A DNA stretch of 64,000 nt. Origin: Geothrix sp. (GTDB taxonomy: Bacteria > Acidobacteriota > Holophagae > Holophagales > Holophagaceae). Location: assembly GCF_030219325.1 (NCBI RefSeq), contig NZ_CP126625.1, positions 3,584,857-3,648,856 on the forward strand, written 5' to 3'. The translations under genes were made by a program, and so were the position numbers. The first letter of the stretch is position 1. Every line of letters begins with the position of its first letter. Positions 1 to 64,000 of this stretch are shown here, piece by piece. The notes beneath the pieces are model-generated. The model saw only the letters and a program-made list of their open reading frames with translations, was not told the origin of the DNA and ran no database searches.

Positions 1-1660
1 TGTCCTGGATCTCCTGGAACAGGCCGTCGAGGTTCTGCAGGCGGTCGCGGTGCTCGGAGAGCTGGCCGTGGACGGCCTGCTTCTCCCGCTCCAGGGCCGC
101 ATGGGACTCCTGGAGTTCCGTGATCACCTGGTTCAGGCGCATGATCTCGGCTTCCTTCTGATCCAGGCCGTTCATGAGCTCCAGGCGCTGGCCGTCGTGG
201 AGGATGTTGGTCTCGTCCAGCTCCTGGCGGATCGCGGCCAGCTGGGTGCCGAGGTGGGCGATCTCCTCCTGGTGCTGCTGGAGGATCTCCTGCCGGGCCA
301 GCAGCTGCTGGTCGCGCTCCAGGACGAGGGCCTGGCTGGCCTCCAGCTCCGTCTCCACCTGGCGCAGCCGGACGCCCAGCTCGGCCAGATCGCGGCCCTG
401 GCCCCGCATGGTGGCCTCGAGGCCCGCGATCTCCAGCTGGTAGCCGTGGGCCTTCTCCTTGTAGCCCACCACCTCCAGCAGGGTCGCCTGGTGGACGCCC
501 TCCAGCGTGGTGTGCTGCTCCACCAGCCCTTCGATGGTGGTGTGGAGCTGGCCCTGGGCGAGCTGCGCGGCGTCCAGCTCCTGCTGGCGGGCCGCGAGGG
601 CGGCCTCCTTCTCGGCCAGGGTGGCCTCCAGCTCCCCGGCCTTGGCCTTGAAGGGCTCCAGGTCGATGGTCTCGTGCAGCAGGCGATCCCGTTCCTTCAG
701 CAGCTCGATGGCCCGCTGGGCCTTCTCGCCCACCTGCTGGTTGAGGGTCTCCACCTGCTGGATGAGGTCCGTGCGCTCGGTGAGGGCCTCCTTCAGCTGG
801 GCCTTCAGCGTCTCGGCGCTCTCCCCCTCGCGGCCCCGGGTCTCCTCCAGGGCGCGGAGGGCCGCCTCGGTCTCGGCGAGGCGCGCCTTCAGGGTGTCGG
901 ATTCGCGGGTGCTGCGCTCCAGCTCATCCAGGTTCAAGGTCACGGAGTTCAGCTGGCGCTGGATCTGCTGGGCCTCGGCCTCGGCGGCCCGGAGCCGCTC
1001 CTCGGCGGCGGCCAGGCGCTGGTCCTTGGCCCGCATCTCCTCGTGGAGGTTGGCGACCTGGTCCTCCAGGAGCCGCACGTGGCGGCTGTCGGGGGGCACT
1101 TCGGTGGACAGGGCGGGGCCGCGGTCCAGGTTGGTGGTCTGGACGGGCGAGGAGGGCCGGACGCCGAAGACCGGCGCGGCGGACAGCTCGGCGGCCGGGC
1201 CGTCGAGGGCGCCCTTCAGGCTGTCCAGCCAGTCATCGCCCAGCTCGGTGTCCACCAGCTCGCCCAGCGGGTTGTCGGGATCCAGGGTGCGGCCGGGCAC
1301 CAGGGGCGCCAGGGCGGCCACCAGGGCGCTGGGCGCCATGGGCTTGTGCAGGTAGAGGTCGGCCCGGCCCTTCAGGCTCTGGTGGCGCCGGTATTCCTCT
1401 TCCGTGGCCTTGGCGCTGATGAGCGCGATCTTCACGCCGTCCAGCTTGGCGTTCTTGCGGATGGAGGAGCAGAGGGCGTAGCCCTTGTTGTCGGACACCT
1501 CGACGCAGATGAAGACGGCGGCGAAGGCGCCGGTCTCCAGCTTGGCCAGTACGCCATCCGGCGAGGCCGCCAGCTCCAGATCGAAGGCCGCTTCGAGGCT
1601 GACCTGGTGCTCCTTGAGGAAGCTCCGGTCGCTGTCCACGAGGAGAAGGCGTTGGCCCAT
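1..1660 (-). CDS. FrzS-like pseudo-receiver / coiled-coil protein (partial, 3' end outside window)
   Basis: About 553 codons are visible and the gene runs off the left edge. The ATG at 1660 has an AAGGA Shine-Dalgarno 7 nt upstream. Residues 1 to about 125 fold like a response-regulator receiver (LLLVDSDRSF start; HKP near residue 110 in the place of the usual Lys-Pro). The phosphoacceptor loop reads FICVEVSDNKG, so the canonical Asp position is occupied by Cys and the domain is probably a pseudo-receiver. Most of the rest is Glu/Gln/Leu-rich heptad sequence predicting a very long coiled coil. The layout, and motif similarity to the Myxococcus FrzS pseudo-receiver (including a GY-LC segment), suggest a polar or motility-associated scaffold. 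The family assignment is from memory of FrzS; the exact role is not known. Confidence 0.8.
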   Translation of the reverse strand, partial: MGQRLLLVDSDRSFLKEHQVSLEAAFDLELAASPDGVLAKLETGAFAAVFICVEVSDNKGYALCSSIRKNAKLDGVKIALISAKATEEEYRRHQSLKGRADLYLHKPMAPSALVAALAPLVPGRTLDPDNPLGELVDTELGDDWLDSLKGALDGPAAELSAAPVFGVRPSSPVQTTNLDRGPALSTEVPPDSRHVRLLEDQVANLHEEMRAKDQRLAAAEERLRAAEAEAQQIQRQLNSVTLNLDELERSTRESDTLKARLAETEAALRALEETRGREGESAETLKAQLKEALTERTDLIQQVETLNQQVGEKAQRAIELLKERDRLLHETIDLEPFKAKAGELEATLAEKEAALAARQQELDAAQLAQGQLHTTIEGLVEQHTTLEGVHQATLLEVVGYKEKAHGYQLEIAGLEATMRGQGRDLAELGVRLRQVETELEASQALVLERDQQLLARQEILQQHQEEIAHLGTQLAAIRQELDETNILHDGQRLELMNGLDQKEAEIMRLNQVITELQESHAALEREKQAVHGQLSEHRDRLQNLDGLFQEIQD

Positions 1661-1703
1661 GGTCGATTCCTTAGGCTGGGTTGAACCCACAAGTCTAGCG
1701 GAA

Positions 1704-1738
1704 TGAAAGAAGCCCTGGGTGTCCCAGGGCTTCCTTCA
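1704..1738 (-). terminator. hairpin terminator after the HtrA gene
   Basis: GAAGCCCTGGG / CCCAGGGCTTC is a perfect 11-bp stem around a 3-nt loop, extended outward by imperfect TGAA/TTCA pairing. It lies between the htrA stop and the start of the next minus-strand gene. The T-tract is short, so termination may be partial. Confidence 0.6.
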
Positions 1739-1765
1739 TCGGTATCTTCAGGCTGGGGCAACAGC

Positions 1766-3271
1766 TCAGCGGGGGGGAATGGCCAGGGTGATCTTCTGGT
1801 TGCCGTTGGGGGACTGGATGAAGAGGAGCAGGGTGCGGCCCCCGGACTTCTTCACAGCGGCGTTGAACTCGCCCAGGGTGTTCACGGGCTGGCGGCCGAT
1901 CTCGGTGATGATCATGCCCGGGGCCAGGCCGCGGTCCGCGGCGGGGGAGCGGGGATCCACCGAGGTCACCACCACGCCCTTGAGCCGGTTCTTAGGATCG
2001 GCGGATTCGACGGTGAACCCGTAGGCCTTCTCGAGGTTGAGGCTCTTCAGGTCGCCCTGGGGCTTGGCCCCGCCGTCGCCCTCGGGCTCCTCGCCGGCCT
2101 CGCGGCGACGCTGGTCCTCGATGGCCTTGCGGTCGCCCAGGGTGGCGGTGAGGGTCAGGGTCTTGCCATCCCGCCAGATGGTGAGCTTGAGGGTCTCGCC
2201 CGCCCGGCGGCTGGAGACCGCGGTCACCAGCTCGTCGGGGCTGTGCACGGGCTGGCCCTCCACGGCGGTGATCACGTCCAGGCGCTGCACCTTGGCCTTG
2301 TCCGCGGCCTGGTCCTTCTCCACGGTGCTGACCACCACGCCCTCCTTGACGCCCAGGGCGTCCTGGTAGGCCTGGTCCAGCTCGGCGGGACCGATGCCCA
2401 GGTAGCCCCGGCTCACGGGCTTGCCGCTGCGCAGGTCCTTGAGGATGCGGTTCACCTGGCTGATGGGCACGGCGAAGCCGATGTTCTGGCCGGCCGGGTT
2501 GATGGCGGTGTTGATGCCGATGATCTCGCCCTTGAGGTTCAGCAGGGGACCGCCGGAGTTGCCACGGTTGATGGCGGCGTCGGTCTGCAGGAAGGAGCTG
2601 ACACCCGTATCGAGCTTGCGGCCCTTGGCGCTGATGATGCCCTGCGTGACGGTGTGCTCCAGGCCGAAGGGGTTGCCGATGGCCACCACCCACTCGCCGA
2701 TGCGCAGGGAATCGGACTCGCCGAGCTTGGCGAAGGGCAGGTGCGAGGCGTCGATCTTGATCAGCGCAATGTCCAACTCCTTGTCCTTACCCAGGACGGT
2801 CGCCTTGTAACTCTTCCCATCATTCGTTTTGACTTCCAGGGCGTTGTCGCCGCCGCCCATGCTGGCGATCACGTGGTAGTTGGTGAGGATCTCGCCGGCG
2901 GGGGAGATGATCACGCCGGAGCCGCCCGACACCGCCCGCTGCTCGTCGTCACCGCCCCGGGGGGTGCGCCGCTGCTGGGGGCCGCCGGGGCCGAAGAAGA
3001 AGTCGAAGAAGTCCTGGCCGCCCACCTGGGGGTGCTCGAAGCCGCGCCGGTTCTTCACGAAGCTGGTGTTCGTGATGGCCACCACCGTGGGGTTCAGCTT
3101 CTCGGCCACGTCCGCGATGGGCGGCAGCCGATCGAAGCCCTTGGCCTCCACCATCACGGGTTTCTCTTCCTGGGCCGAAGCCACCCACCCATGGCCGAGT
3201 CCCATCCCCAAGGCCATGCACCCGGCCGCGAAGGCCGACAACCCGAGAATCTGCTTCACCTGACGCTTCAT
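1766..3271 (-). CDS. degP: HtrA/DegP-family periplasmic serine protease
   Basis: A 501-aa ATP-independent protease-chaperone that degrades or refolds damaged envelope proteins. The chosen ATG at 3271 has a GAGGAG ribosome site just upstream and gives a clean signal peptide (KR start, hydrophobic stretch, cleavage near ASA-QE at residue 33); longer versions would bury it. The trypsin-like domain carries the full triad: His133 in TNYHVI, Asp167 in LDIALI and Ser239 in GNSGGPLL. A Gly/Phe-rich loop lies before the His, as in Do-type proteases. Two PDZ domains follow (about residues 275-370 and 400-495), as in DegP, DegQ and MucD. Length and layout are normal for the family. It is monocistronic between a terminator and tRNA-His. 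DegP versus DegQ or MucD cannot be settled by eye. Confidence 0.93.
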   Translation of the reverse strand: MKRQVKQILGLSAFAAGCMALGMGLGHGWVASAQEEKPVMVEAKGFDRLPPIADVAEKLNPTVVAITNTSFVKNRRGFEHPQVGGQDFFDFFFGPGGPQQRRTPRGGDDEQRAVSGGSGVIISPAGEILTNYHVIASMGGGDNALEVKTNDGKSYKATVLGKDKELDIALIKIDASHLPFAKLGESDSLRIGEWVVAIGNPFGLEHTVTQGIISAKGRKLDTGVSSFLQTDAAINRGNSGGPLLNLKGEIIGINTAINPAGQNIGFAVPISQVNRILKDLRSGKPVSRGYLGIGPAELDQAYQDALGVKEGVVVSTVEKDQAADKAKVQRLDVITAVEGQPVHSPDELVTAVSSRRAGETLKLTIWRDGKTLTLTATLGDRKAIEDQRRREAGEEPEGDGGAKPQGDLKSLNLEKAYGFTVESADPKNRLKGVVVTSVDPRSPAADRGLAPGMIITEIGRQPVNTLGEFNAAVKKSGGRTLLLFIQSPNGNQKITLAIPPR

Positions 3272-3380
3272 GGATCTCCTCACTCCGCCGGGTCCTCCGG
3301 CATGCCATTCGATGACCGCAGTCCCCCGAAGGTTCCCGCTGGCCTTCCCAGGCCGCCCAGGATAGTCTGGATGGTCCAAC

Positions 3381-3458
3381 GGCGGCTGTAGCTCAGTTGG
3401 TTAGAGTACTGGATTGTGATTCCAGGTGTCGCCGGTTCGAGTCCGGTCAGCCGCCCCA
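3381..3458 (+). tRNA. tRNA-His (GTG)
   Basis: Complete cloverleaf. The anticodon loop TTGTGAT on a CTGGA/TCCAG stem reads GTG. It shows the tRNA-His hallmark of an extra 5' G (G-1 at 3381) opposite discriminator C73 at 3455. CCA is encoded at 3456-3458. The T-arm is GCCGG-TTCGAGT-CCGGT. Confidence 0.97.
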
Positions 3459-3495
3459 GATTGAAAAGCCCCCGCCCGCGGGGGTTTTTCAATCT
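3458..3495 (+). terminator. bidirectional intrinsic terminator after tRNA-His
   Basis: A long inverted repeat: AGATTGAAAA-GCCCCCGC on the left mirrors GCGGGGG-TTTTTCAATCT on the right. The GC core is followed by a T-run and preceded by an A-run, so it can work in both directions. It starts at the last base of the encoded CCA. Confidence 0.85.
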
Positions 3496-3498
3496 GGA

Positions 3499-3640
3499 AC
3501 GAGCCGGGAGTCGAACCGGCGACAGTGAGCTTGCGGAGACAGCGCGGGGCGCTGTCGGAGCAAGATCGGCAGACCGCGCAGCGGGCTGCGGCCGGTTCGA
3601 GTCCCGGTGGCATGGGTCGAAGCCCCGGGCAGGCCGACAC
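3499..3640 (+). repeat. tRNA-associated structured repeat, copy A1
   Basis: Immediately downstream of the tRNA-His terminator. It begins with an inverted copy of the tRNA T-arm (3501-3523, core GAGTCGAACCGGCGAC). Next comes AGTGAGCTTGCGGAG, then hairpin 1 (3539-3555, ACAGCGC-ggg-GCGCTGT), GGAGCAAGATCGGCAGA, and hairpin 2 (3574-3584, CCGC-gca-GCGG). It ends with a direct T-arm-like segment (3588-3611, with GGTTCGAGTCCC). CTTGC and GCAAG form an outer stem around hairpin 1. The same architecture follows the tRNA-Arg and tRNA-Pro genes in this window. No coding potential is credible here. Confidence 0.8.
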
Positions 3641-3740
3641 CCACCCCCGGAGGGCCGGAGCAAGATCGGCAGACCGCAAAGCGGGCTGCGGCCGGTTCGA
3701 GTCCCGGTGGCATGGGTCGAAGTCCCAGACAGGCCTCCGC
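3641..3740 (+). repeat. tRNA-associated structured repeat, copy A2 (5'-truncated)
   Basis: A second copy exactly 100 bp downstream of A1, matching it almost base for base from GGAGCAAGATCGG to AGACAGGCC. Hairpin 2 is CCGC-aaa-GCGG at 3674-3684, so the loop changed and the stem was kept. It lacks the inverted T-arm and a normal hairpin 1. It ends 2 bp before the stop of the convergent AraC gene. Confidence 0.78.
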
Positions 3741-3742
3741 CC

Positions 3743-4573
3743 TCAGCCCACCGCCCTTTGCCCCTGCAGCCATGCCCTCGGCGACTGTCCCGTGAACTCC
3801 CGGAAAGCCCGGGACAGGGCCGTCGAGCTGCCGTAGCCCACGTCGAAGGCCACGACCTTCAGCGGCACGCCCCGAGCCAGCCGCTCCTGGGCTGTGGCGA
3901 TGCGGAACCGGGCCAGGTGCTCTCCTGGTGTCAGCCCCACGGTCTGCTTGAACTGGAGCGCGAACCCGCTGCGGGAGAGCCCGGCCTCGGCCGCCATGTC
4001 GTCCAAGGTCCAGGGGCGGGCCGGATCCGCATGCACGGCCATGAGGGCGCTCCGGAGCTGCGGGTGCACCAGCCCAGCCAGCAGCCCGGCCTGGGTCATG
4101 CCCTCCCCCACGGCATGGCGCACGAAGTGGACCAGGACGACCTCACACAACCGGTCCACCACCGCCTGCCTGCCTTCCGCCGACGCGAAGGCCTCCTGGA
4201 AGATCAGTTCCGCCAGCGGCCCCACCCGATCCACCCCCAGGTGCATGACCTCGGGCAGGGCCAAGGCCAGGGGGCAGCCCACCCCGATGCCGAAGGTGAT
4301 GGTGGCGCAGACCAGGTCGAGTCCCTCGGGCCCCTCCGGCACGAGGTGATGCGGCAGGTTGCGCGGGTAGAACAGCAGGCCCGGCCCGTGGATCTTCAGG
4401 GCCTTCCGGCCGCCCAGGTAGCGGATCTCGCCCCTGCCGGCCCGGACCAGGTGGAGGTGCCCGTGGTCCCGGGGCTGATCGAAGCTGGCCACGGCGCACA
4501 GGTTGCCCGTGAAGAAGGTCTGGGCGTGCAGGCGGAAGCGTTCAAAGAGGGGCTGGAGGGCGTCGGAGGTCAT
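3743..4573 (-). CDS. AraC-family transcriptional regulator (cupin sensor + HTH)
   Basis: 276 aa. The N-terminal half (about 1-160) is a cupin-type AraC ligand-binding domain (HGHLHLVRAG; FYPRNLPHHLVP). The C-terminal hundred residues hold the two AraC helix-turn-helices: MAAEAGLSRSGFALQFKQ followed by the family signature VAFDVGYGSSTALSRAF and the closing FTGQSPRAW. It most likely binds DNA as a dimer in response to a small molecule. It is head-to-head with the AhpD-like and flavin-binding genes with a gap of about 100 bp, so those two are the obvious targets. The effector cannot be told from sequence. Confidence 0.9.
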   Translation of the reverse strand: MTSDALQPLFERFRLHAQTFFTGNLCAVASFDQPRDHGHLHLVRAGRGEIRYLGGRKALKIHGPGLLFYPRNLPHHLVPEGPEGLDLVCATITFGIGVGCPLALALPEVMHLGVDRVGPLAELIFQEAFASAEGRQAVVDRLCEVVLVHFVRHAVGEGMTQAGLLAGLVHPQLRSALMAVHADPARPWTLDDMAAEAGLSRSGFALQFKQTVGLTPGEHLARFRIATAQERLARGVPLKVVAFDVGYGSSTALSRAFREFTGQSPRAWLQGQRAVG

Positions 4574-4676
4574 CTGGGACTCCAGGTCTGCTTTCTCGGA
4601 CCCTCAGTCACCTTCGGGTGGAACCAGGGTGCCACTTTTGGGAGGTGCGCTGTGCACCCAGCCCCAGGAGCCACCC

Positions 4677-5222
4677 ATGGCCACCATCCTCCCCCTCGAT
4701 CCCACCCAGGCTTCCCCGGAAGTCGCCTCCATCCTCCAGGCGGTCAAGGCCAAGCTGGGCCGGGTCCCCAACCTGTTCCTCACCCTCGCCAAGGCCCCGG
4801 CGGCCCTGAAGGCCTACCTCGGCGCCTCCGAAGCCATCGGCACGGGCCATCTGGACGCCCCGCAGCGCGAAGTCATCGCCCTGGCCGTGGCCGAGGCCAA
4901 CGGCTGCGACTACTGCCTAGCCGCCCACAGCGCCATCGGCAAGATGGTGGGCCTGGACGCCGATACCATCCTGCAGGCCCGCTCGGGGGTACCCGCGAAC
5001 CGCCGCCAGGCCGCCCTCGCCGCCTTTGCCCGGGCCGTGGTCCGGGAACGCGGCCGGGTCTCGCCCCTGGACCTGCAGGCTGCCCGCGAGGCCGGCCTCG
5101 ACGACCAGGATCTGCTGGAGGTGGTGGCCAACGTGGCCATCAACGTCCTCACCAACTACACGAACCTCGTGGCGGGCACCGTGGTGGACTTCCCCAAGGT
5201 CGAGCGCTTCGCCCACGTGTGA
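4677..5222 (+). CDS. AhpD-like / carboxymuconolactone decarboxylase-family protein
   Basis: 181 aa. The ATG at 4677 is preceded by CAGGAG; longer forms overlap the AraC promoter region. The core contains the AhpD redox motif A-NGCDYCLAAHSAIGK, with the CxxC thiol pair and the downstream His of the proton-relay site, in the usual all-helical CMD fold. Family members are thiol peroxidase-type or uncharacterised reductases (YciW and uncharacterised-peroxidase-related group), usually soluble. It is the first gene of a two-gene unit with the flavin-binding protein and faces an AraC regulator. The unit probably deals with a reactive or oxidising compound; this is inferred from neighbours. Confidence 0.85.
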   Translation: MATILPLDPTQASPEVASILQAVKAKLGRVPNLFLTLAKAPAALKAYLGASEAIGTGHLDAPQREVIALAVAEANGCDYCLAAHSAIGKMVGLDADTILQARSGVPANRRQAALAAFARAVVRERGRVSPLDLQAAREAGLDDQDLLEVVANVAINVLTNYTNLVAGTVVDFPKVERFAHV

Positions 5223-5284
5223 TGCATCACTTCCGGGCTGCCTCCACCAGAAGGCGGCCCGATTCATTCTTCAGAGGAGACCCC

Positions 5285-5959
5285 ATGCCTTCCCGCTTCA
5301 TGGACCTCATGCTGACCCCAGATGTCCAGGCCGCCCAGGCACGCCATTACGGCCGAAGCCAGTCCCGTCCGGGCACCGCCCCACCCGACACCCTCGGGGA
5401 GGATGAAAAGGCCTTCATCGCGGAGATGGATAGCTTCTACATGGGCTCCGTGAGCCAGGATGGCTGGCCCTACGTGCAGCACCGGGGCGGCGCCAAGGGT
5501 TTCCTGAAGGTGCTGGGGCCCTCGGTCCTGGGCTTTGCAGACCTCAAAGGAAACCGGCAGCTCCTGACCACGGGGAACCTGACCCATGACGGTCGAGTGT
5601 GCCTGTTCCTCATGAGCTATCCCCTCCAGGCCCGCCTGAAGATCCTTGGCCGGGCCGAAATCCTGAGCGGCAAAGAGTACCCCGAACTGGCCAAGGTGCT
5701 GATCCCCCCGGGCCAGGAGAGGGCCACCGAGCGGCTCTTCCGCATCCAGGTGGAAGCCTTCGACTGGAACTGTCCCCAGCACATCACCCGCCGCTTCACA
5801 GAGGCCCAAGTCGGCGACATCCTCCGCCCCCTGCAGCAGCGAATCGAGGAGCTGGAGGCCCGGTTGGCAGGGATCGAGGTCCCAGACGGGCCGCCCCCGT
5901 GGCCCGAATCACATTCCCACGGGGTCCCCGTCCCAGCACCGACTGACTCCATGCCATAG
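5285..5959 (+). CDS. pyridoxamine 5'-phosphate oxidase-like FMN-binding protein
   Basis: 224 aa; ATG at 5285 with a strong AGAGGAG site. Residues 40-150 look like the split-barrel flavin-binding fold: SVSQDGWPYVQHRGGAKGF, then FADLKGNRQLLTTGNL, then a -GRAEI- strand. The tail has a coiled-coil stretch (PLQQRIEELEARLAG). The family (PA0268-type flavin-nucleotide-binding proteins) binds FMN or F420-like cofactors; true PNPOx activity is not implied. It follows the AhpD-like gene by about 60 bp and is probably co-transcribed under the AraC regulator. Confidence 0.8.
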   Translation: MPSRFMDLMLTPDVQAAQARHYGRSQSRPGTAPPDTLGEDEKAFIAEMDSFYMGSVSQDGWPYVQHRGGAKGFLKVLGPSVLGFADLKGNRQLLTTGNLTHDGRVCLFLMSYPLQARLKILGRAEILSGKEYPELAKVLIPPGQERATERLFRIQVEAFDWNCPQHITRRFTEAQVGDILRPLQQRIEELEARLAGIEVPDGPPPWPESHSHGVPVPAPTDSMP

Positions 5960-6086
5960 TCACTCCGATGGCCAAGCTGCCGCCCGGTCTCCGCCACGCC
6001 CCTGTGGACGCCTGCATGAGCCAGCTCGTGTTGGACGCGGCCTGCCGGCGCGGGGAGCCCCAGGGTCGCTCCAAGGCGACCACCCC

Positions 6087-6356
6087 ATGAGGCGCTGGAT
6101 CGCGATCCTGCTCCTGTGCCTGGCCTCGGTGTACCTGGGTGCCACCAGTCTGGACCAGTGCGCGGAGGGCGTCAGCGATGACTGCGCACCCATCTGCCAC
6201 ATCTTCTGCGCCGATGGCTGTGCCACGGTGCCAGTGCCGGAGGCGCCGGCGCCTCCCGCGCCAGATCCCCTGCCGAGCCCGCGCTTCCAGATCGAGCGGG
6301 TCGTGAACCTCGTCAGCCTCGACATCGAACCGGAGAAGGACCCTCCCCGGGCCTGA
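6087..6356 (+). CDS. small exported Cys-rich protein upstream of an RND system
   Basis: 89 aa. A hydrophobic signal segment (residues 4-20) is followed by six cysteines in a tight cluster (DQCAEG, DDCAPICHIFCADGCATV). A Pro/Ala-rich linker and a charged tail follow. The Cys/His cluster suggests periplasmic metal binding or disulfides. The position just ahead of the outer-membrane channel, adaptor and pump genes suggests an accessory, possibly metal-sensing, part of that efflux system. No family recognised. Confidence 0.65.
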   Translation: MRRWIAILLLCLASVYLGATSLDQCAEGVSDDCAPICHIFCADGCATVPVPEAPAPPAPDPLPSPRFQIERVVNLVSLDIEPEKDPPRA

Positions 6357-6428
6357 GGGCATGAGCACCTGAACCTGCGGCTGGGCCTCGCCCTGCCGCG
6401 ATGCCCTTCCTTCCCGATCGAGGTCCCG

Positions 6429-7604
6429 ATGCGCACTTTCCTTCTGGGGGCGCTGCCCTGCCTGCTCATGGCCCAGGCGCCGCCCCTCTCCTATGACGAC
6501 ATCCTCACGCGGGCCCGCACGAGCCCCGGGCAGGACCGGATCGAGGCCCTGCTGGCCGAACGCCACCGGGCCCTGGGCGGTACGCGGGGCTTCCTCCGCG
6601 AGGGGCCCTCCCTGGGCCTCTCCGCAGGCCCGCGCACCCGCACGGCTGGCCCTTCCACGACGGACCAGTCCGTCGATCTGGATCTGCCCCTGTTCCTGTC
6701 GCCGGGCATCCGGCGGCGGCTGGAGGCGTCCCTGGGCCAGGCGGATCCGGCCCTGCGCGGGGCCTCCCGGATCGAAGCCCGGTTCCACCTGCGCCAAGCC
6801 TACCTGGAGGCCTGGCTGGCCGAGCGCCTGCTTCACCTCCGCGAGGCGGACCTTGCCACGGTCCGGACCTGGCTCAAGGCCGCCCAGGCGCGCCTGGAGG
6901 CCGGAGCGGACGCCGGGTTCCAGGTGAGCCTGGTGGAGGGCGAAGCGCTCCGCGCCGAGGCGGATCTCGACGAGGCCCGTCGGCAGCGGCTGAACGCCTG
7001 GGTGGGCCTTCGGACCGCCGCCGAGGTCCCGGGGACGCCCGTTCCCCTCATGGATCCTGGCGACCCACTGACGCTCTCCACGGATGGGCTCCAGGCCAGG
7101 TTCGAGGCCAGCACCTTGCGCAAGGCCATCCAAAGCCGCCTGGATCTGGAGGAGCAGGCCCTGCGCCACCAGGAGGCCCTGGCCACCAGCCGCTGGAGCC
7201 TGCGGGGCAGCTACGCCCGGGAGGGCGAGGAGCGCATCGGCAAGGTCGGCCTGGCCTACCGCTTCTCCCGCCCCGGTGAAAGCCAAGCTCTGCGCCGCGA
7301 GACCGAGGCCACCCTCCAGGCCACCCGGCGCGAGCTGGAGGTGGCCCTACTGGAGCTGGATGCCCGCTTCCAGTCGGCGCTGACGCGGCTTCAGGTCGCC
7401 CCCCCGGCCCTGCCCTTCAAGGGTTTCGACCTGTCCCTCCACGCCATCAGCCTGCGGCTCAGCGAGGGCAGGGAACGGCCTTCCGAGGCCCTGCCCATCC
7501 GCCGCCTGCTCCTGGAGGCCCAGGCCGCGTCCTACCGCCGCCTCCAGGCCGCCCACCTTCTCAGCGCCGAACTCCAGGCCCTCACGGCCGAGGTGAACCC
7601 ATGA
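6429..7604 (+). CDS. TolC-like outer-membrane efflux channel
   Basis: 391 aa with a signal peptide (MRTFLLGALPCLLMAQA). The body is long Ala/Leu/Arg-rich helices in two pseudo-repeats (YLEAWLAERLLHLREADL and a later RREL-VALLELDARF-SALTRL), which is the OEP pattern of TolC, CusC and CzcC. It is shorter than typical TolC (about 470 aa), as many CzcC-like proteins are. The stop overlaps the start of the adaptor gene (ATGA), so the two are translationally coupled. It forms the exit duct of the pump below. Confidence 0.85.
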   Translation: MRTFLLGALPCLLMAQAPPLSYDDILTRARTSPGQDRIEALLAERHRALGGTRGFLREGPSLGLSAGPRTRTAGPSTTDQSVDLDLPLFLSPGIRRRLEASLGQADPALRGASRIEARFHLRQAYLEAWLAERLLHLREADLATVRTWLKAAQARLEAGADAGFQVSLVEGEALRAEADLDEARRQRLNAWVGLRTAAEVPGTPVPLMDPGDPLTLSTDGLQARFEASTLRKAIQSRLDLEEQALRHQEALATSRWSLRGSYAREGEERIGKVGLAYRFSRPGESQALRRETEATLQATRRELEVALLELDARFQSALTRLQVAPPALPFKGFDLSLHAISLRLSEGRERPSEALPIRRLLLEAQAASYRRLQAAHLLSAELQALTAEVNP

Positions 7605-8737
7605 ACCATGCCATCCCATGTTCCCTGCTGACCCTTGCCCTGACGGCCACCGTGGCCTGTGATCGCAAAGCCGCACCTCCAGAGGCCAAGGAAACCCACA
7701 AGGAGGGGATCACCCACGCCGAAGAGGGCGCCCATCTCCCCCTGAAGGACATCCGGGGCCTCCGCTTCCTGGTGGTTCCCGAACCCAGGGCGGAAGGCGC
7801 CTGGTATCCCGCCGAGGCCATCGGCGACGAGTCCGCCCAGGCCGTCCTCAGCAGCCCCGTGAAAGGAATCGTCTCGGCCATCCTGATCGCGCCGGGGCAG
7901 CATGTCGGCAGCGGCGCGGGACTGGTCACCCTCCAGAGCCCCGAGCTGGCCCGCTTCAAGGCCGACTGGCTGTCCGCCCGCGCTAAGCGTGACCGCGCCG
8001 AGGGCGAACTGGCCAGGGAGCAGCGGCTTTTCGAGGCTCAGGCGGGTTCGCGCCGAGAGCTGGAAGCCGCTCGGAGCGAGGCCGCCACGGCCCGAGCCGA
8101 CGAAGAGGCCGCCCGTCTCGCCCTGGAGGCCCGGGGCCAGAATCCGGAAACCGCAGGCGCCGTCCTGACCGTGAGGGCCCCGAAGGGCGGCACGGTCACG
8201 GCCTACAAGATCCAGCCCGGCCAGGGGGTCGAAGCGGGTCAGGACCTGGGCAGCTTCCAGGCCGCCTCGGCCGCCATCGCACGCCTTGAATTGCCGCTCC
8301 CCGCCCCGGAGAACTGGCGGCCCGGTGCCGTGACCGAGGTCCGCCAGAGCGATGGCCAGCGCTGGAGGGCCCGGCTGGAGGGCACCCCCACCGTACTCAC
8401 CACCGATACCCGGCGACTCAGCTATCGCCTGCGCCTTCTGGGTGGTTCCCTGCCCATCCCCGGCGCTTCCCTGGAGGTGAAGGTGCCCCTTGAACGCGCG
8501 GTCTACCTGCCCCAGGCGGCGCTCCAGCAGACGGACGGCCGCTGGGGAGTCTTCGTGGTGGACCAGGCAGAAGCGGTGTTCCGGCCCGTCAGACGCGGGC
8601 TGGACGTCAAGGACGAGGTGCTTGTGGCGGAGGGGCTGAAGTCCGGCGAGACAGTGGTGGCCGAGGGCGCCTACCTCCTCAAGGCGTTCCAGCAGAAGCG
8701 GGCCCAGCCCGAAGCGGGGGGCGGCCATGGCCACTGA
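7601..8737 (+). CDS. periplasmic adaptor (membrane fusion) subunit of RND efflux
   Basis: 378 aa. The N-terminus is lipoprotein-like (LTLALTATVACDRKAA, a possible lipobox with Cys near residue 19). Then come a lipoyl-type segment (VKGIVSAILIAPGQHVGSG), an alpha-helical hairpin rich in Arg/Glu/Ala (about 120-190), the second lipoyl half and a beta-barrel/membrane-proximal domain. This is the HlyD/CusB order. A His-containing tail (GGGHGH) and an early HKEGITHAEEGAH stretch could bind metal. It overlaps the channel gene by 4 bp and the pump gene by 11 bp. Confidence 0.85.
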   Translation: MNHAIPCSLLTLALTATVACDRKAAPPEAKETHKEGITHAEEGAHLPLKDIRGLRFLVVPEPRAEGAWYPAEAIGDESAQAVLSSPVKGIVSAILIAPGQHVGSGAGLVTLQSPELARFKADWLSARAKRDRAEGELAREQRLFEAQAGSRRELEAARSEAATARADEEAARLALEARGQNPETAGAVLTVRAPKGGTVTAYKIQPGQGVEAGQDLGSFQAASAAIARLELPLPAPENWRPGAVTEVRQSDGQRWRARLEGTPTVLTTDTRRLSYRLRLLGGSLPIPGASLEVKVPLERAVYLPQAALQQTDGRWGVFVVDQAEAVFRPVRRGLDVKDEVLVAEGLKSGETVVAEGAYLLKAFQQKRAQPEAGGGHGH

Positions 8738-11700
8738 CCCCAGCCTCCCGGACGGATCAGACATCCCCCTTGATCCGGCCATGCCGCACGATCCCTACAC
8801 GGTCTACACCCCGCAGCATCGAACGCTGATCCGCCGCTGGTTCGACTTCCTCCTCCCGCACAAGGGATGGGTGTTCGCCCTCAGCCTCGCCTGGGGGCTG
8901 GCGGGCGTCTTCACCTTCGCCCAGCTCAAGCGCGACCTCTTCCCGGACATGAACCTGCCCATCCTCAGCGTGCTCATCCAGAGCCCAGGCCGGGCCACGC
9001 CTGAACTGGAGCTGTCCGTGGCCCAGCCCACCGAGCAGGCCCTGGGCGGCATGCCCGGGGTCAAGCGCGTCGCGACGACGGTGCTCCCCGAGCTGGTCCA
9101 GGTGGTGGTGACATTTGACGGCGCCACGGATCCCTGGCGGGCGCGGCAGCTGGTGGCCGAGCGGCTGACCGGAGTGATCGGGAGCTTCCCGACTGGCACC
9201 CGTCCGCCCCTGATGTCCAGCGCGTCCGGCCGCCTTCAGGAGCTGATGGAGGTCGTCCTGGAAAGCGAGAGCGTGGACCCCATGAAGCTGCGGGACTACG
9301 CCGAGCAGGTGCTGGGGCCCAGGCTCCAGTCCCTGCCCGGCGTGGCCCGGGTGGAGCGCCTGGGGGGACAGGAGAGGTCCCTCCAGATCACGCTGGACCC
9401 CGGAAAGCTACGCAACCTCGGAGTCAGCCTGGATCGCGTGATGGCGGCCCTGGAACAGAGCCACCAGGACATGGCGACGGGGGTGCTGGAGATCCAGGAC
9501 AAGGGCTGGTTCATGACCGTGGGCAGCCTCGCGGCGACCCCAGAGGAAGTGCGCCGGCTCCCCGTGCAGGCCGCCAGGGGGATCGTGACCCTGGGTGAAG
9601 TAGCCGATGTTCGCGAGGCCCCGGCCTTCCGCCGGGGACTGGCTCGGCACAACGGCCACGAGGATGTGAGCCTGCGCATCGTGAAGCAGCCAACCGCGGC
9701 CACGCTGGACGTGGCCGAGGGCGTTCGCACCGCCGTGGTGGAGCTGAAGAAGGGCCTTCCCGAGGGCATGCGCCTGGAGGTGATCTACGACCAGGGGCGT
9801 CTCGTCACCCGTGCCCTGAACGGCGTGACCCTGGCCCTGCTGGTGGGCGGTATCTTCGTGGCCATGGTCCTCGTGGTCCTCCTCGGGAACCTGCGCGGGG
9901 CCCTGCTGGTGCTGGCCGTGCTGCCCCTGGCCACCTTCGGGGCCGCGATCCCCCTGCACTTCGCCGGGCTGGGCCTCAACGCCATGACCCTCGGTGGCCT
10001 CGCCATCGCCGTGGGTCTCCTGGTGGATGCTGCGGTGATCATGGTGGAAAACCTGGCCCACCGGCTGCACACGCACAAAGAACAGGAGGAATCGCGCCGC
10101 GTGGCCCTCACCCGTGCCGCCGCCGAGGTGGCCACGCCCATCCTCATCGCCGTCCTGGTGATCCTGGCCGTCTTCATCCCCCTGCTGTCCATGGGCGGCA
10201 TCGCGGGCAAGCTCTACGCGCCCCTGGCCGTGGCCGTGGCCTCGGCCATGACCATCAGCCTGGTGCTGACCTTCACCCTGGTGCCCGCCCTGGTGGAGCG
10301 GTTCCTGCCCCCCGGCACCTCCCTGGATGAGCCGCGCTTCATCGCAGCCATCAAGCGGATCTACGCGCCAGCCCTCGGCTGGGCCCTGCACCACGGCCCC
10401 CTGGTGCGCGTGCTGGCCCTTGGCCTCACCGTTCCCAGCCTCTGGCTGGCGTTTCAGCTCGGCACCAACTTCCTGCCCACGCTGGACGAGCGGGCCTTCA
10501 TGCTCCTCTCCAAGGTGCCCGCGGAAAGCAGTCTGGAGGCCGTCGATCAGGCCAACGCACACCTGGATGCCCGCCTGAAGACCATCCCGGGTGTGGAATC
10601 CGTCTACCGGCGGAGCGGGCGCGCCGAGGTCACCGAGGACCCCTGCCCCATCACCGACAGCGAGATCATGGTCATCCTGAAACCTGTTGCCGATGAGCGC
10701 ACCGTCGGGATGGAGGTGCTGGAGGCCGCCGAGGCCATGCCCTTCCCCGTGGAGGTGAACACCCCCATGCAGGAGCGCATCGCCGAGGGCATCGGGGGCA
10801 CGCCTGCGGACATCCAGGTGAAGGTCTTCGGCCGCCACCTGGAGGCCATCCGGGGAGCGATCCCGGAACTCCGGGAGCGGCTTCTGAAAGTCGAGGGCGT
10901 CCGCAGCGTGACCCCGGACACGCCGGACCCCATGCCCCGCTGGCGACTGGTGCTCGACGAAGAGGCCTTGCGCCGTCTGGGCGTCCCCCGCCCCCTGGTG
11001 ACGAGGACGCTTCAGGCGGCCCTCCAGGGCCTCCCCTCCGAGATCCGCTTCGAGGGTCCCCAGCGCATCGAGCGCATGGTGCGCTTTCCCAATGATGGCC
11101 GGATGAGCCCCGAGACCCTGAAGGGCACGCCCCTGGTCCTGGACGATGGCCGTGCCCTGACACTGGGCCAGGTGGCCCGCTTTGAGGAGGCCTCCACGCC
11201 CACCCTGGTCCGTCGGGAATCCGGTCAGCGGCGCCTCGGCCTCAACATCCGGACCTCCGGCGACCTCGGCGGCACGGCCAGGCGCATCGAGAAGGCTCTC
11301 GAGGGCATGAAGCTTCCCGAGGGCGCCTTCATCAAGCTGGGGGGGAAGATCGAGGAGACCCGGGAGACCCAGCGCCGGCTGGGGCTCGCCATCGTGGCCG
11401 CCCTGGCGCTGGTGGTGGGTCTCCTCTACATCGCCCTGAAGACCTGGCGGGAGGTGCTGGTGGTGCTCGCCACCCTGCCGGACGCCTTCGCGGGCGCGCT
11501 TGTGGCGTTGTGGCTGACCGGGGAGACCTGGAACATCAGCTCCATCGTGGGGATGATCGGGCTGTTCGGCGTGGCGGTGCAGAATAGCCTCGTGCTGATC
11601 ACCCAGGCCAAGAGCCTGATGGCGCAGGGTCTCCCCTTCGAGGCTGCCCTGCGGGAAGCCAGCCTGGGCCGCGTGCGCCCCAAGCTCATGACCGCCGGGG

Positions 11701-11879
11701 CCGCCATCCTCGGCCTGATGCCCATGCTGTTCGGCTTCGGCGGTTCCGAGCTGGAGCGCCCCCTGGCCATCGCCATGGTGGGCGGCCTCGTCACCAGCAC
11801 CCTCTTCACCCTGCTGGCCCTGCCTAGCTTCTACGCTTGGGTGGGGAAGCCGAAGGACGGGGAGGTCCCCACCGCCTGA
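8727..11879 (+). CDS. RND-family efflux pump (CzcA/CusA-like inner-membrane transporter)
   Basis: 1050 aa, normal for RND pumps; proton-driven export across both membranes together with the two preceding genes. There are two sets of one plus five transmembrane segments around two large periplasmic loops. The TM4 motif is AIAVGLLVDAAVIMVEN. Heavy-metal RND pumps have a DFG-type sequence with an acidic residue here; this one keeps only the later Asp, so metal specificity is not certain. The N-terminus has an extra cytoplasmic stretch of about 45 residues rich in Pro/Asp before the first TM. The Cys/His-rich small gene upstream argues for metals, while the TM4 motif is closer to drug pumps. Confidence 0.88.
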   Translation: MATDPSLPDGSDIPLDPAMPHDPYTVYTPQHRTLIRRWFDFLLPHKGWVFALSLAWGLAGVFTFAQLKRDLFPDMNLPILSVLIQSPGRATPELELSVAQPTEQALGGMPGVKRVATTVLPELVQVVVTFDGATDPWRARQLVAERLTGVIGSFPTGTRPPLMSSASGRLQELMEVVLESESVDPMKLRDYAEQVLGPRLQSLPGVARVERLGGQERSLQITLDPGKLRNLGVSLDRVMAALEQSHQDMATGVLEIQDKGWFMTVGSLAATPEEVRRLPVQAARGIVTLGEVADVREAPAFRRGLARHNGHEDVSLRIVKQPTAATLDVAEGVRTAVVELKKGLPEGMRLEVIYDQGRLVTRALNGVTLALLVGGIFVAMVLVVLLGNLRGALLVLAVLPLATFGAAIPLHFAGLGLNAMTLGGLAIAVGLLVDAAVIMVENLAHRLHTHKEQEESRRVALTRAAAEVATPILIAVLVILAVFIPLLSMGGIAGKLYAPLAVAVASAMTISLVLTFTLVPALVERFLPPGTSLDEPRFIAAIKRIYAPALGWALHHGPLVRVLALGLTVPSLWLAFQLGTNFLPTLDERAFMLLSKVPAESSLEAVDQANAHLDARLKTIPGVESVYRRSGRAEVTEDPCPITDSEIMVILKPVADERTVGMEVLEAAEAMPFPVEVNTPMQERIAEGIGGTPADIQVKVFGRHLEAIRGAIPELRERLLKVEGVRSVTPDTPDPMPRWRLVLDEEALRRLGVPRPLVTRTLQAALQGLPSEIRFEGPQRIERMVRFPNDGRMSPETLKGTPLVLDDGRALTLGQVARFEEASTPTLVRRESGQRRLGLNIRTSGDLGGTARRIEKALEGMKLPEGAFIKLGGKIEETRETQRRLGLAIVAALALVVGLLYIALKTWREVLVVLATLPDAFAGALVALWLTGETWNISSIVGMIGLFGVAVQNSLVLITQAKSLMAQGLPFEAALREASLGRVRPKLMTAGAAILGLMPMLFGFGGSELERPLAIAMVGGLVTSTLFTLLALPSFYAWVGKPKDGEVPTA

Positions 11880-12202
11880 CCCGGCGCACGGCCGCGCCCC
11901 ATCTTCGGATTCACGCCTTCGCCGGTCCAAGCGCCAGCGGAGGCTGGATCCGAATGACACGGGGGCCCCCCAAGGAGGACCCCCGCTGGCTCCGGGCACT
12001 GGAAACCCGGACCCCCCCTCGTACACCTGTTACTTCTGACCCTCCATGATCGTCGACGCCCGATGGCCCGCCAGATCCGGTTCCGAGATACCCGGCCCTC
12101 CGGTACCCAACACCTGATCAGGAGTCCATCCGCCCCGGCCGAACCCCTGCCCTGGCGATGAGGCCGGTCCTCATCGCCAAGGGGTAGGAGTGGATCCGAT
12201 TC
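11880..12202. other. intergenic region between convergent RND and cytochrome genes
   Basis: About 320 bp with no convincing ORF. It holds a GC-rich stretch with GGGGG/CCCCC mirror pieces around 11960-11990 (a possible terminator for the RND operon) and a clear hairpin at 12153-12179. Otherwise I see nothing. Confidence 0.6.
12153..12179 (-). terminator. hairpin downstream of the giant cytochrome gene
   Basis: Perfect 11-bp stem TGGCGATGAGG / CCTCATCGCCA with a 5-nt CCGGT loop, 24 bp past the cytochrome stop. There is no T-tract, so it is either a Rho-assisted terminator or an mRNA 3'-end stabiliser. Confidence 0.55.
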
Positions 12203-15200
12203 CTAGTTCCAGACGTTCCCGCTGGTGGTGTGGCCCTGCCCGTGGCAGGAGAGGGCGCAGCCGCCTCGGCCGATGGTGGCATTCACGGTGTAGGTGAGGG
12301 CCCCGGTGGCCGGCTGGGCGCCGCCGCCGAACTTGATGGTGTCGCTGGAGAGCTGGTCCGGCGTGATGCGGACGGCGGAGGTATCCAGGTACTTCCAGTG
12401 GTCGATGGCGCCCTGCTTGTTCTGGGTCATGTCGTGGCAGTAGTCGCAGGTCGTGTTGTGGGCCCCGGGGTTGTTGTGGCGGCCCGTGGCGTCGTTGTAC
12501 TGGGTGGCCGTGGAGGCCACCTTGTGGCAGGCGATGCAGTAGGTGGTGGCATTCACCGTGAGGCTTCCGCTCTGCCAGCCCGGGGTGGTCTGGCCGCCAT
12601 GGCAGCTCACGTTGGAGCAGGTGAAGGCCGAGGCGCTGGCCGTGATCCCGGCGGTGCCGGACTGGGCATTGAAGGTGGGATCGAGGGACACGGAGGCGGG
12701 ACCGGACAGGATCGGGCTGGTCAGCCGCTTGTTGGCATTGCTGTAGTGGGTGTTGGCCGTGTCCCCGGGCACCGAGCCCACGTGGCAGGCTTCGCAGACC
12801 GAGGCGGTGAGGGAAGCGGGCAGCACGGGCGTGGTCCGGGTGAAGGTCAGCAGGGAGAGGTGCTTCAGGTGGGCGCCCTGGAGGTTCGGCCAGGTGGAGC
12901 CCGTGGGGCCCTGGGTCTTGAAGTTTGTGCCCACGTGGCAGGACAGGCAGGTCCCCGCGCCGGTGGCGACTGCGGTGGGATCGGCCAGGGTGTGGCAGAC
13001 GTTGCAGGTGGGTCCGGTCTTGGCGGAGACGCCTCCCAGGTCATGGCAGGTGATGCACTCCCCGTTGAACTGGGCCAGGGTCAGGGTCTGGTGGTGGTTG
13101 CCACCGGTGCTGACGTCGGTGCTGAGGAAGGGCACGGGGTGCGCCACGCCGGATCCCTTGGGCATGGCCCAGTGGTTCGTGGTCGGCGTGTGGATCTGGC
13201 TGTGGCAGGTGAGGGCGCAGCCGCCATCGCCCTCGGGGTAGGTGGCGTTGATGGTGTAGGTGGCCGGGCCGGTGATCGGGTAGGTGGTGTTGCCGAGGTT
13301 GAACTTGATGGTGGTGCTGGGCAGCTTGTTGGTGCTGCTGACGGGTGTGGTGTTCAACTCCGCGAAGTGGTTCTGCGCGCCGGGGGTGGCCAACGTCATG
13401 TCGTGGCAGATGGTGCAGTCGAGGGTGCCCGCGGTGGAGTGGGTGCCCCAGGCATGGCGTCCGATGGCGTCGTTGTACTGGGAGGGCGTGGTCCCGTAGT
13501 TGATGGCGTGGCACAGGGTGCACTGGGAGGTCGAGGCGATGGTCCCGGTCCGCCAGTTGGGGGTATCCAGGCCACCGTGACAGCTGGTGCTGGAGCAGGT
13601 GAGGGCCGCGACATTGAAGCCCGCCGTGTTGCCGCTCTGGGCGTGATACAGGGCGTCGATGCTCACGGTGCCCGGCCCGGTCGGGGTGGCGACCCGGGCA
13701 TTGGCATTGTTGTAGTGCGTGGTGCTGCCGGTGCCGGCATTGGCATGGCAGGTGTTGCAGGTCAGGGTCGTGAGCAGGCCCATGTGCTTGCCGTGGGCGC
13801 CGGCGATGCTCGGGAAGGAGGCCCCCGTGGGACCGGTGGGCAGGCCGGAAGAACCCACGTGGCAGGACAGGCAGGTTCCGACGCCGGTGGCCACCTGGGT
13901 GGGATCGGCGAGGGTGTGGCAGGTCGAGCAGACGGGGGCCGTGGCCAGAGGGGAGGTGCCGGAATAGGCGTGGCAGGTGGCGCAGTCGGCGGCGAAGGTG
14001 GCCGCCGTGGCGGTCAGGTGGCCGTTGCCCTGCGTGTCCGTCTGGCCCGCGTAGAAGGGCACCGCGTGGGGGGCGCCGGAGGCGGTCCACGTGTCGATCG
14101 CAGCCGCATGGATGTGGGTATGGCAGGTGAGGGCGCAACCGCCGTTGCCCTGGGTGGCGCTCGTCACCGTGTAGGTGCCGGGGCCCGTGACGATGGCGGG
14201 GTTGAAGACGATGGTGCCGCTGGGCAGCTGATCCGCGGGCACGCCCGTGGCGACGCCGTCCACCGCGCCGGTGTTGAGGTACTTGAAGTGCGCCAGGGCC
14301 CCGGCGGAGCCGTTGCCCATGTTGTGGCAGGTGGTGCAGGCGATGGCGTTCGCCGCGTTCGTGGCGTTGTGGGTGCCGAGGCTGTGGCGTCCGAAGGCGT
14401 CGTTGTACTGGGTGATCGTTCCCGCTGAAACGGCCACGCCGTGGCAGGCGGTGCACTGGGTGCTGCTGTTGAGGGTGCCCACCTGCCAGCCCGGGGTGGT
14501 CTGGGCGCCGTGGCAGCTCACGTTGGAGCACGTCAGCGAGGCCGGGGTGAAGGCCGGGGCCCCGCCCGTCTTGGCGGAGAACAGCAGGTCGATGGACACC
14601 GTGCCGGGCCCCGTGGGCACGCTGGAGCGGGCATTGGCGTTGTTGTAGTGGGTGAGGCTGCCGGTGCCGGCGCTGGCGTGGCAGGTGTCGCAGGTCAGCG
14701 CCGTGGCCAGGGCCAGATGCTTCGCATGGGCCCCGGCGATGCTGGGGAAGCTGGCGCCGGTGGGGCCCTTCGGAAGGCCGGAGGGGCCCACGTGGCAGGA
14801 GAGGCAGGTCCCGGCGCCCGTGGCCGCGACGGTGGGGTTGGCCAGGGCATGGCAGGCGGAGCAGAGCGGGGAGGTCGCGTTGGGGGAAGTCCCGGTGTAG
14901 GCGTGGCAGTTGCCGCAATCGGCCGTGAAAATGGCCGCCGTGGCGCTCAAGTGGCCATTGCCCTGGGCATCCTTCTGCCCGGTGAGGAAGGGCACCGGGT
15001 GGGGCACGTTGGCGAAGGTCCATTCGTTCACGGCCGTGGTGTGGATGTGGGTGTGGCAGGTGAGCGCGCAGCCCCCGTTGCCCTGGGTGGCGCTCGTCAC
15101 GGTGTAGGTGCCTGGGCCCGTGACGATGGCGGGGTTGAAGGAGATGGTGCCGCTGGGCAGCTGGTCGGCGGGGCTTCCCGTGGCGACGCCGTCGACGGCC

Positions 15201-18200
15201 GGCGTGTTCAGGTACTTGAAGTGGGCGAGGGCCCCGGCCGAGCCGTTGCCCATGTTGTGGCAGGTGGTGCAGGCGATGGCGTTGGCCGCGTTCGTGGCGT
15301 TATGGGTGCCAAGGCTGTGCCGGCCGAAGGCATCGTTGAACTGGGCCGTGGTCGCGGAGGAGGCCGCCACACCATGACAGGCCGTGCACTGGACGCCGCT
15401 GTTGATCGCGCCCGTCTGCCAGCTGGGGGTGGCCTGGCCGCCGTGGCAGCTCACGTTCGAGCAGGTGAGCGCGGCCGGGGTGAAGAGGGAGGTGCCTGTC
15501 TTCGCGTTGAACGTGGCATCCATGGACACGGGCGCGGGGCCCGTGGGCGTGGCGACCCGCGCGTTGGCATTCGCATAGTGGGTGGCGGTGCCGCTGCCGC
15601 TGCCGGCGTGGCAGGTGTTGCAGGTCAGCGCCGTGGCCAGGTTCATGTGCTTGGTGTGGGCGCCGGCGATGCTGGGGAAGGTGGTGCCGCCGGGGCCCTT
15701 CGGCAGTCCGCTGGTGCCCGCATGGCAGGACAGGCAGGTGGCGGGGCCCGATGCGGCCAGGGTGGGATCCGCGAGCTTGTGGCACACGTTGCAGAGCGGC
15801 GCCGCGGCCATGGGCGAGCTGCCCGAATAGGCATGGCAGGCGGAGCAGTCCGCCGTGAAGACGGCCGCGGTGGCGGTGACGTGGCCATTGCCCTGGGTGT
15901 CGGTCTGGCCCGAGAGGAACGGGATGGCGTGCGGGGCGCCGCTGGCGGTCCAGGTGTCCACCGTCGCCACGTGGATGTGGGTGTGGCAGGTGAGGGCGCA
16001 GCCGCCGTTGCCCTGGGTGGCGCTCGTCACCGTGTAGGTGCCAGGGCCCGTGACGATGGCGGGGTTGAACACGATGGTGCCGCTGGGCAGCTGGTCCACG
16101 GGCAGGCCCGTGGCCACGGCGTCCACCGCCGGGGTGTTCAGGTACTTGAAGTGGGCGAGCGCGCCAGCCGAGCCGTTGCCCATGTTGTGGCAGGTGGTGC
16201 AGGCGATGGCGTTGGCGGCATTGGTGGCGTTGTGGGTGCCGAGGCTGTGGCGCGCGAAGGCGTCGTTGTACTGGGTGGTGGTCGCCGAGGAGGCGGCCAC
16301 ACCGTGGCAGGCGGTGCACTGCGTGCCGCTGTTGAGGGTGCCGCCCTGCCAGGCGGGGGTCCCCTGACCGCCGTGGCAACTGACGTTCGAGCAGGTGAGC
16401 GAGGCGGGCGTGAAGGTGGGGTTGCCACCACTCTTCGCCTTGAAGGTGGGATCCATGGCCACGGTGCCGGGTCCAGTGGGGGCCGCGGTCCGCGCGTTGG
16501 CATTGGCGTAATGGGTGGCGGTTCCCGTGCCGGCGCCGGTATGGCAGGTGTTGCAGGTCAGGGCCGTGGGCAGGGCCAGGTGCTTCGCATGGGCTCCGGG
16601 AAGGCTGGGGAAGGCCGTGCCGGCGGGGCCGGCGGGCAGGCCCGCGGGACCGACGTGGCAGGACAGGCAGGTCCCGGCCCCCGTCGCGGCCAGGGTGGGA
16701 TTGGCCAGGGCATGGCAGATGGAGCAGAGCGGGGAAGCGGCGTTGGGCGAGGTTCCGGAGTACGCATGGCAGTTGGCGCAGTCCGCCGCGAAGATGGCGG
16801 CCGTGGCCGTCAGGTGGCCATTGCCCTGGACATCCTTCTGTCCGGTGAGGAAGGGCACCGGATGCGGGACGTTGGCGAAGGTCCAGTCATTCACGGCGGC
16901 GGTGTGGATGTGGGTGTGGCAGGTGAGGGCGCAGGTGCCGCTGCCCTGGGTGGCGCTGGTCACCGCGTAGGTGCCGGGGCCCGACACGATGAGGGGGTCG
17001 AAGGCGATGGTGCCGCTGGGCATCTGGTCCGCAGGCGCTCCGCTCGAGGCGCCGTCGACCGCCGGGGTGTTCAGGTACTTGAAGTGGGCCAGGGCGCCGG
17101 GCGAGCCATTGCCCATGTTGTGGCAGGTGGTGCAGGCGACGGCGTTGGCCGCGTTCGTGGCGTTGTGCGTGCCGAGGCTGTGCCGGCCGAAGGCGTCGTT
17201 GAACTGGGTGATGGTGGTCTTGGAGGCGGCCACGCCGTGGCACGCGGTACATTGTGTCCCGCTGTTGATCGTGCCGAACTCCCAGGCGGGCGTGGCCTGG
17301 CCCCCGTGGCAGCTCACGTTCGAGCAGGTCAGGGAGGCGTCGGTGAACGCGGGCGCCCCGCCCGTCTTGGCTGCGAACAGGGGATCGATGGCCACGCTGG
17401 CGGGCCCGGCGAGCTGCCAGAGCCGGGCATTGGCGTTGTCGTAGTGGGTGAAGGTGCCGCTGCCGCTGCCGCTGTGGCAGGTGTTGCAGGTCAGCGCCGT
17501 GGCCAGGTTCATGTGCTTGGCGTGGGCGCCGGCGATGCTGGGGAAGCCGGTGCCCCCGGGGCCCTTCGGCAGTCCGCTGGTGCCTTCGTGGCAGGAGCGG
17601 CAGGTGCCGGCATTGGTGCCCGGCAGGGTGGGATCCGCCAGTTGGTGGCATTCCTGGCAGAGCGGGGCCGTCGTCGTGGGGGAGGTGCCCGAATAGGCGT
17701 GGCAGTTGGCGCAGTCGGCGGCGAAGGCCGTGGCCGTGACGGTCAGGTGGCCATTTCCGCTGCTGGTGGTCATCCCGGCGAGGAAGGGGATCGGATGGGG
17801 GGCGACCTTGTCGTCGTGGCAGAGGGTCGCGTTGAAGCAGCCCGGCTGGGTACCTGCGGGCGCGGGGATGGCGGGGTGGCCGATCGGATTCTTCGCCGAG
17901 CCCGGGAAGTGGCACTGGACGCAGACGGCGGCATTGGACGGATCGGTCGTCACGTGGGTGAAGGTCGAGCCAGGGCCTAGGCGCCAGGGCTTGGGCGGAT
18001 GCGGGGCGCTCACGCCATGGCAGGTGACGCAGGCATTGGCGGCGGGGCCGCCCGAGAAGTCCTTGTCGTGGCAGATCTGGCAGGAGGCCAGGCCCGCGCC
18101 GGCCGGCGTGCCGATCGCCGACTTGGCACGCAGGCCGTGGCTGCCCGGATCCGCGAAACCGGGCGTGGACTGGTGGTGGCACCCTGTCGTCATGCAGGTC

Positions 18201-18430
18201 GGGATGCCGCTGCCGACCCTGAGGATCGAGATCTCGTGGCACTTGGTGCACGCGGCCAACCCCGTCACCGCCTGCCCGCCATGGACCGTCATCCAGCCCG
18301 CCGGGTGGTAGTCCCCGTAGTACTGGGTGGTGTTGGCCGGGCTCTTGGTGCCGCCGCATCCGAACAGGCCGAGGACACAGAGGACCGCCGCGATCGCCAT
18401 CCGATGCCACTTGGTTTGCTGGTCCTTCAT
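12203..18430 (-). CDS. giant multihaem c-type cytochrome lipoprotein (about 54 haem motifs)
   Basis: 2075 aa from the ATG at 18430 (AAGG 9 nt upstream). The signal is a lipoprotein one: KWHRMAIAAVLCVLGLFGC, lipobox LFGC. I count about 54 haem-binding motifs: 40 CXXCH, 7 CX4CH (mostly CSNVSCH), 6 CX3CH (CALTCH or CALSCH) and one CX5CH candidate near the N-terminus. After six N-terminal motifs come six modules of about 311 residues. Each has the order CXXCH x4, CX4CH, CXXCH x2, CX3CH. The CSNVSCH ... CTACHG pair matches the Geobacter-type CxxxxCH/CXXCH domain. It is probably anchored at the outer membrane and used in extracellular electron transfer. No catalytic domain is visible. It is monocistronic and divergent from uraA. 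Confidence 0.93.
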   Translation of the reverse strand: MKDQQTKWHRMAIAAVLCVLGLFGCGGTKSPANTTQYYGDYHPAGWMTVHGGQAVTGLAACTKCHEISILRVGSGIPTCMTTGCHHQSTPGFADPGSHGLRAKSAIGTPAGAGLASCQICHDKDFSGGPAANACVTCHGVSAPHPPKPWRLGPGSTFTHVTTDPSNAAVCVQCHFPGSAKNPIGHPAIPAPAGTQPGCFNATLCHDDKVAPHPIPFLAGMTTSSGNGHLTVTATAFAADCANCHAYSGTSPTTTAPLCQECHQLADPTLPGTNAGTCRSCHEGTSGLPKGPGGTGFPSIAGAHAKHMNLATALTCNTCHSGSGSGTFTHYDNANARLWQLAGPASVAIDPLFAAKTGGAPAFTDASLTCSNVSCHGGQATPAWEFGTINSGTQCTACHGVAASKTTITQFNDAFGRHSLGTHNATNAANAVACTTCHNMGNGSPGALAHFKYLNTPAVDGASSGAPADQMPSGTIAFDPLIVSGPGTYAVTSATQGSGTCALTCHTHIHTAAVNDWTFANVPHPVPFLTGQKDVQGNGHLTATAAIFAADCANCHAYSGTSPNAASPLCSICHALANPTLAATGAGTCLSCHVGPAGLPAGPAGTAFPSLPGAHAKHLALPTALTCNTCHTGAGTGTATHYANANARTAAPTGPGTVAMDPTFKAKSGGNPTFTPASLTCSNVSCHGGQGTPAWQGGTLNSGTQCTACHGVAASSATTTQYNDAFARHSLGTHNATNAANAIACTTCHNMGNGSAGALAHFKYLNTPAVDAVATGLPVDQLPSGTIVFNPAIVTGPGTYTVTSATQGNGGCALTCHTHIHVATVDTWTASGAPHAIPFLSGQTDTQGNGHVTATAAVFTADCSACHAYSGSSPMAAAPLCNVCHKLADPTLAASGPATCLSCHAGTSGLPKGPGGTTFPSIAGAHTKHMNLATALTCNTCHAGSGSGTATHYANANARVATPTGPAPVSMDATFNAKTGTSLFTPAALTCSNVSCHGGQATPSWQTGAINSGVQCTACHGVAASSATTAQFNDAFGRHSLGTHNATNAANAIACTTCHNMGNGSAGALAHFKYLNTPAVDGVATGSPADQLPSGTISFNPAIVTGPGTYTVTSATQGNGGCALTCHTHIHTTAVNEWTFANVPHPVPFLTGQKDAQGNGHLSATAAIFTADCGNCHAYTGTSPNATSPLCSACHALANPTVAATGAGTCLSCHVGPSGLPKGPTGASFPSIAGAHAKHLALATALTCDTCHASAGTGSLTHYNNANARSSVPTGPGTVSIDLLFSAKTGGAPAFTPASLTCSNVSCHGAQTTPGWQVGTLNSSTQCTACHGVAVSAGTITQYNDAFGRHSLGTHNATNAANAIACTTCHNMGNGSAGALAHFKYLNTGAVDGVATGVPADQLPSGTIVFNPAIVTGPGTYTVTSATQGNGGCALTCHTHIHAAAIDTWTASGAPHAVPFYAGQTDTQGNGHLTATAATFAADCATCHAYSGTSPLATAPVCSTCHTLADPTQVATGVGTCLSCHVGSSGLPTGPTGASFPSIAGAHGKHMGLLTTLTCNTCHANAGTGSTTHYNNANARVATPTGPGTVSIDALYHAQSGNTAGFNVAALTCSSTSCHGGLDTPNWRTGTIASTSQCTLCHAINYGTTPSQYNDAIGRHAWGTHSTAGTLDCTICHDMTLATPGAQNHFAELNTTPVSSTNKLPSTTIKFNLGNTTYPITGPATYTINATYPEGDGGCALTCHSQIHTPTTNHWAMPKGSGVAHPVPFLSTDVSTGGNHHQTLTLAQFNGECITCHDLGGVSAKTGPTCNVCHTLADPTAVATGAGTCLSCHVGTNFKTQGPTGSTWPNLQGAHLKHLSLLTFTRTTPVLPASLTASVCEACHVGSVPGDTANTHYSNANKRLTSPILSGPASVSLDPTFNAQSGTAGITASASAFTCSNVSCHGGQTTPGWQSGSLTVNATTYCIACHKVASTATQYNDATGRHNNPGAHNTTCDYCHDMTQNKQGAIDHWKYLDTSAVRITPDQLSSDTIKFGGGAQPATGALTYTVNATIGRGGCALSCHGQGHTTSGNVWN
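12225..17725 (-). repeat. six tandem 930-933-bp modules inside the cytochrome gene
   Basis: The same nucleotide blocks recur with a 930-934 bp period. For example, the block coding CTTCHNMGNG lies near 14311, 15244, 16174 and 17107, and the block coding the C-x-x-CHAYSG motif near 13966, 14899, 15833, 16765 and 17697. Modules 1-4 (nearest the N-terminus) are the most alike. Modules 5 and 6 (about 12225-14030) have drifted. This fits in-frame tandem duplication with the newest copies in the middle. Confidence 0.85.
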
Positions 18431-18611
18431 GGCCCACATCCTTGAGAAACACGTGCCCGGGTTGATGGATCGGAGGAGGGGGCGGAAGCCGGTGGCCTTC
18501 GAGCGGTCAGGCACCTGCCCGTGGGGGGTCCTGGGTCTCCTGGCCCTTCGGGAGACGCTTCCTCCGGCCCTTCCTGCTTTCAAGTGGTTGTCGCGTGCGA
18601 AGTATCCTCAG

Positions 18612-18639
18612 ATCATAGGCAAATCCTTTGAACACGCAA
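18612..18639 (-). promoter_or_regulatory. candidate promoter of the cytochrome gene
   Basis: On the minus strand TTGCGT (18639-18634) and TATGAT (18617-18612) are 16 bp apart, inside the only AT-rich part of the intergenic region. This predicts a leader of about 175 nt before the ATG. The -10 is good and the -35 weak. Confidence 0.35.
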
Positions 18640-18693
18640 TCACAACTCCAAGTGAATTATTGATTTGCGTTCTCAACGTGCGTAGTTCAAAGG
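18625..18693. promoter_or_regulatory. spaced inverted repeat in the cytochrome/uraA intergenic region
   Basis: CCTTTGAACACGCA (18625-18638) is mirrored by TGCGTAGTTCAAAGG (18679-18693) with one extra base, 40 bp apart. A smaller nested pair, ACGCAATCA / TGATTTGCGT, lies inside. The arms overlap the predicted -35, so this could be an operator looped by a dimeric regulator. The rest of the 570-bp gap (18431-19004) holds no credible gene. Confidence 0.45.
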
Positions 18694-19004
18694 GTCTAGT
18701 TCCGGTCGTATTTCTGTCCAAACCGGACCCTGAACATCCCCTCCCCCCACGTGGGTGCCAGGACCGGCTCCCGGCCGTCCTGGCTGTTGCAACAGCCTCT
18801 TGGATCAACGGGATGCGGCCCCGTCCCAACGGGCCCCGGGGCAGCCCTGCCGGGGCGCCTCGCGTAAACAACATGTGACGCCCGCACTGCCTGCCGTCTG
18901 AAAAAATCATCTGGCGTTCCCGTTCCGCCAGGGCCCATCTCCCCGCCGTTCTTCCGGCCATGGGTTCACCCCCCCTTCAGGACGATGTCTTCCCCGAGGC
19001 CCCC

Positions 19005-20285
19005 ATGCTGCGCCGCACCATCGACGTCGACGAACGCCTGCCCCTGGCGCAGACCGTGCCACTCAGCCTGCAGCACCTGTTCGCCATGTTTGGCGCCACC
19101 GTGCTGGTGCCCTTCCTCTTCAAGGTGAATCCGGCCACCTGCCTGCTCATGAACGGCGTGGGCACGCTCATCTACCTCTTCGTGGCCAAGGGCCGCATTC
19201 CGGCCTACCTGGGCTCGAGCTTCGCCTTCCTCTCGCCGGTCTTCGCCGTGCTGGCCGCGGGTCTCAGCTACTCCGCCGCCCAGGGCGGCTTCATCGTCTT
19301 CGGCCTCATCTTCATCCTGGTCTCCCAGGTGGTGCGCTTCGCAGGCACCCGATGGATCGACGTCATCTTCCCGCCCGCCGCCATGGGCGCCATCGTGGCC
19401 ATCATCGGCCTGGAGCTGGCCCCCGTGGCCACCAACATGGCGGGGCTCACGCCCGGCCCCGCGGTGCTGGGCATGCCTCTATCCACGGCCCTGGTCGTGT
19501 CCCTCGCCACCCTGGCCGTGACGATCCTGGCTTCGGTCCTGCTCCGGGGCTTCCTGGCGGTGATCCCCGTGCTGCTGGGCGTCATCGCCGGCTACCTGCT
19601 CTCCCTGGGCCTCGGCGTGGTGGACTTTCAGGCCGTGCGCCTGGCGCCCTGGTTCCAGGTACCCACCCTCTACGCGCCCACTTTCAACCTGCAGGCCATC
19701 CTCATCATCCTGCCCGCCTCCCTGGTGGTGCTGGCCGAGCACGTGGGCCACCTGGTGGTGACGGGCAACATCGTGGGCAAGGACCTGATGAAAGATCCCG
19801 GGCTGCACCGCTCCCTGCTGGGCGACGGCCTCTCCAACGTGCTGTCGGGCCTGGTGGGCGCCACGCCCAACACCACCTACGGCGAGAACATCGGCGTCAT
19901 GGCCATCACCAAGGTCTACAGCGTGTGGGTCATCGGCGGCACGGCCTGCATCGCCATCCTGGTGTCCTTCTCCGGCAAGCTGGCGGCCATCATCCGCAGC
20001 ATCCCGGTGCCCGTCATGGGCGGCGTCTGCATCCTGCTGTTCGGCGTCATCGCCGCGGCGGGCATCCGCATGCTCATCGAGAAGAAGGTGGACTACACCC
20101 AGTCGCGCAACCTCATCCTCACCTCGGTGGTGCTCATCAGCGGCATCAGCGGCGCCGCCGTGAAGCTGGGCACCGTCGAGCTCAAGGGCATGGCCCTGGG
20201 CACCGTGGTGGCCATCGCCCTGAGCCTGCTGTTCTGGGGCTTCGACCGCCTGGGCCTCAGCAACGATTCCGAAGCGCAGCACTAA
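19005..20285 (+). CDS. uraA: uracil permease (NCS2 family, UraA-like)
   Basis: 426 aa. An upstream in-frame ATG exists, but starting at 19005 gives MLRRTIDVDERLPLAQTVPLS, which aligns with the start and length of known UraA (about 429 aa). It is a proton-coupled symporter with some 14 TM segments. UraA-type signatures are LSLQHLFAMFGATVLVP at the first TM, AEHVGHLVVTGNIVG with the substrate-site Glu, and TPNTTYGENIGVMAITKVYS with the second. It is the first gene of an uptake operon with a purine-type permease (28 bp gap) and a Tsx-like porin. Uracil is the best substrate guess. Confidence 0.9.
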   Translation: MLRRTIDVDERLPLAQTVPLSLQHLFAMFGATVLVPFLFKVNPATCLLMNGVGTLIYLFVAKGRIPAYLGSSFAFLSPVFAVLAAGLSYSAAQGGFIVFGLIFILVSQVVRFAGTRWIDVIFPPAAMGAIVAIIGLELAPVATNMAGLTPGPAVLGMPLSTALVVSLATLAVTILASVLLRGFLAVIPVLLGVIAGYLLSLGLGVVDFQAVRLAPWFQVPTLYAPTFNLQAILIILPASLVVLAEHVGHLVVTGNIVGKDLMKDPGLHRSLLGDGLSNVLSGLVGATPNTTYGENIGVMAITKVYSVWVIGGTACIAILVSFSGKLAAIIRSIPVPVMGGVCILLFGVIAAAGIRMLIEKKVDYTQSRNLILTSVVLISGISGAAVKLGTVELKGMALGTVVAIALSLLFWGFDRLGLSNDSEAQH

Positions 20286-20313
20286 TCCCCATTCCCACCT
20301 TCCGGAGGACAGC

Positions 20314-21732
20314 ATGGAACGGTTTTTCGGTTTGAAAGCCAGGGGCACCACGGTGGCCACGGAGGTGCTGGCCGGCACCACCACCTTCATCTCGCTGGCC
20401 TACGTGATCTCGCTGATCCCCAATGCCTTCCTCAAAGTGGCCGGCATCGCGCCGGCGCAGGGTTTCACGGCCTTCGTGGTCTGCGCCATCATCTCGACGC
20501 TGATCGGCGCCTTCTACGCGAACCTGCCCATCGCCTTCGCCTCGGGCATCGGCCTCTCGGCCTTCTTCGCCTTCACGGTCTGCGCCCCGGCCAACCAGGG
20601 CGGCATGGGCTACACCATCCAGGTGGCCCTCACGGCCCTGCTGCTGGAGGGCATCGTCTTCATCTTCCTCAGCGCCATGAAGGTGCGGGAACAGTTCATG
20701 GACGCCATCCCCTTATCGCTGAAGAAGGGCATCTCCGTGGGCATTGGCCTCTTCATCGCCATCATCGGCTTCGTGGATTCCGGCGTCACCCAGGTGGGCC
20801 TGAAGTTCGAGCCCGACACCATCTTCCCCGTGCTGAAGAACGACCCCTCGGCCCTCTTCGGCCTGCACGACGTGAACAACCTCTTCATCGCGAAGTTCTG
20901 GGACCACGGTCACCTGACCCCGGCCTTCTGGAGCGTGGTGGGCCTCTTCCTCATCGCCGTGCTGGTGGCCAAGCGCGTGAAGGGCGCCATCCTCATCGGG
21001 ATCCTCGTCATCACGCTGGTGGGCCTGCTGCCCGTGTCCTTCGGTGGCGGCTTCACGCACCTGCCCAAGGGCGCCCTCTTCCAGATTCCCGCCTGGCCCA
21101 AGATGTTCCAGTACGACTGGACCTGGACCAAGTCCCTGGGCGGCATGATCAACATCTTCATCATCCTGTTCACCCTGCTCTTCGTGGACATGTTCGACAC
21201 CATCGGCACCCTCATGGGCATCGGCGCCCAGGGCAAGATGCTGGACAAGGAGGGCCGCTTCCCCGGCGCCTCCAAGGCCTTCATGGCCGACGCCGTGGGC
21301 ACCACCTTCGCGTCCATGTTCGGCACCACGGCCATCACAGCCTACATCGAGAGTGCCTCCGGCGTGGCCGAGGGCGGCCGCACGGGCCTCACGGCCCTGG
21401 TGGTGGCGGGCTGGCTGGCCATCGCGCTCTTCCTGTCGCCCCTGTTCCTCATGGTGCCGCTGCAGGCCACCTCGCCCGCGCTCATGATGATCGGCTTCTT
21501 CATGCTGTCCGAGATCCGGGAGATCGCCTTCGACGACATCACGGACGCCATCCCGGCGTACCTGGCCGTCATCGTCATGCCCTTCACCTTCTCCATCGTC
21601 AACGGCATCGCGCTGGGCATGATCGCCTACACCGTCCTGAAGACCGCCACGGGCCGCTTCAAGGAAGTCAACCCGATCATCCTCGCGCTCTCCGTCGTCT
21701 TCCTCCTCAAGCTCCTCTTCCTGTCCGCCTAG
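20314..21732 (+). CDS. AzgA-type purine (adenine/guanine/hypoxanthine) permease
   Basis: 472 aa, 12-14 TM helices. Family landmarks are MERFFGLKARGTTVATEVLAG at the start, TTFISLAYVISLIP, ANLPIAFASGIGLSAFFAF, and the LFVDMFDTIGTLMGIG and GTTAITAYIESASGVAEGGRTGLTAL blocks that form the purine site in AzgA/PbuG/GhxP. GGAGGA lies just before the ATG. It sits between the uracil permease and the Tsx-like porin. Which purine is carried cannot be read from the sequence. Confidence 0.9.
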   Translation: MERFFGLKARGTTVATEVLAGTTTFISLAYVISLIPNAFLKVAGIAPAQGFTAFVVCAIISTLIGAFYANLPIAFASGIGLSAFFAFTVCAPANQGGMGYTIQVALTALLLEGIVFIFLSAMKVREQFMDAIPLSLKKGISVGIGLFIAIIGFVDSGVTQVGLKFEPDTIFPVLKNDPSALFGLHDVNNLFIAKFWDHGHLTPAFWSVVGLFLIAVLVAKRVKGAILIGILVITLVGLLPVSFGGGFTHLPKGALFQIPAWPKMFQYDWTWTKSLGGMINIFIILFTLLFVDMFDTIGTLMGIGAQGKMLDKEGRFPGASKAFMADAVGTTFASMFGTTAITAYIESASGVAEGGRTGLTALVVAGWLAIALFLSPLFLMVPLQATSPALMMIGFFMLSEIREIAFDDITDAIPAYLAVIVMPFTFSIVNGIALGMIAYTVLKTATGRFKEVNPIILALSVVFLLKLLFLSA

Positions 21733-21756
21733 GACCCATCCCTTTCCGGAGTCTTC

Positions 21757-22590
21757 ATGACCAAGTTCGCCCTCGCCCTCCTCGCCGCCGCGGCCCTGCC
21801 CCTGGCCGCCGCCGACTGGAGCGACACCCTCATCGGCTACCGCACCGGCAACCAGTTCCGGGAGCCCGGCATCGACGGCACCCTGCACAAGGACATCCTC
21901 CAGCTCAGCCACGTCAGCGGCTGGGCCTACGGCACGAACTTCCTCAACGTCGACATGCTCATGTCCGACAAGGGCGACCCGGCGGCCAACGGCCAGAGCG
22001 GCGCCAACGAGGTCTACGTGGTGTACCGCACGGCCCTGAGCCTCGGCAAGATCAGCGGCAAGGACCTGGGCTTCGGCCCCGTGCGCGACGTCTCCTTCAC
22101 CGCCGGGTTCGACTTCAACTCCAAGGACAATGCCTTCGCCTCCAAGAAGCGCTTCCTGGTCTTCGGGCCCACCCTGAACTTCAAGGCGGGCAGCGGCTTC
22201 TTCGACCTGGGCCTCTGGGGCTGCCACGAGCAGAACTACAACGGCATCGTGGGCAAGTCCGTGGACTACAAGACCACCTACACCGTGACCGCCGCCTGGG
22301 GCCTCCCCTTCCAGGTGGGCCGCGTGGGCGCCGAGTTCAAGGGCTACGCCAACTACATCGGCGCCAAGGGCAAGGACGGCTTCGGCGTGGAGACCAAGCC
22401 CGAGACCCTGGCCAACCTCTTCCTGATGGCAGACCTGAGCCCCCTCTTCGGCACCAAGAAGAAGGTCTACGCGGGGCCCGGCTTCGAGTACTGGAACAAC
22501 AAGTTCGGCGGCCAGAACAGCGACGCCCCCGCCCCCGCCACCAACCGCCGCGTCACCGCCCCCATGCTCCAGGTGCAGGTCCACTTCTAG
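21757..22590 (+). CDS. Tsx-like nucleoside-specific outer-membrane channel
   Basis: 277 aa. A cleavable signal (MTKFALALLAAAALPLAAA) leads into WSDTLIGYRTGNQFREPG, typical of Tsx/OmpK channel proteins. Alternating aromatic/polar beta strands follow, ending in VQVHF with a C-terminal Phe for BAM recognition. It would let nucleosides or nucleobases cross the outer membrane for the two inner-membrane permeases encoded just upstream, with gaps of 20-30 bp in one operon. Confidence 0.82.
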   Translation: MTKFALALLAAAALPLAAADWSDTLIGYRTGNQFREPGIDGTLHKDILQLSHVSGWAYGTNFLNVDMLMSDKGDPAANGQSGANEVYVVYRTALSLGKISGKDLGFGPVRDVSFTAGFDFNSKDNAFASKKRFLVFGPTLNFKAGSGFFDLGLWGCHEQNYNGIVGKSVDYKTTYTVTAAWGLPFQVGRVGAEFKGYANYIGAKGKDGFGVETKPETLANLFLMADLSPLFGTKKKVYAGPGFEYWNNKFGGQNSDAPAPATNRRVTAPMLQVQVHF

Positions 22591-22644
22591 CGCACCCTCA
22601 GCCCGGCCCACGGCCTCCGCCCGGGGGCCGTGGCTCTGTACCGG

Positions 22645-23682
22645 CTACCGGGCCCGGATGGAGCGGACGATCCTCAGCACCTCCGCATGGGTCGGCTCGA
22701 GCTCCTTCCCGGTCTCGAGCACCTTCGAGAAGTGCAGCTCCAGCCACTTCCCCTGGTGGATCGTCTCGAAGTACCACTGCGCCATGAAGTACCCCTTCAT
22801 GGGGAACTCCGACGGATAGCTGATCAGGAAGCCCCTGGGCTCGTCGATGGGTTCCGAACGGACCTTCCCGCCGGGCAGCAGCTTCACGGCCCCCTGGCTC
22901 TGGCCCTGGCCGGCCTTCTCCAGGTCGGCCAGGCTCTTCCCGTTCAGGTCGTCCACCAGCACCGAGAGGTTCAGCTGCCAGGCTTCCGAGGTGAAGTAGC
23001 CGACCTGGTAGTAGGCCCCGTGGAAATGCTTCTCACCCATTTTCTGCTGGAAGCCCTCGAGGTCGGCCGTGAGCGAGATGCCGGCACCCTGGATTTTGGT
23101 GGCGGCAGCCGGAACCTGGGGCCGGAAGACCGCCTTCTGGATCGCGGCGAGCGCCTCGGCCACCGCCGGATCGCCCTTGGCGTCCGACATGATCGTGAAG
23201 CTCAGCATCAGGCGCCCGAGCCCCAGCTCGCCATGGGTGAGGATCGGGAACTCCCCTGGCGGCGGCGGGCCCGCGGGCGCCCGGTACGCCTTGTCGGTGG
23301 CCTCGTAGAAGAACCCGGCGCCCTGGCTCCCCGTCAGCGTCTTCAGGGGCAGCTCCTGCTCAACCGTCTGCCCCTTGAAGGCGTTCTGCCCCGCGAGGCA
23401 GAACCCGCGGAGCCTTTCGGGCAAGGTGAAGTCTGGCTCGTTCCGGGGGCTCCACAGCACCGTCACCTGGAGGCTGCCCCGGGGCGTGCCGGCCCGCTCG
23501 AACGCGAGGGTGGGCGGCAGGTCCTTCGGCGTGAGGCGCTGGACCTCCTTCCATTCCGAAGGAAGGACCAGACTCACCGTCCCCCGGCCGGGGATGGGGA
23601 GCTCCTGCGCCGTGATCACCGGCGCGACCCCCACCAAAAGTGCGACCGCCCGCATGACGTGCGAGGTCTTGATCAAGGCCAT
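22645..23682 (-). CDS. exported protein of unknown function
   Basis: 345 aa from the ATG at 23682, chosen for its GGAGGGG site; an earlier in-frame start has none. The signal peptide is ALIKTSHVMRAVALLVGVAPVITAQ. The mature part is a mixed alpha/beta protein with many charged and Gly-Pro turns (FYEATDKAYRAPAGPPPPGEF) and one Cys. It has no recognised motif and is convergent with the nucleobase uptake operon, 54 bp apart. Probably periplasmic. Confidence 0.7.
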   Translation of the reverse strand: MALIKTSHVMRAVALLVGVAPVITAQELPIPGRGTVSLVLPSEWKEVQRLTPKDLPPTLAFERAGTPRGSLQVTVLWSPRNEPDFTLPERLRGFCLAGQNAFKGQTVEQELPLKTLTGSQGAGFFYEATDKAYRAPAGPPPPGEFPILTHGELGLGRLMLSFTIMSDAKGDPAVAEALAAIQKAVFRPQVPAAATKIQGAGISLTADLEGFQQKMGEKHFHGAYYQVGYFTSEAWQLNLSVLVDDLNGKSLADLEKAGQGQSQGAVKLLPGGKVRSEPIDEPRGFLISYPSEFPMKGYFMAQWYFETIHQGKWLELHFSKVLETGKELEPTHAEVLRIVRSIRAR

Positions 23683-23778
23683 GGACACCCCTCCGATGAG
23701 ACATGCAGAACGCGCCAGTGTCACATGAAGCCCCGCCCCCAGACCCACTTCAGACCCGACCCGCTAGACTAGACCCGC

Positions 23779-23855
23779 GCGCCTATAGCTCAGGTGGATA
23801 GAGCAGCAGCCTTCTAAGCTGCAGGTCGCTGGTTCGAGTCCAGCTAGGCGCACCA
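23779..23855 (+). tRNA. tRNA-Arg (TCT)
   Basis: The acceptor stem GCGCCTA pairs with TAGGCGC. The anticodon loop CTTCTAA on GCAGC/GCTGC reads TCT (AGA codons). CCA is encoded at 23853-23855. No normal terminator follows; instead the 3' half can pair over 27 bp with the adjacent repeat. Confidence 0.97.
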
Positions 23856-23984
23856 GTGCGCCTGGCTGGACTCGGACCAGCGAGTGGGATCGCGGAGGCC
23901 CTCCGGGGGAGGGCCGGGAGCGAGACCGGCGGACGGCATAGCCGGACGCGTTCGAGTCCAGCGTGAACTGGGTCGGCGCCCCAC
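23856..23984 (+). repeat. tRNA-associated structured repeat, copy B1
   Basis: Abuts the CCA of tRNA-Arg. Its first 27 bases are the reverse complement of the tRNA 3' half except at two places where G would pair with U, so the RNA can form a continuous 27-bp stem with a CCAG loop. It continues with GAGTGGGATCGCGGAG, hairpin 1 (23897-23915, GGCCCTCC-ggg-GGAGGGCC), GGGAGCGAGACCGGCGGA, hairpin 2 (23934-23944, CGGC-ata-GCCG) and a T-arm-like GTTCGAGTCCAGC. Confidence 0.82.
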
Positions 23985-24111
23985 GCGCCTGGCTGGGCTC
24001 GGACCAGCGAGTGGGATCGCGGAGGCCCTCCGGGGGAGGGCCGGGAGCAAGACCGGCGGACGGCATAGCCGGACGCGTTCGAGTCCAGCGTGAACTGGGT
24101 CCGCGCCCCAC
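23985..24111 (+). repeat. tRNA-associated structured repeat, copy B2
   Basis: A tandem copy of B1 with a 127-bp period and only about three differences. One turns GCGAG into GCAAG, weakening the outer stem. It ends 6 bp before the stop codon of the convergent EF-hand-type gene. Confidence 0.82.
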
Positions 24112-24117
24112 CAGGCC

Positions 24118-24561
24118 TCAGGCGTAGAGATCCAGAACCCGGCTTCGATCCGCCCCTTCAGCGGCCCTCGACCCCCCGGGGGCATAGGTCGCCGGAGCCG
24201 CACCCTGGCTGACCCCATTCAGGGGATGCCTCAGGTCATAGGCCTGCCTTTCCAGAGGGCTGACCGTGCCATTCCGGTCTGCGTCTTTCGGATCCAGGTA
24301 GGCGCTGCCTGGACGGCCGGCCTGGGCGATCGGATTCGGCAGGCTGTCACTCGGCCGGGAGCGAAGCTGATCCTGGAGAGGAGCCGACTTCCGCCCTGTC
24401 GTGGTGACCTTCGGATGCTTCAGGTCATAGGCCAGCAGCTCCGCCGGGGAGACGACGCCATCCTGGTTCGTGTCCCTGGGATCGTAGGAAACCAGGGTCC
24501 GTGGCTTGCCAGGCCCCACCGCAAGGCTCGCTGAGCTGCTCTGAATGCCGGAGATCGCCAT
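24118..24561 (-). CDS. small EF-hand/dockerin-type calcium-loop protein
   Basis: 147 aa. Two calcium-binding loops of the DxNxDGxVSxxE type are visible: DTNQDGVVSPAE near residue 30 and DADRNGTVSPLE near residue 95. Each is followed by the same helix (AYDLKHP and AYDLRHP), so the protein is an internal duplication. No signal peptide. The start MAISGIQSSSASLAVG resembles type III/flagellar-style Ser-rich N-termini, but that is weak. It lies downstream of the exported-protein cluster and may be co-transcribed with it. Confidence 0.7.
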   Translation of the reverse strand: MAISGIQSSSASLAVGPGKPRTLVSYDPRDTNQDGVVSPAELLAYDLKHPKVTTTGRKSAPLQDQLRSRPSDSLPNPIAQAGRPGSAYLDPKDADRNGTVSPLERQAYDLRHPLNGVSQGAAPATYAPGGSRAAEGADRSRVLDLYA

Positions 24562-24685
24562 GGGCCCACCCCTGACGGGAGATTGATGGAAGTATAGGTC
24601 CCCGGAACCGGGGTGCGGAGCCAGGGGCCGGGAGCCATCCTCCCCCGGACTGGGGAGGACTCACCGGGCGCCCAGGGGTTCGACC

Positions 24686-25615
24686 TCAGCGCTGCTCCAC
24701 CACCCGCAGACTCCCCGGTCCCCGCGCCTTCCCGTGCGGGTTGGAGACCCCGATGCGCCGGAGGCCGGGCCGGGCGGTGGGAGAGAGGTAGACCCGCACC
24801 GTCGCCCGGCCGGGGGAGAGGATCCGCGGCGACGCCAGCACGGCGATGTCCTTCCCGAAGGAGAGGCGCATGTCCGCGGTGAGGTTCCGTCCCGTGAGCT
24901 GCAGCTCGGCCTCCTCCCCCGCGCGGAGTTGGGGGGGCGCGACGGTGTCGATCTGCGGCGGCTCGCCGCGGTCCAGGCGCACGAAGTAGCGGATCACCGG
25001 CACCTGGAAGCTGACCTGGGGCGACAGGATGCGCAGGCTCACCTGGTGCTCGCCCAGCTCGGTGGTCGGGAGCGAAGGCAGGTCGCGGGAATCCAAGGTG
25101 ATCGCCGAGGCGAAGGCCACCTGGCGCGTGACCGTGCCCACGGGCACCCCGTCCACGGTCCACTGGGCCAGGAAGGCGCCCGCGCCCTCGCACTTGAGGT
25201 CGAGATAGGCGACCAGGGGCGTGGAGCCCTGGGGCACGGAGGCTTCGATGCCGCCGTCCTCCCAGCGCAGGCGGAGCATGGCGATGCTGAAGGGCGCCGC
25301 AGGATGGTCCGCCACCCGCACCTGGGCCTGGGCCACCTGGGGCGGGGAGAGGGCCCCGCCGTTGAATGAGCGGAATACCGCCCGCACGGTGTAGGAGCCC
25401 GGCGTCACATAGGTGGTGGTGGCGATGGCCCCGCCCACCACCGTGGTGCCGTCCCCGAAGGACCACTGCACCTGGCCGACGGGATCGGGGTTCGCCGTCA
25501 GGATGAAGGTGACCGGCCGGCCCGGAAAGGGCACGCCCGGATTGGCGGTGATGGTGCCCGCCGCCTGCACCACCAGGGCGAGGGAGAGGGCGAGGCATGT
25601 GTGGAACCAGCGCAT
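24686..25615 (-). CDS. exported protein with PKD-like and IPT-like domains
   Basis: 309 aa. The signal peptide is MRWFHTCLALSLALVVQAAG. Residues 20-100 form a PKD-type Ig-like domain, with the diagnostic VQWSFGDGTTV and TYVTPGSYTVRAVF. The last 80 residues (VAPPQLRAGEEAELQLTGRN ... GVSNPHGKARGPGSLRV) look like an IPT/TIG domain. Such domains mediate adhesion or assembly at the cell surface. It is 10 bp downstream of the outer-membrane barrel gene and probably in the same operon. Confidence 0.78.
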   Translation of the reverse strand: MRWFHTCLALSLALVVQAAGTITANPGVPFPGRPVTFILTANPDPVGQVQWSFGDGTTVVGGAIATTTYVTPGSYTVRAVFRSFNGGALSPPQVAQAQVRVADHPAAPFSIAMLRLRWEDGGIEASVPQGSTPLVAYLDLKCEGAGAFLAQWTVDGVPVGTVTRQVAFASAITLDSRDLPSLPTTELGEHQVSLRILSPQVSFQVPVIRYFVRLDRGEPPQIDTVAPPQLRAGEEAELQLTGRNLTADMRLSFGKDIAVLASPRILSPGRATVRVYLSPTARPGLRRIGVSNPHGKARGPGSLRVVEQR

Positions 25616-25625
25616 GGTCCACCCT

Positions 25626-27590
25626 TCAGAAGGACAGGTTCAGGAGGAGGAAGAGGCGGTTGTCTTCGACGATGCCCGCGATGGCCGGATTGCGGGTGTA
25701 GCGTGCCTTCAGCCCCAGGCTGCCCCGCGCCAGGCTCCGGAGGTAGGGATCCAGAGTGAAGCCCAGGGTGCCTTCGGCCGTGGAGGCGTTCAGCGTCGCG
25801 CCCGTGGCTAGCACGGTCCGGGAGCCGCCCCCGTTCAGGAGCAGCTGCAGCGTCCCGGGGATGAGGCTGAACTGGGCGTTGAGGAAGGCGTTGGCGATGG
25901 TGGTCTGCTGATCGCCAGGCTGGCTGAGGATCCGCGACCAGCTCAGGTTCGGGGACAGGCGACCCCAGGTGCCCAGGCCCAGGTTCCCCCCCAGGGACAG
26001 CGCCTTGCTGCTGCCGGTGGTGGCGGCGGCGCCCATGGAACGGAGCTGGTCGAACTGGGCGTTGAAGGTGAGAACCAGCTGGGGCGGCAGCACCAAGTCG
26101 AAGCCCATGACCACGCCCGAGCGTTCGCTGTTGCTGAAGGGGATCAGCGGATTGGCCACGATCTCGGCCTCTTGCCGCCCCGCCCGCAGGCCCACCCGCC
26201 AGGTGGCCGTGGGGCTGAGCACCACCCGCGCATCCAGGCTCTGGGACTGGTTCCAGGCCTGGCTGAGGTTCACGCGGCCCGTGGGATTCGTGCGTTCGTC
26301 CGTGGCCGTGGCACTGAGGCCCCAGGTGGGACGGTTCAGGGCTACGCTGCCGTCGAGGACGCGCCGGTCCCCCGTGAAGAAGGCCACGCCCACCGTGCCG
26401 AAGGCCTGGCCCACGGCACGGTAGCCCGCCTGAGCGCTGAAGCCCCCTTCGGTCCACTGGGTGGCCAGACGCCAGGCCTGGTCGGATTCCATGGGCGTGC
26501 CCACCTTCGCGTCCGGGGTGTAGAGACTCCGGGCATACTCCCCGGAGACCGCCAGGCGGTTCGCCAGGAAGCGGCCATCCACCACCAGCGCGCCGGTGGA
26601 GCCTTCCCGCACGGGCAGGGCGAAGGCCGTCACCAGATTCGACGCCGTGGCCAGATCATCCCGCCCGCTGAGGAAGACGAGCTTGGTCCGCAGGGCGTTG
26701 TCGAACCAAAGGCGGCTGAGGGAGCCGCCATAGGCTTCGCTGCCCGCCACGGGCCAGAGCAGGCCCGTCACCCCGGTCTGCCGCTCCGTGTTGAGCGCGA
26801 AGAGGTGGGCCGCCGTGGGCTGGCCCGAATAGGTGTAGTCGAGACCCCGCCGCCCCCCGGGCCCCAGGGTGAACTCGGATTCCTGGGCCGTGAGGTCGCC
26901 CGCCTGCAGGCGGTGCGCCCCGGTCGCGTAGACCGCCTGGATGTCCCCGACGGTCCACCGGGCCTGGTTCGGCCGCGGCTGGTCCGTGTAGACCAGGCGG
27001 GCGCCGAAGCCCAGGTGGCGATCCTCCTCGTCCTTCTGCAGGACCAGACGGACCTGGCCGGCCGCCAGGAGGGTCGGTTCGTTGGGCACGGCCACCTTCC
27101 GGTGGACGAGGTCCGAGGCGCTGCCATCCACATAGAGGGGGCCGTGGGGCTTTGGCGCAGGTACGGGCGGTGGCGAGGTGGCGGCTCCCGCGGGGACCTC
27201 GGGTTCCGGTTCGGCAGAGGCGGGCAGGTTCAGGTTGAAGAAGGCGGCGGGGGCTTCCGCGGGCAGCGTGGTGACGCCCGTCGCCCCCTTGGACGCCACG
27301 TAGCACTGGATCGGGACGCCCGTGGGCAGCACTGTCTCGGCCCGTGCCGTGAAGAGCCCGTCCTCGCCGCGCGCCAGGGTGAGCGTCTCGAACTCGGCCT
27401 CGCCCGCCTTCCGGTGGAAGAGCACCACCCATTCGGTCCCCGGGGGGGCCTTGGCCTGGACGACCAGGGGCCCGCCGGGCGCGGGCGGCGTGATGAACTC
27501 CACCTCGACGGGCGGGGGCGCCTGGGCGAAGAGGGCTGGCGCGGCGCCCAGGGCGCGCGCCAGCCCCCGCAGGATTCGGGTCTCAGGCAC
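25626..27590 (-). CDS. outer-membrane beta-barrel protein
   Basis: 654 aa from a GTG at 27590, the only usual start after the upstream in-frame stop. A signal-like start (ARALGAAPALFAQA) is followed by a small Ig-like segment, a Pro-rich linker (PEPEVPAGAATSPPPVPAPKPHGP) and a long run of amphipathic beta strands with many Thr/Arg/Tyr turns. It ends NRLFLLLNLSF, a C-terminal Phe. It may be a surface porin or secretion-related barrel. It follows the repeat protein by 27 bp and precedes the PKD protein by 10 bp, so the three probably act together. Family not recognised. Confidence 0.72.
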   Translation of the reverse strand: MPETRILRGLARALGAAPALFAQAPPPVEVEFITPPAPGGPLVVQAKAPPGTEWVVLFHRKAGEAEFETLTLARGEDGLFTARAETVLPTGVPIQCYVASKGATGVTTLPAEAPAAFFNLNLPASAEPEPEVPAGAATSPPPVPAPKPHGPLYVDGSASDLVHRKVAVPNEPTLLAAGQVRLVLQKDEEDRHLGFGARLVYTDQPRPNQARWTVGDIQAVYATGAHRLQAGDLTAQESEFTLGPGGRRGLDYTYSGQPTAAHLFALNTERQTGVTGLLWPVAGSEAYGGSLSRLWFDNALRTKLVFLSGRDDLATASNLVTAFALPVREGSTGALVVDGRFLANRLAVSGEYARSLYTPDAKVGTPMESDQAWRLATQWTEGGFSAQAGYRAVGQAFGTVGVAFFTGDRRVLDGSVALNRPTWGLSATATDERTNPTGRVNLSQAWNQSQSLDARVVLSPTATWRVGLRAGRQEAEIVANPLIPFSNSERSGVVMGFDLVLPPQLVLTFNAQFDQLRSMGAAATTGSSKALSLGGNLGLGTWGRLSPNLSWSRILSQPGDQQTTIANAFLNAQFSLIPGTLQLLLNGGGSRTVLATGATLNASTAEGTLGFTLDPYLRSLARGSLGLKARYTRNPAIAGIVEDNRLFLLLNLSF

Positions 27591-27617
27591 GGGTCGGGAC
27601 CATGCGGCGGATCCCGA

Positions 27618-28397
27618 TCACTTCATGAGGGTCACGTGGCCGGTCTTGGTGTGCTTGCCGGCCTGGGAGGCACCCCAGGACCAGCTGAGCACCTCGATGG
27701 TGCCGGGCTGCTCGTCGGCCACCACCTTGACGACGCAGCGTCCGCCCGGGGTGTCGGGCAGCTGCTGGCCCTCGGCCTGGGCCACCCGCTCGGAGGCGTA
27801 GCCCCCCTTGCCCTTGGCCAGGTCCCAGTCCACCAGGCAGACCATGGGCTTGTGCATGCGCTTGCCCGTGGGCAGGCCGCTGGCATGGTCCCGCGGCGAG
27901 ACGACCCCGGAGGACACCACCGCGCCGCCCGGCAGGGCGCCGCCGACCGTCTTCTCGCCGAAGCTCGAGCCCTGGGTCTGCTTGGTGACGCTCAGGTCCT
28001 GCACGTTGACCTTGCCGGCGCCGCTCCCGGAACCCGACGGGGCCGGCGCCGTGCTGCGGGTGACGCTCAGGTCCTGCACGCTGACCTTGCCGGCGCCGCC
28101 CCCGGTGCTCAGGGTGGAGCCGGCCGCGCTCCGGCCCTCGATGATGATGTCCGCCCGGCCATCCCCGTCCAGGTCCGCCAAGGTGACGGAACGGCCATCG
28201 GCATTGGTGATCACGACCTGGTACTCGCCGGGGGGCACGTTCGTGAAGCGGACGCAGCCATTGGGGTCGGCCTGGGCCGAGGCCACCGTGGCCCCGGCCC
28301 GGGTCTGGAGGGTGGCCCGGGCGATGTGCTTGCCCTCGGCCGCCTGGAGGGAAAGACCCAGCATCACTGCACCGGCAATCACGTAGGACCGCTTCAT
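27618..28397 (-). CDS. exported repeat protein with a calcium-type DxDxDG loop
   Basis: 259 aa; ATG at 28397 with TAAGGAGG. The signal peptide is MKRSYVIAGAVMLGLSLQAAEG. It contains a carboxypeptidase-regulatory-like beta fold (FTNVPPGEYQVVITNADG), then LADLDGDGRADIIIEG, a calcium loop as in FG-GAP or EF-hand repeats. Two near-identical copies of GAGKVSVQDLSVT / GAGKVNVQDLSVT follow. The tail ends with a beta-rich WSWGASQAGKHTKTGHVTL. It heads the exported-protein operon. No known function. Confidence 0.72.
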   Translation of the reverse strand: MKRSYVIAGAVMLGLSLQAAEGKHIARATLQTRAGATVASAQADPNGCVRFTNVPPGEYQVVITNADGRSVTLADLDGDGRADIIIEGRSAAGSTLSTGGGAGKVSVQDLSVTRSTAPAPSGSGSGAGKVNVQDLSVTKQTQGSSFGEKTVGGALPGGAVVSSGVVSPRDHASGLPTGKRMHKPMVCLVDWDLAKGKGGYASERVAQAEGQQLPDTPGGRCVVKVVADEQPGTIEVLSWSWGASQAGKHTKTGHVTLMK

Positions 28398-28571
28398 GGA
28401 CACCTCCTTAGGGTGAGTATGGGAATAGGTCGAACAGTCTACAGGCCTTGTTTCTGATTTGAAAAAATAGTTCAACTGATTCATTTATTAATCAATGGAT
28501 CAAGGGTCGGGGCCCCCCTTCGGGCAGGCCGATGGCAGGACCTCCTCTGCGTCGGCCACCGCAGCAGACGC

Positions 28572-28772
28572 TCAGCCCAGCGGCTTGTCCCCGTAGGCCC
28601 GCTCCAGCAGCTTCCGGGCGTCCACGCAGATGGGGCAGTGGCAGATGGACCGGGAGGCGGACTTGGCGTGCTCCATCAGGAAGCGTCGCAGCAGGGCGAT
28701 GAGCTTCGCGTTCGAGATGGGGTCAGGGGACACGGGGGCTCCACGGCTCGGGGCACGGACCCGGGCAGTCAT
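28572..28772 (-). CDS. small protein with a CHCPIC motif
   Basis: 66 aa. The C-terminal half holds SICHCPICVDARKLLERAYG, a possible Zn or Fe-S knuckle on a helix. It lies divergent to the hybrid kinase and is too short to place in a family. Real coding is plausible from codon use, but unproven. Confidence 0.4.
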   Translation of the reverse strand: MTARVRAPSRGAPVSPDPISNAKLIALLRRFLMEHAKSASRSICHCPICVDARKLLERAYGDKPLG

Positions 28773-28801
28773 GCTGACGATACCCGGCCACGAGGCAGAG
28801 G

Positions 28802-31330
28802 GTGCCGATCGCCGTCACAAAGTGCAGGGAGGATGCCAACCCACCGGCAGGATTCAGGGCCGGGGTTCGTTTTCCCGATGAGATCCTGCATCTGGAAGAT
28901 GACGCTGTGACAACCCCATCGTCTCCTGGCGCCCCCCGTGGGCCCCACGATCCAGCCCGAAGCGGCGGGGCGGGGCGGGTCAAGGCCTCCTGGCGGATGG
29001 GGGCCAGGTTCCTGGTCGGGGCCCTCCTCCTGGCGGGCACGCAGGCTGGCGTCCTCCGGGCCGCGCAGGCTCCCCTGGCCGAGCTGCCCCAGCGGCTGCT
29101 CAACGCGGCAGTGCCCCTGCTCGCCCTCCTGCTGCTGGCGGCCCTGGGGCTCTGGTCCTGGTCGCTCCGGCGCCTGGTCCGCAGGCGCACGGCCGAGCTC
29201 CAGGCCGAGCTGGCCCGGCGCGCCCAGCTGGAAGGGGAGCGGGAACGCGCCCTGTCGGAACTGACCCTCTACAAGGCGCACCTCGAGGAACTGGTGGCCC
29301 AGCGCTCCGCGGAGCTGCGGGCCGCGAACCTGGACCTGATGCAGGCCAAGGAGGCGGCCGAGGCCGCCACCCAGATGAAGAGCGCCTTCCTGGCGAACAT
29401 GAGCCACGAGATCCGCACCCCCATGAACGCCGTCAGCGTGCTGACCCACCTGGCCCTGCAGACGGAGCTCACGGAGCGGCAGCGGCAGTACCTGCTCAAG
29501 ACCCGGATCGCCTCCGACTCCCTGCTGGGGATCATCAACGACATCCTGGACTTCTCGAAGATCGAGGCCGGGAAGCTCCACATGGACACCAAGGACTTCC
29601 TGCTGGAGGAGGCCTTCGAGCGCGTGACCCAGCTCATCGGCATGAAGGCCGCCGAGAAGCGCCTGGAGTTCATGCTCCACATCGCCGCGGACGTGCCGCC
29701 CTGCCTGCACGGCGACCCCATGCGCCTGGGCCAGGTGCTCACCAACCTGTGCAGCAACTCCGTGAAGTTTACCGAGGCGGGCGAGATCGTGGTCACCGTC
29801 ACCCGCATCCAGGCCGGGGATGGCCGCGTCACCCTCAAGTTCTCGGTGCGGGACACGGGCATCGGCATGTCGCCCGAGCAGACGCGGCAGCTGTTCCAGC
29901 CCTTCAGCCAGGTGGACAGCTCCAGCACCCGGAAGTTCACCGGGACGGGGCTGGGCCTGGCCATCAGCAAGCACCTGGTGGCCATGATGGGCGGCGAGCT
30001 CTGGGTGGAGAGCGAGCTGGGCGGGGGCAGCGAGTTCTCCTTCACGGCCGTGTTCGGCCTCGGCCGCCATGTCCCCGCGCCCCGGCTGCATCCGGCCTGG
30101 GACAAGGAAAGCCTGCGCATCCTCATCGTGGACGACAGCCCCATCGCCCGGCTCATCCTGCACGGGCTTGCCACCGGTCTCGGCTATGAGGCCACCATGC
30201 TGGCTTCGGCCCGGGAGGCCTTCGAGGAGCTGCAGCAGGCCCCCTATGATCTGATCCTCCTGGACTGGCGGCTGCCCGACGAGGACGGTTTCGAGGCCGC
30301 CCGGCGCATCCGCCGCGCGCCGGGCCCCCACGCCGACCCCCGGATCATCATGGTGACGGCCTACGGGGATGAGGAAGTGGCCCGCCGGGTGGAGGAGGAG
30401 GCCCTGGATGGCTACCTCACGAAGCCCGTGTCGCCCTCTTCCCTGCTCGATGCCATCACCCGCGCCTTCGGGGAGAAGGCGCCCTCCCGCCTCGTCCCGC
30501 CCAGGCAGGCCACCTCGCCGGAACAGCTGGCGCGGCTCAAGGGGGCGAGGGTCCTGCTGGTGGAGGACAACGACTTCAACCAGCAGGTGGCCATGGAGCT
30601 GCTGGGCCTGATGGGCATGGAGGTCACCCTCGCCGTGGATGGGCGCCAGGCCATCGAGAAGGTCCACGGCGGCGCCTTCGACGTGGTCCTCATGGACCTC
30701 CAGATGCCCGTCATGGATGGCTACGAGGCCACCCGGCAGCTCCGGGCCGAGGCCCGGTTCGCCGACCTGCCCATCCTCGCGATGACGGCCCACGCCATGC
30801 TGCCCGAGCGGGAGCGCTGCCTGGCTCTCGGCATGAACGACTACATCACCAAGCCCATCAACCCCGATGAGCTCTTCGGCACCCTGGCGGGCTGGCTCCG
30901 GGGGGACGGTCGTTCCCGGGCGCCCCGCCCAACGGAAGGGGCCGTCGGCGCCGCCCCGATCCATGCCCCGGCGGGTCTGTCCTGGGACGCGGGCCTGGCC
31001 TCCTTCTCCGGGAACGCCGACCTGCGCGACAAGATGCTGCGCCGCTTCCTCGAGCTGAAGCCGGGCGCCGCCGGCGAGATCCGGGCGGCCCTGGCCGGGG
31101 GCGACGCCGAGACCGCCGCCCGGCTGGCCCACTCCATGATCGCGGTGGCCGGCACCATCGGGGCCCTGGAGCTGGCCTCCCTCTCCCGCGAGCTGCAGAA
31201 CACGATCCCGACCGGCCCCCCCGAGGCCCTGGCCCCGCTCCTGGCGCGCTTCGAGGTGAGCCTGGCGGACGTCGTCGGGGAGCTGAAGGCGAGGTTCGAT
31301 CCGGCCGGAGGCGCGCCGATCGCGCGGTGA
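28802..31330 (+). CDS. hybrid sensor histidine kinase (HisKA-HATPase-REC-REC-Hpt)
   Basis: 842 aa if the GTG at 28802 is used; a GTG near 28907 or an ATG near 28997 would also keep every domain. One or two membrane helices (about 70-120) lead to a coiled coil, the phospho-His region (H202 in MSHEIRTPMN), the ATPase (N box LCSNSVKF, DTGIGM, GTGLGL), receiver 1 (Asp488 in LLDWRLPDEDG), receiver 2 (Asp632 in LMDLQMPVMDG) and an Hpt domain with His777 in LAHSMIAVAGTIGA. The usual K-G after the Hpt His is I-A, which is unusual. There is no periplasmic sensor of note. It is a BarA/EvgS-like phosphorelay kinase; no partner output regulator lies next to it. Confidence 0.9.
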   Translation: MPIAVTKCREDANPPAGFRAGVRFPDEILHLEDDAVTTPSSPGAPRGPHDPARSGGAGRVKASWRMGARFLVGALLLAGTQAGVLRAAQAPLAELPQRLLNAAVPLLALLLLAALGLWSWSLRRLVRRRTAELQAELARRAQLEGERERALSELTLYKAHLEELVAQRSAELRAANLDLMQAKEAAEAATQMKSAFLANMSHEIRTPMNAVSVLTHLALQTELTERQRQYLLKTRIASDSLLGIINDILDFSKIEAGKLHMDTKDFLLEEAFERVTQLIGMKAAEKRLEFMLHIAADVPPCLHGDPMRLGQVLTNLCSNSVKFTEAGEIVVTVTRIQAGDGRVTLKFSVRDTGIGMSPEQTRQLFQPFSQVDSSSTRKFTGTGLGLAISKHLVAMMGGELWVESELGGGSEFSFTAVFGLGRHVPAPRLHPAWDKESLRILIVDDSPIARLILHGLATGLGYEATMLASAREAFEELQQAPYDLILLDWRLPDEDGFEAARRIRRAPGPHADPRIIMVTAYGDEEVARRVEEEALDGYLTKPVSPSSLLDAITRAFGEKAPSRLVPPRQATSPEQLARLKGARVLLVEDNDFNQQVAMELLGLMGMEVTLAVDGRQAIEKVHGGAFDVVLMDLQMPVMDGYEATRQLRAEARFADLPILAMTAHAMLPERERCLALGMNDYITKPINPDELFGTLAGWLRGDGRSRAPRPTEGAVGAAPIHAPAGLSWDAGLASFSGNADLRDKMLRRFLELKPGAAGEIRAALAGGDAETAARLAHSMIAVAGTIGALELASLSRELQNTIPTGPPEALAPLLARFEVSLADVVGELKARFDPAGGAPIAR

Positions 31331-31340
31331 GGGATCCGGC

Positions 31341-31943
31341 TCAGCCCAGGACCTTGGCCATCAGGTCCGAGTGCAGGTTCCAGTGGAGGAACCCCGCCAG
31401 GCCGAAGAGGAAGCCGAAGACGGCGAAGACCCCCGCCACCCCGAAGAGCCAGCGCTTCTTCGTGAGGGCCGTGACGCCCGCCAGGGCCACCGCCACGCTC
31501 AGACAGGCCTCCGCCAGGTCGAACTGGTCGTCGTGGATGTTCATGGCGTCGTAGTCCTTGGCGGCTTTTTCCGCCTCGCCTCGGATCTGCTCCTTCTCCT
31601 TTTCGTACTTCTTCGCGGCGACCTCCTGGGCGGTGATCCGGCCCATGACCTTGGCGTGGAGCTCGGGCTTCAGGCCGGGGTTCATCTCCAGCTGCACCTT
31701 CAGCATCTCGGCGGAGTTCTCGGCGATGTGCTGCTTGGTGCTCTTGCTCTGGTAGTAGGCCCACTGGTCCACGGCCCGGGCCTGGGACTGCTGCATGGCC
31801 TGGACCACGTTGCCGTCCTTCACGTTGCACAGGGCCATGAAGGTGGCCACCACCGCCACGAAGAGGGCGATGAAGCCGTTGAAGCGGCTCTCCGCCGCGC
31901 GGTCCTGGACCTCGTCCTGGATCTTCTCGAGGGCTTCGGGCAT
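31341..31943 (-). CDS. DUF4337-type membrane protein
   Basis: 200 aa from the ATG at 31943 (AGGAGG site). TM1 near residues 20-42 (FIALFVAVVATFMALCNV) is followed by a long charged coiled coil and a C-terminal helical hairpin of two TMs (ACLSVAVALAGVTALT and LFGVAGVFAVFGFLFGLAGF). This is the three-TM pattern of DUF4337 proteins, whose function is unknown. Convergent with the hybrid kinase, 10 bp apart. Confidence 0.78.
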   Translation of the reverse strand: MPEALEKIQDEVQDRAAESRFNGFIALFVAVVATFMALCNVKDGNVVQAMQQSQARAVDQWAYYQSKSTKQHIAENSAEMLKVQLEMNPGLKPELHAKVMGRITAQEVAAKKYEKEKEQIRGEAEKAAKDYDAMNIHDDQFDLAEACLSVAVALAGVTALTKKRWLFGVAGVFAVFGFLFGLAGFLHWNLHSDLMAKVLG

Positions 31944-32028
31944 GGGGTCCTCCTGGGGGCGACCCCAGTCTAGGGCAGAGCGGGCACCGCCGGCCTGCGC
32001 GTACACTGGCGACCTCCCGGGTGAGCCC

Positions 32029-32508
32029 ATGGGCCGACCGCTTCTGATCCTCGTGTCCTGCCTCCTGGCCCCGCCCCTGGCCGGGCAGTCCGGGGCCCGG
32101 ACCGTGGCGGACGGGCCTGGCGGGGCGGTCGAGCTGGGGACGCTGCGCGCGCGGGCCCAGGCCGGGGATGCGGCCGCCCAGTTCGAGCTGGGCGACCGTT
32201 GCCACTTCGGCCGGGGCGTTCCCCGGGACCCCGCGGAATCGGCGCGGTGGTATCGGATGGCCGCGGAACAGGGCCATGCCGGGGCCCAGGTTAACCTGGG
32301 GAATGCCTACTTTCGCGGGGAAGGCCTGGCCAGGAATGTGGCCGAAGGCTACGTGTGGTTCGCACTGGCCGCCGTGAACGGACAGCCCGGAGCGGCGACG
32401 AACCGCGACCTGGCGGCCAAGAAGCTTTCAGTGCCTGCGCTCAGGGGGGCCCAGGACCGGGTGCGGGATCTTCAGAGGATCATCCCGGCGCGAAAGGGGG
32501 GGAGCTGA
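32029..32508 (+). CDS. exported Sel1-like repeat protein
   Basis: 159 aa; ATG at 32029. The signal is MGRPLLILVSCLLAPPLAGQ. Two Sel1-type helical pairs follow: AAAQFELGDRCHFGRGVPRDPAESARWYRMAAEQG and the next -GAQVNLGNAYFRGEGLARNVAEGYVWFALAA-. Sel1 repeats form protein-binding superhelices, often in signalling or beta-lactamase-induction contexts. No partner is obvious here. Divergent from the DUF4337 gene. Confidence 0.82.
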   Translation: MGRPLLILVSCLLAPPLAGQSGARTVADGPGGAVELGTLRARAQAGDAAAQFELGDRCHFGRGVPRDPAESARWYRMAAEQGHAGAQVNLGNAYFRGEGLARNVAEGYVWFALAAVNGQPGAATNRDLAAKKLSVPALRGAQDRVRDLQRIIPARKGGS

Positions 32509-32534
32509 GGGCTTCCCCCCTTTGTCCCGGAGGC

Positions 32535-32677
32535 TTGCCTCTCCGTACTCGACGCCGACCCACCAAGGCGCGGATTCGAACGCATCCGGCTTCGCCGTGT
32601 GCCAGCCTTGTTCGGCGCGACATTTAGTCGCGCCTCGGCAAGTCCACTCGGAGGTTCGGATCCTCTCGCAAGCTTCC
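32535..32677 (-). repeat. tRNA-associated structured repeat, copy C (tRNA-Pro side)
   Basis: On the minus strand, after the tRNA-Pro terminator: an inverted T-arm (32673-32646, GAGAGGATCCGAACCTCCGA), CGAGTGGACTTGCCGAG, hairpin 1 (32634-32614, GGCGCGAC-5 nt-GTCGCGCC), CGAACAAGGCTGGCACA, hairpin 2 (32597-32587, CGGC-gaa-GCCG), and a T-arm-like GCGTTCGAATCC (32583-32572). The T-loop variant GAATCC follows tRNA-Pro, whereas copies A and B carry GAGTCC as their own tRNAs do. Confidence 0.8.
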
Positions 32678-32788
<111 letters not shown>

Positions 32789-32806
32789 ATGGAATCAGTC
32801 TAACCG

Positions 32807-33946
32807 CTACTTGCCGCTGATGGAGACGGCGCGCAGGTTCAGGCCGGCGCGCTGGAGGTCGAAGATCTTGGTGGCGAGGTTCAGCAGGAGCTGGGTCTCC
32901 ATGTCCTCCCGGCCGCGCTTGGTGGCGCCGGCGGGGGGGATGGCGGCGATGTCCGCACCGGTGCGGCCCTTGGACCAGGTCAGATCCATGGCGAAGGACA
33001 CCTTCTTGTCCTGGCTGTCCAGCTCGCCGGCCACATTGGACATGCGGCCGTCACCGCCGTAGCCGACCCGCAGCCAGCCCGGGCCTTCGAAGCCGCGGCT
33101 GCTGTTGTTGATGTTCACGGAATTGAGCCGGTGGTTGGCGCCGTAGGTGAAGTCCATGCGGGTCTGCACGCCCTGCTCGTCGTTGCGGAAGTCGAGGCGC
33201 ACGGGCAGCTTGGTGGTCTTGTCCACGGCGACCTCGAGCTTGCCGCGCTTCCAGAAGCCCAGGCTCTGGGCCATGCTCTGCTCCCGCTTCTTCGCATCCC
33301 AGCCCTTGGTGGGGGCATTGAAGACCAGCCGCTGGACGGTGTGGCCGTCGAGGGTCTCCTCGCCGGCGAGGGTGGCCTGGAACGTGGGCGCATCCACGTA
33401 GACGGCCTTGATGTCGTTCAGGGTCTGGCGGAACCAGGCCATGTAGGTGAGCGGGGCATCGGAGGGGGGCAGGTCCACGCGGGTGGTGTAGGCGTTCTGC
33501 TCCTTGCTGTAGATGAAGCCGCGGTTGCCGCGCCGGGTGTAGAGGATGGTGCCGAAGTCGCCGGCCAGGTCGGTCTTGAAGTCGCCGTTGGCGAAGTAGG
33601 TGCCCTTGACGCGGAGGTTGGCCTGGCCGCCCTGGTTGTTGCCCTTCACCGCGCCCTGGCTGGCGGTGTCCACCTTCTGGTTGACCAGGGCGCCGCTGAG
33701 GGCGATGCCCAGGGTGCCCTGCATGTCCACGGAGGTGATGCCCTGGTAGGGCTGGCCGAACCAGCCGGTGTCCACGGCATCCAGGGTCTGCAGCAGGGCC
33801 TGGCGGGCGGCCTCGGCCTCCGGGGTGGGCTTGGCGGGGGCGGCCTTGGCGGAGGGTTTCGCGGGGGCGGGCTTCGTGGTCTTGGTGGGTGCCTGGGCCG
33901 GGAGGAAACTGGCGGCAAGCAGGAGGGGAAGGAGGGCGGGGCGCAT
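32807..33946 (-). CDS. exported protein, possibly LolA/LolB-like fold
   Basis: 379 aa. A signal peptide ([19 protein letters not shown]) is followed by a Lys/Pro/Ala linker (residues 20-45), like an envelope-spanning tether. The rest alternates strands with patterns such as [16 protein letters not shown] and [18 protein letters not shown]. The last resembles the central strand region of LolA-type lipid-binding proteins (amphipathic beta sheet with a hydrophobic cavity). No Cys. The LolA link is by fold feeling only; otherwise a conserved exported hypothetical. Confidence 0.65.
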
Positions 33947-33963
33947 GGGAAACCTCTAAGGGA

Positions 33964-34368
33964 CTATCGATGAGGATGTCTGGGGGCGGGCTTATGTTCC
34001 GGGCGCTCCTTGGCGAAGCAGGCCCGGCAGAGGGCCTTGGCGGGGTCCTCGGGGATGAAGGGCAGGTACTCCTGCGCCCCGCAGGCGGCGCAGGTGATGT
34101 GGGTCAGGATGCGGGCGGCATCCTTCCCGCCCTTCCGCTTGTAGACGAAGGAGCGCCGGTAGCAGTCGGGGCAGAGGTAGAACTTCTGGCCCGACTCGAC
34201 CCGGAAGTGCATCCCGCACTCGGCGCAGATCTTCTCCCGGGGGGCCTTGGGATCCGGCGGCGCCACCGGGGCCCGCTTGGTCAGCAGGACGGGCGTGGGT
34301 TTCGAGGCCGGCTCCGGCTGCGCATCCCCGGAGACAGGGTCCTTCGAGGGTTTGGGCCCTTTGATCAT
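33964..34368 (-). CDS. zinc-ribbon protein with four CxxC pairs
   Basis: 134 aa. After a Pro/Lys-rich N-terminus there are two zinc ribbons: CAECGM ... CPDCYRRSF and CAACGA ... CRACF. The latter three resemble the RING-less CxxC knuckles of the DUF-type zinc-binding proteins seen beside nucleic-acid or protease genes. Basic in charge, so it may bind nucleic acid. Function unknown. It is 17 bp downstream (minus direction) from where the exported protein gene begins. Confidence 0.75.
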   Translation of the reverse strand: MIKGPKPSKDPVSGDAQPEPASKPTPVLLTKRAPVAPPDPKAPREKICAECGMHFRVESGQKFYLCPDCYRRSFVYKRKGGKDAARILTHITCAACGAQEYLPFIPEDPAKALCRACFAKERPEHKPAPRHPHR

Positions 34369-34471
34369 CAGTATGGGTTTCCAAGTGCGGCCGGGGCCGA
34401 AGGATCAGGGTACCCCATCCGGTGCCGGGCGGCGAGTTCCAGTCCCGGCGGGGAGATGCCATCCTGGGCGC

Positions 34472-35410
34472 ATGCCCCTCCCGCCCGACCTCCTGGAACC
34501 CCTGCGCCGCGGGGAGCCCCGGGCCCTGGGCCGGGCCATCTCCTGGATGGAAAATGGCCACGCCGGCGCCCGGGATCTCATGGCCCGGGTCTGGCCCCAC
34601 CTGGGGCGGGCCGCCGTGATCGGCATCACGGGTTCCCCCGGCGCCGGGAAGAGCACCCTCACGGACCAGCTGGCCCGGGCCCTCCGCGCCCGGGGGCAGA
34701 AGGTGGGCATCCTGGCGGTGGATCCCACCTCGCCCTTCAGCGGCGGCGCCATCCTGGGCGACCGCATCCGCATGCAGCGCATCGCGGCGGATCCCGGCAT
34801 CTTCATCCGCAGCATGGCCACCCGCGGGGCCCTGGGCGGCCTGGCCCGGGCCACCCAGGACGCCATCGACCTGCTGGATGCCGCGGGCTTCGATACCGTC
34901 ATCGTGGAGACCGTGGGCGTGGGCCAGGATGAAGTCGACGTGGTGAGCTGCGTCCAGACCTGCTGCGTGGTGCTGGTGCCCGGCATGGGCGACGAGATCC
35001 AGGCCATCAAGGCCGGGATCATGGAGGTGGCCGATCTCTTCGTCATCAACAAGGCCGACCGTGATGGCGCCGACCAAGTCGAACGCGAGCTCGAGGCCAT
35101 GAAGTCCCTGGCCATGAGCCACGGCTGGGATCCGCCGGTCCTGCGCACCGTGGCCCAGCAGGGGGAGGGCATCTCTGAGCTCCTGGCCCAGGTGGAGGAG
35201 CATGGCCGCTGGCTCCGGGCCCACGGGGGCCTGGCCCGGAAGGCCCGGGAGCGCGCCCGGCTCCGGTTCGAATCGCTGCTGGCCGAGGAGGCGGTGCGGC
35301 GGGCCAGGGCCCAGGCCGGACCCGAGCGGGTGGAGGCCGCCCTCCGGGGCATCGCCGACCGGACCCTGGATCCCTACACCGCCGTCCGGGGCATCCTGGG
35401 CGAAGCTTGA
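34472..35410 (+). CDS. meaB: MeaB-type GTPase (methylmalonyl-CoA mutase chaperone)
   Basis: 312 aa; ATG at 34472. G3E-family P-loop GTPase: Walker A GSPGAGKSTLTDQLA (about residue 54), VDPTSPFSGGAILGDRIRMQ, switch/base -TVGVGQDEVDVV-, and NKADRDGA for guanine. The C-terminal helix region is the dimer part (LLAEEAVRRARAQAG). MeaB/ArgK proteins load or repair B12 in methylmalonyl-CoA mutase or similar acyl-CoA mutases. The mutase itself is not in this window. No strong ribosome site is seen. Confidence 0.9.
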   Translation: MPLPPDLLEPLRRGEPRALGRAISWMENGHAGARDLMARVWPHLGRAAVIGITGSPGAGKSTLTDQLARALRARGQKVGILAVDPTSPFSGGAILGDRIRMQRIAADPGIFIRSMATRGALGGLARATQDAIDLLDAAGFDTVIVETVGVGQDEVDVVSCVQTCCVVLVPGMGDEIQAIKAGIMEVADLFVINKADRDGADQVERELEAMKSLAMSHGWDPPVLRTVAQQGEGISELLAQVEEHGRWLRAHGGLARKARERARLRFESLLAEEAVRRARAQAGPERVEAALRGIADRTLDPYTAVRGILGEA

Positions 35411-35439
35411 GTCCGGCGCCCAGGGTCCGATAGGGCGTC

Positions 35440-36615
35440 ATGGCCGCCCGCAACCTCAACAAGGACCAGCCCGAGGCCGTCCGCATGGTCTTCCAGAGGC
35501 TGTGCGAGGGCGAGGACGTGGTCCAGGTGCAGTTCGGGGACCTCCAGGGGGAGTTCAAGGTGCTGGCCGAGACGCCGGACCGGATCATCCTGGGCATCTC
35601 GGATCTGGAGCGGGGCCAGTGGCGCCTGAAGTCCGGGGCCCGTCTCACGCTGAAGGTGCTGGACCGGGGCCTCCTCTTCGAGGCCGTCGTGGATTTCCAG
35701 GGCCACGGCCGGCTCCACGGCGTCGAAGCCTGCCACGTGACCCTGCCCCGGCTCCTGCGGGCCGTGGATGCCCACCGCCTGGCGGATTTCGTGCCCGACC
35801 GGCCCATCCCCTGCTCCTTCTCGGACCAGCGCAACGACATCCAGGATGGCAAGGCCACGGCCTTCGGCGAGGACGGCCTGGAGCTGGCCCCGCCCCCGGG
35901 CACCAAGATCCTGGGCGACATGCTGCGGCTCAACGCCTCCTCCACGGTGGAGGTGAAACCCCCCACGGGCGAAGGCATCGTCCTGGCGGTGAAGGTGGCC
36001 TACTTCGGCGAGAAGACCTGGGGCCTCCGCCTCGCGGACTCGGCCGATCGGATGGCCGTGAGCCGGTACCGGCAGTGGATGCTGGAGGCCCGCCACGCCC
36101 AGGCCAACCGCGACCGCTCCCGCTTCAACCCCGGCGGCTTGGAGTCCACTCGGCTCACCGCCCGCAAAGAGGCGGCCAAGCCCTCGGCGCCCCTGGTCCG
36201 GCTCCTGGCGGACCGCGATCCCCTGGTGCTGGTGCTGGTCGAGGGCGAGACCTTCCCGGCGCGCCTGGGCGAAGCCATCGGCCGCAAGTTCGGGGTGGCG
36301 GCCTTCGATCCGGGGCCGGGTCCACTTCGACCCACCCTCGGTGACCTGGGGGTGGATGCCGAGACCTGGGGGCGGGTCCGCCTGGTGCTGATCCACCACA
36401 AGCTCCGCGCCGGCACGGCCATGGAGCGCTGCCGGCGCCTCGTCCAGGAGGAGGCCTGCCCGCTGCCCATCCTGCTCGCGGGATCCGAGGAGGACGCCGA
36501 CCTGAAGCGCAACCGCGCCGTGATGGCCGGGGCCGTGGACTACCTGGTGGTCGAGCCCTTCCATGTGCTCTCCGTCATAAGAACCCTGGACCAGACCCTC
36601 AAGCTGTTCATCTAA
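35440..36615 (+). CDS. PilZ-like domain protein with a C-terminal degenerate receiver
   Basis: 391 aa. The N-terminal half has PilZ/YcgR-like layout (a YcgR-N style beta barrel, then a second barrel; VVDFQGHGRLHGVEACHVTLPRLLRAVDAHRLADFVP). The usual RxxxR/DxSxxG c-di-GMP motif is not clean. The C-terminal 130 residues resemble a receiver (LVLVLVEGETFPARLGEAI ... RVRLVLIHHK ... MAGAVDYLVVEPFHVLSVIRTL). The phosphoacceptor Asp is absent and the Lys-Pro is replaced by Glu-Pro. It sits just before a chemoreceptor gene, so it may tie surface signalling to motility. Confidence 0.6.
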   Translation: MAARNLNKDQPEAVRMVFQRLCEGEDVVQVQFGDLQGEFKVLAETPDRIILGISDLERGQWRLKSGARLTLKVLDRGLLFEAVVDFQGHGRLHGVEACHVTLPRLLRAVDAHRLADFVPDRPIPCSFSDQRNDIQDGKATAFGEDGLELAPPPGTKILGDMLRLNASSTVEVKPPTGEGIVLAVKVAYFGEKTWGLRLADSADRMAVSRYRQWMLEARHAQANRDRSRFNPGGLESTRLTARKEAAKPSAPLVRLLADRDPLVLVLVEGETFPARLGEAIGRKFGVAAFDPGPGPLRPTLGDLGVDAETWGRVRLVLIHHKLRAGTAMERCRRLVQEEACPLPILLAGSEEDADLKRNRAVMAGAVDYLVVEPFHVLSVIRTLDQTLKLFI

Positions 36616-36687
36616 CTCAGGACAAGGCCTTCCGATTCCGATGCAGGAGGGGTTGCCTGCCGCACACCTGTTCTCGGGGAGTTCCGA

Positions 36688-37872
36688 ATGTCGTTGTCCA
36701 GCTGCCTGAGCGTGAGGGGAAAGCTCGTCCTCCTCCTGGCCCTGCCCCTGTCGGGTTACGCCTATTTCAACCTCCATGACACCTGGAACGACTACCAGCT
36801 GCTGAACGCGAAAGGGTTGATCCAGAAAGGCTTCGAATTCTCCGAACCCCTCTGGCGGTCCTTCGTGTTCAACTTCGTCGCCTCCTTCGTGGTGTGGGTG
36901 GTCACCTTCTTCCTGGTGTACCGGATCAGCCTCTGGATCACCCGGCCCCTGAAAAGCATGGCCGAGGGCCTGGGCAAGAGCGACCTCACCCTCGAGCTGG
37001 CCGTCGAAAGCGAGGACGAGATCGCCCAGGTCGCCATCGCCTTCAACGCCTACAACGCCCGGCTTCGCGGCATCTTCCGGAACATGTCGGGTTCCTCCAG
37101 CTCCGTGGCCAGCGGCGCCACCCAGCTCTCCGCCTCCAGCGAGCAGATGGCCGCCACCAGCGCGAGCCTGGCCCAGAACTCCGAGGCCCAGCGGGCCGCC
37201 TTCGAGCGGGTGGCTGCGGCCGTCACCGAGCTGTCCGCCTCCATCGAGCAGGTCTCGGGCAACATCCGGCGCTCCCAGAAGGAATCCGAGGCCGCCGTGG
37301 CCGCCGTGACCCAGGGTTCCCAGGCCGGCGGCGAAAGCGCCCAGGCCATGGACGACATCCGGGCCGCCACGGTCCGCATGGTGGCCGCCGTGCGGCTCAT
37401 CCAGGACATCGCCCGCCAGACCAACCTGCTCTCCCTGAACGCCGCCATCGAGGCCGCCAAGGCCGGGGCCATGGGCAAGGGCTTCGCCGTGGTGGCCGAG
37501 GAGGTCCGCAAGCTGGCCGAGCGCAGCGGCGCCGCCGCCCGCGAGATCGGCCAGCTCATCGAGCAGAGCAATGCCTCCGTGGACCGCGGCGCCGACATGG
37601 TGAACGCCACCGTCGCCGCCCTGGCCACCATCGAGACGAACATTCAGGGTCTGGCGGCCATGATCCTCGAGGTGGGGGCCGCGGCGGACGAGCAGGCCCG
37701 CACCAGCACCGAGGTGGCCGAGCAGGTGGACGAGAACCTCAGCCGCGTGGCCCACAACGCCACGGCCACCGAGCAGATGGCCCGCACCGTGAGCGAGGTG
37801 GCCCGCACCGCCGCCGAGCTGGCCCGGGTCGCCGAGGACCAGAACCACCTGGTGGGGCAGTTCCGCGTCTAG
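36688..37872 (+). CDS. methyl-accepting chemotaxis protein without a periplasmic sensor domain
   Basis: 394 aa. Two TM helices (about residues 11-27 and 58-77) frame only about 30 periplasmic residues; a HAMP domain follows ([23 protein letters not shown]). The signalling hairpin is complete and typical: [41 protein letters not shown]. Methylation helices of Ala/Glu/Gln type surround it. There is no C-terminal CheR pentapeptide. It must sense membrane or cytoplasmic cues, or work with a partner. Convergent with the MocR gene, the two stops sharing bases. Confidence 0.92.
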
Positions 37873-39230
37873 CCGCTCCCGTCCTCAAGCGCCTCCGCCA
37901 CAGCCTCGAGCCGGGCCAGGCCCTGGACGAGGGTGGCCCGGTCCGGCGCGGCGCCGATGGAGATGCGGAGCCCCAGCTCCTGCACCGCCCGCGTGGCGGC
38001 GAAGACATCGGAGGGCACCACCACCACGCCCGCTTGCAGGGCCCGCCGCGTGAAGCGTTCCGGCCCGCCGGGCGGTGAGGGCAGCCAGGCGTGGGGGCAG
38101 TGGGGCTCGCCGCGCCACTCGAGCCGGCGGAGCCCCTGGGCGCAGAGCCGGTGCCGGGCCGCCAGCTCCTTGCGCTGGGCCGCCAGGCGGCGCCAGGCCG
38201 TGCCATCCTCCAGCCAGGCCGTGCCCAGGGCCATGCTCAGCGCGGTGACGTACCAGGTCGTGTGGTGCTCGGCCTCCCGGGCCCGGGCCTGCAGCATGGG
38301 CGGCAGCAGCAGGTAGCCCAGCCGCAGGCCCGGGGCCACGGTCTTGGAGAGGCCGGTGACGTAGAGCACCCGCTCGGGCGCCAGGGCCGCCAGGGGCGGT
38401 GGGGCCTCCTCGGGCAGCAGGCCGTAGACATCCTCCTCCACCAGGAGCAGGTCGTGCTTCCGGGCGATGGCCACGATGGCTTCCCGGCGTTTCAGGCCCA
38501 GGGTGGCGGTGGTGGGGTTGTTCAGGGTGGGCGAGAGCACCGCCACGCGGAGCCCCGCCCGGCAGGCCGCCTCCAGGGCCGCAGGCAGGACGCCCTCCCG
38601 GTCCATGGCCATGGGGTGGAGGCGGCGCTGGCTGTGCCGGGCCACGGCCTTCAGGCCCGGATAGACCAGGGCTTCGCAGGCCAGGTCCCCGTGCTCGCCC
38701 AGCAGACCCAGGGCCGTGTCCACGGCATGCTGGGCCCCGGCGCAGACCAGCACGCGCTCGGGTTCGGCCCGCAGGCCCCGGCGTTCCATCCAGGCCGCCG
38801 CCGCCTCCCGGTGCAGGCGGGTGTCCCCGGGGCTCGGGTAGTTGAGGAAGCGTCCGCCCGGGCCCAGGGCGGCAAGCCCATCGCTCAGGTCCCCCTCGGA
38901 CAGGCCCACCGGGGGCCGGTTCGTGGAGAGGTCGATGACACCCCCCTCGGGGCGGTTCTGGAAGGCGAACAGGGCCGCTTCCGAGGCCAGGCCCAGCACG
39001 TAGGTCCCGCGGCCCACCTCGCCGCCCACCAGCAGCCGGCGGGCGGCCTCCCGGTAGGACCGCGTGATCGTGCTCACATTCACCCCCAGCAGGTCGGCCA
39101 GGGCGCGATGGGTCGGGAGCTGGTCCCCGGGCCGCAGCTGACCCAGCCGCACCGCGGCTCCGATGGCATCGGCCACGGCCAGGTAGGTGGGCCGGGAATC
39201 GGCGGAGAGGTCAGGCACCCAGATTGTCAT
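37869..39230 (-). CDS. MocR-family regulator (GntR wHTH + class I aminotransferase domain)
   Basis: 453 aa; ATG at 39230. Residues 5-75 form a GntR winged helix ([47 protein letters not shown]). The rest is a PLP-dependent type I aminotransferase fold with [11 protein letters not shown], the DVYG segment and [21 protein letters not shown], where Lys is the PLP site. MocR proteins use PLP and an amino-donor ligand (for example PdxR, GabR, TauR). It is divergent from the dsrC operon with a shared 75-bp promoter region, and that operon ends in another PLP enzyme. So a PLP, cysteine or sulfur signal is an inference, not shown. Confidence 0.9.
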
Positions 39231-39239
39231 GCATACAAT
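39223..39239. promoter_or_regulatory. candidate MocR operator (ATTGT-N7-ACAAT)
   Basis: Inverted arms ATTGT and ACAAT lie 7 bp apart across the start of the mocR gene and the -35 of the dsrC promoter. It is well placed for MocR to repress itself and control the divergent operon. Confidence 0.4.
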
Positions 39240-39251
39240 TTTCAATTTAAT
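39224..39251 (+). promoter_or_regulatory. promoter of the dsrC operon
   Basis: TTGTCA (39224-39229) and TTTAAT (39246-39251), 16 bp apart; each matches the sigma-70 consensus at five of six bases, in an AT-rich spot within a GC-rich genome. The predicted start lies about 50 bp before the dsrC ATG, which has a GGAGG site. Confidence 0.6.
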
Positions 39252-39306
39252 CCACACAAAATCCACTCCTGTTATCGGACGCCGGTCGCCCGGCCTCGGA
39301 GGATCC

Positions 39307-39627
39307 ATGAGTGGCTTGGTTTTCAACGGACAGATGGTGGCCCTGAACGAGGAGGGCTTCCTCGAGGATCCCTCCCTCTGGAACGAGGACCTGGCCAGGG
39401 CCCTGGCCCAGTCGGAAGAGGGCCTCGACGCCCTGGGCGACGAGCACTGGGCGGTGATCCGGTTCATCCGGTCCCACTTCGAGGAGAAGCAGGGGGCCCC
39501 CATGGTCCGGGCCGTCTGCAAGGGCACGGGCCTGCGGCTGCAGCAGATCTACGACCTCTTCCCCAGCGGCCCCGCCAAGGGCGCCTGCAAGCTGGCGGGC
39601 CTGCCCAAGCCGGACGGCTGCGTCTAG
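39307..39627 (+). CDS. dsrC: DsrC/TusE-family sulfur carrier protein
   Basis: 106 aa; ATG at 39307 after CGGAGGATCC. The flexible C-terminal arm carries both redox cysteines of true DsrC: Cys94 and the penultimate Cys105, in ACKLAGLPKPDGCV with ten residues between. TusE-only proteins have just the last Cys. Helix-rich core (WNEDLARALA; EHWAVIRFIRSHFEE). DsrC carries sulfur as a trisulfide and gives electrons or substrate to DsrMK-type membrane complexes. It is the first gene of a four-gene operon with a NarI-like membrane subunit, a DsrK-like subunit and a cysteine desulfurase. No dsrAB sulfite reductase is visible here. Confidence 0.9.
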   Translation: MSGLVFNGQMVALNEEGFLEDPSLWNEDLARALAQSEEGLDALGDEHWAVIRFIRSHFEEKQGAPMVRAVCKGTGLRLQQIYDLFPSGPAKGACKLAGLPKPDGCV

Positions 39628-39635
39628 GAGTCACC

Positions 39636-40253
39636 ATGTCCCCTCTCCTGGTCATCGGGGTGCTCGCGTCGGCGGCCTGGGCCGCGGCGGGCCTGGCCCT
39701 GCTGCGCGCCGAGGCCCGCGCCTACGGCCGCCGCACGCTCCATGCGGCCCCCGCGGGGGATCCCGCCGCCGGCGTGCGCTACGCCTTCACGGGAGCCATG
39801 AGCCCCACGGCCAAGGAGAGCGTCCGCGAGCACCTGCCTTCCTACGCGGCGGGCCTGGCCTACCACGCGGGGATCTTCACAGCCCTGGGCCTCCTCGCTT
39901 TCACCCTGGGCGGCCTGTCCCTGCCGGGCCCCCTGCGGATGCTGGTCAAGGTGCTGCTGGGCCTGGGGACGCTCAGCGGCCTGGGCCTGCTGCTGAAGCG
40001 TGCGCTGAAGCCCGAGCTGCGCGGGCTGTCCACGCCGGATGATGTCCTGTCGAACCTGCTGGCCACGGCCTTCGTGGCGCTTGCGCTTTTCGGATCCAGC
40101 ACTCCCTGGTTGCTGAGCGCCATGCTGCTCCTGTTCTACGTGCCCCTGGGCAAGCTCCGCCACAGCCTCTTCTTCTTCGTGGCACGGCGGCAGCTCGGGG
40201 CCTTCTTCGGCCGCCGGGGCGTCTTCCCGCCGGGAGGTTCCCATGTCCGTTGA
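39636..40253 (+). CDS. DsrM/NarI-like haem b membrane subunit (short)
   Basis: 205 aa, about five TM helices (near 3-25, 67-95, 100-122, 143-160, 163-182). HLPSYAAGLAYHAGIFTALG carries a His pair of the nitrate-reductase gamma type, and RHSLFFF near the end a further His. This pattern holds haem b and reacts with quinone in NarI, HdrE and DsrM. It is shorter than DsrM (about 330 aa). It starts 8 bp after dsrC and overlaps the DsrK-like gene by 11 bp, so it probably carries electrons between that subunit and the quinone pool. Confidence 0.75.
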   Translation: MSPLLVIGVLASAAWAAAGLALLRAEARAYGRRTLHAAPAGDPAAGVRYAFTGAMSPTAKESVREHLPSYAAGLAYHAGIFTALGLLAFTLGGLSLPGPLRMLVKVLLGLGTLSGLGLLLKRALKPELRGLSTPDDVLSNLLATAFVALALFGSSTPWLLSAMLLLFYVPLGKLRHSLFFFVARRQLGAFFGRRGVFPPGGSHVR

Positions 40254-41586
40254 GCTTGAAGCCCAGCTCGAGTCGCTCACGGAAGAGAGCCTCGCGAAGG
40301 GGCTGGAGGTCTTCCGCCACCACCTCAAGGACGCCGAGGCGGGCTTCCTGAACGCCTGTGTCCGCTGCGGCCTCTGCGCGGACAGCTGCCACTACCACCG
40401 CGCCGAGCCCACCCTGGAGAACGTGCCGGGGCGCAAGCTCGATCACATCACCGCCGTCTTCAAGGCGCACTTCACCACCATGGGCCGCCTGGCGCCGGGC
40501 CTGGTGGGGGCGAAGCGCCTCGATCGCGACATGGCCCGGGCCTGGGTGGACGCAGTCTTCGGCCGCTGCTCGCTCTGTGGCCGCTGCTCCATCAACTGCA
40601 CCATCGGCATCCCCATGCCCACCCTCTTCCGCGCGGCGCGGCGGGCCCTGGGCGCCATGGGCCTGGTGCCCGAGGACCTCCAGGCCACCGTGGACAACAG
40701 CCTGCGGCACGGCAACAACATGGCCATCGAACGCGAGGAGTGGGTCGAGACGGTCGAGTGGATCGAGGAGGAGCTCCAGGCGGAGACCGGTGATCCTCTG
40801 GCCCGGATTCCCTTGGACAAGCAGGGCGCCCGCTGCCTCTTCACCGTGAATCCCCGCGAGGCCAAGTTCTTCCCGCTGTCCCTGCAGGCCAGCGCCAAGG
40901 TCTTCTGGGCCGCGGGCGAGGACTGGACCCTGGCCAGCGACGCGGGCTGGGATCTCACCAACTACGCCCTGTTCACCTGCGAGGACGACCAGGCCGCGGC
41001 CATCGTGAAGAACCTCACGGACGCCATGACCCGCCTGGGCTGCGAGGTGCTGGTCATCGGCGAGTGCGGCCACGGCTACCAGAGCGCCCGATGGATGGGC
41101 CCGGAGTGGCTGAAGCGGGCCTTCCCCTTCCCGGTGGTGAGCATCCTGGAGCTCATGGATCAGTACCTCGATGCAGGCCGGATCGAGGTGGATCCCACGA
41201 AAAATCCGCACCCCGTGACCCTCCACGATCCCTGCAACCTGGTGCGGCACGGCGGCATCTCGGAGCCCCAGCGCCGCGTGCTGCGGAGGGCCGTGGCGAA
41301 TCTGGTGGAGATGGCCCCCCACGGCGTGGAGAACTACTGCTGCGGCGGGGGCGGCGGCCAGCTGGCCATGTCCCGGTACCGGAACCGGCGGCTGAAGGCG
41401 GGCCGCATGAAGGCGGAGCAGATCAGGGCCACCGGCGCCAAGATGGTGGCCGCCCCCTGCCACAACTGCATCGACCAGCTCGGCGAGCTGAACAAGGAAT
41501 ACCAGCTGAAGGTCCACATCAAGACCGTGGCGGAGCTCGTCGCCGCGGCCCTCGTCACGCCCACGCCTGCGGAGGCCCAGCCATGA
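40243..41586 (+). CDS. DsrK/HdrD-like iron-sulfur subunit
   Basis: 447 aa. Two four-Cys clusters lie at C39-x2-C42-x2-C45-x3-C49 (the last followed by His in place of the usual Pro) and C109-x2-C112-x2-C115-x3-C119. The C-terminal part is a CCG domain with DPCNLVRHGG, YCCGGGGGQ and PCHNC: the special 4Fe-4S centre of heterodisulfide reductase HdrD and DsrK that acts on disulfides or trisulfides. DsrC is the natural substrate. It overlaps both neighbours in tight coupling. It is shorter than classical DsrK (about 520-550 aa). Confidence 0.85.
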   Translation: MSVELEAQLESLTEESLAKGLEVFRHHLKDAEAGFLNACVRCGLCADSCHYHRAEPTLENVPGRKLDHITAVFKAHFTTMGRLAPGLVGAKRLDRDMARAWVDAVFGRCSLCGRCSINCTIGIPMPTLFRAARRALGAMGLVPEDLQATVDNSLRHGNNMAIEREEWVETVEWIEEELQAETGDPLARIPLDKQGARCLFTVNPREAKFFPLSLQASAKVFWAAGEDWTLASDAGWDLTNYALFTCEDDQAAAIVKNLTDAMTRLGCEVLVIGECGHGYQSARWMGPEWLKRAFPFPVVSILELMDQYLDAGRIEVDPTKNPHPVTLHDPCNLVRHGGISEPQRRVLRRAVANLVEMAPHGVENYCCGGGGGQLAMSRYRNRRLKAGRMKAEQIRATGAKMVAAPCHNCIDQLGELNKEYQLKVHIKTVAELVAAALVTPTPAEAQP

Positions 41587-42809
41587 CCCTGCTCAACCTG
41601 CCGATCCCCCCCGAAGTGAAGATGATCTACCTCGACAATGGGGCCACCTCCTTCCCCAAGCCCCAGGTGGTCTACGAGCGCATGGACACCTTCTACCGCT
41701 CGGCGGGCGTGAACCCGGGGCGCAGCGGCTTCGACCTCTGCCTGGAGGCCGGGGCCCTGGTGGACGACACCCGGCACCTGCTCTGCGACTTCTTCGGGGG
41801 CACGGATCCCAACCGCCTGGTGTTCAGCTACAACTCCACCGACGCGCTCAACCTGGCCATCTGGGGCAGCCTCCAGCCCGGCGATCACGTCGTCACGACC
41901 CACGTTGAGCACAACGCCACCCTGCGGCCCCTCTGGAAGCTGGAGCAGGAGGGCAGCCCCGTGGACTGGGTGGACTTCGACGAGACGGGCTACGTGGATC
42001 CCGCCGAGATCATCCGCCGCTTCCGGCCCGAGACCAAGGCCTGCGTCATGAACCACGCCTCCAACGTCATCGGCACCGTGCAGGATGCGGCCACCATCGG
42101 CGCCGCCTGCCGGGAACGGGGCATCCGCTTCATCCTGGACGTGAGCCAGAGCGCGGGCATGGTGCCCGTGAAGATGGATGAGCTGAACGCCGACATCGTC
42201 TGCTTCACGGGCCACAAGAGCCTCATGGGCCCCATGGGCATCGGCGGCATGTACGTCCGCGAGGGCGTGGAGATCCGCCGCACCCGCGCGGGCGGCACCG
42301 GCGTCAAGAGCGTCCAGCGCCAGCACCTGGACGAGTACCCCTACCGCATGGAGTACGGCACGCCGAACCTGCCGGGCATCGCGGGCCTCAACGCCGGCGT
42401 GGCCTGGGTGAACCAGCTGGGCCTCGCCACCATCCACCACCACGAGATGGCGTTGTGGCGGCAGCTGCGGGACGCCCTCCGGGAGATCGAGGGCGTGACC
42501 CTCTACTGCGCCGAGGACATCCCCGGACGCGAGCGCATCAGCGTCCTCTCCTTCAACGTGGAAGGGCTGGAGGCCGCGGACGTGGGCACCATGCTGGACG
42601 TGGACCACAACATCGCCTGCCGCACGGGTCTGCACTGCACGCCCATGGTGCACGAACACCTGGGCACAGCGGCCCACGGCGCGGTGCGCTTCGGCATCGG
42701 CGCCTTCAACCACGAGGCCCACATCCAGGCCGCCATCGAAGGCGTGCGGGAGATCGCCGCCGCGGGGCGGCGCCGCGCCGGGAAGGTGGCCACCGGGGCG
42801 ATGGCCTAG
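41583..42809 (+). CDS. cysteine desulfurase (class V aminotransferase fold)
   Basis: 408 aa; the start overlaps the DsrK-like stop (ATGA). NifS/SufS-like PLP enzyme: IYLDNGATSFPKP start, VEHNATLRP, DVSQSAGM, PLP Lys in CFTGHKSLMGPMGIGG, and the active Cys in CRTGLHCTP. It would take sulfur from cysteine as an enzyme persulfide and can feed DsrC. It most resembles the SufS-like subgroup (TIGR01977 type) often found outside Fe-S operons. A MITE lies immediately after the stop codon, which falls within the CTAG target site. Confidence 0.88.
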   Translation: MTLLNLPIPPEVKMIYLDNGATSFPKPQVVYERMDTFYRSAGVNPGRSGFDLCLEAGALVDDTRHLLCDFFGGTDPNRLVFSYNSTDALNLAIWGSLQPGDHVVTTHVEHNATLRPLWKLEQEGSPVDWVDFDETGYVDPAEIIRRFRPETKACVMNHASNVIGTVQDAATIGAACRERGIRFILDVSQSAGMVPVKMDELNADIVCFTGHKSLMGPMGIGGMYVREGVEIRRTRAGGTGVKSVQRQHLDEYPYRMEYGTPNLPGIAGLNAGVAWVNQLGLATIHHHEMALWRQLRDALREIEGVTLYCAEDIPGRERISVLSFNVEGLEAADVGTMLDVDHNIACRTGLHCTPMVHEHLGTAAHGAVRFGIGAFNHEAHIQAAIEGVREIAAAGRRRAGKVATGAMA

Positions 42810-43082
42810 GAGCCTGTCCAAGTATTCGAGCGCCCCCCGATGGTCTCAGGCGGGATGCAGCGCAAGGAAGGGCCCGCAGGGCGATGTGTGGGCATCGTTC
42901 AAGGGACCTGACGCCGCGGGGCGCCCGCCTGGGGCCATCCCGGAGGGCGGGTGGCGGCGCGCGTCGCGATGCGGCGTCAGGCTCGGATCGCGTAGTACCC
43001 GCTACGCTCACCTCGCCTTCCTGGCCTCGCTCGCGCGGCGCCGCCCGCGCGGGGCATTCCAATTACTTGGACAGGCTCCTAG
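42806..43082. mobile_element. 269-bp MITE with CTAG target duplication
   Basis: The element runs from 42810 to 43078, with CTAG at 42806-42809 and again at 43079-43082. The termini match: GAGCCTGTCCAAGTA at the left and its reverse complement at the right, with one insertion nearby and further matching up to about 30 bp. A second inner pair, CCTGACGCCGC / GCGGCGTCAGG, lies inside. There is no transposase. CTAG duplication and these ends suggest mobilisation by an IS5-group transposase. Excision would restore the same TAG stop of the upstream gene. Confidence 0.82.
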
Positions 43083-43089
43083 CCCCGCC

Positions 43090-43932
43090 TCAGTCCGTCT
43101 TCGAGATCAGTCCGTACAGATCCGGCCGCCGGTCGCGGAAGAAGCCGAAGGAGGCCCGGTTACGCCGGATCTCCTCCAGGTCGAAGTCCGCCGTGATGAC
43201 GCCGCTGGCGGCGCGGCCCAGCTCGGCCACCTTCTCGCCGCGGTGGTCGGCGATGAAGGAGTGGCCGTAGAAGGTCTGGTCGCCCTCCAGGCCGATGCGG
43301 TTGGAAGCCACCACGGGCACCACGTTGGACACGGCGTGGCCGATCATGGCCCGCTGCCAGAGGTCCTTGGTGTCCAGATCCGGGTTCTCGGGCTCGGTGC
43401 CGATGGCCGTGGGATACAACAGGATTTCAGCACCGAGGAGCATCATGGCCCGGGCGCACTCGGGGTACCACTGGTCCCAGCAGATGCCCACGCCCAGCTT
43501 GCCGAAGCGCGTGTCCCAGACCTTGAAGCCGGTGTTGCCCGGCCGGAAGTAGAACTTCTCCTCGTAGCCGGGTCCATCCGGAATGTGGCTCTTGCGATAG
43601 ACACCCAGCATCGCGCCATCGGCATCCACCATGGCGAGGCTGTTGTAGAAGGCATGGCCGTCGCGCTCGAAGAAGGAGACGGGGATCACCACGCCCAGCT
43701 CCTTCGCCAGCTTCTGGAAGCGGGCGATGGTGGGGTTCCCTTCGGCGGGCTTGGCCCAGTCGAAGAACGCGTCCTTCTCCTCACGGCAGAAGTACAGGCC
43801 CTCGAAGAGCTCGGAGGGCAGGATCACCTGGGCGCCCTGGGCCGCGGCTTCGCGCACGAGGCCCTCCACCCGGGCCACGTTCTCGTCGAGGCTGCCTCCG
43901 AAGGCGCACTGGGTGGCGGCGACGCGGACCAT
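43090..43932 (-). CDS. aguB: N-carbamoylputrescine amidase
   Basis: 280 aa; ATG at 43932, 2 nt after the aguA stop, with GGAGG 10 nt before it. Nitrilase superfamily: Glu in LPSELFEG, Lys in YRKSHIPDGPGYEEKFYF, Cys in GVGICWDQWYPE. The set and the surrounding residues match AguB, which turns N-carbamoylputrescine into putrescine, CO2 and ammonia. Cytosolic. It works directly after AguA. Confidence 0.93.
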   Translation of the reverse strand: MVRVAATQCAFGGSLDENVARVEGLVREAAAQGAQVILPSELFEGLYFCREEKDAFFDWAKPAEGNPTIARFQKLAKELGVVIPVSFFERDGHAFYNSLAMVDADGAMLGVYRKSHIPDGPGYEEKFYFRPGNTGFKVWDTRFGKLGVGICWDQWYPECARAMMLLGAEILLYPTAIGTEPENPDLDTKDLWQRAMIGHAVSNVVPVVASNRIGLEGDQTFYGHSFIADHRGEKVAELGRAASGVITADFDLEEIRRNRASFGFFRDRRPDLYGLISKTD

Positions 43933-43934
43933 AT

Positions 43935-44960
43935 TCACAGAACCTCCGGCTGCTGCTGGGTGATGCAGTGGAAGGCGCCGCCCCCGCTGAGGATGGCCCG
44001 GGCGGAGCGGCCCACGGTGCGTCGGCCGGGGAGAAGGCGGGCGATGGCCGCCACCGCCTCGGCATCGAAGGGCGTGCCGTAGGTGGGGACGATGACGGCG
44101 GCGTTGCCGATGTAGAAGTTCACGAAGCTGGCGGGCATGGGCTCGCCGTCTTCGTCCTCCAGCAGGCCCGGCGAGGGGATGCGCACCACCTGCAGGCGGC
44201 GGCCCCGGGCATCGGTCATCGCCGCCAGGTCCGCGGCCAGGCGGTCGAGGATGGCCGCGTTCGGATCGGCCGGATCGCGGGCCTCCATGCAGACCACCAC
44301 GCCTGGGGCCACGAAGCGGGCCAGGGTGTCGATGTGGCCGTCGGTGTGGTCGTTGAGCAGGCCCTCGTCCAGCCAGAGCACCTTCTCGGCGCCCAGGCCT
44401 TCCCGCAGGGCGGCCTCGATCTGAACCTGGTTCATCTCGGGGTTGCGGTTGGGGTTGAGCAGGCACTGGCGGGTGGTGAGCACGGTGCCCTCGCCATCCA
44501 CCTCCACGGAGCCGCCTTCAAGCACCCAGCCGTGGTCCAGGCGCGGCAGCCCGGTGATCCCCGCCACCCGGCCCGCCACCTGGTCGTCGCCCGGCAGCTC
44601 ATATTTCCCGCCCCAGCCGTTGAAGCGGAAGCAGGCCGCATGGAGGGCCCGGGCGGCATCCTTCACGAAGATGGGCGCCGTGTCCCGCAGCCAGATGTCG
44701 CCCACGGGCACGCGGTGGAAGCGCACGTTGGCGAGCACCGGCGCCAGGGCCGCCCGGGCCTCGGCTTCGGCGGCGTCATCCTGCACCAGCAGCTCGATGG
44801 CTTCCCCGCCATCCTCGGCGATGGCCACGCAAAGGGCCGCGAACTCCGCCTGGGCCGGGGCCAGGTTCGACCGCCAGAGGTGGCCGTGGCTGGGCCAGGC
44901 CAGCCAGCAGGCGCTGTGGCGGTCCCACTCGGCGGGCTGATGGAGGATGGGGTGGGTCAT
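43935..44960 (-). CDS. aguA: agmatine deiminase
   Basis: 341 aa; ATG at 44960. PAD/amidinotransferase fold: WLAWP near the start, DIWLRDTAPIFV, WGGKY, HGWVLEGGSVEVDGEG, NDHTDGHIDTLARF and the catalytic Cys in GGAFHCITQQQP. It converts agmatine to N-carbamoylputrescine and ammonia. With aguB this gives putrescine without ornithine; the arginine decarboxylase that would supply agmatine is not in the window. Confidence 0.93.
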   Translation of the reverse strand: MTHPILHQPAEWDRHSACWLAWPSHGHLWRSNLAPAQAEFAALCVAIAEDGGEAIELLVQDDAAEAEARAALAPVLANVRFHRVPVGDIWLRDTAPIFVKDAARALHAACFRFNGWGGKYELPGDDQVAGRVAGITGLPRLDHGWVLEGGSVEVDGEGTVLTTRQCLLNPNRNPEMNQVQIEAALREGLGAEKVLWLDEGLLNDHTDGHIDTLARFVAPGVVVCMEARDPADPNAAILDRLAADLAAMTDARGRRLQVVRIPSPGLLEDEDGEPMPASFVNFYIGNAAVIVPTYGTPFDAEAVAAIARLLPGRRTVGRSARAILSGGGAFHCITQQQPEVL

Positions 44961-45112
44961 GGCGGGTTGGATCCTGGCGGGAAGGTGGGCCCCGGTGGGC
45001 GCACCCCAGTTCAGCAAAAGCCGGCGGCCCCGTCGAGGAGAATGGCTGCCGGAACAGGAAGTCGCGGCGCCTCTGGATGCCGCTTAACATGAGGGTACCA
45101 CCTGGAGCCCCC

Positions 45113-47020
45113 ATGCCGTTTCCCCGTGCCCCGCGGGCCGCGCTGCTGCTTGCGACCGCGCTTCTGCTCGCCTCCCCGCGCCTGGAGGCCCACCCGGCCC
45201 AGGCCCAGGCCGCCGCCGAGCCCGTGCGCGCGCAGTACGCCAAGCGCGAGGTGCTGATCCCCATGCGGGACGGCCGCCAGCTGTTCACGGCCATCTACAC
45301 CCCAAGGGACACCAGCCGCGCCTACCCGATCCTCATGCAGCGCACGCCCTACAGCGTGTGGCCCTACGGCGAGGAGGCCTTCCCCGAGCACCTGGGGCCC
45401 TCGCCCCGCTTCCAGGCCGAGGGCTTCATCTTCGTCTACCAGGACGTGCGGGGCCGCATGATGTCCGAGGGCGACTTCGTGAACATGCGGCCCCAGCGGG
45501 CCGCGAGCGGCGCCGCCGTGGACGAGAGCACCGACACCTACGACACCATCGCGTGGCTGCTCAAGCATGTGGACGGCCACAACGGCCGCGTGGGCCAGTG
45601 GGGCATCAGCTATCCCGGCTTCTACTCCGCCGTGGCGCTGCTTTCGGGACACCCGGCCCTGAAGGCCGTCTCACCCCAGGCCCCCATCGTGGACTGGTTC
45701 CAGGGCGACGACTTCCACCGCAACGGCGCCCTCTGGCTGCCCCACGCCTTCAACTTCATGACCTCCTTCGGGAAGCCCCGGCCGGCGCCCACCAAGGCCT
45801 GGCCCGCCACGCTCGACCACGGCACCTCGGACGGCTACGAATGGTTCCTGCGCCTGGGGCCCACGGCGGCCACGCGGCAGTACACGAAGGACGTCGCCTT
45901 CTGGAACGAGATGCTGGACCATCCCACCTACGATGCCTTCTGGCAGGCCCGCAACCTGCGGCCCCAGCTGAAGGGCGTGCAGCCCGCCGTGCTCACCGTG
46001 GGCGGCTGGTTCGACGCGGAGAATCTCTTCGGCGCCCTGCAGGTATTCAAGACCCTGGGCCGCCAGAGCCCCGCCACGGACAACCGCCTGGTCATGGGCC
46101 CCTGGTCCCACGGGGGCTGGGAGCGCAGCGCCGGGGACCACCTGGGTCCCGTGCAGTTCGGGGCTGCCACCTCCGAGTGGTTCCAGGCCGAGGTGCTGTT
46201 CCCCTTCTTCATGCACCACCTGAAGGACGCGAAGGCCCCGGAGCTCGCCAAGGTAACCGTGTTCGAGACCGGCGCCAACCGCTGGCACAAGCTCGAGGCC
46301 TGGCCGCCGACACAGGCCAAGGACGCGAAACTCTACCTTCAGCCCAACGGAAATCTTTCCCTCACGCCGCCCGCGCCAGCGGGCGGCGCCGACACCTTCA
46401 TCTCCGATCCGTCGAAGCCCGTACCCTTCATAGAGCAGGTGGCCATCGGCATGCCCAAGGAGTACATGACCGCGGACCAGCGCTTCGCGGGGCGCCGCCC
46501 GGACGTGCTGGTGTACCAGACCGGGCCCCTGAAGGAGGACCTGACCCTGGCCGGCCCCCTGCGCCCCGAGCTCTTCGTGGCCACCACGGGCACCGATGCC
46601 GACTGGGTGGTGAAGCTCATCGATGTCTACCCCGACGACTTCAAGAACCCGGACTTCAAACCCAGCGGCTCACCCTGGGACCCCACGCCCAACCCCATGG
46701 GCGGCTACCAGCAGCTGGTGCGCGGCGAGGTCATGCGCGGCAAGTTCCGCGACAGCCTCGAACAGCCCGCGCCCTTCACCCCCGGCCAGCCCACCCGCGT
46801 GGCCTGGTCCATGAACGACATCTTCCACACCTTCAAGAAGGGTCACCGCGTCATGGTGCAGCTCCAGAGCACCTGGTTCCCCCTCATGGACCGCAACCCC
46901 CAGGCGTTCATGAACATCAACGAAGCAGTAGCCACCGACTACCGGTCGGCCACCCACACCGTGTTTCACGATGCGGCGAGGCCGAGCGGGATTGGGGTGG
47001 GGGTGTGGTCAGAAAAGTAA
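45113..47020 (+). CDS. CocE/NonD-family exported hydrolase
   Basis: 635 aa; ATG at 45113. The signal peptide (PRAALLLATALLLASPRLEAHPAQA) makes it periplasmic or secreted. Alpha/beta hydrolase with the X-Pro-DAP-like motif: GQWGISYPGF (nucleophile Ser), GGWFDAENLFGALQVF (Asp) and PWSHGGWER (His). The C-terminal jelly-roll is the CocE beta domain (GPLKEDLTLAGPL ... FHTFKKGHRVMVQLQSTWFPLMDRNPQ). Known members cleave X-Pro peptides, cocaine-like esters or alpha-amino-acid esters. Substrate unknown. Confidence 0.88.
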   Translation: MPFPRAPRAALLLATALLLASPRLEAHPAQAQAAAEPVRAQYAKREVLIPMRDGRQLFTAIYTPRDTSRAYPILMQRTPYSVWPYGEEAFPEHLGPSPRFQAEGFIFVYQDVRGRMMSEGDFVNMRPQRAASGAAVDESTDTYDTIAWLLKHVDGHNGRVGQWGISYPGFYSAVALLSGHPALKAVSPQAPIVDWFQGDDFHRNGALWLPHAFNFMTSFGKPRPAPTKAWPATLDHGTSDGYEWFLRLGPTAATRQYTKDVAFWNEMLDHPTYDAFWQARNLRPQLKGVQPAVLTVGGWFDAENLFGALQVFKTLGRQSPATDNRLVMGPWSHGGWERSAGDHLGPVQFGAATSEWFQAEVLFPFFMHHLKDAKAPELAKVTVFETGANRWHKLEAWPPTQAKDAKLYLQPNGNLSLTPPAPAGGADTFISDPSKPVPFIEQVAIGMPKEYMTADQRFAGRRPDVLVYQTGPLKEDLTLAGPLRPELFVATTGTDADWVVKLIDVYPDDFKNPDFKPSGSPWDPTPNPMGGYQQLVRGEVMRGKFRDSLEQPAPFTPGQPTRVAWSMNDIFHTFKKGHRVMVQLQSTWFPLMDRNPQAFMNINEAVATDYRSATHTVFHDAARPSGIGVGVWSEK

Positions 47021-47647
47021 AGATGAACCATCGATAATCATCCATAAAAGAGCCTGGATTAGTCCGAACCGGTGCTGCCCACCGTGCCAGTTGAGATCCT
47101 CAGGGCATCCTCTTTCGGGTGGTTAGCACATGCTGAGAGCGTAGCCAAGGTATTCAGAGTCCGTTTCTGGTCTGATCCGGTGTCGTTTAGGCACGGGGGC
47201 GACATGCCAAAAGGATTACGAAAATGTTGAGGTAAGTTAGGGGTAAATAGTCCCATGAAATTTTGAGGACTCAGGGCGCACCAGGAACAGGATCCCCTGT
47301 CACCGGTAACGAACCGACCCATGCTCCAGGTAGATAAATGGCATCAGACGAAGGAAAGCAAGTTCTCACATACGCCTGGTGAGTTCTGAGAAGCCGCTGT
47401 CCCCCTCGCGGTAGGGCAGGGGTGTGCCGGCCGACCCAGGAGGTGGTGTACATCGCCCTTTACACAGACGTGTGCTACAAGGCCAAGCCCGTCATCGACA
47501 CATTCGCCTACTGTGACGGCGACCTGCTGGTCACCTGGGTCCCGGGAAACTGGTGCTGGCGGGCATTCCCCTGGATGCGGTGGCGTTGGCCCACTTCTGG
47601 GTGTGGCTTTATGCGGGTTTTGGGTTGAGCGCCCTGCAGGGGCTGGC
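47021..47647. other. non-coding stretch of lower GC content
   Basis: About 630 bp with no ORF I trust on either strand. It is visibly less GC-rich than the rest (47030-47420), with short A/T runs and no clear inverted repeats. A 68-aa frame (47422-47628, plus strand) is rich in Trp/Cys and looks like chance reading. It may be remnant DNA around the kelch lipoprotein gene. Confidence 0.5.
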
Positions 47648-49054
47648 TCAGTTATAGACGGCGGCCATGCTCGCGAAGTTGGAGTCACGGCCCACAACCA
47701 GAACTCTTCCGTCAAGGAGCAGCGTATGGGTCAGGTACTCGTCGTAGAAGAGGGACCGACCGCTTCGAGAGAAGGTCTCGGTGGCCGGGTCAAACAAGGC
47801 GTCCTGTAGTCCGGTCAGGTCGTTGCACCCTATTGGCAGCAGCACCTTACCCCCGATCAAGCAGGTGATGTTGGTTATGATCGCCGAACCGCCCAGGGGG
47901 TTGGGCAATTTGCGGAAGGCACCAGTCACCGGGTCGTACAGTTCGATGGATCTCAAGGCGCCGAAGCTTTGGTAGCCCACCTTGGTCCAACCGGAGTAGA
48001 CGAGCAACTGTCCGTTCTCCAGCAGTGTGGTGGTGTGGTACTCCCGGCCGTCTGCCATATCCGGACCCGCGGTCCATTGACCGGTAGCGGGATCATACAG
48101 CTCCGTGCTGGCCAAGGGGAACGCGTAGCCGTCCACGTCTGGCGTGGGGCGAAGGCCACCTGTGACCAAGACCTTGCCGTTTCCCAAAAGGTTGGCCGCG
48201 TGATTCTCCCTACCGGTGGCCATAGGCTGCGCCAGGGTGGATTGAAAGGTCGCCGGGTCATACAGTTCGCAGCTGGCGACGATGCTGTTATTGGAGTCGA
48301 AGCCTCCCGCGATGAGGATCTTCCCATTCGGCAGAAGGGTGGCCGTGAACCCCCACCTGCCCACCAGCAGACTGCCAGCTGGGCTGATCGTCCCGGTGTC
48401 CGGGTCGTACAGTTCGCAGGTGGGTGTCTTCGCATAGCCCGTGGTGGTGCCACTCAACAGCAGCACCTTGCCCGAGTCGAGCAGGACGGCCGCATGAGTC
48501 CACCGGGGGGTGAGCAGAGTGGGGCCTGGCGTGAGCAAGCCCGTGGCAGGATCGAACAGGTTGGTTGCTTTTTCTGTGCCGGTGAGGTACCCACCTGCCA
48601 GCAGAACCTTGCCGGAGGCAAGTCGAGTAGCCGTATGCCCCATCAGCGCTGTAGTCGAGGCAGTGAGGGGGGTCATCACGCCCTGATAGGTTTTGGTCAA
48701 GGTCACCTGCACGGGATTGGAAAGGACACTTCCACCCTCGTTGGAGACCCTCACCCGGAAGGCCGCTAGGTGATCCCGCACGGTGGTGGCAAAGGTATGG
48801 GTCAGGCCCGTGGCGCCGGCTAAGTCATGCCAGCTGCCGCGCTCCTGGCGCTGCCATTGGAGCGTGGGCGTGGGCGAACCGCTCACCGCCACCGTCAGGG
48901 ATGCAGTGGATGTGATGGGGACCGTCTGGGCCAGGGGTTGCGCGGTGATCTTCGGTGCCTCGACAGTCTTGGGGGTGCCACCGCCCCCACAGCACAAGAG
49001 GATGAGGACGGAAGCCCCGCCCAGGGCTTGCCGGAAGGCACGAATTCCATACAT
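47648..49054 (-). CDS. lipoprotein with Ig-like and kelch-repeat domains
   Basis: 468 aa; ATG at 49054 (GAGG site). The lipoprotein signal is ALGGASVLILLCCGGGG (Cys near residue 23). Residues 30-130 are an Ig-like fold (ITAQPLAQTVPITSTASLTVAVSG ... FRVRVSNEGGSVLSNPVQVTL). After that come some six kelch units of the type ATLLPNGKILIAGGF ... CELYDPATG, forming a beta propeller as in galactose-oxidase-type or adhesion proteins. No catalytic Cys-Tyr pair is apparent. Probably a surface binding protein. Flanked by AT-richer DNA, which hints at transfer. Confidence 0.82.
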   Translation of the reverse strand: MYGIRAFRQALGGASVLILLCCGGGGTPKTVEAPKITAQPLAQTVPITSTASLTVAVSGSPTPTLQWQRQERGSWHDLAGATGLTHTFATTVRDHLAAFRVRVSNEGGSVLSNPVQVTLTKTYQGVMTPLTASTTALMGHTATRLASGKVLLAGGYLTGTEKATNLFDPATGLLTPGPTLLTPRWTHAAVLLDSGKVLLLSGTTTGYAKTPTCELYDPDTGTISPAGSLLVGRWGFTATLLPNGKILIAGGFDSNNSIVASCELYDPATFQSTLAQPMATGRENHAANLLGNGKVLVTGGLRPTPDVDGYAFPLASTELYDPATGQWTAGPDMADGREYHTTTLLENGQLLVYSGWTKVGYQSFGALRSIELYDPVTGAFRKLPNPLGGSAIITNITCLIGGKVLLPIGCNDLTGLQDALFDPATETFSRSGRSLFYDEYLTHTLLLDGRVLVVGRDSNFASMAAVYN

Positions 49055-49649
49055 GGGAACCTCACGAGAGAGGAATTTGGCGGATTTGCCAGGGTTGCCG
49101 TCAAGTGTAAACATGCGATACAACTTATTCAATTCGCAAGTAGCCCAACGCTGGCCGCTAACGTTCGAGGCTCGCCCCGAAATGTCTAAAGAGCCTGGCG
49201 CTGCTCGCCTCGCACGGTTCCCCACCAATCGGCTGCAGGTCCCGGAGCCAGCGGCAGGAGGAGCCAAGTTATGCGTGGCCCCGGGCACTCGTGGCTCAGA
49301 GTCCGACTACGATCAGGATGGCTGGCGCGAAGCCAAACCGGTGGGGCTCCTAGGTGCTGGCCAAGCCCCAGACTGTGAGGTCGCTGGCATAGGGTTGAAT
49401 TTCAGAGAGAGGGGGAATCCCCTATCGCTTGATTCAGGCTGGAGAGCCTGCTCCCTCCGAATCTTTCAAGGCTGAAGGCTAAGGCTTTCGATTACTTACC
49501 TTTTCGGGACTCGTGGATAGAGAATTCAAACGGCCCATTCGTATCTGACTTTCGATATGGCGCCTTGGGATTGCGGGATCTTGAAGATCAGCCCACCAAA
49601 ATTGTTTCTTTTTCGATGTACATCAGTTTTTATCGGTGTTCATCGGTGG
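49055..49649. other. intergenic, with decamer-type repeat at its left-hand boundary to midA
   Basis: About 600 bp without a believable gene. It is moderately AT-rich (49480-49640). Near 49607-49650 there is a short tandem series (ATCAGTTTTT / ATCGGTGTTC / ATCGGTGG) of about 10-bp units, like the repeat at 51139-51210 on the other side of the midA/GxxExxY pair. Confidence 0.5.
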
Positions 49650-50714
49650 CTAGCATTCCACTTCTTTCCACCCCTCCAGCACCCTGAAGCGGCTGCCCAT
49701 CATGCCGGGGAGGGTGAGCTGGAGGAGGTTCTCGGTGCGGGCTTTGCGGTCGGCTTCGGGGAGGGTCAGCCACTGGGCGCCCCACTGGTCCAGCGGCGCG
49801 TGGGTGCGGATCCACTTGCTCAACTCCACGTGGCCCAGGTCCGTGAAGCGGTGGCCTTCGAGCAGGTGGGCCAGGCGCGTGAAGTCCACGTCGGCGGTGA
49901 GGTCGGCTTCGCCCAGATCCTCGTGCCAGCGGCCATCCACGCCGTGGGCCTTGAAGCGGCGCAGGTCCGCGCCCTTGGCCAGCAGGCGGTCCGCGGACTC
50001 GCCGTAGTCCACGGCCAGGAAGAGCCCCGCCTCCAGCGGCGCCGCCAGGTCCCGCACCAGGGCCGGCAGGGCCTCGCACCAGACGCTGCCATCCCGGGGC
50101 TCCAGGCCATCGGTGTGGGTGGCGAACCAGGTGCCGGCTTCGCCGGGATCCGCCGCCTGCCACTGGGGGCCGCTGGTGGTCAGCACCTCGCGCGTCCAAC
50201 ACTTGCCGTCCCAGCGCCAGGGTTGGGCGGGCAGGGCGTCGAAGAGCTCGTTGCTGAAAACCGCCCCCACGAACGGCTCCGGCGCTTCGGACTCGGCGGC
50301 GAACCGCGCGCGGTTCGCCGCGAGGAAAGGAGCGAGGGCTTCTTCCGCCGCCGCTTTCGCCGCGGGGTTGTCGTCGCGGTGGACGTAGACCAGGGCCTCG
50401 GCAAAGGGGCCCGACACGGCGGTCAGCACATCGCGGCCCAGCCAGCCGCGCCCAGCCCCAGGCTCCAGCGCGATGAAGCGCGCGGGCCGGTCCAGACGCT
50501 CCCAGGCGGCCTCCAGGCGCAGGGCCAGGGTCTGGCCCAGCAGGGGGCCCAGGTCCAGGGCCGTGTAGTAGTCCTTGCCCGCGAAGCCCCAGGGGCCTTC
50601 CGCCCGCCGGTAGTAGCCGTGCTCCGGGTGGTAGAGGCCCAGGGCCATCACCTCGGCAGCAGGGACAGGACCTTCGGCGAGGTGGGCATCAATCAGGAAT
50701 TGGAGGGGATTCAT
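49650..50714 (-). CDS. MidA/NDUFAF7-family SAM-dependent methyltransferase
   Basis: 354 aa. N-terminal FLIDAHLAEGPVPAAEVMALGLYHPEHGYYR is the family start; the SAM site is ALEPGAGRGWLGRDVL. FSNELFDALPAQPWRW and the DYGE-containing strand (FLAVDYGES) follow, as in the DUF185 family. In eukaryotes the homologue methylates a complex I subunit during assembly; bacterial members are uncharacterised. The gene overlaps the preceding GxxExxY gene by 4 bp (ATGA). Confidence 0.87.
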   Translation of the reverse strand: MNPLQFLIDAHLAEGPVPAAEVMALGLYHPEHGYYRRAEGPWGFAGKDYYTALDLGPLLGQTLALRLEAAWERLDRPARFIALEPGAGRGWLGRDVLTAVSGPFAEALVYVHRDDNPAAKAAAEEALAPFLAANRARFAAESEAPEPFVGAVFSNELFDALPAQPWRWDGKCWTREVLTTSGPQWQAADPGEAGTWFATHTDGLEPRDGSVWCEALPALVRDLAAPLEAGLFLAVDYGESADRLLAKGADLRRFKAHGVDGRWHEDLGEADLTADVDFTRLAHLLEGHRFTDLGHVELSKWIRTHAPLDQWGAQWLTLPEADRKARTENLLQLTLPGMMGSRFRVLEGWKEVEC

Positions 50715-51118
50715 GCCGAAGGTTCCTTCGCAGCAGGGCGGGGCCAGGATGGGCTTGGATGGAGGCGGCGGATCTCCAGCCTGGGCGCGCCGAAATTCAG
50801 CAGGAGGCAGGTGGGCAGAAGGGAGGCCCGGAGATAGTTGAGGGACTGGGCCAAGTGGAAGTCCTCCAGCGCCCGCACGGCCTTGAGTTCGACGAGGACC
50901 TGGTCTTCCACCAGGAGGTCCACCGCAAAGTGGCCGATCGGAATGCCGTCGTACCAGACCGAGAGAGGCTGCTGCCGGACCACGCGCAGGCCAGCCCGCT
51001 CAAGCTCGATGACCAGGGCGTTCTCGTAGAGCTTTTCCAGGAAGCCGGGGCCGAGCCCCGTGCTCACCTTGAAGGCGCAGCCGAGGATCCGCTCTGTGAT
51101 GACATCAAGATCGTCCAA
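50711..51118 (-). CDS. GxxExxY family protein
   Basis: 135 aa; TTG start at 51118 chosen for the GAGG site 6 nt upstream; no ATG is in a suitable place. It has the family pattern: VITERILGCAFKVSTGLGPGFLEKLYENAL (the GxxExxY signature), then a PD-(D/E)xK-like AVDLLVEDQVLVELKAV, which resembles a nuclease core. Function unknown. These genes are often scattered as insertions. Here it is framed by a palindromic decamer repeat on its upstream side and overlaps midA downstream. Confidence 0.85.
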   Translation of the reverse strand: MDDLDVITERILGCAFKVSTGLGPGFLEKLYENALVIELERAGLRVVRQQPLSVWYDGIPIGHFAVDLLVEDQVLVELKAVRALEDFHLAQSLNYLRASLLPTCLLLNFGAPRLEIRRLHPSPSWPRPAAKEPSA

Positions 51119-51138
51119 GGATTACCTCAAAAGAGAAT

Positions 51139-51210
51139 GGCCAGAGATGAACGGAGATAAACAGAGATAAAAGGCCCGCTTTATCTCCGTTCATCTCCGT
51201 CGATCTCCGG
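51139..51210. repeat. palindromic array of 10-bp units (consensus GAGATNAACG)
   Basis: Units such as GAGATGAACG, GAGATAAACA and GAGATAAAAG run into GGCCCGC. Then comes the inverse TTTATCTCCG, TTCATCTCCG, TCGATCTCCG. Arms match over at least 17 bp with a short loop, within the gap between the GxxExxY gene and the MMPL exporter. It can form a hairpin in DNA or RNA and might also end transcription. Confidence 0.75.
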
Positions 51211-51213
51211 CCT

Positions 51214-53772
51214 TCATTTCCTCTCCCCGGCGTTCAACGGCCACTTCTCCAGCAGCACGGGCAGCAGCCACTGGGTGAGCAGCAGGGCCAGGGCCACGCC
51301 GCCCAGGCAGGCCAGGCCCAGGCCCCGCAGACCGCGATACCCGCTGAAGACCATGCCGCCGAAGCCCGCCAGGGTGGTGCCGGCGCAGACGGCGTTCACG
51401 CGGGCCACGCGCTGGGGGGCGTCGGCTTCGCCGCGGGCGCGGTGCAGCAGGTTGAAGGCCGTGTCCACGCTCACGCCCAGGGCGATGGGGATGGCCATGA
51501 GGGACAGGAAGGTAAGCGGTTCGCCGCCCCAGCCCAGGGCGCCGAACACGCCGGCCTGGCTGGCCAGCAGGGGCACCAGGGCATAGACCGCGAAACGCAG
51601 GTTGCGGCCGAAGTAGGCGATGACCGCGAAGATGCCCGCCAGGGCCAGCAGCACGGCCTGCTGCACGGCCTCCTTGGCGATGCCCTTCACCACGCGGAAG
51701 AGGGGCTGTGTGCCCACAAAACGGCCCCCGGCGGCCTCGACCTGGGGCGTGAGCCGGAGCAGGGAGGCCTCGTCCAGCCGGAGCGGCACCGTCAGGGAGG
51801 GATCCAGCGGCGCGGGCTTGCGGTTGCGGTGGAAGCCGTCCCAGAGGTTCCAGGGGTGGTGGTCCTCCTGCTGGGTGGCCCGGGGCAGCAGGGCCTGCAG
51901 GGCGCCCACGGGCTGCACCGGATCCGCCGCGGCCGAGGCCAGGGCCCGCAGCGGACCCTCGAGCCCCGCGGGGTCCAGGCCCGCCTTGGCGGCGGCCTCC
52001 AGCACCTGCCGGCGCCAGGTCTCGGAGCCCAGCGTGTGGCGCAGCTCCGGGTCGAGGCTCTTCCAGTCGGGCACCGGCAGCCCGGCCTCCCGGAGGATGG
52101 GGCTCAGCTTGTTCCAGCGCGCAGGCAGGCGGTCCGGATCCTCCAGGGGGATCTGGATGGCCAGGGGCTGGAGGCTGGCGCCCAGGGTGCGCGTCAGCCG
52201 CTCCTGCAGGTTGAGGGCCGGGTTGCCCTGGGCGCGGAAGCGGCGCAGGTCCTCCTCCCAGCGGGTGCGTGGGGCGCCCACGAGGGCCAGGAGCAGCACG
52301 GCCAGCGCCACCCAGGGGGCCCAGGCGCGGCGGCGAGCCGTGGGCAGCTCGGGACCCGGAGCGAAGGTGCCGGTGCCCCGGTCCAGCCAGAGCAGGAGCG
52401 GCGGCAGCACCAGGAAAGTGGCGGCCAGGCAGGCCAGCAGGCCGAGACCCGTGGTGAGGCCCAGGTCCCGGATGCCGGGGAAGGGGGCGAAGGCCAGGGC
52501 CAGGAAGGCCATGGCCGTGGCGAGGGCGCCGGCCACCACGCCCGGTCCCGTGCCGAGCAGGGCGGCGCGCAGGGCCCGGGGCTTGGCCTGGCCGGCGCGG
52601 CGCTCGTCCCGGTAGCGGCTGAAGAGCAGGATGCCCACGTCGTCGCCCACGCCCAGCAGCACCGCGCCGAAGCCCGCGGCCATGAGGTTCACCCGGCCCA
52701 GCACCCAGCCCGTGAGGCCCAGGGCCCAGGCCATGCCCACCAGGAGCGGCACCATGACGAAGCCATAGCCGGCCAGGGTGCGGAAGCCCAGCCAGTAGAC
52801 CAGGCCGATGAGGACGAAGCTGAGGCCCAGGCTCAGCAGGACCTCCACCGTGAGGCGATGGGACTCCCAGGCCGTGATGGCGTGGGCCCCCGTGACCTGC
52901 AGGGGGAAGGCACGACCCGCGGCGGGGGCCAGGGCCGCCTCCAGCTGGCGGAGGCTGGCGGCGGCTGGCAGGGGTCCCGCGGCGCCACGGCCCAGCCAGG
53001 TCAGGGCGCGGAGGGTGGCCTTGGCATCCGTGGCGGGGAAGCCCGCCACCAGGGGCAGCAGCACCAGGCGGCCATCCTTGGTCTCGAAGTAGCCGGTCCG
53101 CACCCGCAGCGTGAAGGCCCGGCCCAGGGCCGTGGCCTTGGCCATGCCCTCGCCCTCCTGGGGGGCCAGGTCGCGCAGGCCCAGGGGATCGAGCCGGGCC
53201 AGCGCCGCGGGCAGCGGTTCCGGCGAGGCCAGGGCCCGGGCCGTGGTCTGCAGGCGCCGCTGCAGCGCGACGGGATCCTGCAGCGGCGCAAGGCGGTTCC
53301 CCAGCCAGGCGGGCGCCAGGGTGTAGAGGGTCTCCGTGGTGAGCCGGCTCACGGCGGCATCGCCCTCCGCGATGGCGCCCACGGCCAGCAGCGCGGGCCA
53401 GGGGCTCACGCCGCCGGGCCCCGGCACGGGGATGGGATCCGACAGCCGCCCTTCGGCGGCCAGGCCGTTCAGGGGCAGGTTCCCCTCGGTGAGCAGGCGG
53501 TCCACCAGGCCCTCGGCCCAGGCGCGACGGGCCTCCAGGTCGCTTTCGGTGCCCTCGGCCACCAGCCACAGCAGCTCCTGCTGGCCCACCCCCGCCTCGA
53601 GGTTGGCCCGCACGGCGGGATGCTCCGTGGGAAGGAGGCTCATGAGGTCCAGGGCCCGCTCCACCCGCAGCGTGCCCCAGCCCAGGACCAGCGTCAGGCC
53701 CACGATGAGGACCCACAGACCCCGCGACCGGGTGAGGTGCAGACGGAGCAGGCCGCGCAGCAGGGCTTTCAT
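51214..53772 (-). CDS. MMPL/RND-superfamily exporter (HpnN-like)
   Basis: 852 aa. Two halves each with one plus five TM helices and a large periplasmic domain; TM segments are near 18-38, 290-440, 475-500 and 705-840. Motifs of the MMPL/HpnN type are LMSLLPTEHPAVRANLEAG after the first TM, GVGDDVGILLFSRYRDE (Gly-rich with acidic residues, proton relay) and VSVDTAFNLLHRARGE. Homologues move lipids such as hopanoids between membranes. It starts 3 bp after the DnaC-like stop, so they share a transcript. Substrate not certain. Confidence 0.85.
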   Translation of the reverse strand: MKALLRGLLRLHLTRSRGLWVLIVGLTLVLGWGTLRVERALDLMSLLPTEHPAVRANLEAGVGQQELLWLVAEGTESDLEARRAWAEGLVDRLLTEGNLPLNGLAAEGRLSDPIPVPGPGGVSPWPALLAVGAIAEGDAAVSRLTTETLYTLAPAWLGNRLAPLQDPVALQRRLQTTARALASPEPLPAALARLDPLGLRDLAPQEGEGMAKATALGRAFTLRVRTGYFETKDGRLVLLPLVAGFPATDAKATLRALTWLGRGAAGPLPAAASLRQLEAALAPAAGRAFPLQVTGAHAITAWESHRLTVEVLLSLGLSFVLIGLVYWLGFRTLAGYGFVMVPLLVGMAWALGLTGWVLGRVNLMAAGFGAVLLGVGDDVGILLFSRYRDERRAGQAKPRALRAALLGTGPGVVAGALATAMAFLALAFAPFPGIRDLGLTTGLGLLACLAATFLVLPPLLLWLDRGTGTFAPGPELPTARRRAWAPWVALAVLLLALVGAPRTRWEEDLRRFRAQGNPALNLQERLTRTLGASLQPLAIQIPLEDPDRLPARWNKLSPILREAGLPVPDWKSLDPELRHTLGSETWRRQVLEAAAKAGLDPAGLEGPLRALASAAADPVQPVGALQALLPRATQQEDHHPWNLWDGFHRNRKPAPLDPSLTVPLRLDEASLLRLTPQVEAAGGRFVGTQPLFRVVKGIAKEAVQQAVLLALAGIFAVIAYFGRNLRFAVYALVPLLASQAGVFGALGWGGEPLTFLSLMAIPIALGVSVDTAFNLLHRARGEADAPQRVARVNAVCAGTTLAGFGGMVFSGYRGLRGLGLACLGGVALALLLTQWLLPVLLEKWPLNAGERK

Positions 53773-53775
53773 CGG

Positions 53776-54663
53776 CTAGGAGCGCTCGATGCGATCGATC
53801 CAGGGCCGCAGGGCAGGCACCATCTCCACCCGCTCGGCGCCCCGCAGGCGCTCGAAGAGGCTGCCGTCCTCCAGGCGCACCAGGGGGTGGTTCTCGCGGC
53901 GGTCCATGGCCTCGGGCGGATAGGCGGCGGTGAGCAGCGTGGGCAGCTCCTCGCTGTAGCGGTGGTCCAGCAGCTGGGCCAGGGCCGCGGCGATGCGGAT
54001 GTCGGAGTCCATGCGGTCCCAGTCGTCCAGCACCAGGAGGGGCTGGTCCTGCAGGGGCTCGATGAGGTCGCGCACGCTCTGGAAGGCCTGGTTCTGGAAG
54101 CTGCGCACGTCGTAGTAGGCGTCCTTGATGGCCTGGCTCAGCGTGCGCACGGAGACGAAGGCGCCGCCCCGACCCGTGCGCTCGGTCCAGGCCCGCAGGG
54201 CCGCCGCGGCCAGGGTGCTGCGGCCACTCTGGGCGGGGCCGTGGATCCACCACAGCTCCCAGCCGTGGCGGAACTTGTGCTTGCCCGTGGTGGCCCACTG
54301 GTGGAGCCCCTCGGCCCCCGCGGGCCGGATGCCGTGCTCGGGGCGTTTGCGCAGAGCCGCCAGCAGCTTCACGAGCTCCTCGCGGCCCTCCAGCTCGCCG
54401 ACTTCCTCCACGGGGCGGGCCAGCAGGTCCTCCAGGTCCGGCACCCGGTCCAGCAGGGCGCGCACGCCGCTGGCCTGGGCGTTGTTCCACCACTTCCAGA
54501 AGCGGGGGAACTCCGCCTCGCGGTAGCGGGCGGGCAGGCCCAGGGTCTCGGCATCCGGCGCCAGCTCCGCGGTGCAGCCGCAGACCAGCACCGGCTTCTG
54601 CGGATCCGGATCAAAGACCAGGCCCTTGCCCTGGCAGCGGGGGCAGTCGGGACGCCCCTTCAT
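53776..54663 (-). CDS. DnaC/IstB-like P-loop ATPase with N-terminal zinc finger
   Basis: 295 aa; ATG at 54663, overlapping the stop of the sigma-factor gene (ATGA). Zinc-finger-like CPRCQGKG ... CGC near the N-terminus; then a P-loop of AAA type (IHGPAQSGRSTLAAAALRAW), Walker B LLVLDDWDR and a basic C-terminus. The Walker A Lys is Arg (SGRST), so ATP binding or hydrolysis may be weak. Its place between a sigma-70 factor and an exporter suggests a housekeeping operon, perhaps DnaC-like helicase loading. Exact role unknown. Confidence 0.7.
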   Translation of the reverse strand: MKGRPDCPRCQGKGLVFDPDPQKPVLVCGCTAELAPDAETLGLPARYREAEFPRFWKWWNNAQASGVRALLDRVPDLEDLLARPVEEVGELEGREELVKLLAALRKRPEHGIRPAGAEGLHQWATTGKHKFRHGWELWWIHGPAQSGRSTLAAAALRAWTERTGRGGAFVSVRTLSQAIKDAYYDVRSFQNQAFQSVRDLIEPLQDQPLLVLDDWDRMDSDIRIAAALAQLLDHRYSEELPTLLTAAYPPEAMDRRENHPLVRLEDGSLFERLRGAERVEMVPALRPWIDRIERS

Positions 54664-55526
54664 GGCCCATCCCCCCCGCGCAGGAAGCCGCCCAGCACCT
54701 CGCGGCGGCGCTCGCGGATGCGCGCGAAGGCCCGCTCCTCCAGCTGCCGCACGCGCTCGCGGGAGATGGGCGGGTCGAAGCGCTTGCCGATCTGTTCGAG
54801 GGTGAGGGGATCCTCCCCGCCGATGCCGAAGTGGAGCGTGATGATGGTGCGTTCCTTCTCGCTCAGCGAGGCCAAGCTGGCCTCGATCTGCTCGAGGAAG
54901 GCCTCCTGGTCCAGCGTGTGCATGGCGGAGGGCTCCACCTCCTGCTCCAGGCTGTCGCCCACGGTGAGGTCGGAGTCCCCGAGGCCCTGCTCGGTGGACA
55001 CGGTGGAGGTGGTCTGCTGGAGCACCTGCAGCCGCTCCACCTCCTCGATGCTGAGGTTCGCCGCCTGGGCGATCTCCTGCAGCATGGGCGGACGGCCCAG
55101 GGACTGGCTGAGCTTCTGGGTCACGCGGTTGAGCTGCACCAGGTGGCCCGCCACCTTCTGGGGCAGGCGGATCTTGTTGCCGTGCTCGGCCAGGGCGTGG
55201 AAGATCGCCTGCCGCACCCACCACGACGCATAGGTGAGGAACTTGTTCAGGCGCTCGGGATCGAAGCGCTTGGCGGCTTCGATCAGCCCCAGATTGCCCT
55301 CACTGATGAGGTCCAGCAGGTCGAGGCCCATGCCCTCGAATTTGCGGGCCTCCTTGACCACGAAGCGCAGGTTGCCCTCCACCAGCTTGCGGAGTCCTTC
55401 GGGATTGCGGTCGTTCTGCCACAGACGCCCGTTGATCCGTTCCTCCTCTGCGGTGAGCAGGGGCAGGTGGCGGATCGAGTCGAAATACTTGTCGAGCGAG
55501 CGCTCTTCGAGATGCCGGAGGGGCAC
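54660..55526 (-). CDS. sigma-70 family RNA polymerase sigma factor (RpoH/RpoS-type size)
   Basis: 288 aa from a GTG start at 55526 (GGGAG 5 nt upstream). Regions 1.2 (LDKYFDSIRHLPLLTAEEE), 2.1-2.4 (RFVVKEARKFEGMGLDLLDLISEGNLGLIEAAKRFDPERLNKFLTYASWWVRQAI), 3 and 4.2 (LTLEQIGKRFDPPISRERVRQLEERAFARIR) are complete. There is no long RpoD 1.1 domain. Placed beside the dnaJ-dnaK-hspR genes, a heat-shock or stress role is plausible; a general alternative sigma factor is the safe label. Confidence 0.88.
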   Translation of the reverse strand: MPLRHLEERSLDKYFDSIRHLPLLTAEEERINGRLWQNDRNPEGLRKLVEGNLRFVVKEARKFEGMGLDLLDLISEGNLGLIEAAKRFDPERLNKFLTYASWWVRQAIFHALAEHGNKIRLPQKVAGHLVQLNRVTQKLSQSLGRPPMLQEIAQAANLSIEEVERLQVLQQTTSTVSTEQGLGDSDLTVGDSLEQEVEPSAMHTLDQEAFLEQIEASLASLSEKERTIITLHFGIGGEDPLTLEQIGKRFDPPISRERVRQLEERAFARIRERRREVLGGFLRGGDGP

Positions 55527-55591
55527 GATACTCCCAGGGGAAGGATCAGCATAGCAAGCGATCCCGGCCGCCGAGACATGTGCGAAAAATG

Positions 55592-55966
55592 TCAGCGCTT
55601 GCGCAATCCGTGGGGGGTCAGTTTCACCAGACCGGTGGCCGACGTGGGCCGGGGCACGTCCTTCAGGCCGGCCGCCTCCAGGGCGTGGGCCAGGCGCTCC
55701 AGGTCCTCCTGCAGCAGGTTCAGCCGATCCCGCATGCCCAGCACCACCTCCACGCCGGCCAGGTTCACGCCCAGGTCGCGGGTGAGGTTGAGAATGAACT
55801 CCAGGCGCTCCAGGTCCTCGTCGCTGTAGAGGCGGGTCTTGCCTTCGGTGCGGCTGGGCGTGAGCAGGCCCTCCCGCTCGTAGAGCCGCAGGGTCTGGGG
55901 GTGCACGCCGTAGCGCATGGACACCACGCCGATCATGTAGGCGCCCAGTCTCGGATCCTTAGCCAT
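55592..55966 (-). CDS. hspR: HspR-type MerR regulator of heat shock genes
   Basis: 124 aa; start [11 protein letters not shown] at 55966, overlapping the end of dnaJ by 8 bp. MerR winged helix: [43 protein letters not shown], then a coiled coil. HspR normally represses dnaK operons through HAIR sites and works with DnaK. The gene directly follows dnaJ as in other HspR operons. I did not find a clear HAIR inverted repeat (CTTGAGT-N7-ACTCAAG) upstream of dnaK, so the target sites are open. Confidence 0.85.
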
Positions 55967-57026
55967 GATTCGCACCCCGCTGCTTGCGCACATCTTCGTC
56001 GTTCAGTTCCGCCAGCTCCCGCAGCAGCTCCTTGCTGCGCTCGTCCTGGATGGCGGGCGTCACCAGGGCCACCTCGGCGATGAGGTCACCCCGCTGGCTG
56101 CCCCGGGGGATGGGCATGCCCTGGCCCTTGAGCCGCAGCTTCGCGCCAGTTTGCGTCCCCGGCGGCACCTTGATGGTCTGCTGGCCCTCGGGCGTCGGGA
56201 CGTCCACCTTGGCGCCCAGGGCCGCCTCCGTGAAGGAGATGGGCAGCTTCACGTAGAGGTTGGGGCCCTTGCGCTCGAAGCGCGCGTCCTGCTCCATGCT
56301 GATCTGCAGGAAGAGGTCGCCGGGCCCGCCGCCGCGGCGGCCCGCCTCGCCCTTGCCGGCGACGCGCAGCTTGGCGCCGTCCTCGACGCCAGCCGGGATG
56401 GCGATGGTGACGGTCTCCTGGCGGCCATGCCGGCCTGCGCCCCCGCAGTCGGGACAGGCCGGGGCCTTGGAGCCGCGGCCGCCGCAGTCGGGACAGGTGC
56501 GGCCGAAGGAGAGGAAGCCGGAGCCGCCACCCACCTTGCCCTTGCCCTGGCAGGTGCGGCACTGCTCCTGTTTGCGGCTGGATTCGCCCGTGCCGCGGCA
56601 GGTGAGACAGGGCTCCGAGCGGTTCACGCGCAGGTTGAGGCGGGTGCCCTCGAAGGCCTCGCGGAAGCCCAGGCGCACGGCGTGGATCAGGTCCTCGCCA
56701 CGCTCGGGGCCATGCCGCATGGGTCGGCCCCCGAAGCCCGCGAAGATGTCCTCGAAGCCGAAGCCCGCACCCTGCTGGAAGCCCGGCGGGATCTGCGTTC
56801 CGGGTCCGCTGGGGTCGCCGTAGGTGTCGTAGTTCTTCCGCTTCTCGGCATCCGACAGCACGTCGTTGGCCTCGGACAGCTTCTTGAACTCGGCCTCGGC
56901 CTTGGCATCGCCCGGGTTCAGATCCGGGTGGTGCTTCCGCGCCAGCTTGCGGTACGCCTTCTTGATGTCCTCGTCGGAGGCGGATTTCGAAACGCCCAGG
57001 ATCTTGTAGTAGTCGGGGTGGGCCAT
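55959..57026 (-). CDS. dnaJ: DnaJ co-chaperone
   Basis: 355 aa. The J domain has [35 protein letters not shown] (HPD at about residues 33-35). Then a Gly/Phe-rich linker and a zinc-binding region with four CxxCxGxG repeats ([32 protein letters not shown]), and a C-terminal peptide-binding part. It activates DnaK ATPase and hands over clients. It lies 78 bp downstream of dnaK past a terminator, so read-through or a second promoter is needed. Confidence 0.95.
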
Positions 57027-57067
57027 GGTCTTAGTCTAGGGCACTAAGATTTCGTTCGCGCAGAAAA

Positions 57068-57090
57068 ATGGGGAGCCCGGAAGCTCCCCG
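57068..57090 (-). terminator. intrinsic terminator after dnaK
   Basis: On the minus strand GGGGAGC-ttccg-GGCTCCCC is followed by ATTTTT. It lies between dnaK (stop at 57105) and dnaJ (start at 57026). It would make dnaK the most abundant message and leave dnaJ-hspR lower. Confidence 0.8.
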
Positions 57091-57104
57091 ATTTCCTGCG
57101 AAGC

Positions 57105-59003
<1,899 letters not shown>

Positions 59004-59053
59004 GTCGTTCCTCCTGGAGGCCAGTCGGGGCCTCGCCCAGACCGGTGCTTTTG

Positions 59054-59081
59054 AGGATAAGGGTTAGGGCAGGATTGTCAA
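59054..59081 (-). promoter_or_regulatory. promoter of dnaK
   Basis: A perfect TTGACA (-35, 59081-59076) and TATCCT (-10, 59059-59054), 16 bp apart on the minus strand. The start would be about 43 nt before the ATG, which has AGGAGG upstream. Confidence 0.6.
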
Positions 59082-59153
59082 CATGATCTTCTAAAAATCA
59101 CTCATATTTTCTTCTTGCTTGATGTCTTGATGGCTACGGATATGCTGAAGACC

Positions 59154-59342
59154 ATGGCGCTTCGACCCTGCCCCACCTGCCGCACCCCCACTTCCTGGGA
59201 GGGGAACCCCTTCAAGCCCTTCTGCTCGGAGCGCTGCCAGACCCGCGACCTCGGCGCCTGGGCCAGCGAAAGCTACCGCGTGCCCGAGAAGCCCCAGGAG
59301 GAGGATGGCGAAGGCTGGACCGGCGAGGGCGAAGGCGGCTGA
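59154..59342 (+). CDS. yacG: YacG-type zinc protein (DNA gyrase inhibitor family)
   Basis: 62 aa from the ATG at 59154 (GAAG just before); an upstream ATG at 59142 would add only four residues. Four-Cys zinc ribbon CPTCRTPTSW ... FCSERCQTRDLGAWASESYRVPE, the classic YacG signature of C-x2-C-x15-C-x3-C. In E. coli YacG binds GyrB and inhibits gyrase. It ends against the convergent HMG-CoA lyase gene with no gap. Confidence 0.9.
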   Translation: MALRPCPTCRTPTSWEGNPFKPFCSERCQTRDLGAWASESYRVPEKPQEEDGEGWTGEGEGG

Positions 59343-60311
59343 TCAGGCCTGGGTCTGGGCCAGGGCCCGGGCCCGGATCTCCTCCAGGCTGGCCGGCACC
59401 GGATGCAGGTCCAGGCTCCGTCCGGCCCGCAGCACCTGACCTGGCACCTCGTGGCCCACCATGCCGGGCAGGGTGCGGGCGGCCATCAGCAGGCCCGCCA
59501 GGTCCACATCCAGGGCGAGGCCCATGGCCTGCAGCATGTGGACGAGGTCCTCGGTGCAGATGTTCCCCGTGGCGCCGGGCGCGTAGGGGCAGCCGCCCAG
59601 GCCGCCCAGGGAGGCGTCGAAGCGGTCGATGCCCGCGCCCAGGCCGGCCAGGGCATTGGCCAGGCCCATGCCCCGGGTGTTGTGCAGGTGCAGGGTGGCC
59701 CCGGCCCCGGGGAAGCGGGTCCGGAAGGCCCGGCAGAGGGAGGCCACTTGGCCCGGGTGGGCCATGCCGGTGGTATCGCAGAGGGTGATGCCGCCCACGC
59801 CCGCGGCCAGGAACCGCCCTGCGAGGCCCAGGACCACGTCCTCGGGCACCACGCCCTCCATGGGGCAGCCGAAGCTGGTGGAGAGGGAGACGTTCAGGGC
59901 CACGCCGGCGCCCTGGGCCAGGTCCACCACCTCCAGCAGCCGCGCCAGGGATTGCTCGCGGGTCATGCGGAGGTTCAGCAGGTTGTGGGTCTCGCTGGCG
60001 GACATCACCAGGTTCAGCTCATCGGTGCCCGCGGCGATGGCCCGCTCGGCCCCGCGCAGGTTCGGCACCAGGGCCGTGTAGACCACGCCCGGCTGGCGGC
60101 GGAGGCTGCGCATCACCTCGTCGGCGTCGGCCAGGGCCGGGATCGCCTTGGGCGAGGTGAAGGAGGTCACCTCGATCTTGGCCAGGCCGCAGAGGCTCAG
60201 GGTGTCGATGAGGGCGATCTTGTCGGCCGTGGGGATGAACCGGGCCTCGATCTGGAATCCGTCCCGGGTGCCGACTTCCTGGATGAACAGACGCTGTCCC
60301 GCACCGGTCAT
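59343..60311 (-). CDS. hydroxymethylglutaryl-CoA lyase-family enzyme
   Basis: 322 aa; ATG at 60311 chosen for the GAGGAGG site. HMGL-like TIM barrel: EVGTRDGFQIEARFIPTADKIALID, KIEVTSFTSPKAIPALADA, LCDTTGMAHP, HLHNTRGMGLANAL and GLGGCPYAPGATGNICTEDLV, with the Cys of the active loop. HMG-CoA lyase gives acetyl-CoA plus acetoacetate; related enzymes split citramalyl-CoA. It is followed downstream in the same operon by nothing, and preceded by a CoA-transferase gene 11 bp away. Confidence 0.88.
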   Translation of the reverse strand: MTGAGQRLFIQEVGTRDGFQIEARFIPTADKIALIDTLSLCGLAKIEVTSFTSPKAIPALADADEVMRSLRRQPGVVYTALVPNLRGAERAIAAGTDELNLVMSASETHNLLNLRMTREQSLARLLEVVDLAQGAGVALNVSLSTSFGCPMEGVVPEDVVLGLAGRFLAAGVGGITLCDTTGMAHPGQVASLCRAFRTRFPGAGATLHLHNTRGMGLANALAGLGAGIDRFDASLGGLGGCPYAPGATGNICTEDLVHMLQAMGLALDVDLAGLLMAARTLPGMVGHEVPGQVLRAGRSLDLHPVPASLEEIRARALAQTQA

Positions 60312-60322
60312 GGGATCCCTCC

Positions 60323-61516
60323 TCAAAGAACGCCCTTGGCGCGCAGCTCGGCAAAGGCGGCCTCGGAGACGCCGGCCCGCTTGAGCACCGCCTCCGTGTC
60401 CGCCCCCAGGGCCGGAGCGGGCCCCCCGACCCGCCCCGGCGTGAGACTCAGCTTGGGCACGATGCCCGGAACCTCGATGACCTGGCCATCGGGCAGGCGG
60501 GTCTCCAGGATCATGTCCCGCGCGCGGAAGTGGGGATCCTCCGAAATGTCCCGCGCGTTGTAGATGCGGCCCGAGGGCACCCGCGCCTCGTCCAGCGTGG
60601 CGAGCACCTCGTCCAGGGACCGCGTGGCGGACCAGGCGCCGATGGCCGCATCCAGCTCCTCGGCCCGGGCCGCGCGGCCCTCGTTGCTGGCCAGGCCCGG
60701 ATCCTCGGCCAGGTCGCTCCGGCCGATGCGCACCATGAGGCGCTTGAAGATGCCGTCGCCATTGCCCGCGATGAGCGCGAAGCCGCCATCCGCGCAGCGG
60801 TAGGCGTTGGTGGGGGCGATGCCGGGCAGGGCGCTGCCCGAGGGCTCGCGCACCACGCCAAAGGCGCTGTACTCCGGCAGCAGGCTCTCCATCATGTTGA
60901 AGACCGCTTCGTAGAGCGCGATGTCGATGACCTGGCCCTCGCCGCCGTTCACCTCGCGGTGCCGGAGCGCCAGCAGCACGCCGATGACGCCGTGCAGGGC
61001 CGCCAGGGAATCGCCCATGGACACGCCCACCCGCACGGGCGTGCGGCCTGGCTCCGCCGTGAGATAGCGCAGGCCGCCCATGGCCTCACCGATGACGCCG
61101 AAGCCCGAGCGGTCGCGGTAGGGCCCCGTCTGCCCGTAGCCTGAGATGCGCAGCATGATCAGCCCGGGGTTGAGGGCGTGGAGCTCCTCCCAGCCCAGAC
61201 CCCAGCCTTCGAGGGTGCCGGGGCGGAAGTTCTCGATGAGCACGTCCGTCTCTTTCACCAGGCCGCGGATGATCTCCTGGGCCTCGGGTCTGCGGAGGTC
61301 CAGGGCGACGGACTGCTTGTTGCGCGACTGGACCTGCCACCAGACGGAGGTGCCGTCCTTCAGCAGACGCCACTTGCGCAGGGGATCGCCCAGGCCCGGC
61401 GGCTCGATCTTGATGACCTCGGCGCCGAACTCGCCCAGGGTCTTCGCGGCGAAGGGGCCGGCGATGAGCTGACCCAGTTCCAGGACCCGGATGCCGCTGA
61501 GGGCGCTTGCTTGCAT
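60323..61516 (-). CDS. CaiB/BaiF family III CoA-transferase
   Basis: 397 aa; ATG at 61516. Type III CoA-transferase fold with GIRVLELGQLIAGPFAAKTLGEFGAEVIKIEPPGLGDPLRKW, NKQSVALDLRRPEAQEII, and the Asp nucleophile region -GDSLAALHGVIGVLLALRHR- after GVSMGD. It transfers CoA between acids. Next to HMG-CoA lyase and a DASS carboxylate carrier, it probably activates an imported dicarboxylic or hydroxy acid with succinyl- or acetyl-CoA. Confidence 0.87.
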   Translation of the reverse strand: MQASALSGIRVLELGQLIAGPFAAKTLGEFGAEVIKIEPPGLGDPLRKWRLLKDGTSVWWQVQSRNKQSVALDLRRPEAQEIIRGLVKETDVLIENFRPGTLEGWGLGWEELHALNPGLIMLRISGYGQTGPYRDRSGFGVIGEAMGGLRYLTAEPGRTPVRVGVSMGDSLAALHGVIGVLLALRHREVNGGEGQVIDIALYEAVFNMMESLLPEYSAFGVVREPSGSALPGIAPTNAYRCADGGFALIAGNGDGIFKRLMVRIGRSDLAEDPGLASNEGRAARAEELDAAIGAWSATRSLDEVLATLDEARVPSGRIYNARDISEDPHFRARDMILETRLPDGQVIEVPGIVPKLSLTPGRVGGPAPALGADTEAVLKRAGVSEAAFAELRAKGVL

Positions 61517-61538
61517 GCTGGCCTCGCCTTGCGGAAAG

Positions 61539-61564
61539 GGGGAGGCGCCCAAGGACGCCTCCCC
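61539..61564 (-). terminator. hairpin after the DASS transporter gene
   Basis: GGGGAGGCG / CGCCTCCCC stem of 9 bp with an 8-nt loop, followed on the minus strand by CTTTCC. It lies between the transporter stop and the CoA-transferase start. Confidence 0.6.
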
Positions 61565-61582
61565 GCTAGAGCATATGCAGGA

Positions 61583-63367
61583 CTACCAGAGGTGGAGGAA
61601 CTTCCACCAGGCGCCGCCGACCAGCACCCAGATGAGGATGTTGACGACGCTGACGATGAAGCCCAGTCGCCACCAGGTGCCGATGGGCACGTAGCCCATG
61701 CCGAACATGGCGGCAGCCGGTCCTGTCCCGTAGTGGGTCATGCTGGCATGCAGGTTGGAGAAGAAGCAGAGCACCAGGGCCGCCAGCATGGGCGGGGCTC
61801 CGAGGGCGATGGACACGCCCAGGAAGGCGGCATACATGGCGCCCGCATGGGCGGTCATGCTGGCGAAGAAGTAGTGGGCATAGAAGTAGGTCAGGGCGAG
61901 CACCAGGAAACCGAAGTGCCAGCTGTGGCCCGCCATGGCGGCGCCCATGACTTTGCTGAACCAGGGGATCATGCCGATCTTGTTGAGGAAGCCCGCCATC
62001 ATGATGAGGGCCCCGGTCCAGATCAGCACGTCCCAGGCGTTGTGCTCTTCCAACACATCCTTCCAGTTGAGCACGCCCGTGAGCAGCAGCAGGCCCAGGC
62101 CCAGCAGGGCGGCGGTGGTGCCGTCGATGCCGAAGGACTTCTCGCCGATCACCCACAACACCAGGACGAAGGCGAAAACCGCCACCATCAGCCACTCGGC
62201 CATGGAGGGCTTGCCCATCTCCTTCAGCTTCGCCTTGGCCATCTCGACGGCTTCGGGCGTCTCGGTGATCTCCGGCTTGTAGAGCTTGTAGAGCAGGTAG
62301 GGGATCACCAGCAGGCCCACGAGGCCCGGCACGATGGCCGCCACGAACCAGCTGTTCCAGGTGATGGTGATGCCGAAGTCCGCCGCGAACTTCTGGGTCA
62401 TGGGGTTCGCGGCCATGGCCGTGAGGAACATGGCGCTGATGATGATGTCGATGTTGAAGCAGGCCATGAACAGGTAGGCGCCGATCTTGCGGGCGGTGCC
62501 GTCCTCGGGGTTGCTGCCGTAGGCCCGGGCCAGGGAGCGCACGATCGGCATCATGATGCCGGCGGTGCGGGCTGTGTTGCTGGGCACCACTGGGCCGAGC
62601 ACGAACTCGGTGGCGGCGAGACCGTAGGCCAGGCCCAGGGTCCGCTTGCCCAGCAGCTTCATGAAGAAATAGGCGATGCGGGTGCCGAGGCCGGTCTTGA
62701 TGAAGCCCCGGGCGAACATGAAGGCCACGATGATGAGCCAGAGAGTCTTCTCGGCGAAGCCGCTGAGGCTGTCTGCCACCGGCAGGGTGCCGGTGATGGC
62801 CGTGAGCGCGACCCCGATGATGGCCACGGCGCCCATGGGCAGGGGCCGCAGGATGATGCCCAGGATGGTCGCCACGAAGATGGCGAAGAGGTGCAGGCCG
62901 CGGGTCCAGTCCTCCCGGCGTACCTTCTCGGATTCGGCCTTGGCCTTGGCATCCGCTTCGGCTTTCACCTTGGCCTCGGCGTCGGCCTTGACCTTGGCGG
63001 CAGCCTCCAGCTTGGCCTTGGCGGCCTCCTCGGCCTCCTTCTGCATCTGCTCCTTGGCGGACAGGGCGGGCTTCTTGGCGGCCTTGGGCTCGGCCTTGGC
63101 CTTGGCATCCACCTTGGCTTCAGGCTTGCTCTCAGGCTTCGCGGGCTTGGCTTCGGTCTTGGCGCCCTTGTCGCCGGGCTTGGCCTTGTCGGCCGGCTTG
63201 GCGGCGCCCTTGGCGCTGACACTGCCCGTGAAGAACTTCGCGTCGGGGACCTGGGTGACCTTCGGCAGGCCGAAATAAAGGAGACACCCTACGGCGAGGG
63301 TGACCAGCAGCTGGATGGGCTTCGCCCCTTGCCAGCCGTTGGATTTGTTGGAATCAGGAGTGGTCAT
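61583..63367 (-). CDS. DASS-family di/tricarboxylate transporter with a TolA-like Lys/Ala linker
   Basis: 594 aa, longer than the usual 460-490. TM1 (about residues 17-37) is followed by roughly 110 residues of Lys/Ala/Glu/Pro repeats (KPESKPEAKVDAKAKAE and similar; helical, like TolA domain II). The remaining 12 or so TM helices carry the DASS family motifs: FVLGPVVPSNTARTAGIMMPI (SNT clamp loop 1) and the later HYGTGPAA near the C-terminus. Sodium- or exchange-driven import of citrate, succinate, tartrate or the like. It is in a run with a CoA-transferase, HMG-CoA lyase and a porin, suggesting a carboxylic-acid utilisation cluster. Confidence 0.87.
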   Translation of the reverse strand: MTTPDSNKSNGWQGAKPIQLLVTLAVGCLLYFGLPKVTQVPDAKFFTGSVSAKGAAKPADKAKPGDKGAKTEAKPAKPESKPEAKVDAKAKAEPKAAKKPALSAKEQMQKEAEEAAKAKLEAAAKVKADAEAKVKAEADAKAKAESEKVRREDWTRGLHLFAIFVATILGIILRPLPMGAVAIIGVALTAITGTLPVADSLSGFAEKTLWLIIVAFMFARGFIKTGLGTRIAYFFMKLLGKRTLGLAYGLAATEFVLGPVVPSNTARTAGIMMPIVRSLARAYGSNPEDGTARKIGAYLFMACFNIDIIISAMFLTAMAANPMTQKFAADFGITITWNSWFVAAIVPGLVGLLVIPYLLYKLYKPEITETPEAVEMAKAKLKEMGKPSMAEWLMVAVFAFVLVLWVIGEKSFGIDGTTAALLGLGLLLLTGVLNWKDVLEEHNAWDVLIWTGALIMMAGFLNKIGMIPWFSKVMGAAMAGHSWHFGFLVLALTYFYAHYFFASMTAHAGAMYAAFLGVSIALGAPPMLAALVLCFFSNLHASMTHYGTGPAAAMFGMGYVPIGTWWRLGFIVSVVNILIWVLVGGAWWKFLHLW

Positions 63368-63388
63368 GAAGGTATCCCGTCAAGGAGA

Positions 63389-64000
63389 TCAGAGGGACAT
63401 GCGCAGGCCGAGGCCCATTTCGGTCTGGGAATCCTTGGGCACGCCGGTGGACAGCTTAAAGGAGTCCGTCAGCTTCATGTAGGTGAAAACGCCATAGAAC
63501 TCGATGCCCTTGCGCAGGTAGTTGCGGAAGGCGGCATAGGCGACGTTCTTGCCACCGTTGACGTAGGCGGCAGTGCCCGAGGTGTTGGGAAAGGCAAAAG
63601 CGTTGGGGATGGTGTAGACACCGGCGGCATTCAGGGCCAGGGCGGCGCTGTCCACCTTGATCACCTGGTAGCCCAGGAACCCGGCCCACTGGGGCGAGAA
63701 CTGGTAGGAACCGGACACGGTGTAGGCGTTGTCGGTGCGGGTCGGCTTGCCAGGGTTCTGGTCGGAAGTGTAGTGGAAGTAGCCGGCGTTGATCTTCAGG
63801 GCCTTGGTCAGGTTGATGTTGCCGCCGATGGACATGGATGTCTGGCTGAAGGGCACGACGGTGGCGTTGGTGGCACCGGTGTTGTTGGTGGTGGTGTAGA
63901 AGGCGGACATGTGCCAGGTCGGGGCGTTGAAGCCCGTGGCGACCGAGGCGGTGGAGTTCTTGGTGTTGTTGCTGGACTCGTAGTTCAGGTTGTAGGAGGC
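63389..64000 (-). CDS. outer-membrane porin (partial; 5' end outside window)
   Basis: The frame is open to the right edge and ends at 63389 with GLGLRMSL. About 203 codons are visible. Strong amphipathic beta strands with aromatic belts (INAGYFHYTSDQ, YTVSGSYQFSPQWAGFLGYQV, GIEFYGVFTYMKLTDSF) fit a Gram-negative porin of 16-strand type. Adjacent to the DASS carrier, it may admit its carboxylate substrate. Confidence 0.8.
   Translation of the reverse strand, partial: ASYNLNYESSNNTKNSTASVATGFNAPTWHMSAFYTTTNNTGATNATVVPFSQTSMSIGGNINLTKALKINAGYFHYTSDQNPGKPTRTDNAYTVSGSYQFSPQWAGFLGYQVIKVDSAALALNAAGVYTIPNAFAFPNTSGTAAYVNGGKNVAYAAFRNYLRKGIEFYGVFTYMKLTDSFKLSTGVPKDSQTEMGLGLRMSL

Follow-up and report, generated by a model that had tools for sequence, protein, structure and literature searches.

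Tandem repeats behind tRNA and 5S genes of Escherichia coli, the tRNA-linked repeats (TLRs), have been known since 1978 (PMC8144298). In the sections of PMC8144298 that treat them, 22 units are placed at ten loci, the loci named being tyrT/rttR, proK, argVYZQ and rrA/rrB/rrF (Egan and Landy 1978 and Rudd 1999, in PMC8144298); the last 18-19 bp of each unit match the 3' end of the tRNA or 5S gene before it without a difference, and the repeats are mostly of unknown function. An inverted T-arm is not mentioned in those sections. We inspected the tyrTV, proK and other loci of E. coli K-12 and found that the units at tyrT, tyrV and proK carry an inverted copy of the tRNA T-arm at +49 to +62, with 3 mismatches in 17 positions, followed by the direct 3' end at +150 to +160. 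At the tyr locus the inverted T-arm was seen in units ending in CGA, and its 22-nt form matched the tRNA with 3 mismatches, compared with 6 in the best of 2000 shuffles. No inverted arm was found in the arg TLRs at a cut-off of 3 mismatches in 17. To our knowledge, based on part of the literature, the inverted arm has not been reported in E. coli TLRs.

The window analysed here, the whole stretch of 64,000 nucleotides, covers positions 3,584,857-3,648,856 of a single-contig Geothrix genome of 3.73 Mb. The first-pass annotation had described an inverted T-arm behind tRNA-His, a core of two hairpins, a direct T-arm and a truncated copy 100 bp further on, and our analysis recovered this layout in full (see the table). 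The inverted T-arm at 3507-3524 shows 94% complementarity with tRNA-His positions 3427-3444, and the direct T-arm copies, GCCGGTTCGAGTCC, lie at 3591-3604 and 3691-3704; the ends of the element thus imitate the adjacent tRNA in opposite orientations, as had been proposed. Copy A1 is matched by the covariance model at 3504-3606 with 73 bits. A1 and A2 belong to an 87-nt repeat family with 91% identity and a spacing of exactly 100 bp, and in A2 the inverted arm is missing, as is the 5' half of hairpin 1. The recurrence of the plan behind tRNA-Arg and tRNA-Pro, also described there, held as well: copies B1, B2 and C were recognized by model matches, and B1 and C also by their fold. The window holds two units behind tRNA-His (A2 being truncated), two behind tRNA-Arg(tct) and one behind tRNA-Pro(tgg).

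Features of the element arrays in the window, with the E. coli units used for comparison (window coordinates unless a locus is named)
Feature	Position	Strand	Evidence
tRNA-His(gtg), parent of the first array	3382..3458	+	ARAGORN; Rfam RF00005, 67 bits
Terminator-like palindrome, beginning in the CCA end of tRNA-His	3456..3497	+	inverted repeat, 95% complementary
Inverted tRNA-His T-arm copy, 5' arm of A1	3504..3525	+	inverted repeats; fold
A1 core hairpin 1, with symmetric GGA/GGA internal loop	3526..3568	+	fold; covariation
A1 core hairpin 2	3569..3589	+	fold; covariation
Direct T-arm copy, 3' arm of A1, pairing with 3504-3525	3591..3607	+	direct repeat; fold
A1 tail, up to truncated A2	3608..3655	+	sequence
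Truncated copy A2, direct T-arm at 3691-3707	3656..3742	+	87-nt direct repeat
tRNA-Arg(tct)	23779..23855	+	ARAGORN; Rfam
Copy B1: inverted tRNA 3' end, core, direct T-arm, tail	23858..23985	+	model match 23865-23961, 94.9 bits; fold
Copy B2, tandem repeat of B1, 127 bp on	23986..24112	+	model match 23992-24088, 88 bits
tRNA-Pro(tgg)	32712..32788	-	ARAGORN; Rfam
Copy C: inverted T-arm, two hairpins, direct T-arm, behind the tRNA-Pro terminator	32570..32666	-	model match 82.7 bits; fold
E. coli K-12 inverted T-arm units	L221:1045-1423 (tyrT/tyrV), L266:717-793 (proK)		

The T-arm plan of the window elements exceeds chance. Seven T-arm-like 14-mers were observed, compared with 1.1 in shuffled sequences, and seven were reached in none of 100 shuffles; the fold z-scores of the elements range from -3.6 to -8.3. 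Two ARAGORN calls of tRNA-Arg(ccg), at 15569-15664 and 17435-17530, were ignored; they have no Rfam support and are probably false. They lie 1866 bp apart within a long repetitive stretch that apparently encodes a large repeat protein with CxxCH-like motifs.

The fold was evaluated in an alignment of 13 type A units (the type found in the window) from different tRNAs and species. The predicted structure is a three-way junction whose closing helix is formed by the two T-arm copies, with 92.9% of the cells paired, and two-sided changes were found in 15 of its 32 pairs. The covariation score was 0.386, compared with 0.164 in shuffles, and none of 500 shuffles scored as high; sliding the pairing partners abolished the signal. 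These values, together with z-scores down to -8.3, bear out the earlier suggestion of a structured element. In addition, the unpaired CGAGTGG and a GA/GA internal loop show little or no variation among the 13 copies. The T-arm helix contains 85 G-U pairs vs 32 A-C mismatches. In the core, the corresponding numbers were 70 vs 66 over all distinct copies, where the A-C figure may count some pairs twice, and 40 vs 25 over representatives by our own sum. An excess of G-U over A-C, which would indicate strand-specific folding, is thus clear only in the T-arm helix and is small in the core. Part of the covariation could also be a product of quasipalindrome correction. For the E. coli repeat RrB, CsrA has been reported to bind through GGA motifs; the same idea was dropped for the present elements because GGA is not retained in many copies.

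To place the window arrays in their genomic setting, we compared the flanks of all 47 tRNA genes that Rfam identifies in the Geothrix genome. About 15 of the 47 carry such an element, and at least three core types could be told apart by eye. An inverted T-arm copy with at most 3 mismatches in 17 lies no more than 60 nt downstream of about 14 tRNAs, the carriers being tRNA-Thr(cgt), Asp, Arg(ccg), Arg(tct), Pro (three genes), Val(gac), Met (two genes), Glu(ctc), Ser(gct) and His; partial forms occur at further Ser tRNAs. Upstream matches to the inverted arm occur only between a neighbouring divergent tRNA-Ser pair. The earlier annotation had asked for a covariance-model scan of the host genome and expected linkage to tRNAs rather than to random intergenic sites. 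The scan, whose genome-wide counts come from a search with a first pass that scores a limited number of candidates, gave 12 matches, and all 12 lie behind tRNA genes and on the tRNA strand. As had also been expected, no known family accounted for the elements in Rfam: nothing but tRNA exceeded the cut-offs, at the gathering score or at relaxed thresholds.

Type A has the order CGAGTGGG-hairpin-hairpin, and its direct copy repeats 10-14 nt of the tRNA end, consisting only of the T-loop and the 3' T-stem. In type B, found at Ser tRNAs, the junctions lie inside the T-loop, and the tRNA 3' end is repeated together with the terminator. Type C, found at Val, Met and Glu tRNAs and in relatives at Arg and His tRNAs, is marked by CGAGAAA..GGTAG. 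In units of other types than A (loci L083, L085, L058 and L054), the whole tRNA 3' end with CCA and more is repeated. At four loci (L044, L046, L052 and L055), the hairpin loops of the units contain nested palindromic modules such as CTGACTCGGGC..CCGTCCTATTC; these modules are common to several tRNA loci and are perhaps separate REP-like repeats. A different arrangement was seen at L047 and L094 (G000:C1, about 1,904,000-1,905,300), where a P4-type integrase gene directly behind tRNA-Met marks an ordinary tRNA-integrated island.

The covariance model matched 35 of the 37 genus genomes searched, and it gave no match in 23 genomes outside the family. In a further search, four of five additional genus genomes were matched, and within the same family one other genus (g17) was matched four times and another (g16) once, weakly. 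Type A is therefore present in most Geothrix genomes and in a few other genera of the family. Geothrix fermentans DSM 14018 is among the strains whose genomes contain the elements. A same-strand tRNA lies just upstream of 135 of the 155 distinct genus copies, the first copy usually being 8-62 nt away, and the tRNA linkage proposed from the window alone thus extends to the genus. Copies without an upstream tRNA are mostly at contig ends, and nearly all are either at contig ends or behind tRNA 3' fragments. We inspected seven such orphan loci with about 9 kb on either side: in six of them the array is preceded by the 3' fragment of a tRNA (Thr, Met, His, Thr, Met and Pro), and the seventh is a palindromic contig. 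The arrays behind fragments (L213-L218, in G020, G003, G006, G018, G041 and G015) probably mark the distal ends of genomic islands that have entered tRNA genes, because an island that targets a tRNA splits it and pushes the array to its far end.

Beyond the genus, a scan of 84,980 genomes for inverted and direct T-arms at the spacing of the element returned 38 stretches. Nearly all the tRNA-linked matches with the element layout came from records of Geothrix, Holophagaceae or Acidobacteria; the other stretches mostly involve a real tRNA on the opposite strand. Among 297 genomes of the phylum, the T-arm palindrome pattern was enriched in the genus and in one further genus of the family (g18); the matches inspected in two other families do not lie beside tRNA genes, and the G323 matches appear to be an unrelated repeat. 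A palindrome of T-arm, terminator and inverted T-arm lies behind an apparent tmRNA 3' end in a different genus of the family (G199:C18:7144-7219; CCACCTCCACCA).

Comparison of orthologous loci revealed how the arrays change. Behind tRNA-Arg(tct) there are 0, 1, 2 or at least 4 units, which are of type A or type C depending on the species; in G002, G004 and G014 this tRNA has no unit and is followed only by an inverted tRNA end. About half of the unit pairs within one locus are very similar. For 73 of 135 copies, vs 17 expected, the nearest core belonged to the same tRNA of a different species; only 2 of the 135 had their nearest core within their own genome, at another tRNA. Units thus turn over within an array and rarely move between tRNAs, and since the nearest cores are found at the same tRNA across species and not within a genome, recent transposition of the units is unlikely. 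When inverted arms were compared with tRNA types, the assignment to their own type had the lowest mean mismatch of all 5040 assignments; the second best was nearly equal, a small margin that arises because many T-arms are alike. In the draft genome G010, a tRNA-Arg(tct) is fused at its T-arm to the tail of an array and has lost its acceptor end (L086; G010:C214:367-483), which may reflect a deletion or exchange between T-arm copies, or an assembly fault.

Several explanations of these arrays have to be weighed. The strongest rival to the reading that we favour below is that the units are functionless debris, that is, fossil attachment sites and fold-back duplications left by integrating islands and kept alike by gene conversion and quasipalindrome correction. 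Such an origin would fit the frequent use of tRNA 3' ends as island targets, the orphan arrays behind tRNA 3' fragments, the palindromes that extend through the terminator into the tRNA, and the variable copy number. Debris would not be expected to keep an unpaired CGAGTGG and a GA/GA loop nearly invariant, or to keep a three-way junction through two-sided changes, and we regard this explanation as rather unlikely. Clearly less probable is the suggestion, also raised in the first-pass annotation, of a tRNA-targeted mobile repeat, namely non-autonomous MITE-like or REP-like elements directed to tRNA 3' ends. Similar cores do occur at different tRNAs, hairpins are inserted within loops, and GTAG or GGAG stands beside hairpins as in REP elements. 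However, cores group with those of the same tRNA locus in other species and not with others of their own genome, a Y1 transposase (PF01797) was found in only 1 of the 19 genus genomes searched and is absent from this one, the phage, plasmid and viral collections searched contained no match to the element, and apart from the one palindromic contig the element is not dispersed beyond tRNAs and tRNA fragments. The REP/RAYT version of this idea fails because the transposase is absent.

It is a little more doubtful still that the elements are integron-like, with the T-loop (G|TTC) as insertion site and each unit a tiny cassette with an attC-like hairpin, moved by an integron integrase. The order of T-loop, tRNA 3' end, terminator, inverted T-loop, hairpin and T-loop mirrors an integron array, and L083 and L085 consist of exact tandem units. 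An integrase was predicted from this unit order and then found: the Geothrix genome encodes an integron integrase (TIGR02249, 463 bits) and a classic attC array, and the integrase scores above the cut-off in 18 of 41 genomes, all in the genus. Its presence does not track the elements, as G022 and G023 (96% and 98% complete) have no integrase above the cut-off, yet contain 6 and 11 elements. In addition, the right-hand box of the elements is GTTCRA, whereas the attC sites of the genome have GTTAGG, the core is a three-way junction by covariation and not a single hairpin, and cores stay at their loci within a genome. The integron itself is a sedentary one: its integrase gene lies at G000:C1:714291-715304 (L107:14292-15305), beside an array of about 11 cassettes (L107:8000-13730) with classic sites, CCTAAC...GTTAGGC. 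The least probable of the rivals is an antisense role, in which a read-through inverted arm would compete with the T-arm and cause the tRNA to misfold, the array thereby adjusting tRNA supply. At tRNA-Arg(tct), no terminator stands between the tRNA and the inverted 3' end, the gap being 8-11 nt in several copies, and pairing within one transcript would be possible. On the other hand, a terminator intervenes in most other carriers, and for the inverted arm its own direct copy is an equally good pairing partner. A bolder proposal, to which we give about the same small chance as to the integron reading, would be a system that propagates itself by way of the T-loop of each tRNA gene: tiny structured cassettes would be inserted there or removed by a recombinase of the host, perhaps the integron integrase, and would adopt the arms of the tRNA entered; the E. 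coli TLRs would then be another branch of it.

The explanation that we favour, and consider probable, though by no means assured, is that the Geothrix elements are TLR-type arrays that were born from the tRNA 3' end, grow and shrink in place and are probably read through as structured RNA. By TLR we mean non-coding structured units directly behind a tRNA gene, with the T-arm in both orientations and in tandem arrays. This reading brings together what was observed of their anatomy, tRNA linkage, covarying fold, family-wide distribution, gain and loss of units, and inheritance with the tRNA locus. Birth in place is the best explanation because the array is locus-bound and its arms derive from the tRNA. 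Fold-back copying, i.e. template switching at the terminator hairpin, would create the palindrome of T-arm, terminator and inverted T-arm, and a tandem duplication ending in the T-loop would then add the direct arm and give rise to the array. Copy number would change, and units would stay alike, through recombination or slippage between T-arm copies; the fusion at L086 may be what such an exchange produces. As for use, by analogy with E. coli TLR RNAs, which lie between two terminators, read-through of the tRNA terminator would transcribe the unit, which would fold into the three-way junction closed by its two T-arm copies. In our judgement, maintenance of the fold as a read-through RNA is favoured, in keeping with the other option of the first-pass annotation, a transcribed tRNA-linked RNA: the unit has terminators on both sides, like its E. 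coli counterpart, and the wobble pairs of the T-arm helix favour the sense strand. The terminator between most tRNAs and the first unit counts against read-through, and the steps of birth and turnover are more secure than that of use.

Since 1978, TLRs have been a small curiosity of E. coli, mostly without a known function. Their counterparts in Geothrix, which share the inverted T-arm layout and occur in dozens of genomes of another phylum, turn them into a comparative problem and make the fold, the conserved core, the change in copy number and the derivation from the tRNA end accessible to tests. They also bear on the evolution of the sequences behind tRNA 3' ends, where genomic islands prefer to integrate.

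Among known systems, REP/RAYT elements resemble the present units in being short, non-coding and palindromic, but the latter are bound to tRNA ends and not dispersed, and a RAYT-type transposase is absent from the genome. Integron arrays share the unit order and the G|TT junctions, and an integrase occurs in most genus genomes; in contrast, the elements have no GTTRRRY / RYYYAAC box, unlike the genome's own attC sites with GTTAGGC, form no single imperfect attC hairpin, persist without an integrase and are locus-bound. The TLRs of E. coli differ as well. The Geothrix core is unrelated in sequence (the model R1 gave no match on E. coli tyrTV), it belongs to another phylum, where about a third of the tRNAs carry units and at least three core types occur, its three-way junction is backed by covariation, and the type A direct copy of 10-14 nt is shorter than the 18-19 bp given for the E. 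coli repeats (PMC8144298). In the published definition of TLRs, homology between loci plays no part, so unrelated cores do not exclude membership. Both kinds of unit are tandem and structured, lie directly behind tRNA genes and end in a copy of the tRNA 3' end. According to PMC8144298, E. coli loci contain one to five tandem units, comparable to the 1, 2 or at least 4 (and in some species 0) behind Geothrix tRNA-Arg(tct), and the rRNA-operon repeats are flanked by terminators, as is the Geothrix unit. The first-pass annotation had known no named family of this form, but the E. coli TLRs have it: at tyrT/tyrV and proK, as in full Geothrix units, an inverted T-arm, a feature outside the published TLR definition, precedes the core, and it lies 49-62 nt behind the tRNA in E. 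coli, as in Geothrix.

Follow-up and report, generated by a model that had tools for sequence, protein, structure and literature searches.

The locus described here raises the question of whether a single lipoprotein can carry 54 haems, how so many sites came to stand in one chain and what purpose such a number serves. It lies in a stretch of 64,000 nucleotides (the window, positions 3584857-3648856 of a complete, single-contig 3.73-Mb Geothrix genome), and the near relatives of this genome carry the names Geothrix and Holophagaceae. On the minus strand an uninterrupted reading frame spans 12203-18583 without an internal stop, and its GC content by codon position is 0.56/0.62/0.93. Translation likely begins at position 18430, at an ATG that AAGGA precedes by 8 nt; in the case of another candidate, an ATG at 18439, the same AAGG would abut the codon. 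The long ORFs that face the gene on the plus strand were dismissed as GC-rich shadow frames, since the codon GC pattern and conservation favour the minus strand. A scan for sigma-70 promoters and terminators found none; Rfam at a lax threshold found no riboswitch in 7.2 kb of the window region, and returned only tRNAs on five related loci. The gene is divided as follows.

12203..18430, minus strand: 54-haem lipoprotein gene (open frame, Shine-Dalgarno sequence, GC by codon position)
18356..18430, minus strand: lipoprotein signal peptide, MKDQQTKWHRMAIAAVLCVLGLFGC, lipobox LFG/C
17816..18358, minus strand: N-terminal hexahaem domain (head), motifs CX2, CX4, CX2, CX2, CX2, CX5CH
16916..17815, minus strand: octahaem module 1, type A (string 22224223, module tree, TIGR01904 match)
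15983..16915, minus strand: octahaem module 2, type A (motif string, module tree, TIGR01904 match)
15053..15982, minus strand: octahaem module 3, type A (motif string, module tree, TIGR01904 match)
14120..15052, minus strand: octahaem module 4, type A (motif string, module tree, TIGR01904 match)
13202..14119, minus strand: octahaem module 5, type B (clusters in the tree with module 2 of 30-haem proteins; TIGR01904 match)
12242..13201, minus strand: octahaem module 6, type C (clusters in the tree with the final module of 30-haem proteins; TIGR01904 match)

A preliminary description of this DNA proposed a single lipoprotein with about 54 haem motifs in six repeated modules, and the architecture, lipobox, motif and His stoichiometry, family series and module phylogeny, all computed or seen directly, bear this out: there is one open frame, its product has a lipobox and the count is exactly 54. 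The precursor has 2075 aa; the mature apo-protein has a computed mass of 204.8 kDa, which 54 haems raise to ~238 kDa, at 38 residues per haem. The lipid anchor is Cys25 (codon 18356-18358), a position at which all 48 aligned N-terminal domains have Cys. All 54 CH dipeptides belong to CXnCH motifs (40 CX2CH, 7 CX4CH, 6 CX3CH and 1 CX5CH), and apart from the anchor every Cys of the mature protein falls within a motif. When the mature protein was shuffled with its composition kept, CXXCH occurred 0.33 times on average and never more than 3 times; 40 are observed. Written as spacings, the whole protein reads 242225 + 6 x 22224223, so the order given earlier for the eight-motif unit (CX2, CX2, CX2, CX2, CX4, CX2, CX2, CX3) is exact in all six modules; the CX5CH of the head was absent from that motif list. 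The reported period of 930-934 bp describes the first five modules (933/930/933/933 nt) and gives way to 918-960 nt around the sixth. Modules 4 and 2 are the same at 84% of their amino acids.

Whether every site binds haem can be judged from 105 octahaem modules taken from complete and partial relatives. As these were chosen by motif string, their Cys conservation is partly by construction; distal His played no part in selection. Conservation reaches at least 95% in exactly 16 Cys and 16 His columns, which gives every motif, CX3CH and CX4CH included, two Cys, its own His and one further His. His averages 17.8 per module, with 16 (90%) fixed, while other residues are 0-47% fixed. Among 48 copies of the head, six motifs are accompanied by seven near-invariant non-motif His. 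As far as sequence can tell, distal axial ligands would suffice throughout, with eight for eight motifs in the modules and seven for six in the head. A bis-His haem at each motif requires just the Cys/His ratio observed, and CX3CH and CX4CH therefore look like haem sites. That essentially all 54 CXnCH sites would bind haem with bis-His ligation is strongly supported by this conservation, and the non-haem sites suspected earlier among the odd spacings are disfavoured by the His count. It is very unlikely, in our judgement, that only some motifs bind haem and that CX3CH, CX4CH and CX5CH hold another metal or none: the spacings are non-canonical, and the CX3CH site is exchanged for CX4, CX7 or CX9 in relatives, but the eight conserved distal His leave none spare once CX3 and CX4 are counted as haem sites, and CX4CH is known in tetrahaem cytochrome c3 (PMC10454114).

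The mix of spacings had also been thought to point to a diversity of haem lyases. In a search that covered the CcsA and ResB families, and that lyases unlike either would escape, the source genome gave one Cytochrom_C_asm (CcsA) match and one ResB match, close together at 2.237-2.239 Mb, and it hence combines an exported CXnCH protein with cytochrome c maturation genes, as befits a c-type multihaem cytochrome. One CcsA match each was found in relatives with 54 (G027), 72 (G045) and 30 (G030) haems, and even in the 18-haem CX14CH relatives G002 and G009. Lyase diversity is therefore not needed and finds no support. A single general CcsA/ResB (System II) lyase would attach haem at CX2, CX3, CX4 and CX5 alike, and the series suggests that such an enzyme could serve sites from CX2 to CX5, possibly also CX14.

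The protein is one member of a family of graded length, whose members differ chiefly in module number. A full-length orthologue with 81% identity and exactly 54 haems lies on JANYLR010000031.1 (L010), and complete relatives carry 14, 18, 22, 26, 30, 34, 40, 42, 50, 54 or 72 haems. The count often follows 6+8n (14, 30, 54); the 14-haem relative L027 has one extra CH outside any motif. The commonest complete long form has 30 haems (head and three modules), and the source genome itself holds one copy (L064). In some long forms (L066, L068, L081) the head domain is repeated internally. Spacing also differs in this family: CX14CH occurs in shorter relatives with 18 and 22 haems (L028-L032, L053-L057), and CX7CH or CX9CH in others. 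One CcsA was detected in each of G002, G009 and G018, which are among the genomes of these types.

The module tree resolves the 30-haem proteins into three distinct types in the order A-B-C, and in the 54-haem protein places modules 1-4 with A, module 5 with B and module 6 with C. The high DNA identity between modules claimed previously is not found, as identity in the 54-haem gene is only 62-84%, with dS of ~0.46-0.63. At fourfold sites the A modules of the window gene are 0.64-0.66 identical, no higher than the 0.58-0.66 obtained when the two 54-haem species are compared at orthologous modules, and the array is therefore old in the source strain. Recent expansion in that strain is ruled out by this synonymous divergence; of the proposed ongoing expansion or contraction, what stands is that module number varies across species. 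The final ~60 bases of modules 1-4 are 0.89-0.98 identical, against 0.6-0.9 in the remainder (16916-17000, 15983-16070, 15053-15140, 14120-14200), which may reflect local gene conversion or constraint. The 72-haem protein of G045 is the positional counterpart of the window gene, beside the same purine permease. In it the first module type is expanded; its modules 2-4 cluster by themselves, with a DNA identity of 86-89%, and the expansion is therefore independent. This relative (L066 3942-11957) carries the hexahaem head twice, besides its own expansion of modules 2-4.

It is possible, if short of probable, that the Holophagaceae family acts as a haem-number accordion, in which whole octahaem modules are gained or lost between two fixed ends, the hexahaem head and the B-C pair, tuning reach or electron capacity and leaving working proteins of 14-72 haems. 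Cytochromes very rich in haem turn up frequently; the graded series on one architecture could make length a variable with other features nearly fixed. With its clean ligand count, the 14-72 series is a natural test series for the purpose of large haem numbers, and its members come both from Geothrix that can be cultured and from uncultured relatives.

The genomic setting offers clues to the role. The 54-haem gene is a solitary one; a xanthine/uracil permease gene diverges from it on one side, and an AcrB-type RND operon converges on it from the other. Its neighbours are thus RND efflux and purine permease genes with no porin beside it, unlike a porin-cytochrome conduit, and no MtrB/PioB porin was found at threshold in the source genome. 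The RND efflux operon comprises three genes at window positions 6429-11879 (outer-membrane factor, adaptor and AcrB family pump); at 18960-22590, two Xan_ur_permease genes are followed by a 277-aa protein without a Pfam match, which resembles a Tsx-type nucleoside channel, and the three may form a purine uptake operon. Multihaem proteins of the source genome were surveyed by pattern scan, and two further loci concern us here.

G000:C1:3501142-3504823 (L064): 30-haem paralogue, head and modules A, B, C
L073 285-5835, G000:C1 about 464284-469835: conduit-type cluster, four genes

The 30-haem paralogue (locus L064 4871-10820, G000:C1 about 3498870-3504820) has downstream of it the genes of a monohaem cytochrome, a DUF5777 beta-barrel and a membrane-type protein of 326 aa with one CXXCH, an order kept in three species (also L014, L087), and it faces a divergent Reg_prop sensor kinase and response regulator. 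A search of open-licence papers for DUF5777 found none. The cluster at 464-470 kb encodes a 463-aa barrel, predicted by inspection and without a Pfam match, a 157-aa pentahaem protein, a 214-aa hexahaem lipoprotein and a 961-aa decahaem lipoprotein that has a collagen-like GPT linker and belongs to the OmcA/MtrC family (454.9 bits with TIGR03507, whose cut-off is 209.3); it is likely an extracellular electron transfer conduit. Its hexahaem lipoprotein and the head of the 54-haem protein share 37% identity (E 1e-31), the CX5CH site among the matching features. Through this stand-alone homologue in an OmcA/MtrC-type cluster the head is tied to an outer-membrane conduit, and the link is the best clue to where electrons would enter.

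Taken jointly, these observations are probably best explained by a c-type cytochrome with ~54 bis-His haems, served by one System II lyase, lipidated and on the outer membrane, in which a hexahaem head and an octahaem chain would relay or store electrons and whose length would change by module duplication. We infer its haem occupancy, location, electron path and function; it likely serves extracellular electron transfer at the outer membrane, as a conduit or a store of electrons, with the placement predicted from a two-residue lipobox sorting rule that comes from other bacteria. The precursor would be exported, lipidated at Cys25 and set on the outer membrane. The head would probably take electrons at the membrane, because the conduit cluster described above, in the same genome, includes its hexahaem homologue. 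A chain would be formed by the six octahaem modules, one that passes electrons outward, or holds them before delivery, and the final acceptors could be minerals, humics, electrodes or partner cells. Reach or capacity would change with module number, through duplication of entire octahaem modules, mostly those of type A; the head and the B-C end are conserved, and added modules would lengthen or enlarge the chain and leave its ends unchanged.

The same haems might instead face inward, in a periplasmic or periplasm-facing lipoprotein that stores electrons when acceptors are absent and forms no surface wire. The solitary gene without an adjacent porin would suit this, as would the variation in module number between relatives that keep both ends, and a capacitor-like function has been suggested for secreted proteins with very many haems (PMC11495043). 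We nonetheless consider it unlikely, given that the head homologue accompanies an OmcA/MtrC-family cytochrome and the 30-haem paralogue an outer-membrane-type barrel. The present evidence fits a surface wire and a capacitor alike. That the protein is a nanowire subunit, which would polymerize outside the cell as OmcS, OmcE or OmcZ do, is the least probable of the alternatives: it is haem-dense and repetitive, and its shorter relatives contain CX14CH, a motif also present in OmcZ, but it bears a lipid anchor and has no sequence match to the solved filament cytochromes. AlphaFold2 gave no usable model, with a mean pLDDT of 35 for the head and modules 1-2 (33-row alignment) and 31 for modules 4-6 (17-row alignment), and we therefore make no claim of haem stacking. 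The reading we favour remains the lipidated outer-membrane cytochrome.

Among known systems, the predicted 54-haem protein belongs, with good support, to the class of giant multihaem c-type cytochromes. Each module contains the CX4CH...CX2CH pair of TIGR01904 (NCBIfam GSu_C4xC__C2xCH, CxxxxCH/CxxCH domain c-type cytochromes), a model named for Geobacter sulfurreducens and found within the Acidobacteriota mostly in the Geothrix/Holophagaceae group of bacteria. It matches the reading frame at six places with 29.3-46.2 bits, and the whole protein with 107.3 (curated cut-off 27), covering about 57-67 residues of each ~311-residue module; the octahaem module and the hexahaem head as such match no named model. 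Pfam Cytochrom_c3_2 and MtrC/MtrF domain II-IV also score above cut-off, the latter, from the OmcA/MtrC decahaem family (TIGR03507; Pfam PF22113), over several stretches. Membership of that family was nevertheless rejected, as the protein has 54 haems, not 10, and TIGR03507 falls below its cut-off (no match to the whole protein at E 0.001; 21.5 bits against 209.3 for the N-terminal part). Another close likeness is the 30-haem paralogue, with the same head, modules A, B and C and an identical motif string, unlike the 54-haem protein in having three modules rather than six and in the conserved gene order that it shares with a DUF5777 barrel and a monohaem cytochrome. A PDB sequence search at 0.001 found no match and a profile search only weak matches to small cytochromes, which sets the protein apart in sequence from the filament subunits OmcS, OmcE and OmcZ.

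By haem count, not by sequence, it may be likened to the 86-motif cytochrome of Desulfuromonas acetexigens, likewise a single very haem-rich protein of an electroactive host, though of a different phylum, and reported to be expressed under extracellular electron transfer growth (PMC12133095). An ANME-2c fosmid also encodes 86 motifs (PMC9012536), and still larger predicted secreted haem proteins, likened here by description, include one of 112 motifs in a Paludibaculum MAG, in the same phylum (Acidobacteriota), and others with >100 in Bacteroidota (PMC11495043). The preliminary ranking among the larger cytochromes known is thus fair, although 54 is no record beside the 86 of PMC12133095 and the 112 of PMC11495043. 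Among open-licence papers we found no published description of this Geothrix family, and what is new in it is the modular series together with its exact ligand bookkeeping.

Follow-up and report, generated by a model that had tools for sequence, protein, structure and literature searches.

The 27-bp stem directly behind tRNA-Arg(tct) in the window, by which we mean the whole 64,000-nucleotide stretch of Geothrix sp. DNA analysed here (NZ_CP126625.1, positions 3,584,857 to 3,648,856), is on our preferred reading, to which we give about an even chance, the arm nearest the tRNA in an array of two structured, non-coding tRNA-trailer repeat units, which resembles the Escherichia coli RtT elements in layout (Table 1). 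Units with this layout carry arms specific to their tRNA, have a conserved plus-strand fold and lie behind tRNAs, and the E. coli proK locus exists as alleles with zero, one or two units. The Geothrix version of the layout occurs at many tRNAs and in several core families and has no detectable sequence relation to RtT. The first-pass annotation suggested that the antisense stem could end or regulate the transcript or block 3' processing; as a full account of the locus this is not supported, because the stem belongs, as one of the arms, to a tRNA-specific repeat array found throughout the genus.

Table 1. Features of the tRNA-Arg(tct) array and of the other units in the window (window coordinates)
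Feature	Position	Strand	Details
tRNA-Arg(tct), from which the T-arm is copied	23779-23855	+	ARAGORN and Rfam RF00005, 71.8 bits
27-bp stem, 5' arm (tRNA nt ~47 to acceptor)	23826-23852	+	
Stem loop CCAG	23853-23856	+	
27-bp stem, 3' (antisense) arm	23857-23883	+	Two A>G changes, giving G-U pairs
Unit 1 antisense T-arm	23865-23881	+	16/17 complementary to the tRNA-Arg(tct) T-arm
Unit 1 model R1 match	23865-23981	+	115.5 bits
Unit 1 folded core I (GAGTGGG...GACGC)	23882-23949	+	Two hairpins, T-arm copies closing them
Unit 1 sense T-loop / 3' T-stem copy	23950-23962	+	13/13 to own tRNA
Linker bearing the recurrent TGGGTCGGCGCC tail motif	23963-23991	+	
Unit 2 antisense T-arm	23992-24008	+	15/17
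Unit 2 folded core I	24009-24076	+	Model R1 match 23992-24108, 106.5 bits
Unit 2 sense T-loop copy	24077-24089	+	
Unit 2 tail, end of array	24090-24111	+	
Core I unit 3' of tRNA-His (3382-3458, +)	3504-3625	+	Antisense arm 14/17 to own tRNA
Weak second copy behind tRNA-His	3612-3725	+	E 0.07
Core I unit 3' of tRNA-Pro(tgg) (32712-32788, -)	32550-32666	-	Antisense arm 16/17 to own tRNA

The antisense match to the 3' half of tRNA-Arg is real, with all 27 positions paired as RNA and two of them as G-U, although its 3' arm had initially been placed one base too low, at 23856-23882. The CCAG loop lies at the CCA end as described, and both variant positions, which are A>G changes at offsets 7 and 18 of the 3' arm, do keep pairing on the plus strand. 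The computed fold of the 58-nt hairpin reached −56.9 kcal/mol (z −11.4; equalled by 0 of 200 dinucleotide shuffles), against −32.9 kcal/mol for tRNA-Arg(tct) alone, and the stem is not due to chance, since the same arrangement repeats across the genus Geothrix. The unit is duplicated, as had been proposed with about three differences in 127 bases: the copies at 23858-23984 and 23985-24111 differ at exactly three positions (23870, 23922 and 23975), and since 127 bp is not a multiple of three, they share no one reading frame. Each unit consists of an antisense copy of the host T-arm, a folded core of ~68 nt and a sense T-loop copy, which in the window covers 13 nt of the tRNA and does not reach the CCA. 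The earlier statement that no ordinary terminator exists agrees with our scan of the plus strand from 23600 to 24300, which found neither a terminator-like nor a sigma-70 promoter-like site; the intrinsic-terminator layout of a GC hairpin followed by a T-run was absent as well, there being no T-run 3' of the stem.

Similar units are widespread in the genus. Searching the genome of origin with the DNA of 23856-24111 gave matches behind tRNA-Met, tRNA-Pro (cgg and ggg) and tRNA-Asp, and R1, a covariance model of this core (core I) built from seven own-genome copies, gave 16 matches there at E<=1, including those behind tRNA-His and tRNA-Pro(tgg) in the window; the structure models include the T-arms themselves. 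The R1 core was found in 24/25 Geothrix genomes and in none of 16 genomes of other families, and across the phylum it occurred in 26/396 genomes, comprising 25 Geothrix and one member of a second genus of the same family. A core I pattern scan returned 32 genome records, all of them Geothrix, Holophagaceae or 'Acidobacteria bacterium' MAGs, and no match in viral contigs. An Rfam search with the window unit gave nothing relevant, and a search of a mainly non-subscription literature collection found no paper on such Geothrix arrays.

Nearly all core I copies sit behind tRNA sequence. Among the 154 matches in the fetched loci (112 + 42), 131 lay 8-510 nt 3' of an intact same-strand tRNA and 14 behind a tRNA 3' half, making 145/154; the remainder comprised six at contig edges (MAG contigs tend to break in repeats), two on an artefact contig and one (L062) lacking upstream tRNA sequence. 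The artefact contig, L086 (G009:C40), is palindromic, with two opposite-strand copies at its midpoint (18,362 of 36,724), and was rejected as evidence; its copies, which have no tRNA, were left out of the arm-matching and core-kinship analyses and are present as rows in alignment A2. The nearest tRNA was Pro-cgg for 34 copies, Arg-tct and His for 17 each, Pro-ggg for 16 (including two L106 copies whose called tRNA is downstream), Pro-tgg for 14, Met-cat for 12, Asp and Thr-cgt for nine each, and Arg-ccg for five. In several cases the tRNA 3' half stands apart from its 5' half (e.g. Met at L063 and L092; Thr at L104 and L108). At these four loci and at L097, L380 and L384, only the 3' half, sometimes from the anticodon loop onward, precedes the array, as though tRNA and array had been separated by an insertion of DNA.

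The arms are matched to their own tRNA. For the antisense 17-mer of first copies, the own T-arm was the best match in 80/88 (ties counted; uniquely in 66) and was not the best in the other eight. The first-copy antisense arm matched its own tRNA at a mean of 14.8/17 positions versus 12.0 with permuted tRNAs (permutation z 15.6), the own T-arm was best for 25/43 later core I copies (z 8.6), and the sense copy matched its own tRNA best in 48/88 first (z 9.9) and 24/43 later copies (z 6.9), all of these z values being overstated because related loci are not independent. Within one isoacceptor, arms followed species-specific T-arms: in the Arg GTTGG species the one first copy carries a GTTGG arm (1/1), and in the Pro-tgg GCGAG species a GCGAG arm was present in 4/6 first copies, while in the remaining two the tested position is occupied by an additional module. 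At L075, L102, L060, L072, L058, L097 and L110 an additional hairpin module separates the antisense arm from the start of the core.

A model-free survey, which counted an arm of at least 14/17 or a T-loop of 10/10 within 400 nt of a tRNA, found such copies at 15/45 tRNAs in the genome of origin (including Val-tac, counted via the neighbouring Asp), 8/46 in G020 and 3/45 in G138, which belongs to another genus; in other families of the phylum it found 0/49. An earlier survey at a threshold of at least 12/14 gave 12, 8 and 1 downstream matches versus 2, 2 and 0 in the upstream control.

The conserved core folds, and the substitutions point to the strand on which it does so. Core I alignment A2 has 111 distinct rows, in which 90.8% of cells are paired; changes on both sides of a pair were found in 500 cells, versus 166 in shuffled and at most 128 in slid controls; alignment A3 (42 rows) gave 179 versus 58 and at most 50, respectively. 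Both alignments were fitted to the model, which is why the slid controls carry weight here. One U-G pair was kept in 100/107 (A2) and 39/42 (A3) rows, and changes in the antisense arm of 100 copies were strongly skewed (A>G 70, T>C 7, G>A 9, C>T 4). The kept U-G pair and the A>G bias indicate that the plus (tRNA) strand is the folded molecule, most likely as RNA, with single-stranded DNA as the other possibility. The arm position facing tRNA T55 was changed in 32/100 core I arms and formed G-U in 26/35 copies of a second core, core II; a perfect TTCGAA complement seems to be avoided in the antisense arm. The E. coli arm reads TGAGAA at the position facing the T55 region.

Core II (model R2) occurred in 22/396 genomes of the phylum, 19 of them Geothrix and three from other genera of the family. 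The 35 copies examined come from 26 of the 30 loci found. For thirty of these copies an intact tRNA lies no more than 600 nt away, and its T-arm was the best match in 30/30 (uniquely in 28); the other five have tRNA 3' sequence in their upstream context. Covariation was again pronounced (234 versus 87 shuffled and at most 40 slid), while further pair types did not exceed the control for core II, 139/500 shuffles reaching the observed value. A third kind, behind Ser, Glu and Gln tRNAs, has an arm against the acceptor and T-loop only. In some arrays the core is followed by the complete tRNA 3' half as a direct repeat, sometimes together with the terminator. The full 24-nt tRNA tail (24/24) followed 3/131 core I and 11/30 core II copies; it was also found at Ser, Glu and Val and, in another genus, at Asn, Thr, Pro and Ser. 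The duplicated 3' half was seen at L064, L109, L136, L144, L145 and other loci, and is absent from the window.

The closest known system is RtT (RF00391; E. coli rttR/tyrT, with an annotated copy at proK too). It is known chiefly as the by-product of a single tRNA operon in E. coli, whose transcript gives off RtT as a stable RNA. RtT likewise forms tandem units right behind a tRNA, each with an antisense T-arm that fits the host, a hairpin core and a tRNA 3' tail, and the number of units varies. At tyrV each 178-bp unit (127 bp in the window) combines an antisense T-arm (14/17 to tRNA-Tyr) with a 19-nt tRNA tail, and the proK (tRNA-Pro) core is ~80% identical, with a Pro-specific arm, GAGGATGAGAACCTCC, and a Pro tail. 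RtT cores were found in 4655/5426 E. coli genomes at 1-9 places per genome, one strain having five RtT in tandem. In a sample of 40 records spread over the proK query ranking, with RtT counts taken from annotation, 17 had one RtT, three had two, 19 had tRNA-Pro without RtT and one was a short plasmid match. Alleles read directly had zero (L359, L360, L363), one (L357, L362) or two (L361) units, and the three without units keep the palindrome, which is the outcome expected of recombination between palindromes. Geothrix differs in that many tRNAs per genome and several core families are involved and the sense tail is mostly short, the window unit having no tRNA 3' tail to the CCA. The RF00391 model had no match in the window at its gathering threshold, in 23700-24250 at E<=1 or at Geothrix loci L055, L195 and L178 (E<=1), whereas it matched E. 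coli L325 and L357; R1 in turn had no match at E. coli tyrTV (best E 1.2). Homology to RtT by model was rejected, and shared ancestry is unproven since neither model finds the other. RtT is reported to be raised at 10 °C in PMC8092127, and PMC2965389 notes a resemblance to rtT among the members of one enterobacterial cluster of BIME attenuators.

We propose that the arrays follow the order tRNA, T-arm palindrome, core, palindrome, core and so on, in which a locus with zero cores would consist of the palindrome only. Unit number would change by recombination between the tRNA-derived palindromes, and the two window copies may have arisen in this way. Transcription of the tRNA would run on into the array, and this 3' extension would then be cleaved away as a folded RNA, as in RtT. 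Of the 79 first copies behind a tRNA other than Arg-tct, 52 have a T-run in the gap before the arm, so transcription of the units there would need read-through or a promoter of their own, and the arm there cannot be an ordinary terminator; a simple terminator is therefore ruled out as the class-wide role.

A quarter of the probability, in our estimate, goes to mobility: the units would be small non-coding elements that move into the T-loop of tRNA genes, leave a second copy of the tRNA 3' half and remodel their arms on the target, with the tRNA restored as it is with integrases. Tyrosine-recombinase integrative elements use tRNA T-loops, and like their integration sites some Geothrix loci have a duplicated tRNA 3' half, or 3' halves apart from 5' halves; in contrast to such elements, the ~130-bp units are too small for an integrase, and they have antisense arms that vary by tRNA. 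Consistent with mobility, the same core I occurs behind nine tRNA species, a full tRNA tail follows some cores, and different cores occupy the same tRNA: the 20 readable intact tRNA-Arg(tct) loci comprise 11 with core I (two with an extra hairpin first), six with core II and three with none. Kinship among the cores speaks against it. In the 119 of 131 copies that passed a length filter, the nearest relative shared the isotype in 87 (permuted 32) and the genome in six (permuted 4.6); cores thus stay with the isotype, not the genome, which makes spread between tRNAs rare (one example is Arg L041 versus the window Pro unit, 93%) and rules out recent hopping within one genome as the main process. 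The proK alleles, moreover, differ by whole tandem units, which recombination explains, and one of the 152 non-artefact copies lacked upstream tRNA sequence, with six at contig edges. This last count also separates the units from REP/BIME sequences, short palindromic repeats that, according to PMC2965389, can act as terminators: the Geothrix units are also short palindromic repeats, but they are restricted to the 3' side of tRNAs, copy the tRNA in their arms and are not dispersed among many kinds of genes. Analogies with integron attC sites, retrons, bridge RNAs, group I guides and REP were weighed and set aside.

It is rather improbable that function resides in the antisense stem by itself, as a device that ends or regulates the transcript of tRNA-Arg or controls its 3' processing, although the tRNA-Arg(tct) loci lend this reading some support. 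An antisense arm (13-17/17 nt) stands 7-20 nt behind the tRNA in all 20 readable intact loci, none of which has a T-run between tRNA and arm; L139, L143 and L149 have the arm without a core; and the window hairpin exceeds the tRNA fold in stability by a wide margin. (The count leaves out L150 and L151, which are unreadable, and L153, which is rearranged.) The consistent lack of a preceding T-run makes a 3'-end role of the first hairpin at tRNA-Arg(tct) plausible, judging from sequence, and our preferred model of a structured trailer array incorporates it: the hairpin there would help to define the 3' end. As a whole account, a lone antisense regulator is rejected because the layout repeats with tRNA-matched arms. 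Also against the stem-only reading, most other tRNAs are separated from such an arm by a gap containing a T-run, the stem itself has no T-run behind it, and the conserved folds of the cores behind it would be left unexplained. At L153 (G010:C214) a tRNA-Arg T-arm is joined straight to the linker of a unit, as if by recombination between tRNA and unit.

Least probable, at long though not negligible odds, is a functionless by-product of template-switch palindromes and tandem slippage beside tRNAs: quasi-palindrome correction matches arms to a conserved tRNA without selection and could have done so here, and tandem copy number does change in E. coli, but the many compensatory changes in the core stems, the kept plus-strand U-G pair and the strand-biased arm substitutions speak against it. 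Candidate routes by which the arms are renewed are template switching or gene conversion in the palindrome, selection for pairing and target copying at insertion.

In an acidobacterial genome, roughly one tRNA in four is followed by a tRNA-matched, RtT-like layout, and the Geothrix core families with their strong covariation turn RtT into a comparative problem in which arm, core and tRNA each come in many natural replicates. We tentatively raise the further idea, which we think more probably wrong than right, that RtT and the Geothrix arrays are two branches or inventions of a general class of tRNA-trailer elements. Such elements would write the host tRNA in inverted form over their own flanks, copying the target as they spread; if so, one element could serve any tRNA. 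More generally, an antisense T-arm beside a tRNA may be the border of a repeat and not a single regulator.

Some further features were noted. ARAGORN called two tRNA-Arg(ccg) genes in the window, at 15569-15664 and 17435-17530 (96 nt, inside long ORFs), which have no Rfam support and are probably false. At L195 a tRNA-Ser and its trailer (887-1043) match Rfam sX4 weakly, at 32.8 bits (gathering threshold 70), a match that may reflect the tRNA only. Finally, the minus-strand ORF at 24118-24561 contains a 71-nt repeat (24224-24294 and 24413-24483, 70% alike), perhaps encoding an internal protein repeat.
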